From a virus, in IMG/VR virus record IMGVR_UViG_3300042561_000129, positions 1 through 39,985 of that record: a stretch of 39,985 nt of DNA. One strand, given 5' to 3'. Position numbers and translations under genes: made by a program. Shown here one piece after another: positions 1-39,985 of the stretch; within the stretch, counting starts at the first letter, position 1, and every line of letters begins with the position of its first letter. The notes beneath the pieces are model-generated. The model was not told the origin of the DNA. It saw nothing but the letters and a program-made list of their open reading frames with translations, and searched no databases.

Positions 1-241
1 TGTTTCAGTTGTTACCGTGCTTGTTTCTCCCGTAGGAGGAACAGTTGTAATAGGTGAAGTAGTTGGGGTCGGAGTAGGCGTAACAGTAGGAGCAGGGCTT
101 GGTGTTGGAGCAGTCGTTACTACTACGGTTGGATTCCAACGCTCTTTTGTTTCTATTGCAGTAATCGTTACAGAGTTTTCATTAATTACTACTGTTGTAG
201 GTTCCTTTAATTCAGTGCGTGTTGTTTTTGTCCACTCATTG
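1..241. repeat. Left copy of 241-bp terminal direct repeat (contig closure)
   Basis: These bases match 39745-39985 at every position except 114 (T here, G at 39858). A minus-strand reading frame continues from base 1 into base 39744 without a break, so the repeat most likely reflects circular closure of the assembly. It may or may not correspond to a physical terminal repeat of the virion DNA; the sequence alone cannot tell. Confidence 0.95.
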
Positions 242-540
242 TTTTCTGTATTTACCTTGAGTTCTACATTTGGGTCGGTTGGGGCAGGTATGCCTGCAAC
301 ATTTCCCGTATTTGGGTCAGCCTTAAATTGCAAAACATAACGCTCTCCTGCTTGCAATGTTGCCTTTGCGTATGATGAATTTACATCGCCACATACATCG
401 GGTGTACAAACTATTGCTCCGCCAATTGCTTTACCGTTGGCATCTACCTTTATCCAGGCACCTGGGTCGTTAGCCGTAGCAGGCGCAGGAATAATAAATG
501 TTGTTAATAAAAGCACTACTGCAAATAATTTAGCCTTCAT
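1..540 (-). CDS. Secreted Thr/Pro-rich protein, N-terminal 180 codons (gene crosses contig join)
   Basis: The ATG is at 540-538. Joined across the contig ends, the frame continues at 39744 and stops at 39559, giving 241 aa. Residues 1-23 form a clear signal peptide: Lys at 2 and 4, a hydrophobic core, and an Ala-Thr-Ala cleavage site before Asn24. Residues 24-130 look like a small extracytoplasmic domain with two cysteines near 47 and 52. A Thr/Pro-rich linker covers about 140-200. The last 29 residues form a Trp-rich hydrophobic or amphipathic helix. It overlaps the upstream 58-aa membrane-protein gene by 11 bases, so it sits inside the recombination operon. I do not recognise the family. 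Surface attachment, superinfection exclusion or a lysis role are possible guesses only. Confidence 0.85.
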   Translation of the reverse strand, partial: MKAKLFAVVLLLTTFIIPAPATANDPGAWIKVDANGKAIGGAIVCTPDVCGDVNSSYAKATLQAGERYVLQFKADPNTGNVAGIPAPTDPNVELKVNTENNEWTKTTRTELKEPTTVVINENSVTITAIETKERWNPTVVVTTAPTPSPAPTVTPTPTPTTSPITTVPPTGETSTVTTET

Positions 541-706
541 AATTATTCTTTTTCCCTTCTTCTTGTTTGTTTGAAAAAAGTATTTGAATTTGTTGCATGT
601 CATAAATAATTCCTTGCATACGCATCATGGCGTAAGCAATTCCAACCTTACGCCCTATGTAATGACCAATCAGGTAGGCGAGCGCAACCAGTAAAAATGT
701 CGTCAT
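530..706 (-). CDS. Small membrane protein, 58 aa
   Basis: It starts MTTFLLVALAYLIGHYIG, a single N-terminal hydrophobic segment (about residues 3-18), then a basic stretch and a hydrophilic, Gln- and Lys-rich tail. The ATG (706-704) overlaps the TGA of the upstream coiled-coil gene (ATGA), and the 3' end overlaps the start of the secreted-protein gene by 11 bases. This is classic translational coupling. Its position directly ahead of a secreted protein suggests that the two act together at the membrane, but no function is recognisable. Confidence 0.75.
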   Translation of the reverse strand: MTTFLLVALAYLIGHYIGRKVGIAYAMMRMQGIIYDMQQIQILFSNKQEEGKKNNYEG

Positions 707-1068
707 AGTTCCATGCTCGTTCTAACTGAGGCGCTCATGCTACGGGTCAAATCAACCTGTACCCGTAAACGCGCAACATTGTTACGCGCCGCTTTTACTC
801 TTGCCTCAATTATGTTTACCTCAAAGTGTAATTTTTCATTTTCCAACAACGCCAAATCATCGCGCTCTTGGATTGTGTAATTCTTGCCAGTTGGCGAAGA
901 TTTACTTGCATAACTCATACGAGTACGCGCCATAGAAACCTCATATTCTGATTTCTTTGCGTGGTACTCAGATTCGCATTGATTAAGTTCTTCATGTGCG
1001 CCATCAATTTCTTTTGATAGCGAGTAGAGGCGAGCCTCAATCTGTTGTGGAGTTACTATCTGCGCCAT
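703..1068 (-). CDS. Coiled-coil protein of the recombination operon, 121 aa
   Basis: The product is almost entirely helical and charged, with heptad-like Leu/Ile spacing from about residue 8 to 115. It begins with a TPQQIEARL-type helix and ends in an ARNNVARLRVQVDL stretch. Proteins of this type are common beside annealing proteins and exonucleases in actinophages, but no defined activity is known to me. A Gam-like or recombination-accessory role is a guess from context. The gene overlaps its upstream neighbour by 32 bases and its downstream one by 4. Confidence 0.85.
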   Translation of the reverse strand: MAQIVTPQQIEARLYSLSKEIDGAHEELNQCESEYHAKKSEYEVSMARTRMSYASKSSPTGKNYTIQERDDLALLENEKLHFEVNIIEARVKAARNNVARLRVQVDLTRSMSASVRTSMEL

Positions 1069-1315
1069 CTTTTTCCTTTACTACATGTAGTCCTTGTGCC
1101 TCCTGGCGATTTTGTAACTGAATCAACTTGCCCGCATCGGCTGATAAGTCAAACGGGTCAGCGGACATTTGAAATCCTGCTCGCTCCATTGCTTCTGCTA
1201 GGGCTTCAGGAAACACATCAAGTTCTTTTGCTACCGCACGGATACCAAGCGCGTTTTGATGCACGCTAACTATGTATCCAGCGGAAGGAACAAATTTCTT
1301 TTGTTTGTCGCTCAT
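1037..1315 (-). CDS. Hypothetical protein, 92 aa
   Basis: No family is recognised. The N-terminal half (residues 22-50) has a predicted helix-turn-helix-like rhythm (GIRAVAKELDVFPEALAEAM) resembling small DNA-binding folds. The C-terminal third is Gln/Lys/Asp-rich and probably disordered. Its ATG overlaps the stop of the ERF-like gene by four bases (ATGA), so it is co-translated with the recombination genes. Confidence 0.75.
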   Translation of the reverse strand: MSDKQKKFVPSAGYIVSVHQNALGIRAVAKELDVFPEALAEAMERAGFQMSADPFDLSADAGKLIQLQNRQEAQGLHVVKEKDGADSNSTTD

Positions 1316-1878
1316 GCAAATTCACGCTTCTTTCTGTTTACAATGTCCAAAAGAGTTACACCATTTGTGCGCACATCTTTTAATGACGCATATTGGGTGT
1401 AAATGCCTTTGAGTTGCTCTAATGATGTTGCGGTATCAGCCAAAGCAATTGCCATCTCTGCTTCTTTTAGTTGAGCCTCTGTAATCTTTTGTTCAATAAC
1501 TTTAGGAGCAGTGGTTGTAACGCGTTCCGCTTTCTCCATATCCAGTTTTGTTGGGCGTACAGGCTTCTTCGTGTTGGGGTCTGTACCCATATAACCAGCA
1601 AGACTTAATGCACGCCCTGCGGCGCTTGTAGAGGCGTTTTCAAGGGCGCTAGTTTTGTTGATATGACTAGAGCCCACAACTTCCTCAGCGTAATCAACAG
1701 CCTTCAAAACATCGCCGTAATACAAAGATGCTTTGACCACATATTGCAATGGGCGTTGTGTTTGTGGGTCACGCGCAATGTCCACAATTTCTGTAATTAT
1801 TCTCAAGTCAGGGTGGTCAGTTAGTGCGCGCTGTAATCTTTCGGCTACTGTTTCGTAGGCCGACAAATCAAATGCCAT
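1312..1878 (-). CDS. ERF/Rad52-like single-strand annealing protein (candidate), 188 aa
   Basis: I chose the ATG at 1878 (MAFDLSAYETVAERL) because an AGAAGGAAAGC Shine-Dalgarno precedes it. An upstream in-frame extension to 1938 has no SD. The core 'VKASLYYGD...AVDYAEEV...NKTSALENASTSAAGRALSLAGYMG' has the pattern of phage annealing-protein families: a beta strand with charged turns, then a TSAxEN...AxGRAL helix ending in a hydrophobic-Gly turn. The C-terminal 60 residues are a charged helical tail. It heads the operon that includes the Cas4-like exonuclease across the contig join, the usual annealase-exonuclease partnership. ERF versus another SSAP family cannot be settled by eye. Confidence 0.65.
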   Translation of the reverse strand: MAFDLSAYETVAERLQRALTDHPDLRIITEIVDIARDPQTQRPLQYVVKASLYYGDVLKAVDYAEEVVGSSHINKTSALENASTSAAGRALSLAGYMGTDPNTKKPVRPTKLDMEKAERVTTTAPKVIEQKITEAQLKEAEMAIALADTATSLEQLKGIYTQYASLKDVRTNGVTLLDIVNRKKREFA

Positions 1879-2025
1879 GCTTTCCTTCTTTCTATCGGGG
1901 GGCGGGTTGCCCCAGGGGTAGGCAGACCATATACCCACCCACTGACATTACAAAACACGCCAAAGCGGTGTGTCGCAAAAATTATTCATAACCAGTGCAA
2001 TAATCAGGGGTCCAGGAGGTCTGCT
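1879..2025. other. Divergent intergenic region between the annealase operon and the plus-strand gene
   Basis: This is the only divergent gap in the genome and must hold promoters for both directions. On the minus side the mRNA leader would contain a GGGGC-AACCC-GCCCC hairpin (about 1899-1914) before the SD. A TATATG -10-like hexamer lies near 1926-1933, but no convincing -35 is paired with it. On the plus side an AATAAT-like -10 (about 1999-2006) lies just ahead of the SD. Neither promoter is strong enough to call individually. Confidence 0.4.
2012..2018 (+). promoter_or_regulatory. Strong ribosome binding site for the only plus-strand gene
   Basis: AGGAGGT lies 6-7 bases before the ATG at 2026, a near-perfect Shine-Dalgarno. 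This decides both the start and the reality of the plus-strand gene, which would otherwise look like a chance ORF. Confidence 0.8.
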
Positions 2026-2217
2026 ATGGCACAAGCAAGGGTTCACATCAGCCTGTTTAACTTAATTGTAGAAACTGAGGCTGACTTTCAATATCCTGAC
2101 ATGATGCAGGATTTAACTAATAGAGCGCTGACCAGTTTCATAGCCACTATGGACTACTGCAAAGCAAATAACATGGACATTAGGTCAGAGGATTTTGATT
2201 TAGAAGATGAAGAATGA
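2026..2217 (+). CDS. Small acidic protein, 63 aa; only gene on the plus strand
   Basis: The product begins MAQARVHISLFNLIVETEADF and ends in an acidic DFDLEDEE tail. The middle is helical (MMQDLTNRALTSFIATMDYC). There is no recognisable domain, though its size, acidity and fold rhythm suit a protein-binding inhibitor or regulator. It is transcribed divergently from the annealase operon and convergently with the phosphoesterase gene, from which a long inverted repeat separates it. An isolated gene on the opposite strand with a strong SD suggests separate, possibly immediate-early or antagonist, expression. Function unknown. Confidence 0.75.
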   Translation: MAQARVHISLFNLIVETEADFQYPDMMQDLTNRALTSFIATMDYCKANNMDIRSEDFDLEDEE

Positions 2218-2228
2218 TGGTGATTGCA

Positions 2229-2273
2229 CCAAAGAATCTATGCCATCGCTAGATGACGCAATAGATTCTTGGG
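2229..2273. terminator. Inverted repeat between convergent genes, probable bidirectional terminator
   Basis: AAGAATCTAT at 2232-2241 is perfectly complementary to ATAGATTCTT at 2261-2270. Inside the loop, CATC (2244-2247) pairs with GATG (2252-2255) around GCTA, and TGC pairs with GCA, giving a long nested hairpin. It lies exactly where plus- and minus-strand transcription meet. There is a short T-run on the plus side (2285-2288) but none on the minus side, so it is not a textbook intrinsic terminator in both directions. Confidence 0.65.
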
Positions 2274-2286
2274 ATAATTTAGGCTT

Positions 2287-3321
2287 TTAATCCAGCCAAA
2301 CTTTGTAACCAGCGGTGACTCTGCCCTTTATTGGGTCAATGAAATGCAATCTTTGACTTGGTGTCGCAGTCGCGGCGAGCATGACACCTGCATAACGATT
2401 GTCTGATTCGGTAGAACCAGTTTGGTAAACACTGCCCAATCCATTTGCAAGAGCCCATTCTGCATGGGTGTGGTAATGACCAACATAGACATCTCTGAAT
2501 TCCCATGGGTAAGACCCACTGCGCCATCTATTGACATGTTGGACAATCGTTGCTGGAGATGCAAAACCATTACGACCAACTTCATCGCCATGAATAACAA
2601 GTGCGCGATACTCTCCGATTTGTACCCTTTGTATATCATCAGGACATTCTTGCCAGGTAAGGCGTTTTTCTTTTGCAAGTAATTGCCGCGCCAACTCATA
2701 ACACATTCGGTCAAAATTGTCAGAGCGAGGAACATTATCGCGCTTACTTCCAATACGCCCATGATTACCCCATTCAGGAACTACCGTAACTTTTTCATAA
2801 TGTTGTAGCGCATAACGCACAACATCTACACAAAGCCTACTGACATTAACATATTGCTCAAACAAAGTAGCATCAATTTCAAATACCTGCGTAGGAAAGT
2901 TAAATAAACCTTCAACCATATCTCCGCCAAAAAGTATGTAACATTCTTTTACGGGGTGGTCTGCGCGTTGTATCTCTGTTATCCGCACAGCCTTTTCTGC
3001 AAATTCCAAAACGCGCTTACGCATTATCTTAGAGTTATAGGTTGTTGTTTTCTTTGCGCCTTGCCAATCAGTCATATGCCATAACGCAACTTCTGCTTTG
3101 CCGCTAACACCTTTTGCCACCTTTTGCTCCACGGGTTTAATAGGACCCATCGTTAGCATGGCATCATAAGCGGCGCGGTGTGTTGCCTCTACTAAATCTT
3201 CATTCCGCATTTTTGCTTTAATTAGTTGTTTCTGCAATCTGTATAGAGCATTGCGTAATTCTTTTACATCTTCTGACTCAACACCCTCAGGTATATTTTT
3301 TAGATTATCTTCTAGGCTCAT
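2287..3321 (-). CDS. Calcineurin-like metallophosphoesterase, 344 aa
   Basis: The metal-binding motif series of the calcineurin/Mre11 superfamily is visible in order: Asp85 (HMTDWQ), GGDMVEG at 132-138, GNH at 185-187, HGD at 244-246 and GHYHTH at 281-286. Residues 1-60 form a charged helical region. The family includes SbcD/Mre11 nucleases and phosphodiesterases. Freestanding phage members without an SbcC partner are common and mostly unassigned. No SbcC-like ATPase is encoded here, so nuclease versus phosphatase activity is open. The start overlaps the stop of the DUF6378-like gene (ATGA). Confidence 0.9.
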   Translation of the reverse strand: MSLEDNLKNIPEGVESEDVKELRNALYRLQKQLIKAKMRNEDLVEATHRAAYDAMLTMGPIKPVEQKVAKGVSGKAEVALWHMTDWQGAKKTTTYNSKIMRKRVLEFAEKAVRITEIQRADHPVKECYILFGGDMVEGLFNFPTQVFEIDATLFEQYVNVSRLCVDVVRYALQHYEKVTVVPEWGNHGRIGSKRDNVPRSDNFDRMCYELARQLLAKEKRLTWQECPDDIQRVQIGEYRALVIHGDEVGRNGFASPATIVQHVNRWRSGSYPWEFRDVYVGHYHTHAEWALANGLGSVYQTGSTESDNRYAGVMLAATATPSQRLHFIDPIKGRVTAGYKVWLD

Positions 3322-3566
3322 GGTTTCACTATTTCATGGGCGTGGTAAATGTAACCTTGTTTATCTATCCAAGAATCTTCGTGTTGTGGATTTTTAAACA
3401 AACGAACAGTTTTTAGGCTATCCATCATTAACGCTACTTGCCAGGGTTCTATTGGTTTGTCTAAATCTAAAAGAGCGCCCCATATTTTGCCTATTTTTTC
3501 AAAGTTTTCTTGCGCATCGCCATACTCAGTTTGTCTGTTATTTAAGATTTCATTTATTTTGGACAT
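3318..3566 (-). CDS. DUF6378-like phage protein, 82 aa
   Basis: The sequence shows the pattern 'RQTEYGDAQENFEKIGKIW', then VALMMDSLKTVRL and HEDSWIDKQGY. This is typical of the small phage family annotated as DUF6378, whose helical fold resembles MazG-type nucleotide pyrophosphohydrolases. Substrate and activity are not established. It overlaps the upstream HTH gene by 13 bases and the phosphoesterase gene by 4, so the three are translated as a unit. Confidence 0.8.
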   Translation of the reverse strand: MSKINEILNNRQTEYGDAQENFEKIGKIWGALLDLDKPIEPWQVALMMDSLKTVRLFKNPQHEDSWIDKQGYIYHAHEIVKP

Positions 3567-3793
3567 TTACATATCCTTTTTCGGTGCGCTCTAACAGAGT
3601 CGCTACTGGTTTTAATTCCTTCTTGTCTTAATGCTCTGACTACAAGACTTAATGGCATATCTGTTGCCCAAGCCTCATCTAAAGCCTTTTTATCTTGAGG
3701 GCTAAGATTGTCATACATAACTTGATAAGCACAAACTTTGTTACTTCTCCTAGAAGTTTTTTTTATTTCTTCTAATGATTTCACTAGACTCAT
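3554..3793 (-). CDS. Helix-turn-helix DNA-binding protein, 79 aa
   Basis: The ATG at 3793 is preceded by GGAGG five bases away, so the GTG six bases further upstream is rejected. Residues 27-70 (LSPQDKKALDEAWATDMPLS, then VVRALRQEGIKTSSDSVRAHR) fit a helix-turn-helix followed by a conserved His-Arg and a Cys-x-Cys end. Small proteins of this shape are common regulators in actinophages. It is the first gene after the lysis cassette and heads a short operon with the DUF6378-like and phosphoesterase genes. Confidence 0.7.
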   Translation of the reverse strand: MSLVKSLEEIKKTSRRSNKVCAYQVMYDNLSPQDKKALDEAWATDMPLSLVVRALRQEGIKTSSDSVRAHRKRICKCPK

Positions 3794-3880
3794 AACCACC
3801 TCCGCTCATAGCCTAACACAAAGTGTAAATGAGCAGTTTAGACTCATACTCAGGAGTGCTTTCCCATGGAGGCGGGAAAT
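3794..3880. other. Intergenic gap after the lysis cassette with a small hairpin
   Basis: On the minus strand, TTTCCC-GCCTCCAT-GGGAAA (about 3864-3883) forms a 6-bp stem directly after the holin-like gene. It has no following T-run, so it is at best a weak terminator. A promoter for the next operon is expected between it and the SD at about 3800, but I could not fix convincing -35/-10 hexamers. Confidence 0.4.
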
Positions 3881-4138
3881 TTATGCTTTTTTCTTAGGTG
3901 CCTTCTTTGTAGGTTTCTTTGCTAATTTGTTTATTTCCAGTTCTACCCATTGAGCAACCTTGCCAAAAGCAGGGTCGTTCTTATCAATAGCACGGATTGC
4001 AGGACCTACGATTGCGGCAACTGTACCAGCAATTAAAGCCTTTACATTTGCATCAGGTGTGACTACCCAAACGCTTGCGGCAGTTAGAACAAAGTGACGC
4101 AATGCAGATTTGAGTTTGGCTATATCGTTTTCTTTCAT
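3881..4138 (-). CDS. Small holin-like membrane protein, 85 aa
   Basis: Two hydrophobic segments (about residues 15-27 and 33-50) are joined by a short Pro-Asp-Ala-Asn turn, and the C-terminus is a Lys/Pro/Ala-rich basic tail. This hairpin-plus-basic-tail layout is typical of actinophage holins. The gene overlaps the CHAP endolysin gene by four bases. The hydrophobic stretches are modest, so membrane insertion is likely but not certain. A second holin candidate lies on the other side of the endolysin. Confidence 0.65.
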   Translation of the reverse strand: MKENDIAKLKSALRHFVLTAASVWVVTPDANVKALIAGTVAAIVGPAIRAIDKNDPAFGKVAQWVELEINKLAKKPTKKAPKKKA

Positions 4139-4623
4139 GCTTTCTCCTTTATCGGGCGAGCCACTGCCATGACAACTGAATATGGGCGTTTCTTGCGATA
4201 GACCCCGCCGCCATTGCTTTGGCTACCTTTTCTGTTAGGGCTTGTATTGCCTTCTATGCAATACAAATGACCGCTACGGTTTTTGACAACAATTCCAACA
4301 TGGTCAGGCTGAGCATCGGTATCAAATTGGAAAAATGCTATGTCGCCTGGTTGTGCTTGTCCAATCGGCACTAATTTATCTTTAGCCGCAAACCATTTTA
4401 GCCCTGCATCACATGATGCAAAGCCTTTTGAGTTACTTGCCGCTATTTTCTTGCTCAACCCTGCTTTGTAAAAGACCCAAGAAACAAACATTGCGCACCA
4501 AGGTTGTTTATTTAACCCATACCATTTACCAAATTTAGTGTCATTGTTTGTGCCTTCTTCATACTTTAATTCTTGTTTTGCATAAAACAAAACTGTTTCT
4601 ATTTTGCCTTCTGTCAGACTCAT
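4135..4623 (-). CDS. Endolysin, CHAP-domain amidase/endopeptidase, 162 aa
   Basis: This is a single CHAP domain. Cys43 lies in PWCAMFVSWVF, His108 in PDHVGIVV, and Glu124/Asn126 in YCIEGNTS, which supply the catalytic Cys-His-Glu/Asn arrangement of the NlpC/P60-CHAP fold. It has no signal peptide and no separate cell-wall-binding domain; at 162 aa it is a minimal enzyme. It would cut the peptide part of host peptidoglycan and depend on a holin for release. It overlaps holin-like genes on both sides by four bases, giving a compact lysis cassette. Confidence 0.92.
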   Translation of the reverse strand: MSLTEGKIETVLFYAKQELKYEEGTNNDTKFGKWYGLNKQPWCAMFVSWVFYKAGLSKKIAASNSKGFASCDAGLKWFAAKDKLVPIGQAQPGDIAFFQFDTDAQPDHVGIVVKNRSGHLYCIEGNTSPNRKGSQSNGGGVYRKKRPYSVVMAVARPIKEKA

Positions 4624-4838
4624 GAACGCTCCACCAATAATCTATAAATTTCATCTACCCGTAGTTCTAGTTTATCCACTTTGGCGTCTATGTCGCGCAC
4701 TTTATCTTTGATGCTTGTTCCGCCATTGGGTTTAAGTTCTGCTAAATAATATTTCACTAAATGACGCACACTCATAGCAAATGCGCCAATAAGGGTGGTA
4801 ATTCCTACCGATACCCCAACCCATTGTTCAATGCTCAT
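4620..4838 (-). CDS. Holin-like membrane protein with C-terminal coiled coil, 72 aa
   Basis: I place the start at the ATG at 4838 (MSIEQWVGVSVGITTLIGAF), 20 bases after the previous stop. A longer frame would need a TTG inside the upstream gene. Residues 6-25 form one membrane helix. The rest is charged and ends in a heptad-patterned helix (IDAKVDKLELRVDEIYRLL). A TM helix plus coiled coil next to an endolysin is a recurring holin layout. No clear SD is seen, so the start is the least secure part. Confidence 0.65.
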   Translation of the reverse strand: MSIEQWVGVSVGITTLIGAFAMSVRHLVKYYLAELKPNGGTSIKDKVRDIDAKVDKLELRVDEIYRLLVERS

Positions 4839-4858
4839 AACGACAAATGATATAACAA

Positions 4859-5473
4859 TTATGCAATCAGATATGCGCCTGAGATATACCAAATATCAGA
4901 TGTAGCAAGCACATGCGGAGAGTTGCGATTAAATGCTTCATCTTTACCACTTGAACCAGGGTAATACATTCTGCCTGTTGTGCCGCCCGCAGGTGCAATA
5001 TCTAACATCAAACCGTAATGATTAGAACCTTCATGTAATCCACCGTCACGCATTGCGTTATTTTGCAAAGGCGCAAAAGGAACAGTCAATGTGTATTGAC
5101 CTGTACCAAAATTAGTAACACTTGTTAGATTTGCATATACGCTGAAAAAGCACCATTTGCTTATTTTGATATAGCGCCCTGTTAAAGCCCCTGCGCCATA
5201 AGTCGGAGCAGTGCCTAAAGAACCCCAAACAGGTGTGTAATTTACAACTGGTACGCCTAAATTATTATCTACAAAAACAACCCACTCAGTACCGTTCCAA
5301 TACTTCATTTGGTCATCTGTGGTTTCATAAATTATGTCTGCAACGCGTGGGTATGTTGGTTCTGTTGGTACAGCGGGCGCGGTAAATCGCACAGCCGATT
5401 CTAATTTTTGCAGGCGTTGGTCAATATCTTTGAAGAATCTATGTAGGTCAAAAGGTTGATTGATGTATGCCAT
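4859..5473 (-). CDS. Minor tail or receptor-binding protein, 204 aa
   Basis: Residues 1-30 are helical with a trimeric coiled-coil look (HRFFKDIDQRLQKLES). Residues 36-68 carry a 'DIIYETTDDQMKYWNGTEWVVF' segment also found in other structural proteins of this genome. Residues 75-204 are beta-rich, with Gly/Tyr/Thr strands resembling a globular fibre-tip domain. As the last gene of the tail module before lysis, it probably contributes to the tail tip or to side fibres. The exact role is unknown. Confidence 0.7.
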   Translation of the reverse strand: MAYINQPFDLHRFFKDIDQRLQKLESAVRFTAPAVPTEPTYPRVADIIYETTDDQMKYWNGTEWVVFVDNNLGVPVVNYTPVWGSLGTAPTYGAGALTGRYIKISKWCFFSVYANLTSVTNFGTGQYTLTVPFAPLQNNAMRDGGLHEGSNHYGLMLDIAPAGGTTGRMYYPGSSGKDEAFNRNSPHVLATSDIWYISGAYLIA

Positions 5474-5481
5474 GACGCCTC

Positions 5482-6576
5482 TTATTCGCTCGCTGTGAGT
5501 GTAAGCGTAACGCGTTCAGGACCATCTTCGCCAGGTTGTATATTCAAAGCCACTATGCGATATACCGCATCAAGAGTGCCAGGGAAACGCTCATCTGTAA
5601 TAATTAAACGCGCATCATCACCAATGTTGTAATCATTTAGAGTTGGCGGGATATAAGCAGGCACAACAATTTTTACAGTTGTCGGCGGAAAAGACACTGC
5701 TAGGACCTGACCTAAAGATAATTCATCAAGCAATACTGGGTCAGTAACATCTGAGTAGTTGGCAACATCTTCTAGGACTGCCCAACCTTCTGTAATCTTT
5801 GTCGTATCTTGCGCAATAGAAATTAACTTGCCCTCGTTAGAACCTGCACCTAATGCAAAGATTGTATTAGCGGCTATTGAAGCATCTTCAGGGTATTCGT
5901 ATTCAACAATGTTGCCCGCAGGAAATATAAATACCAATGCTTCAGGGTCATTAAGGTCATAAATTACGCCCGTGCGTGGATAACCAAGAACTAAAGTTTT
6001 AATTGGTTCATCTGTAAGCGGGTCATAAGAAACATCTATAAGAAAATCAAAACCATCTTCTGCGCGTGATAAATCTTGAATAGCCTGATAAACATTTTTT
6101 AATTCATAATCATAATAAACGCGGTCAATTAAAACCCCTGAGGTTTCACTGCCTGTTATTACTCCAATGTCGCCACTAGGCACTAATTGCGCATCATCAA
6201 TAAGAGTACGAGCAATTACTAATTGGTCTGTGTTGGTAAAAGTATCAGTAGTGGATATGCGGCGGCGCTCAAAATAAGATTCAAATTCACGGGCTGTAAG
6301 GTTTAAAACTTGCTCAGCACTGTTATATGTGCGATTCCATATAATTCCGCCCCAAATTAAATCTCCATTACGGTCCACATAGATTGCAGAGCGACCAGGA
6401 ATGGTAGAGGCATTAACATTAAATTCGGCAGAGTTAAGAGCAGATAGTAATACATGCCCATTGAGTGTGCCTGATTGATTTAATTGTTGAGTAAATGAAA
6501 CACCTGTTAAAGGAAGTTCAGCAAGAATAGTGTTAGTTAATAAATCGGCAAATAAATACCGATAGGTAGTAGTCAT
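5482..6576 (-). CDS. Minor tail protein, tail hub/baseplate-like (gp37/Tal-type), 364 aa
   Basis: The opening 'YRYLFADLLTNTILAELPLTGVSF' and the pattern 'IYVDRNGDLIWGGIIWNRTY...LNLTAREFESYFERRR' are typical of the siphovirus 'ReqiPepy6 gp37-like' tail hub proteins of actinophages. It is beta-rich throughout, without signal peptide or membrane segments. It lies downstream of the fibre genes, whereas hub genes usually follow the Dit gene directly, so the fibre block seems to have been inserted between Dit and hub. Confidence 0.8.
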   Translation of the reverse strand: MTTTYRYLFADLLTNTILAELPLTGVSFTQQLNQSGTLNGHVLLSALNSAEFNVNASTIPGRSAIYVDRNGDLIWGGIIWNRTYNSAEQVLNLTAREFESYFERRRISTTDTFTNTDQLVIARTLIDDAQLVPSGDIGVITGSETSGVLIDRVYYDYELKNVYQAIQDLSRAEDGFDFLIDVSYDPLTDEPIKTLVLGYPRTGVIYDLNDPEALVFIFPAGNIVEYEYPEDASIAANTIFALGAGSNEGKLISIAQDTTKITEGWAVLEDVANYSDVTDPVLLDELSLGQVLAVSFPPTTVKIVVPAYIPPTLNDYNIGDDARLIITDERFPGTLDAVYRIVALNIQPGEDGPERVTLTLTASE

Positions 6577-6578
6577 TA

Positions 6579-6926
6579 CTACTCACTAACAGGGATTTCT
6601 ACCCATTCTAAATCTTCTTCGTTCCACTCATAAAGTTTGCCATCTTCAGGCATAGGAGTTGGAGCCCCCCATAGATAAGTTTCTTCGTCTTTAATCCAAG
6701 ATGGATATGGCTGTGGTGGATAGAACCCAATTCCGTCATAGTGGTATCCAATACCTGCGTAATTTTTACGCAAGGCTTCTCCACCTTCACGGTTATTTAC
6801 TCCCCCGCTTGTGTTGTAGGAAGTTTGAACCCAAGTTCCACCTAAATTTGTTTCGCACCATTGTTGAGAATCAGCGACAATAACTCGCGTTACTATGCCT
6901 TCTTCTACTTCTGCAAAATGCGCCAT
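6579..6926 (-). CDS. Fibre-associated protein of the 'GIGYxYD...PPxPYPSW' type, 115 aa
   Basis: The sequence has the conserved core 'WVQTSYNT...LRKNYAGIGYHYDGIGFYPPQPYPSW', then 'YLWGAPTPMPEDGKLYEW', found in many cyanophage and marine phage structural genes next to tail fibres. The predicted fold is small and Trp/Tyr-rich. It may cap or chaperone the fibre encoded upstream. It abuts the hub gene with a 2-base gap and overlaps the upstream small gene by one base. Confidence 0.75.
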   Translation of the reverse strand: MAHFAEVEEGIVTRVIVADSQQWCETNLGGTWVQTSYNTSGGVNNREGGEALRKNYAGIGYHYDGIGFYPPQPYPSWIKDEETYLWGAPTPMPEDGKLYEWNEEDLEWVEIPVSE

Positions 6927-7129
6927 TAGTCTTGCTCCTTTTCTCCGTAGAGTTCTACGCTATTTAGTAATTTTACATCACGCTTAGTTACTATTCCACC
7001 CTTTTCATCAAGTTGATTTTTGGCAGTAGTTTCATCGTCAGCAATAATATGAACTAACATAGTTACTTCATAACTAAAGCATTGAGTTTGCTTAGTTTTT
7101 TTAGTTTCTTTATCTTTTACTATTTTCAT
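6926..7129 (-). CDS. Hypothetical protein, 67 aa
   Basis: This is a short mixed protein with a Lys/Thr-rich N-terminus and the middle strand 'YEVTMLVHIIADDETTAKNQL', suggesting a small alpha/beta fold. A GGAGAAGGCAA ribosome binding site precedes the ATG. It sits between the glycine-rich fibre and the fibre-associated protein, so it may take part in fibre assembly. No family is recognised. Confidence 0.65.
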   Translation of the reverse strand: MKIVKDKETKKTKQTQCFSYEVTMLVHIIADDETTAKNQLDEKGGIVTKRDVKLLNSVELYGEKEQD

Positions 7130-7140
7130 TTGCCTTCTCC

Positions 7141-9660
7141 TTATATTGGGTAACGAACTATAACTATACCTGAACCGCCTGCTCCACCAGTTAAAGTTCC
7201 AAGTATGTCAGTGAAGCCACCACCACCACCGCCACCGCCTGTATTTGCTGTGCCAGCATCGCCACTCGTACCTCCTCTTCCAGTTCCACCGCCACCGTTA
7301 CCACCAGCATTATCTGAACCACCTTGTCCAAGGTGATGACCGCCACCACCACCGCCAGCATAGTAAATAGCAGTTCCCGAAATAGAAGTTTGAACACCAA
7401 CACCGCCAGTAGCACCACCTGATGAAGCGGGACCTAATCCTACTGCTCCAGCACCGCCACCACCGCCACCGTTAAATGGTGGACTACCAATATTACTTGC
7501 TCCCGCATATCCTTGATTAGCAGTTCCAGCGCCACCAGTTCCAGATGGAGAATATCCACCGCCTGCCGCACCGCCACCTGAACCGCCACTTCTACCATTT
7601 TTAACAACACCACTATCAGTACCACCTCCACCACCACCAGTTGATGTAATAGTAGAAAATACTGAGTTATTACCATCTCCTCCTGCTGTTGTTGTTGTAC
7701 TAGCAATACCACCAGCGCCAACTGTTGCTGTGTAAGAAGTTCCTGCTGTTAATGAAAGAGCAGACTCTAAACTTCCGCCACCTCCAGTAGCACCAACAGT
7801 TGAACGAAGTCCACCTGCGCCTCCGCCACCACCTTTTGCACCACCACCACCTCCACCTGCGACAACTAAATAATCAACAGTTAAGTTTTCATAAGGAACA
7901 AAGGTTCCTGAAGTTGTAAATGTGTGAACCCAATGAGTTCCAGTATTAGTAATAGTTCCGCCACTTGCTTTGGCTACTGAGTATCTGACTATGACGATAC
8001 CGCTACCGCCATTACCTTGTGTTCCGTGTCCTGAACCACCACCGCCACCAAGGTTAGTTGTTCCGCTTATCCCAGTTCCACCTGAGCCTGATGCACCAGC
8101 ACCACCGCCGCCAGTTCCACCCGCGCCGCCTGACCCTGCTTCTGATGAACCGCCACCACCACCTGCGTAGGTAACTGATGAACCTGAAATAGAAGTAGAA
8201 ACTCCTGCGCCACCTGCGCCACCTGCACCTGCATTACCTCCTGCGCCATTAGCACCAACAGCATTAGCACCACCACCACCGCCACCACCTGCCCCAGGAG
8301 TACCTGCGGGTGCGTCGCCACCAGCAAAACCTTGATTAGCAGTACCACTACCGCCAGTAGCACTTACGCTTGTTTGACCACCGCCGCCACCGCCTGAACC
8401 ACCAGTTTTTCCATCTTTATGTGGAGCAGTAATACCTGTCGCTCCACCGCCACCACCACCAGTTGAAGTTATTGTTGAAAATACAGAATTGTTGCCGCTA
8501 AGACCACTATTGTCAGTTCCGCCTCCACCTGTTCCACCTGCTCCAACTGTTACTGTGTAGGCTTGGGCTGTTAAAGAAAGAGCAGATTCTAAACTTCCTC
8601 CACCACCTGTTGCTGTTACTGTTGAGCGTAAACCACCTGCTCCTCCTCCGCCACCATTTCCATAACCACCACGACCACCGCCACCACCACCAGCAACTAC
8701 TAAGTAGTCAGCATAGAAGGCTCGGCTTGGAGTAAATGTTCCTGATGAAGTAAATGTGTGAGTGACATAGTAACCACTAAAAGTAATTGTATTGCCACCT
8801 GTTGCGGGCATTCCAGTATAGAAATCACCTGATGAATTAAATGTGTGGATTGTATTGCCACCTGATGTAGTTACAGTTCCACCTAATGCTTTTTGTGTTG
8901 TGCCTGAGTATCGGGCTATGACTACGCCTGAGCCGCCTGCTCCGCCAGCATTACCTGCGCCGCCGTGTCCTCCACCGCCACCGCCGCCTGAATTTACAGT
9001 TCCATTATTTGCGCCACCATTAGCGCCGCCACCTGAACCACCCGTTCCAGGGCTGTTATTGTTTACTCCACCTCCACCGCCACCCGCATAAGTGACTGAT
9101 GAACCAGTAATAGATACGGCTACACCATTACCACCATTACCGCCATTACTGTTTAATACTCCGTTGGCGCCAACTTGTCCTGCTCCACCACCACCAGCGC
9201 TTGAGTTTCCACCTGAACCACCACCACCTGAACCGCCCGCAAAACCTTGAACTGGACTTGCCGTTCTAGCGCCCCCAGTAGAAGTATCAGAACCACCACC
9301 ACCACCTGAACCGCCAGTTGTACCGTTTTGTGCTTCTCCACCGCCACCGCCACCACCAGTAGATGTTATTGTTGCAAAAACAGAGTTACTACCCTGAACT
9401 CCAGTAGCAACAAAACCACCTGAACCCGTAGCACCACCAGCACCAACTGTTACTGTGTAAACAGTATTTAATGCTAAACTTAAAGCAGATTCTAAAGTTC
9501 CAAGCCCGCCAGTATTAGTTACTGTTGAACGAAGTCCACCCGCACCGCCACCGCCAGCATTATGTTTTCCACCACCGCCGCCACCAGCAACAACAAGGTA
9601 ATCAACGACTAAATTTTGCGGAATAAACTTAGAAGAAGCAATAACTCCAATAATAGGCAT
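7141..9660 (-). CDS. Glycine-rich tail fibre with three tandem poly-Gly modules, 839 aa
   Basis: I start at ATG 9660 (MPIIGVIASSKF), whose codon touches the stop of the upstream fibre gene (TAATG). Three homologous modules begin at a DYLVVAGGGGGG motif, about residues 20, 316 and 595. Each contains GGLRSTV, SLESALSL, a YTVTVGAGG strand, SVFxTITSTGGGGGG, a GFAGG turn and VTYAGGGGGG, and ends in a GIVIVRY-type strand. The modules are separated by short Thr/Ser beta linkers (HTFTTSGTF). Glycine-rich adhesin domains of this type form bundles of polyglycine-II helices at phage tail tips and set host specificity, with variable loops between conserved Gly runs. Other frames across this gene are low-complexity artefacts. 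Confidence 0.9.
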   Translation of the reverse strand: MPIIGVIASSKFIPQNLVVDYLVVAGGGGGGKHNAGGGGAGGLRSTVTNTGGLGTLESALSLALNTVYTVTVGAGGATGSGGFVATGVQGSNSVFATITSTGGGGGGGEAQNGTTGGSGGGGGSDTSTGGARTASPVQGFAGGSGGGGSGGNSSAGGGGAGQVGANGVLNSNGGNGGNGVAVSITGSSVTYAGGGGGGVNNNSPGTGGSGGGANGGANNGTVNSGGGGGGGHGGAGNAGGAGGSGVVIARYSGTTQKALGGTVTTSGGNTIHTFNSSGDFYTGMPATGGNTITFSGYYVTHTFTSSGTFTPSRAFYADYLVVAGGGGGGRGGYGNGGGGGAGGLRSTVTATGGGGSLESALSLTAQAYTVTVGAGGTGGGGTDNSGLSGNNSVFSTITSTGGGGGGATGITAPHKDGKTGGSGGGGGGQTSVSATGGSGTANQGFAGGDAPAGTPGAGGGGGGGANAVGANGAGGNAGAGGAGGAGVSTSISGSSVTYAGGGGGSSEAGSGGAGGTGGGGAGASGSGGTGISGTTNLGGGGGSGHGTQGNGGSGIVIVRYSVAKASGGTITNTGTHWVHTFTTSGTFVPYENLTVDYLVVAGGGGGGAKGGGGGAGGLRSTVGATGGGGSLESALSLTAGTSYTATVGAGGIASTTTTAGGDGNNSVFSTITSTGGGGGGTDSGVVKNGRSGGSGGGAAGGGYSPSGTGGAGTANQGYAGASNIGSPPFNGGGGGGAGAVGLGPASSGGATGGVGVQTSISGTAIYYAGGGGGGHHLGQGGSDNAGGNGGGGTGRGGTSGDAGTANTGGGGGGGGFTDILGTLTGGAGGSGIVIVRYPI

Positions 9661-10424
9661 TAGGCAATATCTCCTACTACATACCAAGTATCTGTTGCTG
9701 TTTTAATGCAAGTTGCAGAAGAATTTATTGCGCGTAGTTTAGGCGCTGTTGCTGTTGCGCCTGTTGAATTTACTGTTGTAGTTCCTGATGATGCGGCTTG
9801 AATTGTAAGTTGCCCTGCACCAGTTTGAATAATTGTTATTTGTGTTCCTGTCGGGAACGCTACAGAAGCATTTGTAGGAATGTTAATAGTTCCTGCCGTT
9901 GCACCATTGCTTGCTAAAAGAATGTCACCTTGGTCTGTCAAAACAAGTGTGTAAGCATTTGTAGCAAATGTTGGTGTTACTAACGGTTGTGTGATAACAG
10001 CATTAGTAAGTGTTGCGCCTGAAATTGTTGGAGATGTGCCAAAAACAAGAGCGCCTGAACCTGTTTCATCTGTAACCGCAGAAGCAAGATTTGCTGATGA
10101 CGGAGTGCCTAACCATGTAGCCACGCCAGTTCCAAAAGATGTGATACCTGTTCCGCCATTGGCTACAGAAACAGGAGTAGAAAGAGAAAGAGTTACATCA
10201 CCGCTTGAACCGCCACCTGATAATCCTGTGCCTGCGGTAACTGAACCTATATCTCCAACACCAAGTATATAAGCGAGAGAATTCCAAGCAGTAGCGCCAT
10301 CACCAATTTTGCCTTTTTTAGTATCGGTTTCAAATCCCCATTCTCCTGACGCGAGCGTTGGATTTGCTGAAGTCCATTCAGAAGCAGTTCCCCTGCGGAT
10401 TTGTATTTGTGTAACTACTGACAT
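9660..10424 (-). CDS. Tail fibre protein with Mtd-N-like start, 254 aa
   Basis: Residues 5-53 (QIQIRRGTASEWTSANPTLA, then SGEWGFETDTKKGKIGDG and TAWNSL) match the small N-terminal domain found in phage tropism-determinant and fibre proteins. Residues 58-90 hold a TAGTGLSGGGSSGDVTLSLS linker. The last 100 residues are a beta domain paralogous to the C-terminus of the protein encoded at 10672-11637; both end in VVGDIA. No catalytic residues are seen. Its position just upstream of the glycine-rich fibre suggests an adaptor or shaft joining it to the tail. Confidence 0.82.
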   Translation of the reverse strand: MSVVTQIQIRRGTASEWTSANPTLASGEWGFETDTKKGKIGDGATAWNSLAYILGVGDIGSVTAGTGLSGGGSSGDVTLSLSTPVSVANGGTGITSFGTGVATWLGTPSSANLASAVTDETGSGALVFGTSPTISGATLTNAVITQPLVTPTFATNAYTLVLTDQGDILLASNGATAGTINIPTNASVAFPTGTQITIIQTGAGQLTIQAASSGTTTVNSTGATATAPKLRAINSSATCIKTATDTWYVVGDIA

Positions 10425-10675
10425 TAGGGAGTACCTCCATCAAAGGACTGTGTTGCTGTGGTTGTAGGACTTCCACCGTTGTACGGTGCAATGCTATCAA
10501 ATACGCCGCCGTCTATGTTCGTGACAGCAGGACTTACTGTTGCCCATGCACTACCTGTATAAACTTTTAATCCATCTGTTGTGTTGTAATACAAATCGCC
10601 AGCACGCAAAGTTGGCGTGGAAATATCAGTCGCGCTTGCTGGAACATTGGTAGGGGTAAGGGCTAAACGACTCAT
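10424..10675 (-). CDS. Small fibre-module protein, 83 aa
   Basis: The start at 10675 forms an ATGA overlap with the previous stop, so upstream in-frame residues are excluded. The product carries the 'RAGDLYYNTTDGLKVYTGSAWATV' segment shared with several structural proteins of this phage, flanked by Thr/Pro-rich stretches. It looks like a single fibre shaft module encoded as a separate gene, perhaps a subunit of the same fibre complex. No enzymatic features. Confidence 0.75.
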   Translation of the reverse strand: MSRLALTPTNVPASATDISTPTLRAGDLYYNTTDGLKVYTGSAWATVSPAVTNIDGGVFDSIAPYNGGSPTTTATQSFDGGTP

Positions 10676-11637
10676 GCAATATCGCCTACCACAAGCCAAT
10701 TATCTGCACTGGTTTGTATGGCTGTCAAAGTGCTGTATTGAGCGCGAGTTTTTGGTGTTGTGGCTGTCGCTCCTGTAGATACAACAGTAACGCCGCCCGC
10801 TCCTGACACCGTAACTTGTCCTGCTCCAATTTGTGCCATAGTAATTTGCGCTCCAACTGGATAAGCCACGCTTGAGTTCAAAGGAATAGTTACAGCAATA
10901 GCGGCGGCATTAGAAAGAGTTACAAGTTTGCCATTGTCATCAAGAACCGTTGTATAAGTTGTTCCTGTTTGTGCATTTATTCCAAGATTGATTTTTGGAC
11001 TTGTTAAAGATTTATTTGTAAGTGTTTGTGAACCCGTCAGAGTTGCAACAGTAGAATCAATAGCAACTGTAGGAACTGGACCCGTTCCGTTTGTTACATT
11101 TATACCCGTTCCAGCCGCTACTTCAGTAAGGTCGCCAACAGGCAAATTAGTAGTTACTGATACACGAGTATCGGTAATGTTTCCTGCATTAATTTGAGTG
11201 ACTGCCGCGCCTACTAAAACAGTTGCAAGAGAGATTGAGTTTGCAGGAGTTGCAGGTGCAACAGGTGAACCTGCGGGAGTTCCTGCAATTACTTGGAAGA
11301 TAACATCATTAAATGAGCCTGAATAGAAAGCATCTTGAACAGTTGCAACAATACGGTCAATGCGCGGATTTGTAGGGTTAGCGGTTGTTATTGTCAGCGT
11401 TGTATTTGCATCATTGTAAACAGTGTAAACACCCATATTTGATTGTGTTGTGCCAACAATAGCCGCCCAACCTGAAGCGACAACAACAGACATTCCAACA
11501 GGAGAATTAGGACCTACTGAAAGAGAAGAAGAACCAATGATTCCAGTAGTGGCAAAAATAGCCTGCATTGAAAGACGGTCATTTTCGGCAGGGTGTGAAC
11601 CGTTTTGTAACCATGATGGGGGTGTGCGTAGTGCCAT
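10672..11637 (-). CDS. Minor tail/fibre protein, 321 aa
   Basis: The N-terminus 'LRTPPSWLQNGSHPAENDR' and the IDRIVATVQD strand belong to a domain common in siphophage minor tail proteins that bind the tail tip. After about residue 190 comes the pattern TLTGSQTLTNKSLTSPKI, frequent in phage fibres. The C-terminal domain (about 215-321) is paralogous to that of the next gene and ends in VVGDIA. It overlaps the following gene by four bases. It is probably the first fibre component attached to the Dit-like protein. Confidence 0.82.
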   Translation of the reverse strand: MALRTPPSWLQNGSHPAENDRLSMQAIFATTGIIGSSSLSVGPNSPVGMSVVVASGWAAIVGTTQSNMGVYTVYNDANTTLTITTANPTNPRIDRIVATVQDAFYSGSFNDVIFQVIAGTPAGSPVAPATPANSISLATVLVGAAVTQINAGNITDTRVSVTTNLPVGDLTEVAAGTGINVTNGTGPVPTVAIDSTVATLTGSQTLTNKSLTSPKINLGINAQTGTTYTTVLDDNGKLVTLSNAAAIAVTIPLNSSVAYPVGAQITMAQIGAGQVTVSGAGGVTVVSTGATATTPKTRAQYSTLTAIQTSADNWLVVGDIA

Positions 11638-11645
11638 TTATGCTC

Positions 11646-12509
11646 CTAAATGTATGCAGACTGCCATGTTACAACAGCCTGAGTCGTTCCCGCTAAGGTT
11701 CCGACTCCCGTGAAGTAGAAGGAATTATTGCCAGGTTGCGCTGAAAACCATTCTGAACCGCCTGAGATTAAAGTATTACGGGCAGGCTGTCCATTGAGAG
11801 TAATCAGTTTGTTATAGAGGTCAATAACAAATTCATCAGAACTGCTTAATACAACATTAAAAAGTAACTGCGCCCCTTGGGTTGCATTGCCAACTTCAGG
11901 GTTAGTAATAGGTCCATTGATTGTGATAGTTGGGTAGGTATCTGTCCAACCTGTGTTTGTAATTGTTGTTGTAATTGTTCCTGAGCCTCCACCATAAACT
12001 AAGTTATAGACACGGTTATAGATACGACCTGAAGGAACAGAAAAGAGCAATGTAGCGGTTTGCTCATTGCTGTCGTAATAGCGTGGGTCAGGGCAGAAGA
12101 AATCAACCTGCGCAATGATTAAACCATAGGTGTAATTTGGATTGACGGTAGAGCGTAAAGAGCGTACACGGGCGTTTATGACCTGTTCAGCCTCTCCGCT
12201 AGATAACAAGAAGTAAAGAGGACTTGTGCCGCTTGTTTGAGGCAATAAAGCCCTTTGAAGGGTATTGAAATTGGCTTGGGCGCTCGCTGTTGATGATGCC
12301 GTAATGTTTAGACTCATGGTGAGATACCTGCCAGCAAGAAAATCACGACCTGTAAACATGCCATCTGCGTAACCACGGTTATCATCTTGATTGCGAATAC
12401 CTGGCAAACCTTCTAATCCATCTACGGAAAGAATTTGATAGGGAGAACCTGCACCGCCAAACACTTGACCATTAAATGAGAATGAATAATTTTGAATGAC
12501 TTGTGGCAT
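11646..12509 (-). CDS. Distal tail (Dit-like) minor tail protein, 287 aa
   Basis: It directly follows the tape measure gene, the normal Dit position, and overlaps its stop by one base. The first 150 residues contain a beta sandwich with 'FTGRDFLAGRYLTMSLNI' and 'VDFFCPDPRYYDSNEQTATLLF', a typical Dit-family pattern in which a DPR-Y element ends the N-terminal domain. The C-terminal half is a second beta domain that includes 'NTGWTDTYPTITINGPITNP'. It should form the ring joining tail tube to tip. Confidence 0.85.
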   Translation of the reverse strand: MPQVIQNYSFSFNGQVFGGAGSPYQILSVDGLEGLPGIRNQDDNRGYADGMFTGRDFLAGRYLTMSLNITASSTASAQANFNTLQRALLPQTSGTSPLYFLLSSGEAEQVINARVRSLRSTVNPNYTYGLIIAQVDFFCPDPRYYDSNEQTATLLFSVPSGRIYNRVYNLVYGGGSGTITTTITNTGWTDTYPTITINGPITNPEVGNATQGAQLLFNVVLSSSDEFVIDLYNKLITLNGQPARNTLISGGSEWFSAQPGNNSFYFTGVGTLAGTTQAVVTWQSAYI

Positions 12510-15500
12510 TATTCAGCATACCTCGTAATTCCTGCACGATAAGCGGCTAAGCCTGTTAATTGGACTCCTGATAATTTAGTTGTTGCTACTTGTACCGTCT
12601 GTCCATATTTGACCACAGAAACAAGAGCCTGCGCGGTGCCTTCAGGGTCAGTTAAATTCACACCATTAATTGTGACATTTCCTACGCCGCCAACGGCGGC
12701 AACAGCGGCTTTAGCCGCCGCCGTAATTATTTCTTCTTCTGTCTTATCGTATTTAGCCGCAGTGGTTGAAATTGTTGGGCTGGTTGTAACTTTAACGCCG
12801 CCACCATATTCCACAGGTTTAACAACTTGTACAGGAGTAACGCTACCCGTAGAAGGTAAACTGACGATAGGCATACTACCTAATTTTGCTAATGCCGCCG
12901 CAATTTCTGCTAATTTCTTTTGGAGGTCAGCCAATTTCTTAGCCATGCGCTCATTGATTTCATCAATTGCTTTTTCAAATGCTTTCATGGCATCTTCAAT
13001 AGCCTTATTCAAAGCCTTTTGTGCTTCCTCTAATCCCTTGTCTAATTGTTTCTTTGCCTCAATTTGTGCTTTATCTAATGCTTTGCGTGCATCAGCAATG
13101 GCTTCCTCTAGGTCAGCCTGACTCTTTGCAAGCGCTTCGTTGAGTGTCTTATCTGCATCTGCTATTTGTTCATCTCTTACGCGCTTAGCCTCCATGAGTG
13201 CAGATTCGTAATCTTTTTGCGCTTCAGATAAACTTGTATTTAAGTTTAAATTGACTTGCGCTAACGCATTAGCAATATCTTTTTCGGCTTGGAAATAAGC
13301 CTCAGCCAATTCAGCAGTTGCAAAACTTGTGGTTGTAGATAATGTTTCCGCAATTTTGTCCATGCCGCTGTTAGTAATGTCCTCTAACTGCATATACATG
13401 TCATTAAGTTCTTTTTGTTGTTGCGGAGATAATTCTTTAATCTGCTCAAGCATGACCATGCCTGCTTCAGGACCCGCTTTAGCAATCTGTTCAATGAATG
13501 TTTGTGTGTAACCTTTGCCTGCTAAGTCACCAAGTTGTTTTTGGAAATCTTTAGTTTTTGTAAGTTGCGCCCTAAGGGTTGCAACAATGTCCATGCCCTT
13601 ATCTTTGGCTGTTGTGAATAAATCTGAGAGGCTAAATTCAGTACCGCTTTGCCATGCTGAGCGTAGGCGTTCGCGGCTCTTTTCTACAATCTCCGTAAGT
13701 TTTTTTGCCCCTTCTTTTGCAATATCCTGGCGCTTATCTTCTGCCGCTTTTTCTAGGTTTGCTTTCTTGTCGTTGTAAGCATTGAGCAATTCTGTTTCTT
13801 TGCGTCTAAAAGCGGTATTGATTTGTAAGATTGCCTCAGCGTGTTTTTTGCGTGCAGACTCATCGGCTTTTCTTTGACGGTCCTCAGCATCAGCCTTAGC
13901 CTCAGCAAAGCGTTCATCAGCATCAGCCATTTGTTCTTGGTAACGCTCATTAAGTTCAGCAACGCGTTCTGCATGACGCTCTTTAGCATCTGCAATTCTT
14001 TCATCACGCGCCGCAACAGCCTCAGCCATATCCTTTTGTGCTTCTGCTTCTGCTTCACGCCATGCTTCTGCAATGTCATATTCTTTTTTGCGTAACTTTT
14101 CTATTTGGTCTAAGCGCTTTTTTTCCTCTTTAGACATTTCGCCCTTAGGGTCTTTAGAACCAGCAAAAGCATCTTTAGCCTTTTTACCAGCCTTCTCTGT
14201 TTCCTCCCCTGCTTTTTTGCCTTGCTTTGCTAGGTTGTCTAGGCTCTTGGATAATTCATTTGCTTTTTTAGCGGCTTTGTCACCTAAATCTGAAATACCA
14301 TCTAAACCTTTGTTAATTCCGTCTAATGCACTTTTTGCATATTTACCAACGCCAGGCAGTTTAGATAATGCTAATAAAAATAAACGCATTGGTCCTGTAA
14401 CTATTTTGGCAATCGCTTCATATACTTTAGCGACAATAGGAATGATGCTGGCAAATGCAGTAAGTGCCGCTTTTGCTACAGAAATTACAATATTGCGGAA
14501 TGTTTCATTACTTCTAAATAACTTAACCATACCTGCTACAAGTAGCGCAACCGCTGTAATTATTAGTCCTATGGGATTTGTCGCCATAACTGCTTTGAAA
14601 ATTCTTTCTTGAATGATTGCTTTTTTAACCGCAATTGTATAAAGACCCCACGCAATAGCACCTGCGCCCAAGACCCCAATAAATACTTTTAATTCAGTGC
14701 TGTTGTCTTTAATAAATTTTATTAAATTTTTCAAAATTGGTATAACTTGTTTAGATAATATTTCCATAACCTTTTCAAATACAGGCAATAACCCTTTACC
14801 AATTTCTTCTTTTAGACTGCCAAATTCATTCTTTAGTTTAATCATGCGCCCCTCAGGGGTTTGCGCAAGTGTTTTATTAAAATCTTTGTAAGTGCTATTT
14901 AGAATTTCAGTTAAAGCCGCGGCTCGTTCTGACTCACTGCCTGTTGTGAGTAATTTCTTTTGTACATCGGTAAGCACAAAACCTTGTCTTGTGAGAGAGC
15001 CAAAGTTACCGTTGAGCGCTTGTGCTAAACCATTAGTCATAGAACGGAAATCATCAGTTGATGCCGTTGCGCCCTTTTCCGCTGTTACATAATCTAAGAT
15101 GGCAGGCGTAAGGGTCTTAATAGTTTTGCCTTGCAAGTCAAATGTTGCAAGTTGTGATTGGGTCATAGTTACATTTTCTTTTGTAACTACACCAACTTTT
15201 TCCAATGCCTCTGCTTGCGCATTAAGCGCTTTAATTTGTTCTTCTGTTGCCGCTCCCGTGTTTAATAAAATGGTGCGCAAACGAGTTTGCACCGCTTCTG
15301 CTTCTTGTGCCGCGGCTACGGATTGTTTGAAGAATGAAACTACTTGAGTAGCGGCAAAAGTAATACCAATGGTTGCGGCTAATGTTTTTAACTTAGCGCC
15401 AAAACCATCAAAAACGCTATTGGTTTTTCCTACTGAATCATCTAAACCTTTTAATGATGCTTCTGCTTGCGCAAGTCCTGATTTGAGTTGCGCTACATCT

Positions 15501-15538
15501 GCTTGTATCTGTACCAAGATTGGAGGAATGTCTGCCAT
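12509..15538 (-). CDS. Tape measure protein, 1009 aa
   Basis: This is the longest gene. Residues 1-60 are a helical N-terminus typical of tape measures (QIQADVAQLKSGLAQAEASL). Hydrophobic membrane-like segments lie at about 283-345. Two very long charged Ala/Glu/Lys/Arg coiled-coil stretches cover about 470-610 and 740-890, and the end is Thr/Val/Gly-rich. At about 1.5 angstrom per residue the length predicts a tail near 150 nm. It follows the G/GT chaperone and gp10-like genes as expected. The large plus-strand ORFs opposite it are shadows of the biased coiled-coil codons. Confidence 0.95.
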   Translation of the reverse strand: MADIPPILVQIQADVAQLKSGLAQAEASLKGLDDSVGKTNSVFDGFGAKLKTLAATIGITFAATQVVSFFKQSVAAAQEAEAVQTRLRTILLNTGAATEEQIKALNAQAEALEKVGVVTKENVTMTQSQLATFDLQGKTIKTLTPAILDYVTAEKGATASTDDFRSMTNGLAQALNGNFGSLTRQGFVLTDVQKKLLTTGSESERAAALTEILNSTYKDFNKTLAQTPEGRMIKLKNEFGSLKEEIGKGLLPVFEKVMEILSKQVIPILKNLIKFIKDNSTELKVFIGVLGAGAIAWGLYTIAVKKAIIQERIFKAVMATNPIGLIITAVALLVAGMVKLFRSNETFRNIVISVAKAALTAFASIIPIVAKVYEAIAKIVTGPMRLFLLALSKLPGVGKYAKSALDGINKGLDGISDLGDKAAKKANELSKSLDNLAKQGKKAGEETEKAGKKAKDAFAGSKDPKGEMSKEEKKRLDQIEKLRKKEYDIAEAWREAEAEAQKDMAEAVAARDERIADAKERHAERVAELNERYQEQMADADERFAEAKADAEDRQRKADESARKKHAEAILQINTAFRRKETELLNAYNDKKANLEKAAEDKRQDIAKEGAKKLTEIVEKSRERLRSAWQSGTEFSLSDLFTTAKDKGMDIVATLRAQLTKTKDFQKQLGDLAGKGYTQTFIEQIAKAGPEAGMVMLEQIKELSPQQQKELNDMYMQLEDITNSGMDKIAETLSTTTSFATAELAEAYFQAEKDIANALAQVNLNLNTSLSEAQKDYESALMEAKRVRDEQIADADKTLNEALAKSQADLEEAIADARKALDKAQIEAKKQLDKGLEEAQKALNKAIEDAMKAFEKAIDEINERMAKKLADLQKKLAEIAAALAKLGSMPIVSLPSTGSVTPVQVVKPVEYGGGVKVTTSPTISTTAAKYDKTEEEIITAAAKAAVAAVGGVGNVTINGVNLTDPEGTAQALVSVVKYGQTVQVATTKLSGVQLTGLAAYRAGITRYAE

Positions 15539-15539
15539 G

Positions 15540-15944
15540 TTATCCCCTCAACCTAGACGCTAAATTAGTAACAAAAACTCTTGCCAAAGTTCCGTTGGCT
15601 TGCAAGTTGCTTGCCGCTGGTCCTAAGTAAGGATATTTTACCCCTGGCTTCCATCTAGGGTGTCCTAATTCAACAGCCCGCGCATAAATCATTGTTGCCG
15701 ATACATTGACGCTATAAAGATTAGTAAAACCTTTTTGCACACTAGATGTTGTAATACTTCTGCGCAAATTACCCGTGCGCACATTTGGTCCAGGGCGACC
15801 TGAGGCATTTACTTTTGCTTGTCGTTCTACTGCTAAACCTGTCATAGCAATAGCGTATTGCACTGCTAATTCAATTTTATCTTCAGTTGCATCAAAACCT
15901 GCAAGGACATCAGACAGGTTGGTTATTGTTATGCGTGCGGTCAT
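15540..15944 (-). CDS. HK97 gp10-like tail completion protein, 134 aa
   Basis: The pattern 'RQAKVNASGRPGPNVRTGNLRRSIT...YARAVELGHPRWKPG.KYPYLGPA' is characteristic of the HK97 gp10 family (neck/tail completion). Members act at the head-tail junction and are normally encoded between the connector and the tail tube. Here the gene lies after the G/GT chaperone and before the tape measure, and overlaps the end of the T frame by four bases. Confidence 0.85.
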   Translation of the reverse strand: MTARITITNLSDVLAGFDATEDKIELAVQYAIAMTGLAVERQAKVNASGRPGPNVRTGNLRRSITTSSVQKGFTNLYSVNVSATMIYARAVELGHPRWKPGVKYPYLGPAASNLQANGTLARVFVTNLASRLRG

Positions 15945-16168
15945 AACTCTTTATCCAACCTATCTGCCCTCACAGTTTCAACCATTCCTGTTATTGCTAA
16001 CAACCAATCTGCCGTTGATGCTGGCAGGTTATCTACTTGTTCAGGTGTCCACCCAAACTTGTCAGCCATAACATAATAAACCCAATGCTCATCAGGATAG
16101 GTAAACGCTTCATGGCGCTCGCCTCCCTCCATCAACCATTTCAGCCGTTGGAGTTCCCTGAAGGCGCT
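15941..16168 (-). CDS. Tail assembly chaperone T part, made by -1 frameshift from G
   Basis: The frame is open upstream to the slip site. Read after a -1 shift it gives 75 residues beginning SAFRELQRLKWLMEGGERHE and continuing 'YYVMADKFGWTPEQVDNLPA...DWLLAITGMVE'. This is typical of the T domain that recruits the tape measure protein in siphophages. There is no good independent start: only a TTG at 16135 or an ATG at 16132 within the domain. The product is therefore expected as a G-T fusion of about 184 aa (109 from G plus 75). Confidence 0.85.
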   Translation of the reverse strand, partial: SAFRELQRLKWLMEGGERHEAFTYPDEHWVYYVMADKFGWTPEQVDNLPASTADWLLAITGMVETVRADRLDKEL

Positions 16169-16494
16169 TTTGGGTCTGCCTCGTTTTCAGGCGTATCAGC
16201 CAAATTAGGGAACAATGCCTTTTGTGCCTCTTTTGTATGTTCTACAAGTGCGTCATAATCTGCAATTTCTAATTCATCAATAGATTCTTTTTTAATTGCT
16301 GGCACTGGAATTGTTAATGACCATTCTTCAATTAACATAGTAATGAGCGCATCATTCATTGCCATGGCGCGGGTCAAATCTGAACCCTCAATATCTATGC
16401 TCTGATACAAACGCTTTCTATCGCCATAACGAATTTTTGAAGCGTCTTTTAATGTGATTGTTAGCCCTGATGGTAGTGTTACTTTTTTAGACAT
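16141..16494 (-). CDS. Tail assembly chaperone G, 117 aa
   Basis: This is a small acidic/helical protein (VTLPSGLTITLKDASKIRYG, then DALITMLIEEWSL) directly after the major tail tube gene, as usual for gpG. The end of the gene contains C CCA AAA in the zero frame, eight codons before the stop, allowing a -1 shift into the T frame. G and the G-T fusion together coat the tape measure during tail assembly. An SD (GGAGGCAAC) precedes the ATG at 16494. Confidence 0.88.
   Translation of the reverse strand: MSKKVTLPSGLTITLKDASKIRYGDRKRLYQSIDIEGSDLTRAMAMNDALITMLIEEWSLTIPVPAIKKESIDELEIADYDALVEHTKEAQKALFPNLADTPENEADPKAPSGNSNG
16168..16174 (-). promoter_or_regulatory. Programmed -1 ribosomal frameshift heptamer CCCAAAA
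   Basis: Read on the minus strand in the G frame, the codons are GAC CCA AAA GCG, so the heptamer fits the X XXY YYZ rule (C CCA AAA). Both tRNAs can re-pair in the -1 frame (CCC AAA), after which the frame is open to 15941 and encodes a T-like domain. Codon phase was checked by counting back from the G stop at 16141-16143. Confidence 0.85.
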
Positions 16495-16530
16495 GTTGCC
16501 TCCGTTTGTTTTTGCCTTCCTACTATCCTA

Positions 16531-16596
16531 CAGAGGAACAAGGGCGCGGGATAGCGGGGAAGGCGTACCGCTATCAACCTGACCGCCCCTGTTCTG
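16531..16596 (-). other. Long imperfect hairpin after the tail tube gene
   Basis: GATAGCGG (16550-16557) pairs perfectly with CCGCTATC (16568-16575). Outside it, CAGA..AACA..GGGCG (16531-16545) pairs with CGCCCC.TGTT.TCTG (16584-16596) with small bulges. The element fills the 110-base gap between the highly expressed tail tube gene and gene G. No T-run follows it, so mRNA 3'-end protection or partial termination is more likely than full termination. Confidence 0.7.
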
Positions 16597-16604
16597 AGTC
16601 TATA

Positions 16605-17591
16605 TTATGCGTAAGTTCCTGATGCTTTTGCGTTTTGCAAGACCCATTCAATCGGTGCAAATCCACCCGATGAACCTGCGTCAGTTGTGTTTGACTGCGC
16701 GTTTAGGTCAATGCTTACTTGCACATAATCTTCTCCACGCTCAATTACTGCGGCTGTGTATGCACCCTTAGTTATTGTGGCTTGGATTTGTAGCGCTGCT
16801 GCCCCTGTGCCATAAGCCCAATTTAAAACAATTGCTGGTTGGGAATTATTCAAGAAGCGCGTTAATTCAACATCTATTTCCATCAAGAATGTAATCTTTC
16901 CTGTTACCTCTAAAGGTCCAAGAAAAATGTTATATGGATTTTGAGTTGCGCTAATGCCGTAAACAGGTGTGACAGGCCGTGTCATATCAATGTTACCTGT
17001 CATTGCTGTGCTTACTGCGCTACCGCCAATACTTACAGTTCCGCGCCAAACTGGTGTTGGCAATATGGTGCTAAATGATGGCGTTGGGCTTGCAACTGTG
17101 TTGGAAGCAAAACCTGTTGATTTTGCATCATACTCCAACATTCCATCTGCGTTGAAACGCAAAGAGAAATCAGAGAACTGGCAACCAGGATACTGACGAG
17201 TATTAACAGCGTAGAAATCCGTAAGTGTGTAAGAAATTGGTTGTGCATCTGCACCTGCGCTTGTGCTGTTGAGTAATGAAATTGTGTGTGTGTAAGGTGC
17301 GCTTGAACCTGTCGTTGCAACAGAACCTAAGATTCCTGCTAGAGAGTAACCGATTGTGTCGGCAAATACTGCTCCACCAAAATCAAATGTAGAACGGGTG
17401 CGACCTGGGATATAGTTGTAATTCAAAACATTAGAACCGCGTAGCCCTTGGTCATAGAGCGGGTCAATAATGTCTTGTGGTTTTAGTGCGTCTTTAGCGA
17501 CTGGAATAAAATCCGTTGCCGCTACTGGTGTACCTTTGGTTACTTCTTTAGCAATACCAAGGTAAGAGCGTACCGATGCTTGTAATGCCAT
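16605..17591 (-). CDS. Major tail tube protein, 328 aa
   Basis: The start 'QASVRSYLGIAKEVTKGTPV' followed by 'DFIPVAKDALKPQDIIDPLYDQGLRGS' is the hallmark of actinophage tail tube proteins (Phage_tube family). The remainder is a beta-rich tube fold with a ProGly-containing loop and an Ala/Thr-rich surface. It polymerises into the non-contractile tail tube around the tape measure. It lies between the 63-aa small gene and the G/GT chaperone, the canonical order, and is followed by a strong hairpin. Confidence 0.92.
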   Translation of the reverse strand: MALQASVRSYLGIAKEVTKGTPVAATDFIPVAKDALKPQDIIDPLYDQGLRGSNVLNYNYIPGRTRSTFDFGGAVFADTIGYSLAGILGSVATTGSSAPYTHTISLLNSTSAGADAQPISYTLTDFYAVNTRQYPGCQFSDFSLRFNADGMLEYDAKSTGFASNTVASPTPSFSTILPTPVWRGTVSIGGSAVSTAMTGNIDMTRPVTPVYGISATQNPYNIFLGPLEVTGKITFLMEIDVELTRFLNNSQPAIVLNWAYGTGAAALQIQATITKGAYTAAVIERGEDYVQVSIDLNAQSNTTDAGSSGGFAPIEWVLQNAKASGTYA

Positions 17592-17595
17592 TTAT

Positions 17596-17787
17596 TCACT
17601 CTCCTGCTTTCATGTCTGACGCGGCAGACGGTTTGGTTGTTGATGGGGTTGGTGCTGGTTTTGCCGCGCCACCTGCAATAAAATCAGGGTGGCTAAAACC
17701 TTCAGGCGCTTCAACAGTATCACCTGGTTTAACGATTCCAAGCGCGGGAAACACGCGTTCTTCTGTTCCTTTATATGTTAGTTTCAT
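17596..17787 (-). CDS. Small protein upstream of tail tube gene, 63 aa
   Basis: Residues 1-38 form a compact beta-like domain (YKGTEERVFPALGIVKPGDT, then VEAPEGFSHPDF). The rest is a Pro/Thr/Ala/Ser-rich flexible tail. Similar short proteins ahead of the tail tube are frequent in actinophages and are presumed to be minor virion components or assembly factors; no activity is known. It has a four-base gap to the tube gene and a short gap after the terminator gene. Confidence 0.75.
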   Translation of the reverse strand: MKLTYKGTEERVFPALGIVKPGDTVEAPEGFSHPDFIAGGAAKPAPTPSTTKPSAASDMKAGE

Positions 17788-17795
17788 TCATGCTC

Positions 17796-18284
17796 CTATG
17801 CTTGAATCATCTCTGTAACATCAAATTCTAACTCAGCAAAGATGTCCGTGGCGCCTTCATTACTTGTTGCGGGTTCTCCGTAACGACCAATAATGACAGG
17901 CTCAGCGCCTTGCCAAACTAGAACACCCGTAGAATCACCAAAGTTATGGTCACTGCGTAACCGTTCTTTGATGTTATCTACGAGAATATCAAAATCGCTC
18001 ATTGCATCTTCTGAATTGCTATGCAATGAATGAACATATAGTTGAAGTATTACGGTGTAATCCACACGCTTCCAACCACTGTGTGCGCCGCCTATCGCTA
18101 GTCGGTTTTCTCTTTCTTGCGCTATAAAAACTACGCAGGCGGAGCGGGTCATTTGCCCTGGCAAAGCGTTTAGTTGAAAATTAATACGCTTGGGAAAAGA
18201 AGTAAATACTTGATTGAGTGTAGCAATCGGGGGATTGGCTATGAATTTTGCCAGTGTATCCCGTACACCAACACGCCCTCCCAT
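17796..18284 (-). CDS. Tail terminator protein, 162 aa
   Basis: The size, the position between connector and tube, and the pattern 'VDYTVILQLYVHS...DFDILVDNIKERLRSD...FAELEFDVTEMIQ' fit the tail-terminator (gpU-like/Siphovirus terminator) alpha/beta fold. It would cap the tail tube at the head-proximal end and stop polymerisation. It overlaps the connector stop by one base. Similarity is weak at residue level; position and predicted strands carry the call. Confidence 0.72.
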   Translation of the reverse strand: MGGRVGVRDTLAKFIANPPIATLNQVFTSFPKRINFQLNALPGQMTRSACVVFIAQERENRLAIGGAHSGWKRVDYTVILQLYVHSLHSNSEDAMSDFDILVDNIKERLRSDHNFGDSTGVLVWQGAEPVIIGRYGEPATSNEGATDIFAELEFDVTEMIQA

Positions 18285-19165
18285 TAACGCACCCTGCGAT
18301 AGAGATTGACCATATCTAGGGCAAGTTTGACTTCTCCCGCATAACGCTGATTATTGCCAATGTTTGCGGTTGGCTGAGTTGTTAGATTCATGGTCATAGA
18401 CGCATCACCGCGTTGTTTGATAAAGGCACTTGTCATAAGAATAGTGGCTTGCTTGATAGCAAAAGGCATATTGCTAAAGCCTGCGCCTGTATGTGCATAG
18501 GCAAGAGGCGCTGTTAGAGGCACTGTTGTGGAACCGTAGGTGTAATTTGATGCAACCGTTACAGACTCCGCATTAGCGCCATCAATAATTCTGTATGTTT
18601 CTCCTGGCAAAATACCTGAAGCATTGATAACGGTTAAAGTTGATGTTGCCGCAGTTCCCGTACAAGTAGTGTTTACATATCCTGCAATGTAGGTGTATTT
18701 AGTAAACAAAGGTATGCGTGGACCATAAGAGCCAAAAGCGAGAGGTCCTGCGCTTGTATAAGTTGTGTTGATTTGGCTCAGCGGGATAACAACTTGTTGA
18801 TTTTCAAACCAGCATTGAGATGGGTCGTTTAATGTTTGTAAGTTATTAGGACTACTGCCCCATTGGAAAGCAGATAAAGAAATAATTGGATTCTTATTTG
18901 GGTGTAGATAAATATAACCTTCACCGCTCATGCGCACTCTCTGTGTTTCTGTTACAGGGTTTGCATGTAAATCTTGATTTAGATATTCATTTAGATACGA
19001 AGTAGCGCGAAGAATTACGCGGGATAGTTCCGCATCTTGCGCATTAGCATTTCCGCCTACTACTAAATTGTTGTAATCCAGCGAGGTCGGGGCGTTCTTA
19101 AATTCCGCTAAGGTAATGTAAGGCTGTTCGTTAAATCCTCTTTGCGGTGTTACGCCCACTGCCAT
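18284..19165 (-). CDS. Head-tail connector/adaptor protein with beta insertion, 293 aa
   Basis: The first 110 residues (ITLAEFKNAPTSLDYNNLVV, then LSRVILRATSYLNEYLNQDL) and the last 60 (AIKQATILMTSAFIKQRGDA, then YAGEVKLALDMVNLYRR) are helical, with the head-tail adaptor pattern of HK97 gp6/SPP1 gp15-like proteins. Between them lies a beta-rich insertion of about 65 residues (160-225) containing a GETYRIIDGANAESVTVAS strand pattern, probably exposed at the neck. It would form the ring under the portal. Confidence 0.78.
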   Translation of the reverse strand: MAVGVTPQRGFNEQPYITLAEFKNAPTSLDYNNLVVGGNANAQDAELSRVILRATSYLNEYLNQDLHANPVTETQRVRMSGEGYIYLHPNKNPIISLSAFQWGSSPNNLQTLNDPSQCWFENQQVVIPLSQINTTYTSAGPLAFGSYGPRIPLFTKYTYIAGYVNTTCTGTAATSTLTVINASGILPGETYRIIDGANAESVTVASNYTYGSTTVPLTAPLAYAHTGAGFSNMPFAIKQATILMTSAFIKQRGDASMTMNLTTQPTANIGNNQRYAGEVKLALDMVNLYRRVR

Positions 19166-19167
19166 GA

Positions 19168-19446
19168 TTACTCTCCATCTCGTGCTATGGGTGATTCATT
19201 TTCATGTCCACAACGCCCACATTTGCGGAACCAACCATCAAACCCACATTGTACGCAACTAAAACCTCTACGGTAGTCACCTTGCGCATAAGGATTAAGT
19301 GATGCTTCAAAAAAACCTTCACGCTTCATCGCGGCTCCATGATTAGCATTATCTACATTGTAGATACCACCCTTGTCAGGGTTATATTTTTTGCCGCCTA
19401 TAACTGTTTCTTTTACGCCCCTATCAGGAGCAACAAATCTACCCAT
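19168..19446 (-). CDS. Zinc-ribbon protein of the head module, 92 aa
   Basis: The C-terminal part contains two Cys-x2-Cys knuckles, CVQC and CGRC, ten residues apart, which form a zinc ribbon. The N-terminal part begins MGRFVAPDRG and is basic. It lies between the capsid and connector genes behind a strong AAGGAGG SD, so it is made with the structural proteins. The role is unknown; an assembly factor or a minor capsid protein are the plausible readings. Confidence 0.75.
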   Translation of the reverse strand: MGRFVAPDRGVKETVIGGKKYNPDKGGIYNVDNANHGAAMKREGFFEASLNPYAQGDYRRGFSCVQCGFDGWFRKCGRCGHENESPIARDGE

Positions 19447-19462
19447 GATGCCTCCTTGTTAT

Positions 19463-19499
19463 GAGAGAGTGCGACTTTTCAAATATGCCGCACTCTCTC
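19463..19499 (-). other. Perfect 11-bp stem hairpin after the capsid gene
   Basis: GAGAGAGTGCG (19463-19473) is exactly complementary to CGCACTCTCTC (19489-19499), with a 15-base loop. It lies between the major capsid protein stop and the SD of the next gene. No T-run follows on the minus strand, so it is not a standard intrinsic terminator. Protection of the capsid mRNA 3' end, or attenuation that lowers downstream expression, is likely. Confidence 0.8.
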
Positions 19500-19513
19500 T
19501 AACTATTTAGTTG

Positions 19514-21184
19514 TTATGCAGGAATGATTCCTGAAACTACGCCGTTCCAAGCAGGAGCGGTGCAGAAGAAGGTTCCACGGAAGTATGTGGAGAAGTCGTA
19601 TGAGAACTGTACGACAGGCCACTGAATACCCATGTAATCCTGAACCATGAAGTTTGCCCATACATCTGATACTTCAGTATCAGGAATTGGCAATGTGAAG
19701 GAAAGAACAGGCGCAATACCTTGGTTGAGCCATGGGTGAACCATTAGGTCCACTGCTTTTCCTGTTACTTCGTTCTGAAGTCCAGTAACAATGGAGCCGT
19801 AGGTGACGCCATCTTTTCCTGGTTCCTGAATTGTTAGACGGTAGTTAGCAGTAGAGCCACTCTTGATTGCATCAGAGAGTTGCTTACGGTCATTTCCGTT
19901 TAGCAGTACTAGGTCAGGGTCAGCCTTTACATTTCCATACATGGTTGCAAAGACATTTTGGAATTCAACGCCTGGGTTAGCAGTGCTGAATGTGCTGTTT
20001 ACTGCATTGATTGCACCTGAAATTGCAGGGTTCAAAACAGTTGGAAGGATTCCGTCATAACCAGTTGCATAAGCAGAAGTATCTGCGGTTGCGCGTGATG
20101 CGGCGGCTCCTGTTGTTGAGAACGCAAAGTTGTTAGCAAGAAGTGAGGTTGTACCTGCACCATTGATAACTGCCTTTAGCGCGCCCTTAACTGTTCCCTG
20201 ATACTTGAGGTTAGCAAGACCAGTTGTGGTTCCAACATAAATGTTGTATCCAAGTGCGCCTGCTACCGCTGGGAATGTAATTTCAAGAACATCGCCAGTG
20301 TTTACAGTTTCGCTACCGATTGCAGAAGCAATAGACTCACCAAAACCGTTAGCAGAAATACCTGCGTCTGCGGTTACTGCTACATAGTAAGTTCCTGAAG
20401 CGAGAGCAGTTTGACCTGTTGCCGCTACTGGGGAAGCAGTTACTACGCTTGTTACCTGAGCAAGTGCGCCTGAGTAACCTGATGCGGTTCCTCTTGCGAA
20501 TAGCATCATTCTTTCTTCCATCAACATTGTTGCATAAAGTGTTGATGTTGAAGATAGTTGGCGTAGGTCCTGATAACCAAGACCTGAGAAGTTCGCATCA
20601 AATGACACGCTGTCAGATAGTGAGTATGAGTTGTATGGCAATACTAAATCATCAGCGGCATAAGAAATCTGAGGTCCGCGCTCTAGTGAGAGTGAACCAA
20701 ATGAATTTGTTGTGCTTTCTGTGACTCCAGGCCATAGATTTGCAACTCCGCCTGTACCTGTACCTGTGTAACCAAGAATTCTCTTGACACGGTGTGAAGT
20801 ACCGACACCCTTCTTACGAGGGATTCTGTTGCGGAGAGGTGTTGGGCGAGGAGTAAGCATCTTTGCAGGTGCCTCCAAGTCAAACGCCGCAAATGATGTT
20901 GATAGAGGTGATGTTGTTGTGATTTCCTTCTGAATGTCTTGCATCGCAACTCTTTGTGCGGCAAGTGCGTTCTGAAGTCCAGCCATTGCATCAGGAGCGA
21001 GCGACTTGTTTGTAGCAAGTGCTTCCAATGCGGACACTGGGTCAGCCTTAGGTGCAAGTCCAGGAACGGTGCTTGAATTGCTAAGTGACTTGTCTAGTGT
21101 CGCAAGGTACTCCTCATGACGCTGAGCGGCTTCTACTGGCGATACATCGCCAAATAGGTCCGTTGCGCGTGGCATTTCAGCCAT
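19514..21184 (-). CDS. Major capsid protein, HK97 fold with FN3-like insertion, 556 aa
   Basis: Residues 1-100 are a helical delta/scaffold-like region (EAAQRHEEYLATLDKSL, then AMAGLQNALAAQRVAMQDIQ). The HK97-fold core follows from about residue 100, and its C-terminal part contains 'VFATMYGNVKADPDLVLLNGNDRKQL' and 'VDLMVHPWLNQG'. An inserted beta domain of about 105 residues (245-350: GTYYVAVTADAGI, ITFPAVAGALGYNIYVGTTT) resembles a fibronectin-III/Ig-like module and would be displayed on the capsid surface. It follows the protease-scaffold gene and is followed by a strong hairpin. Confidence 0.9.
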   Translation of the reverse strand: MAEMPRATDLFGDVSPVEAAQRHEEYLATLDKSLSNSSTVPGLAPKADPVSALEALATNKSLAPDAMAGLQNALAAQRVAMQDIQKEITTTSPLSTSFAAFDLEAPAKMLTPRPTPLRNRIPRKKGVGTSHRVKRILGYTGTGTGGVANLWPGVTESTTNSFGSLSLERGPQISYAADDLVLPYNSYSLSDSVSFDANFSGLGYQDLRQLSSTSTLYATMLMEERMMLFARGTASGYSGALAQVTSVVTASPVAATGQTALASGTYYVAVTADAGISANGFGESIASAIGSETVNTGDVLEITFPAVAGALGYNIYVGTTTGLANLKYQGTVKGALKAVINGAGTTSLLANNFAFSTTGAAASRATADTSAYATGYDGILPTVLNPAISGAINAVNSTFSTANPGVEFQNVFATMYGNVKADPDLVLLNGNDRKQLSDAIKSGSTANYRLTIQEPGKDGVTYGSIVTGLQNEVTGKAVDLMVHPWLNQGIAPVLSFTLPIPDTEVSDVWANFMVQDYMGIQWPVVQFSYDFSTYFRGTFFCTAPAWNGVVSGIIPA

Positions 21185-21213
21185 AATCGGATTTCCTTTC
21201 GTTGTTTGGTTTA

Positions 21214-23277
21214 TTACTTGCTATCGGCGTTGGCTTTAGCAAGGAATTCCTTTGCTAATGTTGTATAGCCTTTTGCAAGTGTTGGGTCGGTTGTTGCTTG
21301 TGCTTTCGCGTTATATGCGGCGGCTTTTGACAGTAAATCATTACTGGTTTCGCTCACTGGTTTTGCAGTGCGCTTAGGTCCGCCTGCCATTGCGAGAGAT
21401 TTCGCCTCAGCCAACTCAGTTGCCAAACGGTCTGCCTTTGACTCTGCCGCCTCTTTTGCGGACATAAGTTCTGCAATTTCCGATTTGATTGACTGTGTTG
21501 CGCTCTTGATTGCTTGCTCTACTATGGCTTCAACATCTACTGATTTATCCTCAGTAGAAACTTCTTCTTCTTTTACATCTTCTTCCGCAGGTGCTTCTGT
21601 ATCGGCAGGAGCGGCTTCATCAGCCTTTTCTTCTGTTTCATCTGCTTCAGCGGATTTAGGTGTTTGGTCAGGTGAATACATTTCTGCGGTTGATACATTT
21701 GATGGCTTTGCAACATTTGCATAGTCATTAGTTGTAGTCAAACCGTGGTCACTGCCTGGTTGATTGCAACCACACTCTAAGCATTTAGAAATCTCTGCGG
21801 ACTTCTCTGTTTCTTCAGGCTTATCAGCGTCAGCGGCAAAGTATTTATCGCACATGGTTTTTACCACATCATCTTTCATGCCTGCTTCTTTACAACGCTT
21901 CATAAAGTCAGCACGCTTTTCACCTTTTTTAGGTTTCATTTCTTTTTCTTCTGCGGCTTTATCTTCAATAATATCTTCTTGCATAACTTCTCCTTCTGCT
22001 TCCTCACCTGCGTACCACGCAAATAGGTGATGAACTGCGGCGATTAGGTGAGAGAGCGAGGATTCTTCATTAGAACCTTCGCCCATTTCTTCTGCTTCAA
22101 TAGCGATAAGTTCTGCCAACGCTTGTCTTGCAGAGTCGTATGTTTGCTTATCAAACTTAACAAGGTCGCCACCAACATAAGCCTTAGATAATTCAATTAC
22201 CTCATTGGCTAGTATGGTCATGGCTTCCCTTTCGGTTATGTCTGATAATTCTATGCTATCTACCGCCTTCTCTGTTTTCTTTTTGTAAGTTCCGCCGCGC
22301 TTCTTGTATTCGCGGACCACCCAAGCATTTGCTACCGCAGATGGGTAAACATCAAATTTTTGCTTAGCCTCACTCACAACGCGGCTGTATAATTCTTTGT
22401 CCGCAGGCTGAGATTTGCCTCCACCGCGTAACATATTTTCATAATCAGGCTTCTTTTCTTCCTTCTCAATCAGTTCTTCTACTTTAGACATTTCGCTTTC
22501 GCCCTCTGCGGATTTAGCAAGAACCAACTGGCAGTTAGGGTTAGCGGGTCTATCAACCAGGCTTACCTCAACAATTTTCCCATCAATAATGCGACCATTA
22601 GCCGCTTTTTGGTCACGCACAACGCGTGGGTTTTTAATTCCGATTGAAAAACCTTTAAGCACTCCTGTATCAACTTTTTTTACAGAAACAGGGTCCACAA
22701 CTAGCGCATGTATGTAATGTCCGTCTGCACGCTTTTCGTATTCTTTGGCTACGCCTGCGGCTATGTTGCTGTGTTGCTCGCGGATATTTCCGCCTGTCTT
22801 AAACCATTCAGGCATTGCATTATCTAGCCATACAGGGTCACAAATTTGTTGGTCAATGTCTAATGTGTCATCGGTAGCCTTGCCATAAACCAATAAAGTG
22901 CCATCGGCATTTTTATCCGCTTTAATTATGTTAAAGAAAGCCGTTGTTAGATTAGTCATTGATGCTTTGTCCTTTTTCTTTTCTCGTTTAGCGATTGAGT
23001 TAGCCCATGATTTTCCTGCATCGCCGCCCCATAGGAGCCATGCGATATAACCCGCAGAATCAACACCCCAACCCTCGCCTTTCTTATCTACCTCGTGGCG
23101 GGCAAAATAAGAAACCATGCGATTGACCGTTGATAATGATATTGCTTTTCCGTTTGAGAGGTCACGCGCGCGAGCCACTCCGACAGCCGTACCGCCCCGC
23201 CCATGTTTTTCACGCAGTTTCAAACCACGCTTTGCGTTGTTCCTTACTGCTTGTGGGGGTACAAAACCATCAGCCAT
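21214..23277 (-). CDS. Capsid maturation protease-scaffold polyprotein, 687 aa
   Basis: Residues 1-95 form a domain (RGLKLREKHGRGGTAVGVARARDL, then RMVSYFARHEVDKKGEGW and YIAWLLWGGDAG) seen in phage head proteins. Residues 107-255 are an HK97-type (S78) prohead protease with His169 (REQHS), Ser211 (KGFSIG) and a VEVSLVDRPANP strand. Residues about 277-333 (ELYSRVVSEAKQKFDVYPSA, then WVVREYKKRGGTY) form a DUF5872-like small domain. After an acidic low-complexity stretch with a Cys-x2-Cys-x-Cys knuckle, the C-terminal 120 residues are a coiled-coil scaffold-like region. An internal ATG at residue 107 could yield protease without the N-terminal domain. Confidence 0.85.
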   Translation of the reverse strand: MADGFVPPQAVRNNAKRGLKLREKHGRGGTAVGVARARDLSNGKAISLSTVNRMVSYFARHEVDKKGEGWGVDSAGYIAWLLWGGDAGKSWANSIAKREKKKDKASMTNLTTAFFNIIKADKNADGTLLVYGKATDDTLDIDQQICDPVWLDNAMPEWFKTGGNIREQHSNIAAGVAKEYEKRADGHYIHALVVDPVSVKKVDTGVLKGFSIGIKNPRVVRDQKAANGRIIDGKIVEVSLVDRPANPNCQLVLAKSAEGESEMSKVEELIEKEEKKPDYENMLRGGGKSQPADKELYSRVVSEAKQKFDVYPSAVANAWVVREYKKRGGTYKKKTEKAVDSIELSDITEREAMTILANEVIELSKAYVGGDLVKFDKQTYDSARQALAELIAIEAEEMGEGSNEESSLSHLIAAVHHLFAWYAGEEAEGEVMQEDIIEDKAAEEKEMKPKKGEKRADFMKRCKEAGMKDDVVKTMCDKYFAADADKPEETEKSAEISKCLECGCNQPGSDHGLTTTNDYANVAKPSNVSTAEMYSPDQTPKSAEADETEEKADEAAPADTEAPAEEDVKEEEVSTEDKSVDVEAIVEQAIKSATQSIKSEIAELMSAKEAAESKADRLATELAEAKSLAMAGGPKRTAKPVSETSNDLLSKAAAYNAKAQATTDPTLAKGYTTLAKEFLAKANADSK

Positions 23278-23457
23278 TTAATCCTCATCTTCTATAACAG
23301 AAAACTTTGGTGTAACTGTACCTAATTTTTCCATAGCCTTGCGGCGTTTATCCAATTCTATTTGAGCCGCAGGCACTCCAAATTCTGCCGCTTCCATAAC
23401 TGCCTGTAATGTTTGTTCTGTCCAATCAATATCATCGGTGCAATCTTCTTTTCTCAT
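23278..23457 (-). CDS. Small hypothetical protein, 59 aa
   Basis: The ATG at 23457 overlaps the TGA of the upstream gene (ATGA), and its TAA directly abuts the start of the protease gene. The product begins MRKEDCTDDIDWTEQTLQAV and is helical and acidic, with a central 'EFGVPAAQIELDKRRKAMEKL' helix. No family is recognised. Tight packing on both sides and the absence of any alternative gene in the gap support its reality. Confidence 0.7.
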   Translation of the reverse strand: MRKEDCTDDIDWTEQTLQAVMEAAEFGVPAAQIELDKRRKAMEKLGTVTPKFSVIEDED

Positions 23458-23663
23458 TCTTTGCCTTTCTTTGCTTTTCTTGCGGATTGTGTAAGGTATC
23501 TATCTGCAATCAAATCAGAATTAAGCAACCATGATTTATAGGGTTGCGGCAACGACTCTATGCCTGAAACTTTGCGGATTTCCGTAATCAATTTATCTAA
23601 CGATTTACGGTTGAGTCTTAGGTGTAGTTGCCCTAAGCGCCTGGATAGTTCTACTTCATTCAT
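23454..23663 (-). CDS. Small hypothetical protein, 69 aa
   Basis: A basic, helical protein (MNEVELSRRLGQLHLRLNRK, LDKLITEIRKVSG) with a Lys-rich tail and no recognised family. It overlaps the MuF gene end and the following 59-aa gene by four bases each. It lies within the head module and may assist MuF or protease assembly. Confidence 0.72.
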   Translation of the reverse strand: MNEVELSRRLGQLHLRLNRKSLDKLITEIRKVSGIESLPQPYKSWLLNSDLIADRYLTQSARKAKKGKE

Positions 23664-32066: not shown

Positions 32067-32249
32067 TTACGCTTTAGAGGCGTAGCAGTTGCAGTTACTC
32101 CCTGGGGCAATGATTGTCATACAACGAGAGTAATGCTCAACAGTAATTTTAGGTTCTTCTTTTTTTGGCGCGGCTTTCTTCTTTGGTAATTCTTCATTGA
32201 CCTTAGTAACGACTTCCGTGACTATTTGCTTAGCGCTCTTGCGTGGCAT
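32067..32249 (-). CDS. Small Lys-rich protein, 60 aa
   Basis: The product begins MPRKSAKQIVTEVVTKVNEE, has a Lys/Pro/Ala-rich middle and ends with a short Cys-containing segment (HYSRCMTIIAPGSNCNCYAS). AAGGAGCC precedes the ATG. It resembles histone-like or zinc-binding small phage proteins, but nothing is diagnostic. Its 5' end overlaps the next gene by 20 bases. It is the last gene of the early block before the terS promoter. Confidence 0.65.
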   Translation of the reverse strand: MPRKSAKQIVTEVVTKVNEELPKKKAAPKKEEPKITVEHYSRCMTIIAPGSNCNCYASKA

Positions 32250-32370
32250 CTTTAGGCTCCTTGTAATGATAGGTCATGTAATGTACCTGAAATTCTTTTG
32301 AAGGGTCTGTTTTGTCCGATACGCTAAATGTTGGCTGTCCTGTACAAAGAAAGCATCTAAATGTACGCAT
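32230..32370 (-). CDS. Zinc-finger microprotein, 46 aa
   Basis: It starts MRTFRCFLCTGQPTFSV. Cys6-x2-Cys9 and, about 20 residues on, His-x4-His (VHYMTYH) make a C2H2-like zinc site, followed by a Lys/Glu-rich tail. The ATG overlaps the previous TGA (ATGA), and the 3' end overlaps the 60-aa gene by 20 bases. Such tiny Cys/His proteins in actinophage early regions are mostly uncharacterised; DNA or protein binding is a guess. Confidence 0.68.
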   Translation of the reverse strand: MRTFRCFLCTGQPTFSVSDKTDPSKEFQVHYMTYHYKEPKDATQER

Positions 32371-32564
32371 CAGTCAAAGATTTTCTCTCCTAGTGCCAAC
32401 GATATGCGGGCATCTAATAAATCATCAATGCTCTTTTGTAATAATTCTTTTTTGCGCCATTCCATGCGATTGCCATACTCATCAACTTTGAGCATGTCGT
32501 TGATGTGTTTAATTGCTTCATCAATATCAGCAATCGTTACATCATCGGTTATCGCTAGTGACAT
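32370..32564 (-). CDS. Small acidic helical protein, 64 aa
   Basis: Two helices are predicted (IADIDEAIKHINDMLKV and RKKELLQKSIDDLLDARISLAL), joined by a DEYGNRMEW turn. No known domain. It is embedded in a tightly overlapping run of small early genes, ten bases after the previous stop. Function unknown. Confidence 0.68.
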   Translation of the reverse strand: MSLAITDDVTIADIDEAIKHINDMLKVDEYGNRMEWRKKELLQKSIDDLLDARISLALGEKIFD

Positions 32565-32573
32565 GAGCAGATA

Positions 32574-32726
32574 TTAGAGTTTTTTCTTTTTGTCCGCCTC
32601 AAGTTCTTCTATAAGCAAATCAATTAGATTCTCTAGTTTGAAAGCCAATGATTCCTTGCCCTTTGCCCGCAACTTTTCAGCCATCAGGTTCAGGGCAAGT
32701 CCTACTTCAGGGTCATCTTGAATCAT
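32574..32726 (-). CDS. Small helical protein, 50 aa
   Basis: It begins MIQDDPEVGLALNLMAEKLR and continues as an amphipathic Lys/Glu/Leu helix (FKLENLIDLLIEELEADK) ending in four lysines. It overlaps the upstream gene by 14 bases and ends ten bases before the next start. The strict packing and coherent helical pattern support coding. No function is recognisable. Confidence 0.6.
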   Translation of the reverse strand: MIQDDPEVGLALNLMAEKLRAKGKESLAFKLENLIDLLIEELEADKKKKL

Positions 32727-32895
32727 TCGGTATGTCTTTTAGAAAGTCTAGTAACTGGTCCACCCGCACAACATCAAAGCCATCTATGTGATGGTGGTAG
32801 TCATTTGCAAACGCCTGTATTTCGCCAATTATTTTTTGGCGCGACTGTAATTCAAGCGAGCGCAACATTACTTGCATTGTTTCTAAATCAGCCAT
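32713..32895 (-). CDS. Small protein, 60 aa
   Basis: The start is taken at ATG 32895 (MADLETMQVMLRSLELQSRQ), which overlaps the stop of the HTH gene. Other in-frame starts at 32904 or 32907 remain possible. The product is helical, with a His-rich centre (NDYHHHIDGF) and a 'VDQLLDFLKDIPND' end. No family is recognised. It is part of the small-gene run between SSB and terminase. Confidence 0.62.
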   Translation of the reverse strand: MADLETMQVMLRSLELQSRQKIIGEIQAFANDYHHHIDGFDVVRVDQLLDFLKDIPNDSR

Positions 32896-33073
32896 TACGA
32901 GCATCACGCTTTGCTTTGTAATTCATTACATCTTCGCGCTTGTAATAAACATTACGACCAGCCTTCTGCACCCACACCAACGACTTGCGGTGTTGTATCT
33001 GTCGTAAGTTATTCATCTTGATGCCCAAGATTTCTGCCGCTTCTGCGGCGCTTACTAAGTTTTCTTCTACCAT
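32888..33073 (-). CDS. MerR/excisionase-like HTH protein, 61 aa
   Basis: The pattern 'LVSAAEAAEILGIKMNNLRQ', then a wing 'VWVQKAGRNVYYKREDVMNY' and a basic end, is the helix-turn-helix_17/excisionase fold (winged MerR-type). It starts inside the end of the SSB gene. No integrase is visible, so a transcriptional role is more likely than excision. It could act at the direct repeats ahead of terS, but that is only a suggestion. Confidence 0.8.
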   Translation of the reverse strand: MVEENLVSAAEAAEILGIKMNNLRQIQHRKSLVWVQKAGRNVYYKREDVMNYKAKRDARNG

Positions 33074-33435
33074 GGTTCAGACCCTCCTATATTTGTTTGT
33101 GTTTTGTTTTTTGTAACTTTGGGAACCACACCAATTTCTGATGCACTGATTTCCATTTGCGATTTTTCAACACCGTTTTTGTCTGTGTAAGTATTTAATT
33201 TAAGCGAGCCTATGACAATGACTTCATCGCCTTTTTTTAATGTTTGCGCTATTGCCTCTGCGCTCGCACCAAATTTAATTACGCGATACCAATTCGTTTC
33301 GCCATCTACCCATTCTCCGTTTTTCTTAGAACGCGGTGTATGTGCTAACGAGAATGACGCTAACGATAAATTATCTGCTCCAACTGTTTTTAATTCGGGG
33401 TCGTTACCCAACCGCCCTCTAACTCTTATTTCCAT
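33067..33435 (-). CDS. ssb: Single-stranded DNA-binding protein, 122 aa
   Basis: This is an OB fold of bacterial SSB type: 'RVRGRLGNDPELKTVGADNL', then 'ASFSLAHTPRSKKNGEWVDG...TNWYRVIKFG', 'LKKGDEVIVIGSLKLNTYTD' and a terminal strand with GVEKSQMEISA. The short tail ends GGSEPW in place of the usual acidic DDDIPF-type tip, so binding to host partners by that route may be reduced. It works with the annealase, exonuclease and RusA in phage replication and recombination. It abuts the HNH gene (one-base overlap). Confidence 0.9.
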   Translation of the reverse strand: MEIRVRGRLGNDPELKTVGADNLSLASFSLAHTPRSKKNGEWVDGETNWYRVIKFGASAEAIAQTLKKGDEVIVIGSLKLNTYTDKNGVEKSQMEISASEIGVVPKVTKNKTQTNIGGSEPW

Positions 33436-33767
33436 TAGTCACCTTCCATGAGAACACCTGTTGTGCCATCATCTAGTAGTAATACTATTGACCCGTCAGG
33501 TCTTACAAATGGATATTCGTGCGGCTCTCTCCAACTTGGAACGGTCCACCCTTTATCCTCTGCATAAGACGGATTCAAGTGAATACTATCAGTGCGTAAG
33601 TTATGACAGCCGTGATGTATGCGAATTAAATTACTTGGCGTGTCTTTACCGCCTCTGCTTCTTAATTTACGGTGATGCAATGCCATAGAAGGTAGAGCGG
33701 GCTGACCGCAAACTTCGCAGTAATCGCCCGCTCTTTCTTCAACAATTTTTACTACTTTTTTATCCAA
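33435..33767 (-). CDS. HNH endonuclease, 110 aa
   Basis: The zinc and active-site residues are in order: Cys17-x2-Cys20, then His31-His32 (ALHHRKLRSRGG), Asn46 (SNLIRIHHGCH), His51/52, Cys54 and His55. The start is a TTG at 33767, supported by GAGGAA seven bases upstream and by coupling to the 27-aa frame that ends just before it. Freestanding HNH proteins of this size often assist packaging when next to terminase. This one lies among replication genes, so a DNA-processing or homing role is equally possible. Confidence 0.88.
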   Translation of the reverse strand: MDKKVVKIVEERAGDYCEVCGQPALPSMALHHRKLRSRGGKDTPSNLIRIHHGCHNLRTDSIHLNPSYAEDKGWTVPSWREPHEYPFVRPDGSIVLLLDDGTTGVLMEGD

Positions 33768-33851
33768 TTATTCCTCATCATCTTCAACCCATTCCTCAGG
33801 GTCTATATCGGGCGTTACAGGCTCCCAATGATTAGGAAAAATAATAGACAT
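33768..33851 (-). CDS. Acidic mini-protein, 27 aa
   Basis: It encodes MSIIFPNHWEPVTPDIDPEE plus an acidic tail. The ATG touches the stop of the transglycosylase gene (TAATG), and the TAA is followed directly by the TTG start of the HNH gene, whose SD lies in the last codons. It may be a real acidic mini-protein or a leader that couples translation of HNH. It is short, so confidence is moderate. Confidence 0.5.
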   Translation of the reverse strand: MSIIFPNHWEPVTPDIDPEEWVEDDEE

Positions 33852-34210
33852 TAGTACCAACCACCTCTCCCGTTTTTATCCGCTCTTGAAAGCCAAGATT
33901 GTAATGCTCCGCATGGGGTTTTGTAACGAGATTCTATGTAGGTCAATCCCCATTGAATCTGCCCATGTGGGTTCTTCAAAAACTCATCAATCTGCTTCTT
34001 TGTGTTGTGCTTCATGTGCCTTTGAGGAATTCCGTAATCATGCGTGGGTGACTTTGCCTTGTAGTTCCAGGCTGATTCCTTGCCCCAAAGATGGGCCAAA
34101 CACTGCCATTGCTTTTTTGCACTGGGGAAGCGCTTACTGACCAAGTGTTTTGCGTAATCTTTCGGTTCCATAGAGGCAACGATAAATTGACGCTTTTCTT
34201 TTTCGGTCAT
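33851..34210 (-). CDS. Lysozyme-like transglycosylase, 119 aa from the first ATG; real N-terminus probably further upstream
   Basis: The pattern 'WQCLAHLWGKESAWNYKAKS' (catalytic Glu about residue 45), 'HDYGIPQRHM', 'QIQWGLTYIESRYKTPCGAL' and 'GRGGWY' is the actinobacterial phage transglycosylase/lysozyme-like family. Read upstream in frame, the codons give NKQILLVAAIAVGFAIAPSH followed by AHAPV, an almost ideal signal peptide with an Ala-x-Ala site right before this Met. That frame is open back to about 34318 but contains no ATG, GTG or TTG. A non-standard start, a frameshift from the upstream 30-aa gene, or a one-base sequence error in the GGGG run would each explain it. Confidence 0.82.
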   Translation of the reverse strand: MTEKEKRQFIVASMEPKDYAKHLVSKRFPSAKKQWQCLAHLWGKESAWNYKAKSPTHDYGIPQRHMKHNTKKQIDEFLKNPHGQIQWGLTYIESRYKTPCGALQSWLSRADKNGRGGWY

Positions 34211-34296
34211 GACGGGTGCGTGCGCGTGAGATGGCGCAATTGCAAATCCAACCGCAATAGCGGCTACTAAAAGGATTTGCTTGTTAGGGGTAACTT

Positions 34297-34389
34297 TTAG
34301 CCCCTGACTCCTAACGCCTCACATACTTTGCAAAGAGCATCAACCACTTTCCATGCTCCGCACTTACAACGAGATATTTTGTGGTCCAT
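34297..34389 (-). CDS. Cysteine microprotein, 30 aa
   Basis: It encodes MDHKISRCKCGAWKVVDALC and ten more residues, with Cys8-x-Cys10 and Cys20-x2-Cys23 forming a likely zinc knuckle. AAAGGGG precedes the ATG. It stops at 34297, in another frame relative to the signal-peptide frame of the transglycosylase gene. An extra G in its final GGGG run would fuse the two into one protein with an N-terminal zinc domain, a membrane segment and the enzyme. Confidence 0.5.
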   Translation of the reverse strand: MDHKISRCKCGAWKVVDALCKVCEALGVRG

Positions 34390-34423
34390 AACTTACCCCT
34401 TTCAGGTTATTTTTTGGACATCG

Positions 34424-34633
34424 TTAGTGTATCGCCAACCCCGCAGGGTTAAGGAAAATTTTACTGTGAAATTTGCCATTTGGTTCTACCAAATTCACAA
34501 CCCGTTCATGCACGCAGGTTCCATGGTCCATAAATTTGTTATAGGCGTTTACTGCTTCTAGCGCATTATTGTAATGTTTTGCCCATTCCTGGACCCCATC
34601 GGTTATGACCATAAGTACATAAGTTGTTCCCAT
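34424..34633 (-). CDS. Small hypothetical protein, 69 aa
   Basis: I chose ATG 34633 (MGTTYVLMVITDGVQEWAKH), preceded by TGGAGGCAAATA; the frame extends upstream to a TTG without an SD. The sequence has a small beta-alpha pattern (NNALEAVNAYNKFM) and 'VNLVEPNGKFHSKIFLNPAG'. No family is recognised. Its end contains the hairpin AACCC-TGCG-GGGTT, possibly a weak terminator inside the coding region. Confidence 0.7.
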   Translation of the reverse strand: MGTTYVLMVITDGVQEWAKHYNNALEAVNAYNKFMDHGTCVHERVVNLVEPNGKFHSKIFLNPAGLAIH

Positions 34634-34705
34634 TATTTGCCTCCATGTTATTTGTGTTGTTTTTATTTCTAATGTTTGTTCCATTGTTTTTGCCAACCTT
34701 TTATT

Positions 34706-34873
34706 TTAGGGGTATAAGAAATCTACGCAGAACTGTGACATCTCGCCTATTGGCACTTTGCACTCATTAGGAGTTGTAATATTCATCAACCAGGAAACAA
34801 TCAACAAGATTGCTAGGGCTACAACAAATCGCCCTCTGCGTGTCAGCCTCCAAGTTTTAGTTGCCTTTGCCAT
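34706..34873 (-). CDS. Small single-span membrane protein, 55 aa
   Basis: The start at ATG 34873 (MAKATKTWRLTRRGRFVVAL) is preceded by AAGGCGGCAA. A basic N-terminus is followed by one hydrophobic helix (about residues 15-30) and a Cys-containing C-terminal part. With positive residues before the helix, the tail should face outwards. It overlaps the upstream zinc-ribbon gene by 17 bases. A holin/spanin-like or anchoring role is possible but unsupported. Confidence 0.65.
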   Translation of the reverse strand: MAKATKTWRLTRRGRFVVALAILLIVSWLMNITTPNECKVPIGEMSQFCVDFLYP

Positions 34874-35039
34874 TTGCCGCCTTCTTTCGGTAGTAGTCGT
34901 TACTCCAACACCAATCACATTCGGCTATGAATGTATCTTGGTCTTTGTTTAGATGAATAGTAAGTCTGTTGGCGTATCCGCCAAAGGAGCCACACCATAT
35001 ACAGCGTGGTCTATCGTCATAATCGCCTGCTTGGTTCAT
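34857..35039 (-). CDS. Zinc-ribbon microprotein, 60 aa
   Basis: Two Cys-x2-Cys pairs (RCIWCGSFGG and ECDWCWSND), about 28 residues apart, form a zinc ribbon with Trp-rich knuckles; the tail is Lys/Asn-rich. The ATG overlaps the previous gene's TGA (ATGA). This is one of four Cys-pair microproteins in 34.3-35.5 kb. Function unknown. Confidence 0.7.
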   Translation of the reverse strand: MNQAGDYDDRPRCIWCGSFGGYANRLTIHLNKDQDTFIAECDWCWSNDYYRKKAANGKGN

Positions 35040-35212
35040 TGGCGGCTCTTGTAGATTGAAAGGGTCACTGGGTTAAATCCTGCAATCTTGAGAGCATCTT
35101 CAACAGCCCACTGCGCTTGTTCGCGTTGCATGCCATTGACCATTGATTTTGCCTTGCCTTCAGGGATTGAAAACTTGTCGTAATCAATCTCTAACTCAAT
35201 CTTGAACTTCAT
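35036..35212 (-). CDS. Small hypothetical protein, 58 aa
   Basis: It encodes MKFKIELEIDYDKFSIPEGK followed by a helix (NGMQREQAQWAVEDALKIAG) and a final strand. The beta-alpha-beta pattern is coherent, and ATGA overlaps exist at both ends. No recognised family. Confidence 0.68.
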   Translation of the reverse strand: MKFKIELEIDYDKFSIPEGKAKSMVNGMQREQAQWAVEDALKIAGFNPVTLSIYKSRQ

Positions 35213-35331
35213 AGTTTGACCTCTACAGGTATCGTGCAGTCACAAGGAACTACATCGCAACCATCATCATCGTTGTATGAAACATAACCCTTGCCGTAAC
35301 ACATCATGCACTTGAGTATTGGTGTTGTCAT
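35209..35331 (-). CDS. Zinc-knuckle microprotein, 40 aa
   Basis: It starts MTTPILKCMMCYGKGYVSYN. Cys8-x2-Cys11-x-Gly-x-Gly resembles one DnaJ-type repeat, and a second Cys-x4-Cys-x-Cys cluster lies 14 residues later. TGGAGGCAAAATA directly precedes the ATG, and the stop overlaps the next start. Too short for domain assignment, but its Cys spacing and SD support a real gene. Confidence 0.62.
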   Translation of the reverse strand: MTTPILKCMMCYGKGYVSYNDDDGCDVVPCDCTIPVEVKL

Positions 35332-35465
35332 TATTTTGCCTCCATTGATATTGAGTTGCATTGTCTGCATTGCCCGTATTGTTTATTTGTTTTTGTATCT
35401 ATTTTTCTATCTTGATGCGCGGAACACCCTTTTGGACAAATCCATTTAATTGCTGGTCGCGTCAT
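35331..35465 (-). CDS. Zinc-binding microprotein, 44 aa
   Basis: It starts MTRPAIKWICPKGCSAHQDR. Cys10-x3-Cys14 with His17, and a Cys33-x2-Cys36 pair after a Lys-rich loop, form a likely zinc site. GTGGAGGCAAAATC precedes the ATG. The last codons (SMEAK, stop) are the SD of the next gene read in frame. Confidence 0.62.
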   Translation of the reverse strand: MTRPAIKWICPKGCSAHQDRKIDTKTNKQYGQCRQCNSISMEAK

Positions 35466-35671
35466 GATTTTGCCTCCACTTCTACTATTTCAATTACTTG
35501 TAAGTGACTTCTTTTTGCAAATGCTTTTGCGCTTTCTTCTGCCAACGCTTTTGATATGTGCCAAGTTGCACCAAGGCCAGGATTCGTGGCTGACATATTT
35601 TTAAAAATAACAGCATGGGTGTAATTGCGGTTACTGCGTCTTGTAAAATCGTAACCAATAGTTTTAAACAT
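35462..35671 (-). CDS. Small hypothetical protein, 69 aa
   Basis: The start is placed at ATG 35671 (MFKTIGYDFTRRSNRNYTHA), which touches the upstream stop. The product has a beta strand, an Ala-rich helix (ISKALAEESAKAFAKRS) and a terminal strand ending VEAKS. No family is recognised. It overlaps the next gene by four bases. Confidence 0.68.
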   Translation of the reverse strand: MFKTIGYDFTRRSNRNYTHAVIFKNMSATNPGLGATWHISKALAEESAKAFAKRSHLQVIEIVEVEAKS

Positions 35672-36006
35672 TATGCACACACCCCATCTGCCTGTATGCG
35701 GCTGAGCAGTGCTGGGTCATCAACCAAAATAATTGTGTGCTTACCATCTAATGTGTATTTGATGCCTTGCTCTGTAAGATACAAACGCATCTTGAGCATT
35801 GCTACTTCTGCGCGGTCTAAATTACCAAAGTATTTAAGGCCAACAACTTTGTAACCAAAACCGTATTTTCCATCTTCATTGCGTGTCCAAATTTTTGCTG
35901 TTTGAAAACCACAATTACTGTACAAGTGCATCGCGTCTTGTGTGTAAAACCTAAGACCTGCTTTTGTAACAAGTGCCTTTGCTGTTGGTGTTGATAGTGT
36001 ATTCAT
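35671..36006 (-). CDS. Hypothetical protein, 111 aa
   Basis: The start is ATG 36006 (MNTLSTPTAKALVTKAGLRF). The fold alternates helices and strands: 'YTQDAMHLYSNCGFQTAKIW', 'YGFGYKVVGLKYFGNLDRAE', 'RLYLTEQGIKYTLDGKHTII'. No motif identifies a function. It follows the 61-aa gene driven by promoter cassette 1 with a two-base gap, so it is probably expressed early. Confidence 0.7.
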   Translation of the reverse strand: MNTLSTPTAKALVTKAGLRFYTQDAMHLYSNCGFQTAKIWTRNEDGKYGFGYKVVGLKYFGNLDRAEVAMLKMRLYLTEQGIKYTLDGKHTIILVDDPALLSRIQADGVCA

Positions 36007-36008
36007 AA

Positions 36009-36194
36009 TTAGCAACCTGCCTTTGGTGTGAGTGTTGCAATGAGGTTTATTAAGTTTCCGTATGCTATTTCTGAAATTACATGGTCATTTGCTTCAATGT
36101 AATCTTTAACTAACTCTGCAAGAAATGCACCTTGGTTTGGTGTAACTGATATTGAAACTTCTGCTAGTAACTCTGCGTATGTTTTGTTTGTCAT
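36009..36194 (-). CDS. Small protein driven by promoter cassette 1, 61 aa
   Basis: It begins MTNKTYAELLAEVSISVTPN at ATG 36194 behind ATGGAGGCAAGACAA. It is a helical protein (FLAELVKDYIEANDHVISEI) of unknown family. It is the first gene after a promoter with a 5' hairpin, so it is likely among the most strongly expressed early genes. Confidence 0.7.
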   Translation of the reverse strand: MTNKTYAELLAEVSISVTPNQGAFLAELVKDYIEANDHVISEIAYGNLINLIATLTPKAGC

Positions 36195-36217
36195 TTGTCT
36201 TGCCTCCATGTTGTAGG

Positions 36218-36270
36218 GGGTCTGTTTGACCCGTTGGTATAAGTATTACGGATTTTTGGGAAAGTTTCAA
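36218..36270 (-). promoter_or_regulatory. Promoter cassette 1: sigma-type promoter plus 5' hairpin
   Basis: On the minus strand a -35 TTGAAA (36265-36270) and a -10 TAATAC (36243-36248) are 16 bases apart. The expected transcript begins near 36236 and immediately forms GGGTC-loop-GACCC (36218-36232). The 15-mer AAGTATTACGGATTT (36241-36255, plus strand) recurs in cassette 2 at 36763-36777. Confidence 0.75.
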
Positions 36271-36286
36271 GGACCTTTTATGCCAA

Positions 36287-36514
36287 TTAACGGGATTTCC
36301 ACCAATCGTGGACTGAGCCGCCTTTTTTGGTGTATGCCACTGCAACCTCAATTAACTTCATTGCCTGTGCTGAGGCAGGCTTGCCAACTATGCCGCCAGT
36401 CAGGTGATAAGCCTCGTAAGAAGTAATTAATTCAGGTATTTCGTATTTGCGCCATTCTTGTAAAACCTTAAACGCTTCTTGGCCTTTTTTGTTGCCAGTT
36501 TTAGTTCTAGCCAT
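36287..36514 (-). CDS. Small hypothetical protein, 75 aa
   Basis: ATG at 36514 (MARTKTGNKKGQEAFKVLQE). The basic N-terminus is followed by helical segments and a Gly/Ser-rich end with two Trp (VHDWWKSR). No family is recognised. It overlaps the end of the 67-aa gene region closely and belongs to the operon of cassette 2. Confidence 0.66.
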   Translation of the reverse strand: MARTKTGNKKGQEAFKVLQEWRKYEIPELITSYEAYHLTGGIVGKPASAQAMKLIEVAVAYTKKGGSVHDWWKSR

Positions 36515-36515
36515 G

Positions 36516-36719
36516 TTATGCACCTACCTTTGATGCTACAAATGCATCGTAAAATTTCCAAAACTTGTTTTGTTTTGCTTCTGTTTGTTTGTTGAGCAAC
36601 TCAAGAATTCCCCAACGGCGCTCGCTGTTATTGTTTATTGCATCAAGTAATGCGTCTGCCATTTCAGGAAACTCTGAAATCTTTACATTGTTTGTGATTC
36701 TAGGAAAGTTGTTTGCCAT
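36516..36719 (-). CDS. Small protein driven by promoter cassette 2, 67 aa
   Basis: MANNFPRITNNVKISEFPEM starts at ATG 36719 behind AAGGCAAGGCAG. It is helical and Asn/Lys-rich with 'ERRWGILELLNKQTEAKQNK'. No family is recognised. It is the first gene after the second promoter-hairpin cassette. Confidence 0.68.
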   Translation of the reverse strand: MANNFPRITNNVKISEFPEMADALLDAINNNSERRWGILELLNKQTEAKQNKFWKFYDAFVASKVGA

Positions 36720-36739
36720 CTGCCTTGCCTTTCTGTTGG

Positions 36740-36792
36740 GGTCCTTATGGACCGAGTAACAGAAGTATTACGGATTTGTGGCAAAAAAACAA
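36740..36792 (-). promoter_or_regulatory. Promoter cassette 2: sigma-type promoter plus 5' hairpin
   Basis: A -35 TTGTTT (36787-36792) and a -10 TAATAC (36765-36770) are 16 bases apart, the same spacing as cassette 1. The transcript, starting near 36758, forms GGTCC-ATAA-GGACC (36740-36753). The stem bases differ from cassette 1 but pairing is kept, so the structure, not the sequence, is conserved. Confidence 0.75.
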
Positions 36793-36825
36793 ATATCTTT
36801 TGTAGAAATCTTTTCCGCGTGTCGT

Positions 36826-36843
36826 TTAGAACATTTGTTCTAA
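36826..36843. repeat. Perfect palindrome at the end of the RusA gene
   Basis: TTAGAACA (36826-36833) pairs perfectly with TGTTCTAA (36836-36843) around two bases. It covers the stop and last five codons of the resolvase gene, upstream of promoter cassette 2. It may be a terminator stem without a U-tract or an operator for a dimeric regulator. Confidence 0.6.
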
Positions 36844-37215
36844 CTGGTAGGCGCCTACGCTTATATCTGCCCCTATTCGGGCTCCATAGGCTTTCTCAGC
36901 CACGATTGATACCACTTGCCCATCATCTACATAGGCGATGGCTGTTAGGCCGTCTAGGACCGCCCTAATCAGTTTATCCAGGTCAGGAGCAACAGAGGGC
37001 ATAGGGCGTTTTACGGTTCTTGGTTTTTGTAAATAAAATTTTATTGAAATTTGTATTGGGTCGGTTAAAGGGCGAGCGCCGTGTTGTCTTGCAATTAAAC
37101 CAATCGCGCTACGCCATGCGGCAAGTTCAGAACCTTTACTATGAATAACTCTATTGTTAATAACTTTCATGCTCCCTTGTGGAACAGGTAAGCCATCAAC
37201 AAAAAAATTTATCAC
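36826..37215 (-). CDS. RusA-like Holliday junction resolvase, 129 aa
   Basis: The N-terminal strand 'FFVDGLPVPQGSMKVINNRV' and the motif PDLDKLIRAVLDGL (78-90) with Asp80, Asp88 and the DDGQV loop (97-101), followed by Lys108, are the RusA signature: acidic residues for the metal and a basic residue for catalysis. RusA dimers cut four-way junctions formed during phage recombination and replication. It works beside SSB, the annealase and the exonuclease. It overlaps the 63-aa gene by four bases. Confidence 0.92.
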   Translation of the reverse strand: MINFFVDGLPVPQGSMKVINNRVIHSKGSELAAWRSAIGLIARQHGARPLTDPIQISIKFYLQKPRTVKRPMPSVAPDLDKLIRAVLDGLTAIAYVDDGQVVSIVAEKAYGARIGADISVGAYQLEQMF

Positions 37216-37403
37216 ATAATAATTGTAACTAAATCTTGCACAATTACAAACTTGTCTGCACCTGACTCATCTCTTACATGCAAATCGTAAGTTCCAGTGT
37301 GGTCAGGACCATCAATGCTTTGCACCAAAAAAATTTTATTATTCTGTAAAATTTTGTCGCCGCATTGCAAATTACTTGCTTTAGTTACTAATAGCGTTGC
37401 CAT
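37212..37403 (-). CDS. Small beta-rich protein, 63 aa
   Basis: The product (MATLLVTKASNLQCGDKILQ, then FLVQSIDGPDHTGTYDLHVR) looks like a small beta barrel. AGGGGAGGAC precedes the ATG. The leader CTCC..GAAAG..GGAG could pair with and hide the SD. A similar CCTGAAAGGGG leader occurs before the 30-aa gene at 34389. Function unknown. Confidence 0.68.
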   Translation of the reverse strand: MATLLVTKASNLQCGDKILQNNKIFLVQSIDGPDHTGTYDLHVRDESGADKFVIVQDLVTIIM

Positions 37404-37427
37404 GTCCTCCCCTTTCAGGAGTAATGA

Positions 37428-37805
37428 TTACGAAATAGTGTAACACTTTTTAATTACGGTGGAAACCTTAACTAGGTAACCTTTTGTAGGCGGCTGACGC
37501 TTCATCTGAATTGGTCTGTTTTCTTCCAAGATTGCTTGTTGTAATTTATCCAGGGCAACAAACAAAATTAAAGTATCTAATTGAAACGCCCAAAAGTCCG
37601 CCTTGCTGATAGATACCCCGCTTGGTATCCATTTATCGTAATATGTGGAGAACTGTTCTGTTTCTATGTATAGATTGCCTGTTTCGCGCCAACGCAAGTC
37701 GCGTTTTACCTCAATCTTGTTCTTGCCATTGAATAAGCGGCGCACAAGTTCTTCTGAGTATTGACCCTCTGCTAGGTCAATATCCCAATCGCTAAATTTG
37801 CCCAC
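37428..37805 (-). CDS. PD-(D/E)xK-type nuclease-like protein, 125 aa
   Basis: The N-terminal third contains a Glu in SEELVRRLF, then IEVKRDLRW (Glu32-Val-Lys34), followed by the strand TGNLYIETE. This is the (D/E)xK and next-strand layout of small phage restriction-endonuclease-fold proteins. Length suits a minimal nuclease domain. The target is unknown; junction or recombination-intermediate cleavage is conceivable beside RusA. It overlaps the replication protein gene by 14 bases. Confidence 0.65.
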   Translation of the reverse strand: MGKFSDWDIDLAEGQYSEELVRRLFNGKNKIEVKRDLRWRETGNLYIETEQFSTYYDKWIPSGVSISKADFWAFQLDTLILFVALDKLQQAILEENRPIQMKRQPPTKGYLVKVSTVIKKCYTIS

Positions 37806-38568
37806 GGAGTAGCACCTTTATGTTCTCAGGCATAGGAACAGCCTTTTGCTTTTGTTCTTCTAGTTCTCTTTGCCACCGTAATGTTTCCTCTATATCGCGG
37901 CGGCGTCTTTCCTCAATCATTCTCTTATGTTCTGCTTCTTTTTCATCAGCCGTCTTGATGCGCTCAGGTAATGGCTCATCATTCCAACGACCAGCATTGA
38001 GCCATGTTGTTGGGTGAGCAGTAAAGGCATCTACGCGATTAGGGTCATCTGCATATCTCAAAGCCCCTGCAATAATTACATTTTCCTCTGTTGTTTTTGT
38101 TGCTTTTGCGTAGGCTCTTTCTGCGGCTTGCTTGCCAACCTTTCTTGGGTAAATCTTCCAAAATTCCTCAAAGAGGTTTGTATCTAAGTTCTTCTTAGAT
38201 AGTACTTCTAAAGGAGTGCGGTTTTCCGACTGCGGGTAACCAGAATTCGGTTTTTGGACTTCGGTTGCCTCATAATTTGGGGTGTCATAAACAATGCTCA
38301 CGGTTTCAAACTGCCCACTGTCTTTGCGCAATTTTTGTGTCCGCATGTATCCCACCTCCCGCAGTTCCTTTAGTGCGGTCAGGATTGCGTGGCGACCTTC
38401 TAAACCTGACCGCGCCAAAGAATCCGCCGATATACGCCAGTTATCAGGGCGGCTCAAGATGTCTAGCAATACACCTCTTGCGCGATAACTTAGGCGCGTA
38501 TCTCTAATGACGGAATTTGAGATAACACTAAAATTACTTTCTACTCTAGGTGAGCGAATGATGCTCAT
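37792..38568 (-). CDS. Winged-helix replication initiation protein (O/DnaD-like), 258 aa
   Basis: The start at ATG 38568 has GAAGGAGAATCA ahead of it. Residues 18-80 form a winged helix (SYRARGVLLDILSRPDNWRI, SADSLARSGLEGRHAILTAL, REVGYM). The middle is flexible. The 'LFEEFWKIYPRKVGKQAAER' motif at about 133-155 is the C-terminal domain seen in many phage replication proteins that load the host helicase. The end is a charged helix. No DNA polymerase or helicase is encoded here, so this protein would recruit host machinery. Confidence 0.82.
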   Translation of the reverse strand: MSIIRSPRVESNFSVISNSVIRDTRLSYRARGVLLDILSRPDNWRISADSLARSGLEGRHAILTALKELREVGYMRTQKLRKDSGQFETVSIVYDTPNYEATEVQKPNSGYPQSENRTPLEVLSKKNLDTNLFEEFWKIYPRKVGKQAAERAYAKATKTTEENVIIAGALRYADDPNRVDAFTAHPTTWLNAGRWNDEPLPERIKTADEKEAEHKRMIEERRRRDIEETLRWQRELEEQKQKAVPMPENIKVLLRGQI

Positions 38569-38915
38569 TGATTCTCCTTCGTATCTCCAACACATTCCAT
38601 AATGTCGCTATAACTTATCCCAACTTCTTCAAAAGCAAAAAGCGCTCGCACCTGTTGATTTGGATACTTTTTTGGATTACGGAATGAATAACGCTCAACG
38701 CTTGTCATGCCGCCCCATACGCCATAGTCCTCATGCTCCATGGCGTAGGTCAAACAAGTTTTCCAAATTGGGCAGGCTAAACAAATTGTCCGCAAAGCAT
38801 TGATGTATTCGTAAGCAACAATGCTTCTTTCTTCTTCCACATTGTAAAAAATATCCGTGTAAACAGAATCTCTACAAGCGGCATTTTCCCAATTTATTTC
38901 ATTGTACTTGGGCAA
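38565..38915 (-). CDS. whiB: WhiB-family Fe-S transcriptional regulator, 116 aa
   Basis: The four cluster cysteines are Cys14 (AACRD), Cys45, Cys48 and Cys54 (ICLACPIWKTC), followed by GVWGGMT at 65-71, the WhiB turn that contacts sigma factor. WhiB proteins occur in actinobacteria and their phages, where they bind the principal sigma factor region 4 and alter host promoter use. After the turn comes a C-terminal extension of about 45 residues. The gene overlaps the exonuclease gene by 22 bases and the replication gene by four, placing it in the early operon. Confidence 0.93.
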   Translation of the reverse strand: MPKYNEINWENAACRDSVYTDIFYNVEEERSIVAYEYINALRTICLACPIWKTCLTYAMEHEDYGVWGGMTSVERYSFRNPKKYPNQQVRALFAFEEVGISYSDIMECVGDTKENQ

Positions 38916-39562
38916 CCTACTTCTCCTGACGGGTCAAAGTATGGACAATAATCTTTGCAAAAAGTTACAAAGAGTTGGGGTGCGGGCGGTTGTTCATCTG
39001 TTGCCGCCCACTGTTTAAGATTGCGTAGCCATTCAAGCGCTTCTAAAGCCACATGAGGCTTGTATTCATCTTGCCATATTTTTATGTCTGTCATTTTGCC
39101 ATCGCGGGGAATACCCACAAGAGCAACATCTTTGACTTCATAACCTTGTTGTTCTAACAACCAACCGTAAACCTGTATCTGCCATTGTTCCTGGTCTTTA
39201 CCCAGGTAGCGCATACTGCTCTTGGTTTTGGTTTTGAAATCAACAACTAATCCAAGGTCCTTAATAAATAAATCACAATGACCTCTAATCTCAGGGTGAT
39301 TTAGTTCAATCTCAATCATGAAATTGTCACCAAATGGGTCCAGGCGTTGCATAGCCTTTTCCATTCCTGAATGTATAAAGGTTCCAAGGATTGCGCCTAA
39401 GGTTTCTGTTTGATTCACCTTAGGAGTTTGCTTTAGGTCATGCCATACACGCCTAGAACAACCACCAAGAGAAGAAGGACCTACTTCAACTTGTGTTGAG
39501 CGTGAGCGGCTTGCGTCATAACCTCGCAAAGATTTAACAACCATATCTTGCAAATCAATCAT
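38894..39562 (-). CDS. Cas4-like exonuclease with Fe-S cluster motif, 222 aa
   Basis: I set the start at ATG 39562, which makes an ATGA overlap with the stop of the secreted-protein gene; the longer TTG-started frame overlaps that gene without an SD. The RecB/PD-(D/E)xK nuclease motifs are His64 (TFIHSGMEKA), Asp97 (GHCDLFI), Asp108-x-Lys110 (VVDFKTKT) and Gln130/Tyr132 (QIQVYGW). Cys35 plus Cys202, Cys206 and Cys217 form the split 4Fe-4S cluster of Cas4/AddB-type nucleases. It probably resects DNA ends for the ERF/Rad52-like annealase encoded upstream across the contig join. Confidence 0.88.
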   Translation of the reverse strand: MIDLQDMVVKSLRGYDASRSRSTQVEVGPSSLGGCSRRVWHDLKQTPKVNQTETLGAILGTFIHSGMEKAMQRLDPFGDNFMIEIELNHPEIRGHCDLFIKDLGLVVDFKTKTKSSMRYLGKDQEQWQIQVYGWLLEQQGYEVKDVALVGIPRDGKMTDIKIWQDEYKPHVALEALEWLRNLKQWAATDEQPPAPQLFVTFCKDYCPYFDPSGEVGCPSTMK

Positions 39563-39985
39563 GAGTTGTCCTGATTTACAAGCGTTGCTATCCATGCCCA
39601 TAATTCTTCTAAATACAGAGTAAACATAGTTAGCCAATTCCAAATTTCGGTAGATGGCTCATTTTCTGTTTCTGTATTTTCTTCAAGGATTGCAGTTGTT
39701 GTAATTGTTTCCGTTGCTACAGAACCACTAGAAACCACGGTTGCTGTTTCAGTTGTTACCGTGCTTGTTTCTCCCGTAGGAGGAACAGTTGTAATAGGTG
39801 AAGTAGTTGGGGTCGGAGTAGGCGTAACAGTAGGAGCAGGGCTTGGTGTTGGAGCAGGCGTTACTACTACGGTTGGATTCCAACGCTCTTTTGTTTCTAT
39901 TGCAGTAATCGTTACAGAGTTTTCATTAATTACTACTGTTGTAGGTTCCTTTAATTCAGTGCGTGTTGTTTTTGTCCACTCATTG
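39559..39985 (-). CDS. Secreted Thr/Pro-rich protein, C-terminal part (gene continues at base 540)
   Basis: Bases 39744-39559 encode the last 61 residues and stop; bases 39745-39985 repeat the codons already present at 1-241. The tail includes more Thr/Val-rich linker, an acidic stretch and the Trp-rich helix (EIWNWLTMFTLYLEEL). The one mismatch between the repeat copies changes a codon in the linker from ACT (Thr, left copy) to CCT (Pro, right copy). The TGA overlaps the exonuclease start (ATGA). Confidence 0.85.
   Translation of the reverse strand, partial: NEWTKTTRTELKEPTTVVINENSVTITAIETKERWNPTVVVTPAPTPSPAPTVTPTPTPTTSPITTVPPTGETSTVTTETATVVSSGSVATETITTTAILEENTETENEPSTEIWNWLTMFTLYLEELWAWIATLVNQDNS
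39745..39985. repeat. Right copy of 241-bp terminal direct repeat
   Basis: Identical to bases 1-241 except 39858 (G, against T at 114). See the left copy. The mismatch lies within coding sequence and changes one residue, so it may be a real variant in the sampled population rather than an error. Confidence 0.95.

Follow-up and report, generated by a model that had tools for sequence, protein, structure and literature searches.

An apparently conserved translation-control site in place of a canonical start codon in the exported transglycosylase gene of phages of freshwater actinobacteria

How an exported enzyme is translated from a reading frame with no usual start codon is the question raised by the virus record IMGVR_UViG_3300042561_000129, which was analyzed over its full 39,985 nucleotides (the window). 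On the minus strand, 34318-33851 forms a single open frame (GVRSQGLKVTPNKQILLVAAIAVGFAIAPSHAHAPVMTEKEK...GRGGWY*) in which the first ATG, GTG or TTG is the ATG at 34210, downstream of the codons for a signal peptide. A first-pass annotation had reported that the frame, open to 34318, has no ATG, GTG or TTG upstream of 34210, and our reading of the minus strand confirmed this. It had also described the product as an exported enzyme, which the conserved signal peptide supports at the level of sequence. The coding region and the gene that follows it were assigned as follows.

33851..34294, minus strand: exported lytic transglycosylase-like protein with an SLT / AggPromo_Cterm domain, 147 codons counted from the proposed start
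34217..34294, minus strand: signal peptide VTPNKQILLVAAIAVGFAIAPSHAHA, with a K-containing n-region, a hydrophobic core and an AHA cleavage-like end
33768..33851, minus strand: 27-aa acidic ORF, the ATG of which overlaps the enzyme stop (TAATG) and is retained in the relatives compared

The enzyme scored above the cut-offs for Pfam SLT (PF01464; E=4.6e-6, 26.6 bits, curated cut-off 21.3) and NCBIfam AggPromo_Cterm (NF052397; E=6.9e-19, 68.1 bits, cut-off 40). The catalytic Glu lies in a GKES..W motif and was invariant across 22 alignment rows. An AlphaFold model built on a shallow alignment was of low confidence (pTM 0.65), and Foldseek returned no PDB fold match for it. The signal peptide was kept across the family and is followed directly by an invariant A-P at which synonymous change is free. 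These residues, A27 and P28, lie 5' of ATG 34210 in a hairpin-free stretch and were invariant or nearly so, with synonymous observed/expected ratios of 0.95 and 1.0; since the residues are kept while their synonymous codons drift, the region before ATG 34210 appears to be translated. The 'hydrolase' gp38 of Streptomyces phage Enygma shares the SLT / AggPromo_Cterm domain at 39% identity and is also followed by an HNH gene, but its annotation is that of an ordinary 543-nt gene. The neighbors of the enzyme gene in the window encode SSB and HNH proteins, and a separate endolysin gene is located at 4135-4623 (PHROG endolysin, E=1.4e-61), making the exported transglycosylase an additional wall-cutting enzyme. 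Action in entry or superinfection exclusion instead of lysis, as raised in the first-pass annotation, would still be a guess. With a dedicated endolysin elsewhere and SSB and HNH genes alongside, an exported wall-cutting enzyme at this position would plausibly have to be scarce. The window also carries a WhiB-like regulator (38565-38915) and a protein with a best PHROG of phrog_645, annotated RNase E (31484-32011).

A scan of viral contigs identified 34 loci with 63-100% identity to the enzyme, and later scans added L051, L065-L069, L081, L089, L123, L212 and L239; L123 is an Actinomycetota MAG, and L212 was recovered at 38% identity with L089 as the query. The relatives were aligned using the invariant LLVA/LVVA/LIVA core as an anchor. 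This analysis revealed no ATG, GTG or TTG before the signal peptide in 38/38 distinct homologous sequences from many metagenomes. Related phages with a normal ATG at this position, named in the first-pass annotation as the sign of an error, were looked for and numbered 0/38. In L081 the first canonical codon is codon 93, past the catalytic Glu at codon 72, and in L212 it is codon 23, past the hydrophobic core. The ATG at 34210 was not conserved, being absent from L011, L014, L016, L033, L034, L081 and others. Across these 38 distinct sequences, with L081 and L212 the clearest instances, a conserved protein was found that cannot be produced from any canonical start, and a recurrence on this scale is, judged from the sequences, far beyond chance. 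Within the gene set of the window, most genes have an ATG, GTG or TTG near the open start; with one edge-cut frame excluded, no other frame stays open as long ahead of its first canonical codon as that of the enzyme (36 codons). The HNH gene two genes downstream uses TTG, GTG or ATG only in the 18 sequences with a readable start. In the small contigs L098, L103, L111, L120, L121 and L122, the sequence just before the SLT ORF codes for a G-rich stretch (WGG.NGGG or RWGGVRGG) together with a hydrophobic segment, near which no obvious start is seen.

Directly upstream of the enzyme gene, in every locus of the clade that reaches far enough, lies a small cysteine-containing ORF.

34297..34389, minus strand: zinc-ribbon-like 30-aa Cys ORF MDHKISRCKCGAWKVVDALCKVCEALGVRG, with an ATG start, an AAGGGG ribosome-binding site and a TAA stop

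In the window the stop of this ORF, TAA 34299-34297, comes behind a run of four G (GGGGC-TAA); as had been pointed out from the sequence earlier, one extra G, equivalent to a -1 shift, would join the two frames. The Cys protein has the invariant pattern R..C..G.W......C..C and matched no Pfam family at the curated level and no PHROG. A faint likeness to the bL32 zinc ribbon (C..CGAW...C..C) was seen at E=0.036, with equal spacing in L008 (4893-4982), and AlphaFold gave a pLDDT of 67. A second clade (L096, L097, L100, L101, L108, L110, L154 and L158), in which the enzyme starts with GTG, carries a homologue of the Cys ORF that lies ~1.2 kb further downstream than the enzyme. The gene after this homologue encodes ~87-90 aa and has an ordinary ATG as well as a Shine-Dalgarno sequence of its own. 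The homologues of this GTG clade (L097: 4232-4375) have the pattern M.DSKV.RCKCGEWLYGDQEC.VCDI. As the homologue sits apart from the enzyme there, the function of the Cys protein would be independent of the junction; on sequence grounds, these proteins are an unclassified zinc-ribbon-like phage protein family with a function of its own. Upstream of the locus, 35036-36719 of the window holds a run of small uncharacterized ORFs, several with Cys pairs.

Alignment of the junction identified a candidate start codon and two G-rich runs ahead of it.

34292..34294, minus strand: proposed non-canonical start GTT, exactly 7 codons before LLVA (ATA, ATT, CTG or GTT in relatives)
34301..34305, minus strand: AGGGG, another G-rich and Shine-Dalgarno-like run, located 6 nt ahead of the proposed start
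34308..34312, minus strand: Shine-Dalgarno-like run AGGAG, which reads GGAGG in most relatives, located 13 nt ahead of the proposed start

At codon -7 from LLVA, the 38 distinct sequences carry ATA (17), GTT (15), ATT (3) or CTG (3); the middle T is invariant, and at least 9 changes among these four codons are needed on the tree. Given the codon frequencies, 8-12 independent lineages would all lack a canonical codon at this single column with a P of about 0.04-0.11; taken by itself, this absence is thus no more than mildly improbable, which limits its weight. The stop of the Cys ORF begins between 7 nt before and 1 nt after the first base of the column. An in-frame stop 6 nt upstream of the column in L008, L017 and L239 places the start in these sequences at or after the column codon. 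In the L018/L027 group, which has GTT at the column, an ATA one codon upstream overlaps the Cys stop (ATAG) and may be the real start. The G columns of the AGGAG run, for which duplex energies with the anti-Shine-Dalgarno were computed, were invariant or nearly so in alignment A3, and columns 16 and 18 of the same alignment, G positions of the AGGGG run, were nearly invariant. At 6-7 nt from the column, relatives have AAGGAG (L008/L017), AAAGGG (L065) or GAAGG (L021). The suggestion in the first-pass annotation of a non-standard start is supported by these comparisons: the best candidate is GTT 34294-34292, and the ATC at 34276-34274, in the hydrophobic region, was rejected because relatives have GCA, GTC, TAC or TTC at the same place. 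The CTA at 34300, which is well spaced from AGGAG, was also discarded, since relatives have stops or unrelated codons there.

Three points speak against reading this column as a start. GGAGG, the strongest of the Shine-Dalgarno-like runs, lies at the long distance of 13 nt; GTT mismatches the initiator tRNA at two positions and by itself should be very weak; and ATA, ATT, GTT and CTG also encode a conserved Ile/Val/Leu, as expected of an internal residue. GTT is not among the natural start codons known to us.

The signal-peptide codons also encode a conserved RNA structure, an unexpected feature that the first-pass annotation had not noted.

34241..34281, minus strand: RNA hairpin with a 9-bp outer stem, a 7-nt 5' bulge (UUUUAGU) and a 6-bp inner stem with a tetraloop

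The hairpin extends from nt 14-15 to nt 54 of the coding sequence, and it keeps a constant distance from the start column, 22 sequences aligning there without a gap. Strong synonymous conservation was detected at codons 0-10 and 13, and the rest of the gene was largely without it. Codon 10 is GCC in all sequences and codon 8 is always NTA although the residue varies between Leu, Val and Ile, indicating that nucleotides are better kept than amino acids; likewise, conservation is higher for the bulge bases (CU..UA.U.GCC) than for the residues that they specify. Among 22 representatives, 90.6% of cells pair, and changes on both sides of a pair numbered 47 compared with 15.4 in shuffles. The covariation score was 0.421 compared with 0.188 for shuffled alignments (reached in 0/500 shuffles), and it fell to 0.10 or less when the structure was slid along the alignment; RNAalifold provided further supporting evidence. 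The outer stem is formed by GCAAATCC/GGATTTGC in the window, CGATACC/GGTATCG in L021 and CAATTCC/GGAATTG in L065. The folding-energy z-score was -3.2 at the hairpin stretch only and near zero elsewhere. Owing to an invariant G-U pair, folding favors the sense strand over its complement in 24/24 sequences, which identifies the sense strand as the one that folds. No match in Rfam 15 reached the gathering score; this covarying RNA motif is new and has no Rfam entry. A possible second hairpin around the start (GGGGC..GCCYY) was suggestive by eye, with a mean z of -0.9, and is not claimed. A pseudoknot between the bulge and upstream sequence (CTAAAAG/CTTTTAG in the window) was rejected as not conserved.

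Covariance models found the element once per phage: 15/17 virus records from the non-canonical clade had it, as did the L123 genome. The exceptions were L212, which was weak with model R2 (23 bits with R1), and L160, an error-ridden contig. L160 and L237 are one contig with a related locus, where the hairpin core is kept although numerous small indels affect both the Cys ORF and the enzyme; it looks like an error-rich assembly. The same models detected the hairpin in 0/8 sampled records with an ATG- or GTG-started enzyme, and gave no match in 165 other bacterial genomes of the order of L123. The weak start and the hairpin are both absent where the Cys ORF sits apart from the enzyme; both go with the Cys-enzyme junction.

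Taken together, the exported transglycosylase is probably produced by coupled, deliberately weak near-cognate initiation that is tuned by the downstream hairpin. Ribosomes would complete the 30-aa zinc-ribbon-like ORF, with its stop at -7 to +1 nt from the start codon, and some of these terminating ribosomes, or 30S subunits that the G-rich runs at -18 and -11 keep in place, would re-initiate at the weak codon. With the column codon in the P-site, the base of the hairpin would lie at the mRNA entry of the initiating ribosome, so that re-initiating ribosomes would halt with this codon in place. Most likely the hairpin would position or hold the ribosome, making a poor codon usable at a low, coupled rate, and low expression would be the purpose of the arrangement. 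The direction of the hairpin effect might be the opposite. In E. coli, mRNA structure just after a stop codon lowers re-initiation (PMC7518266), and by this analogy the hairpin might repress. A stronger version of the proposal, which we consider doubtful, is that the bulged hairpin at nt 14-15 sets the P-site on any NTN codon, so that initiation would be largely independent of the match to the initiator tRNA, even for GTT. If true, a hairpin-set P-site would be the equivalent in bacteria of non-AUG initiation directed by a hairpin, and the neighboring zinc-ribbon peptide might gate it.

Several known systems share parts of this layout. Conserved AUA/AUU starts with ~10-30% of the activity of AUG occur in infC, ccpN and cvfC1 of S. 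aureus, and conserved weak starts are documented as expression limiters (PMC13009471). In bacterial non-AUG genes (infC AUU/AUA, pcnB AUU, ccpN AUA and cvfC1 AUU), a near-cognate start is under selection and is read as limiting expression, with an upstream Shine-Dalgarno-like run as found here. Unlike these genes, the present one is a phage gene in which ATA, ATT, GTT and CTG are swapped, the upstream stop overlaps or adjoins the start, and a hairpin lies inside the coding region. Eukaryotic tests revealed that hairpins starting at nt 12-18 of the coding sequence raise initiation at weak non-AUG codons (PMC2001202), a placement that includes the nt 14-15 observed here. Such Kozak-type hairpins act on the scanning 40S subunit, whereas the element described here belongs to bacterial phages and is bulged and conserved in sequence. 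Termination structures at bacterial operon junctions likewise place mRNA structure shortly past a stop codon, where it affects re-initiation (PMC7518266); they were described as a general folding bias, in contrast to a specific, covarying element at a fixed distance from a start. The com-mom operon of phage Mu also joins a gene for a small Cys/zinc protein to a gene that starts beside an RNA structure (PMC6483171), but the GUG of mom is inside its hairpin and the hairpin here is downstream of the start. No homology between the Cys protein and Com was detected with Pfam at the curated level.

The likeness to Mu bears on an unlikely alternative, in which the hairpin would serve mainly for binding or repression: a Com-like zinc-ribbon peptide, some other protein or a ligand would bind the bulge and so switch enzyme translation. 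A small Cys protein is encoded beside the structured start in every member reaching that far, the bulge bases are kept better than their amino acids, and Com of Mu binds a hairpin beside the GUG start of mom (PMC6483171). However, a clade that lacks the RNA element also has a homologous Cys protein, the function of which is thus independent of the hairpin, and the Cys protein matches none of the Pfam families that would make it Com. We give still less weight to a programmed -1 frameshift, or bypass, at GGGG that would yield a fusion of zinc ribbon, membrane anchor and transglycosylase. Relative to the enzyme, most members have the Cys ORF in frame +1, so that a -1 slip on AGG GGC TAR would fuse the two; the upstream Shine-Dalgarno-like runs and downstream hairpin resemble the general layout of dnaX-type stimulators; and Ile, Val or Leu at the start column suits an internal hydrophobic residue. 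The programmed shift put forward in the first-pass annotation nevertheless found no support across the family. The Cys ORF and the enzyme share one frame in L008, L017 and L239, separated by a stop, so a slip cannot work in these sequences; no shift is needed there, and readthrough would be another kind of mechanism. GGGGC is missing from L021, L212, L089 and others, with no slippery heptamer or common slip site conserved, and the hairpin starts ~18 nt past the Cys stop, too distant for a ribosome standing there. A start at the column suits L008, L017, L239, L021, L089 and L212 alike.

We consider it very improbable that the enzyme is a cytoplasmic protein made from ATG 34210, with the signal-peptide-like reading a by-product of the RNA structure. 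This ATG is present in the window and many relatives have an ATG or GTG nearby, but it is missing from others and has no consistent Shine-Dalgarno sequence ahead of it. The AxA-AP region is conserved at the protein level outside the hairpin, and L081 refutes the idea for its own enzyme, its first canonical codon lying after the catalytic Glu. A sequencing or assembly error in the window, offered earlier as an explanation because a one-base change near 34301-34304 would fuse both ORFs, is hardly credible: the arrangement is identical in L001 and 37 other distinct sequences, and a missing start common to 38 homologues from many metagenomes led us to reject it.

In phages of freshwater actinobacteria, the missing start thus appears, from comparison of their genomes, to be a conserved translation-control site and not a sequencing error. 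Gene finders assume ATG, GTG or TTG, and so for every such phage they would truncate the signal peptide or label the protein cytoplasmic. The natural series of ATA, ATT, GTT and CTG at one position, each with matched hairpin variants, would provide a means of probing how bacterial ribosomes handle near-cognate starts that lie beside a stop codon and a hairpin.
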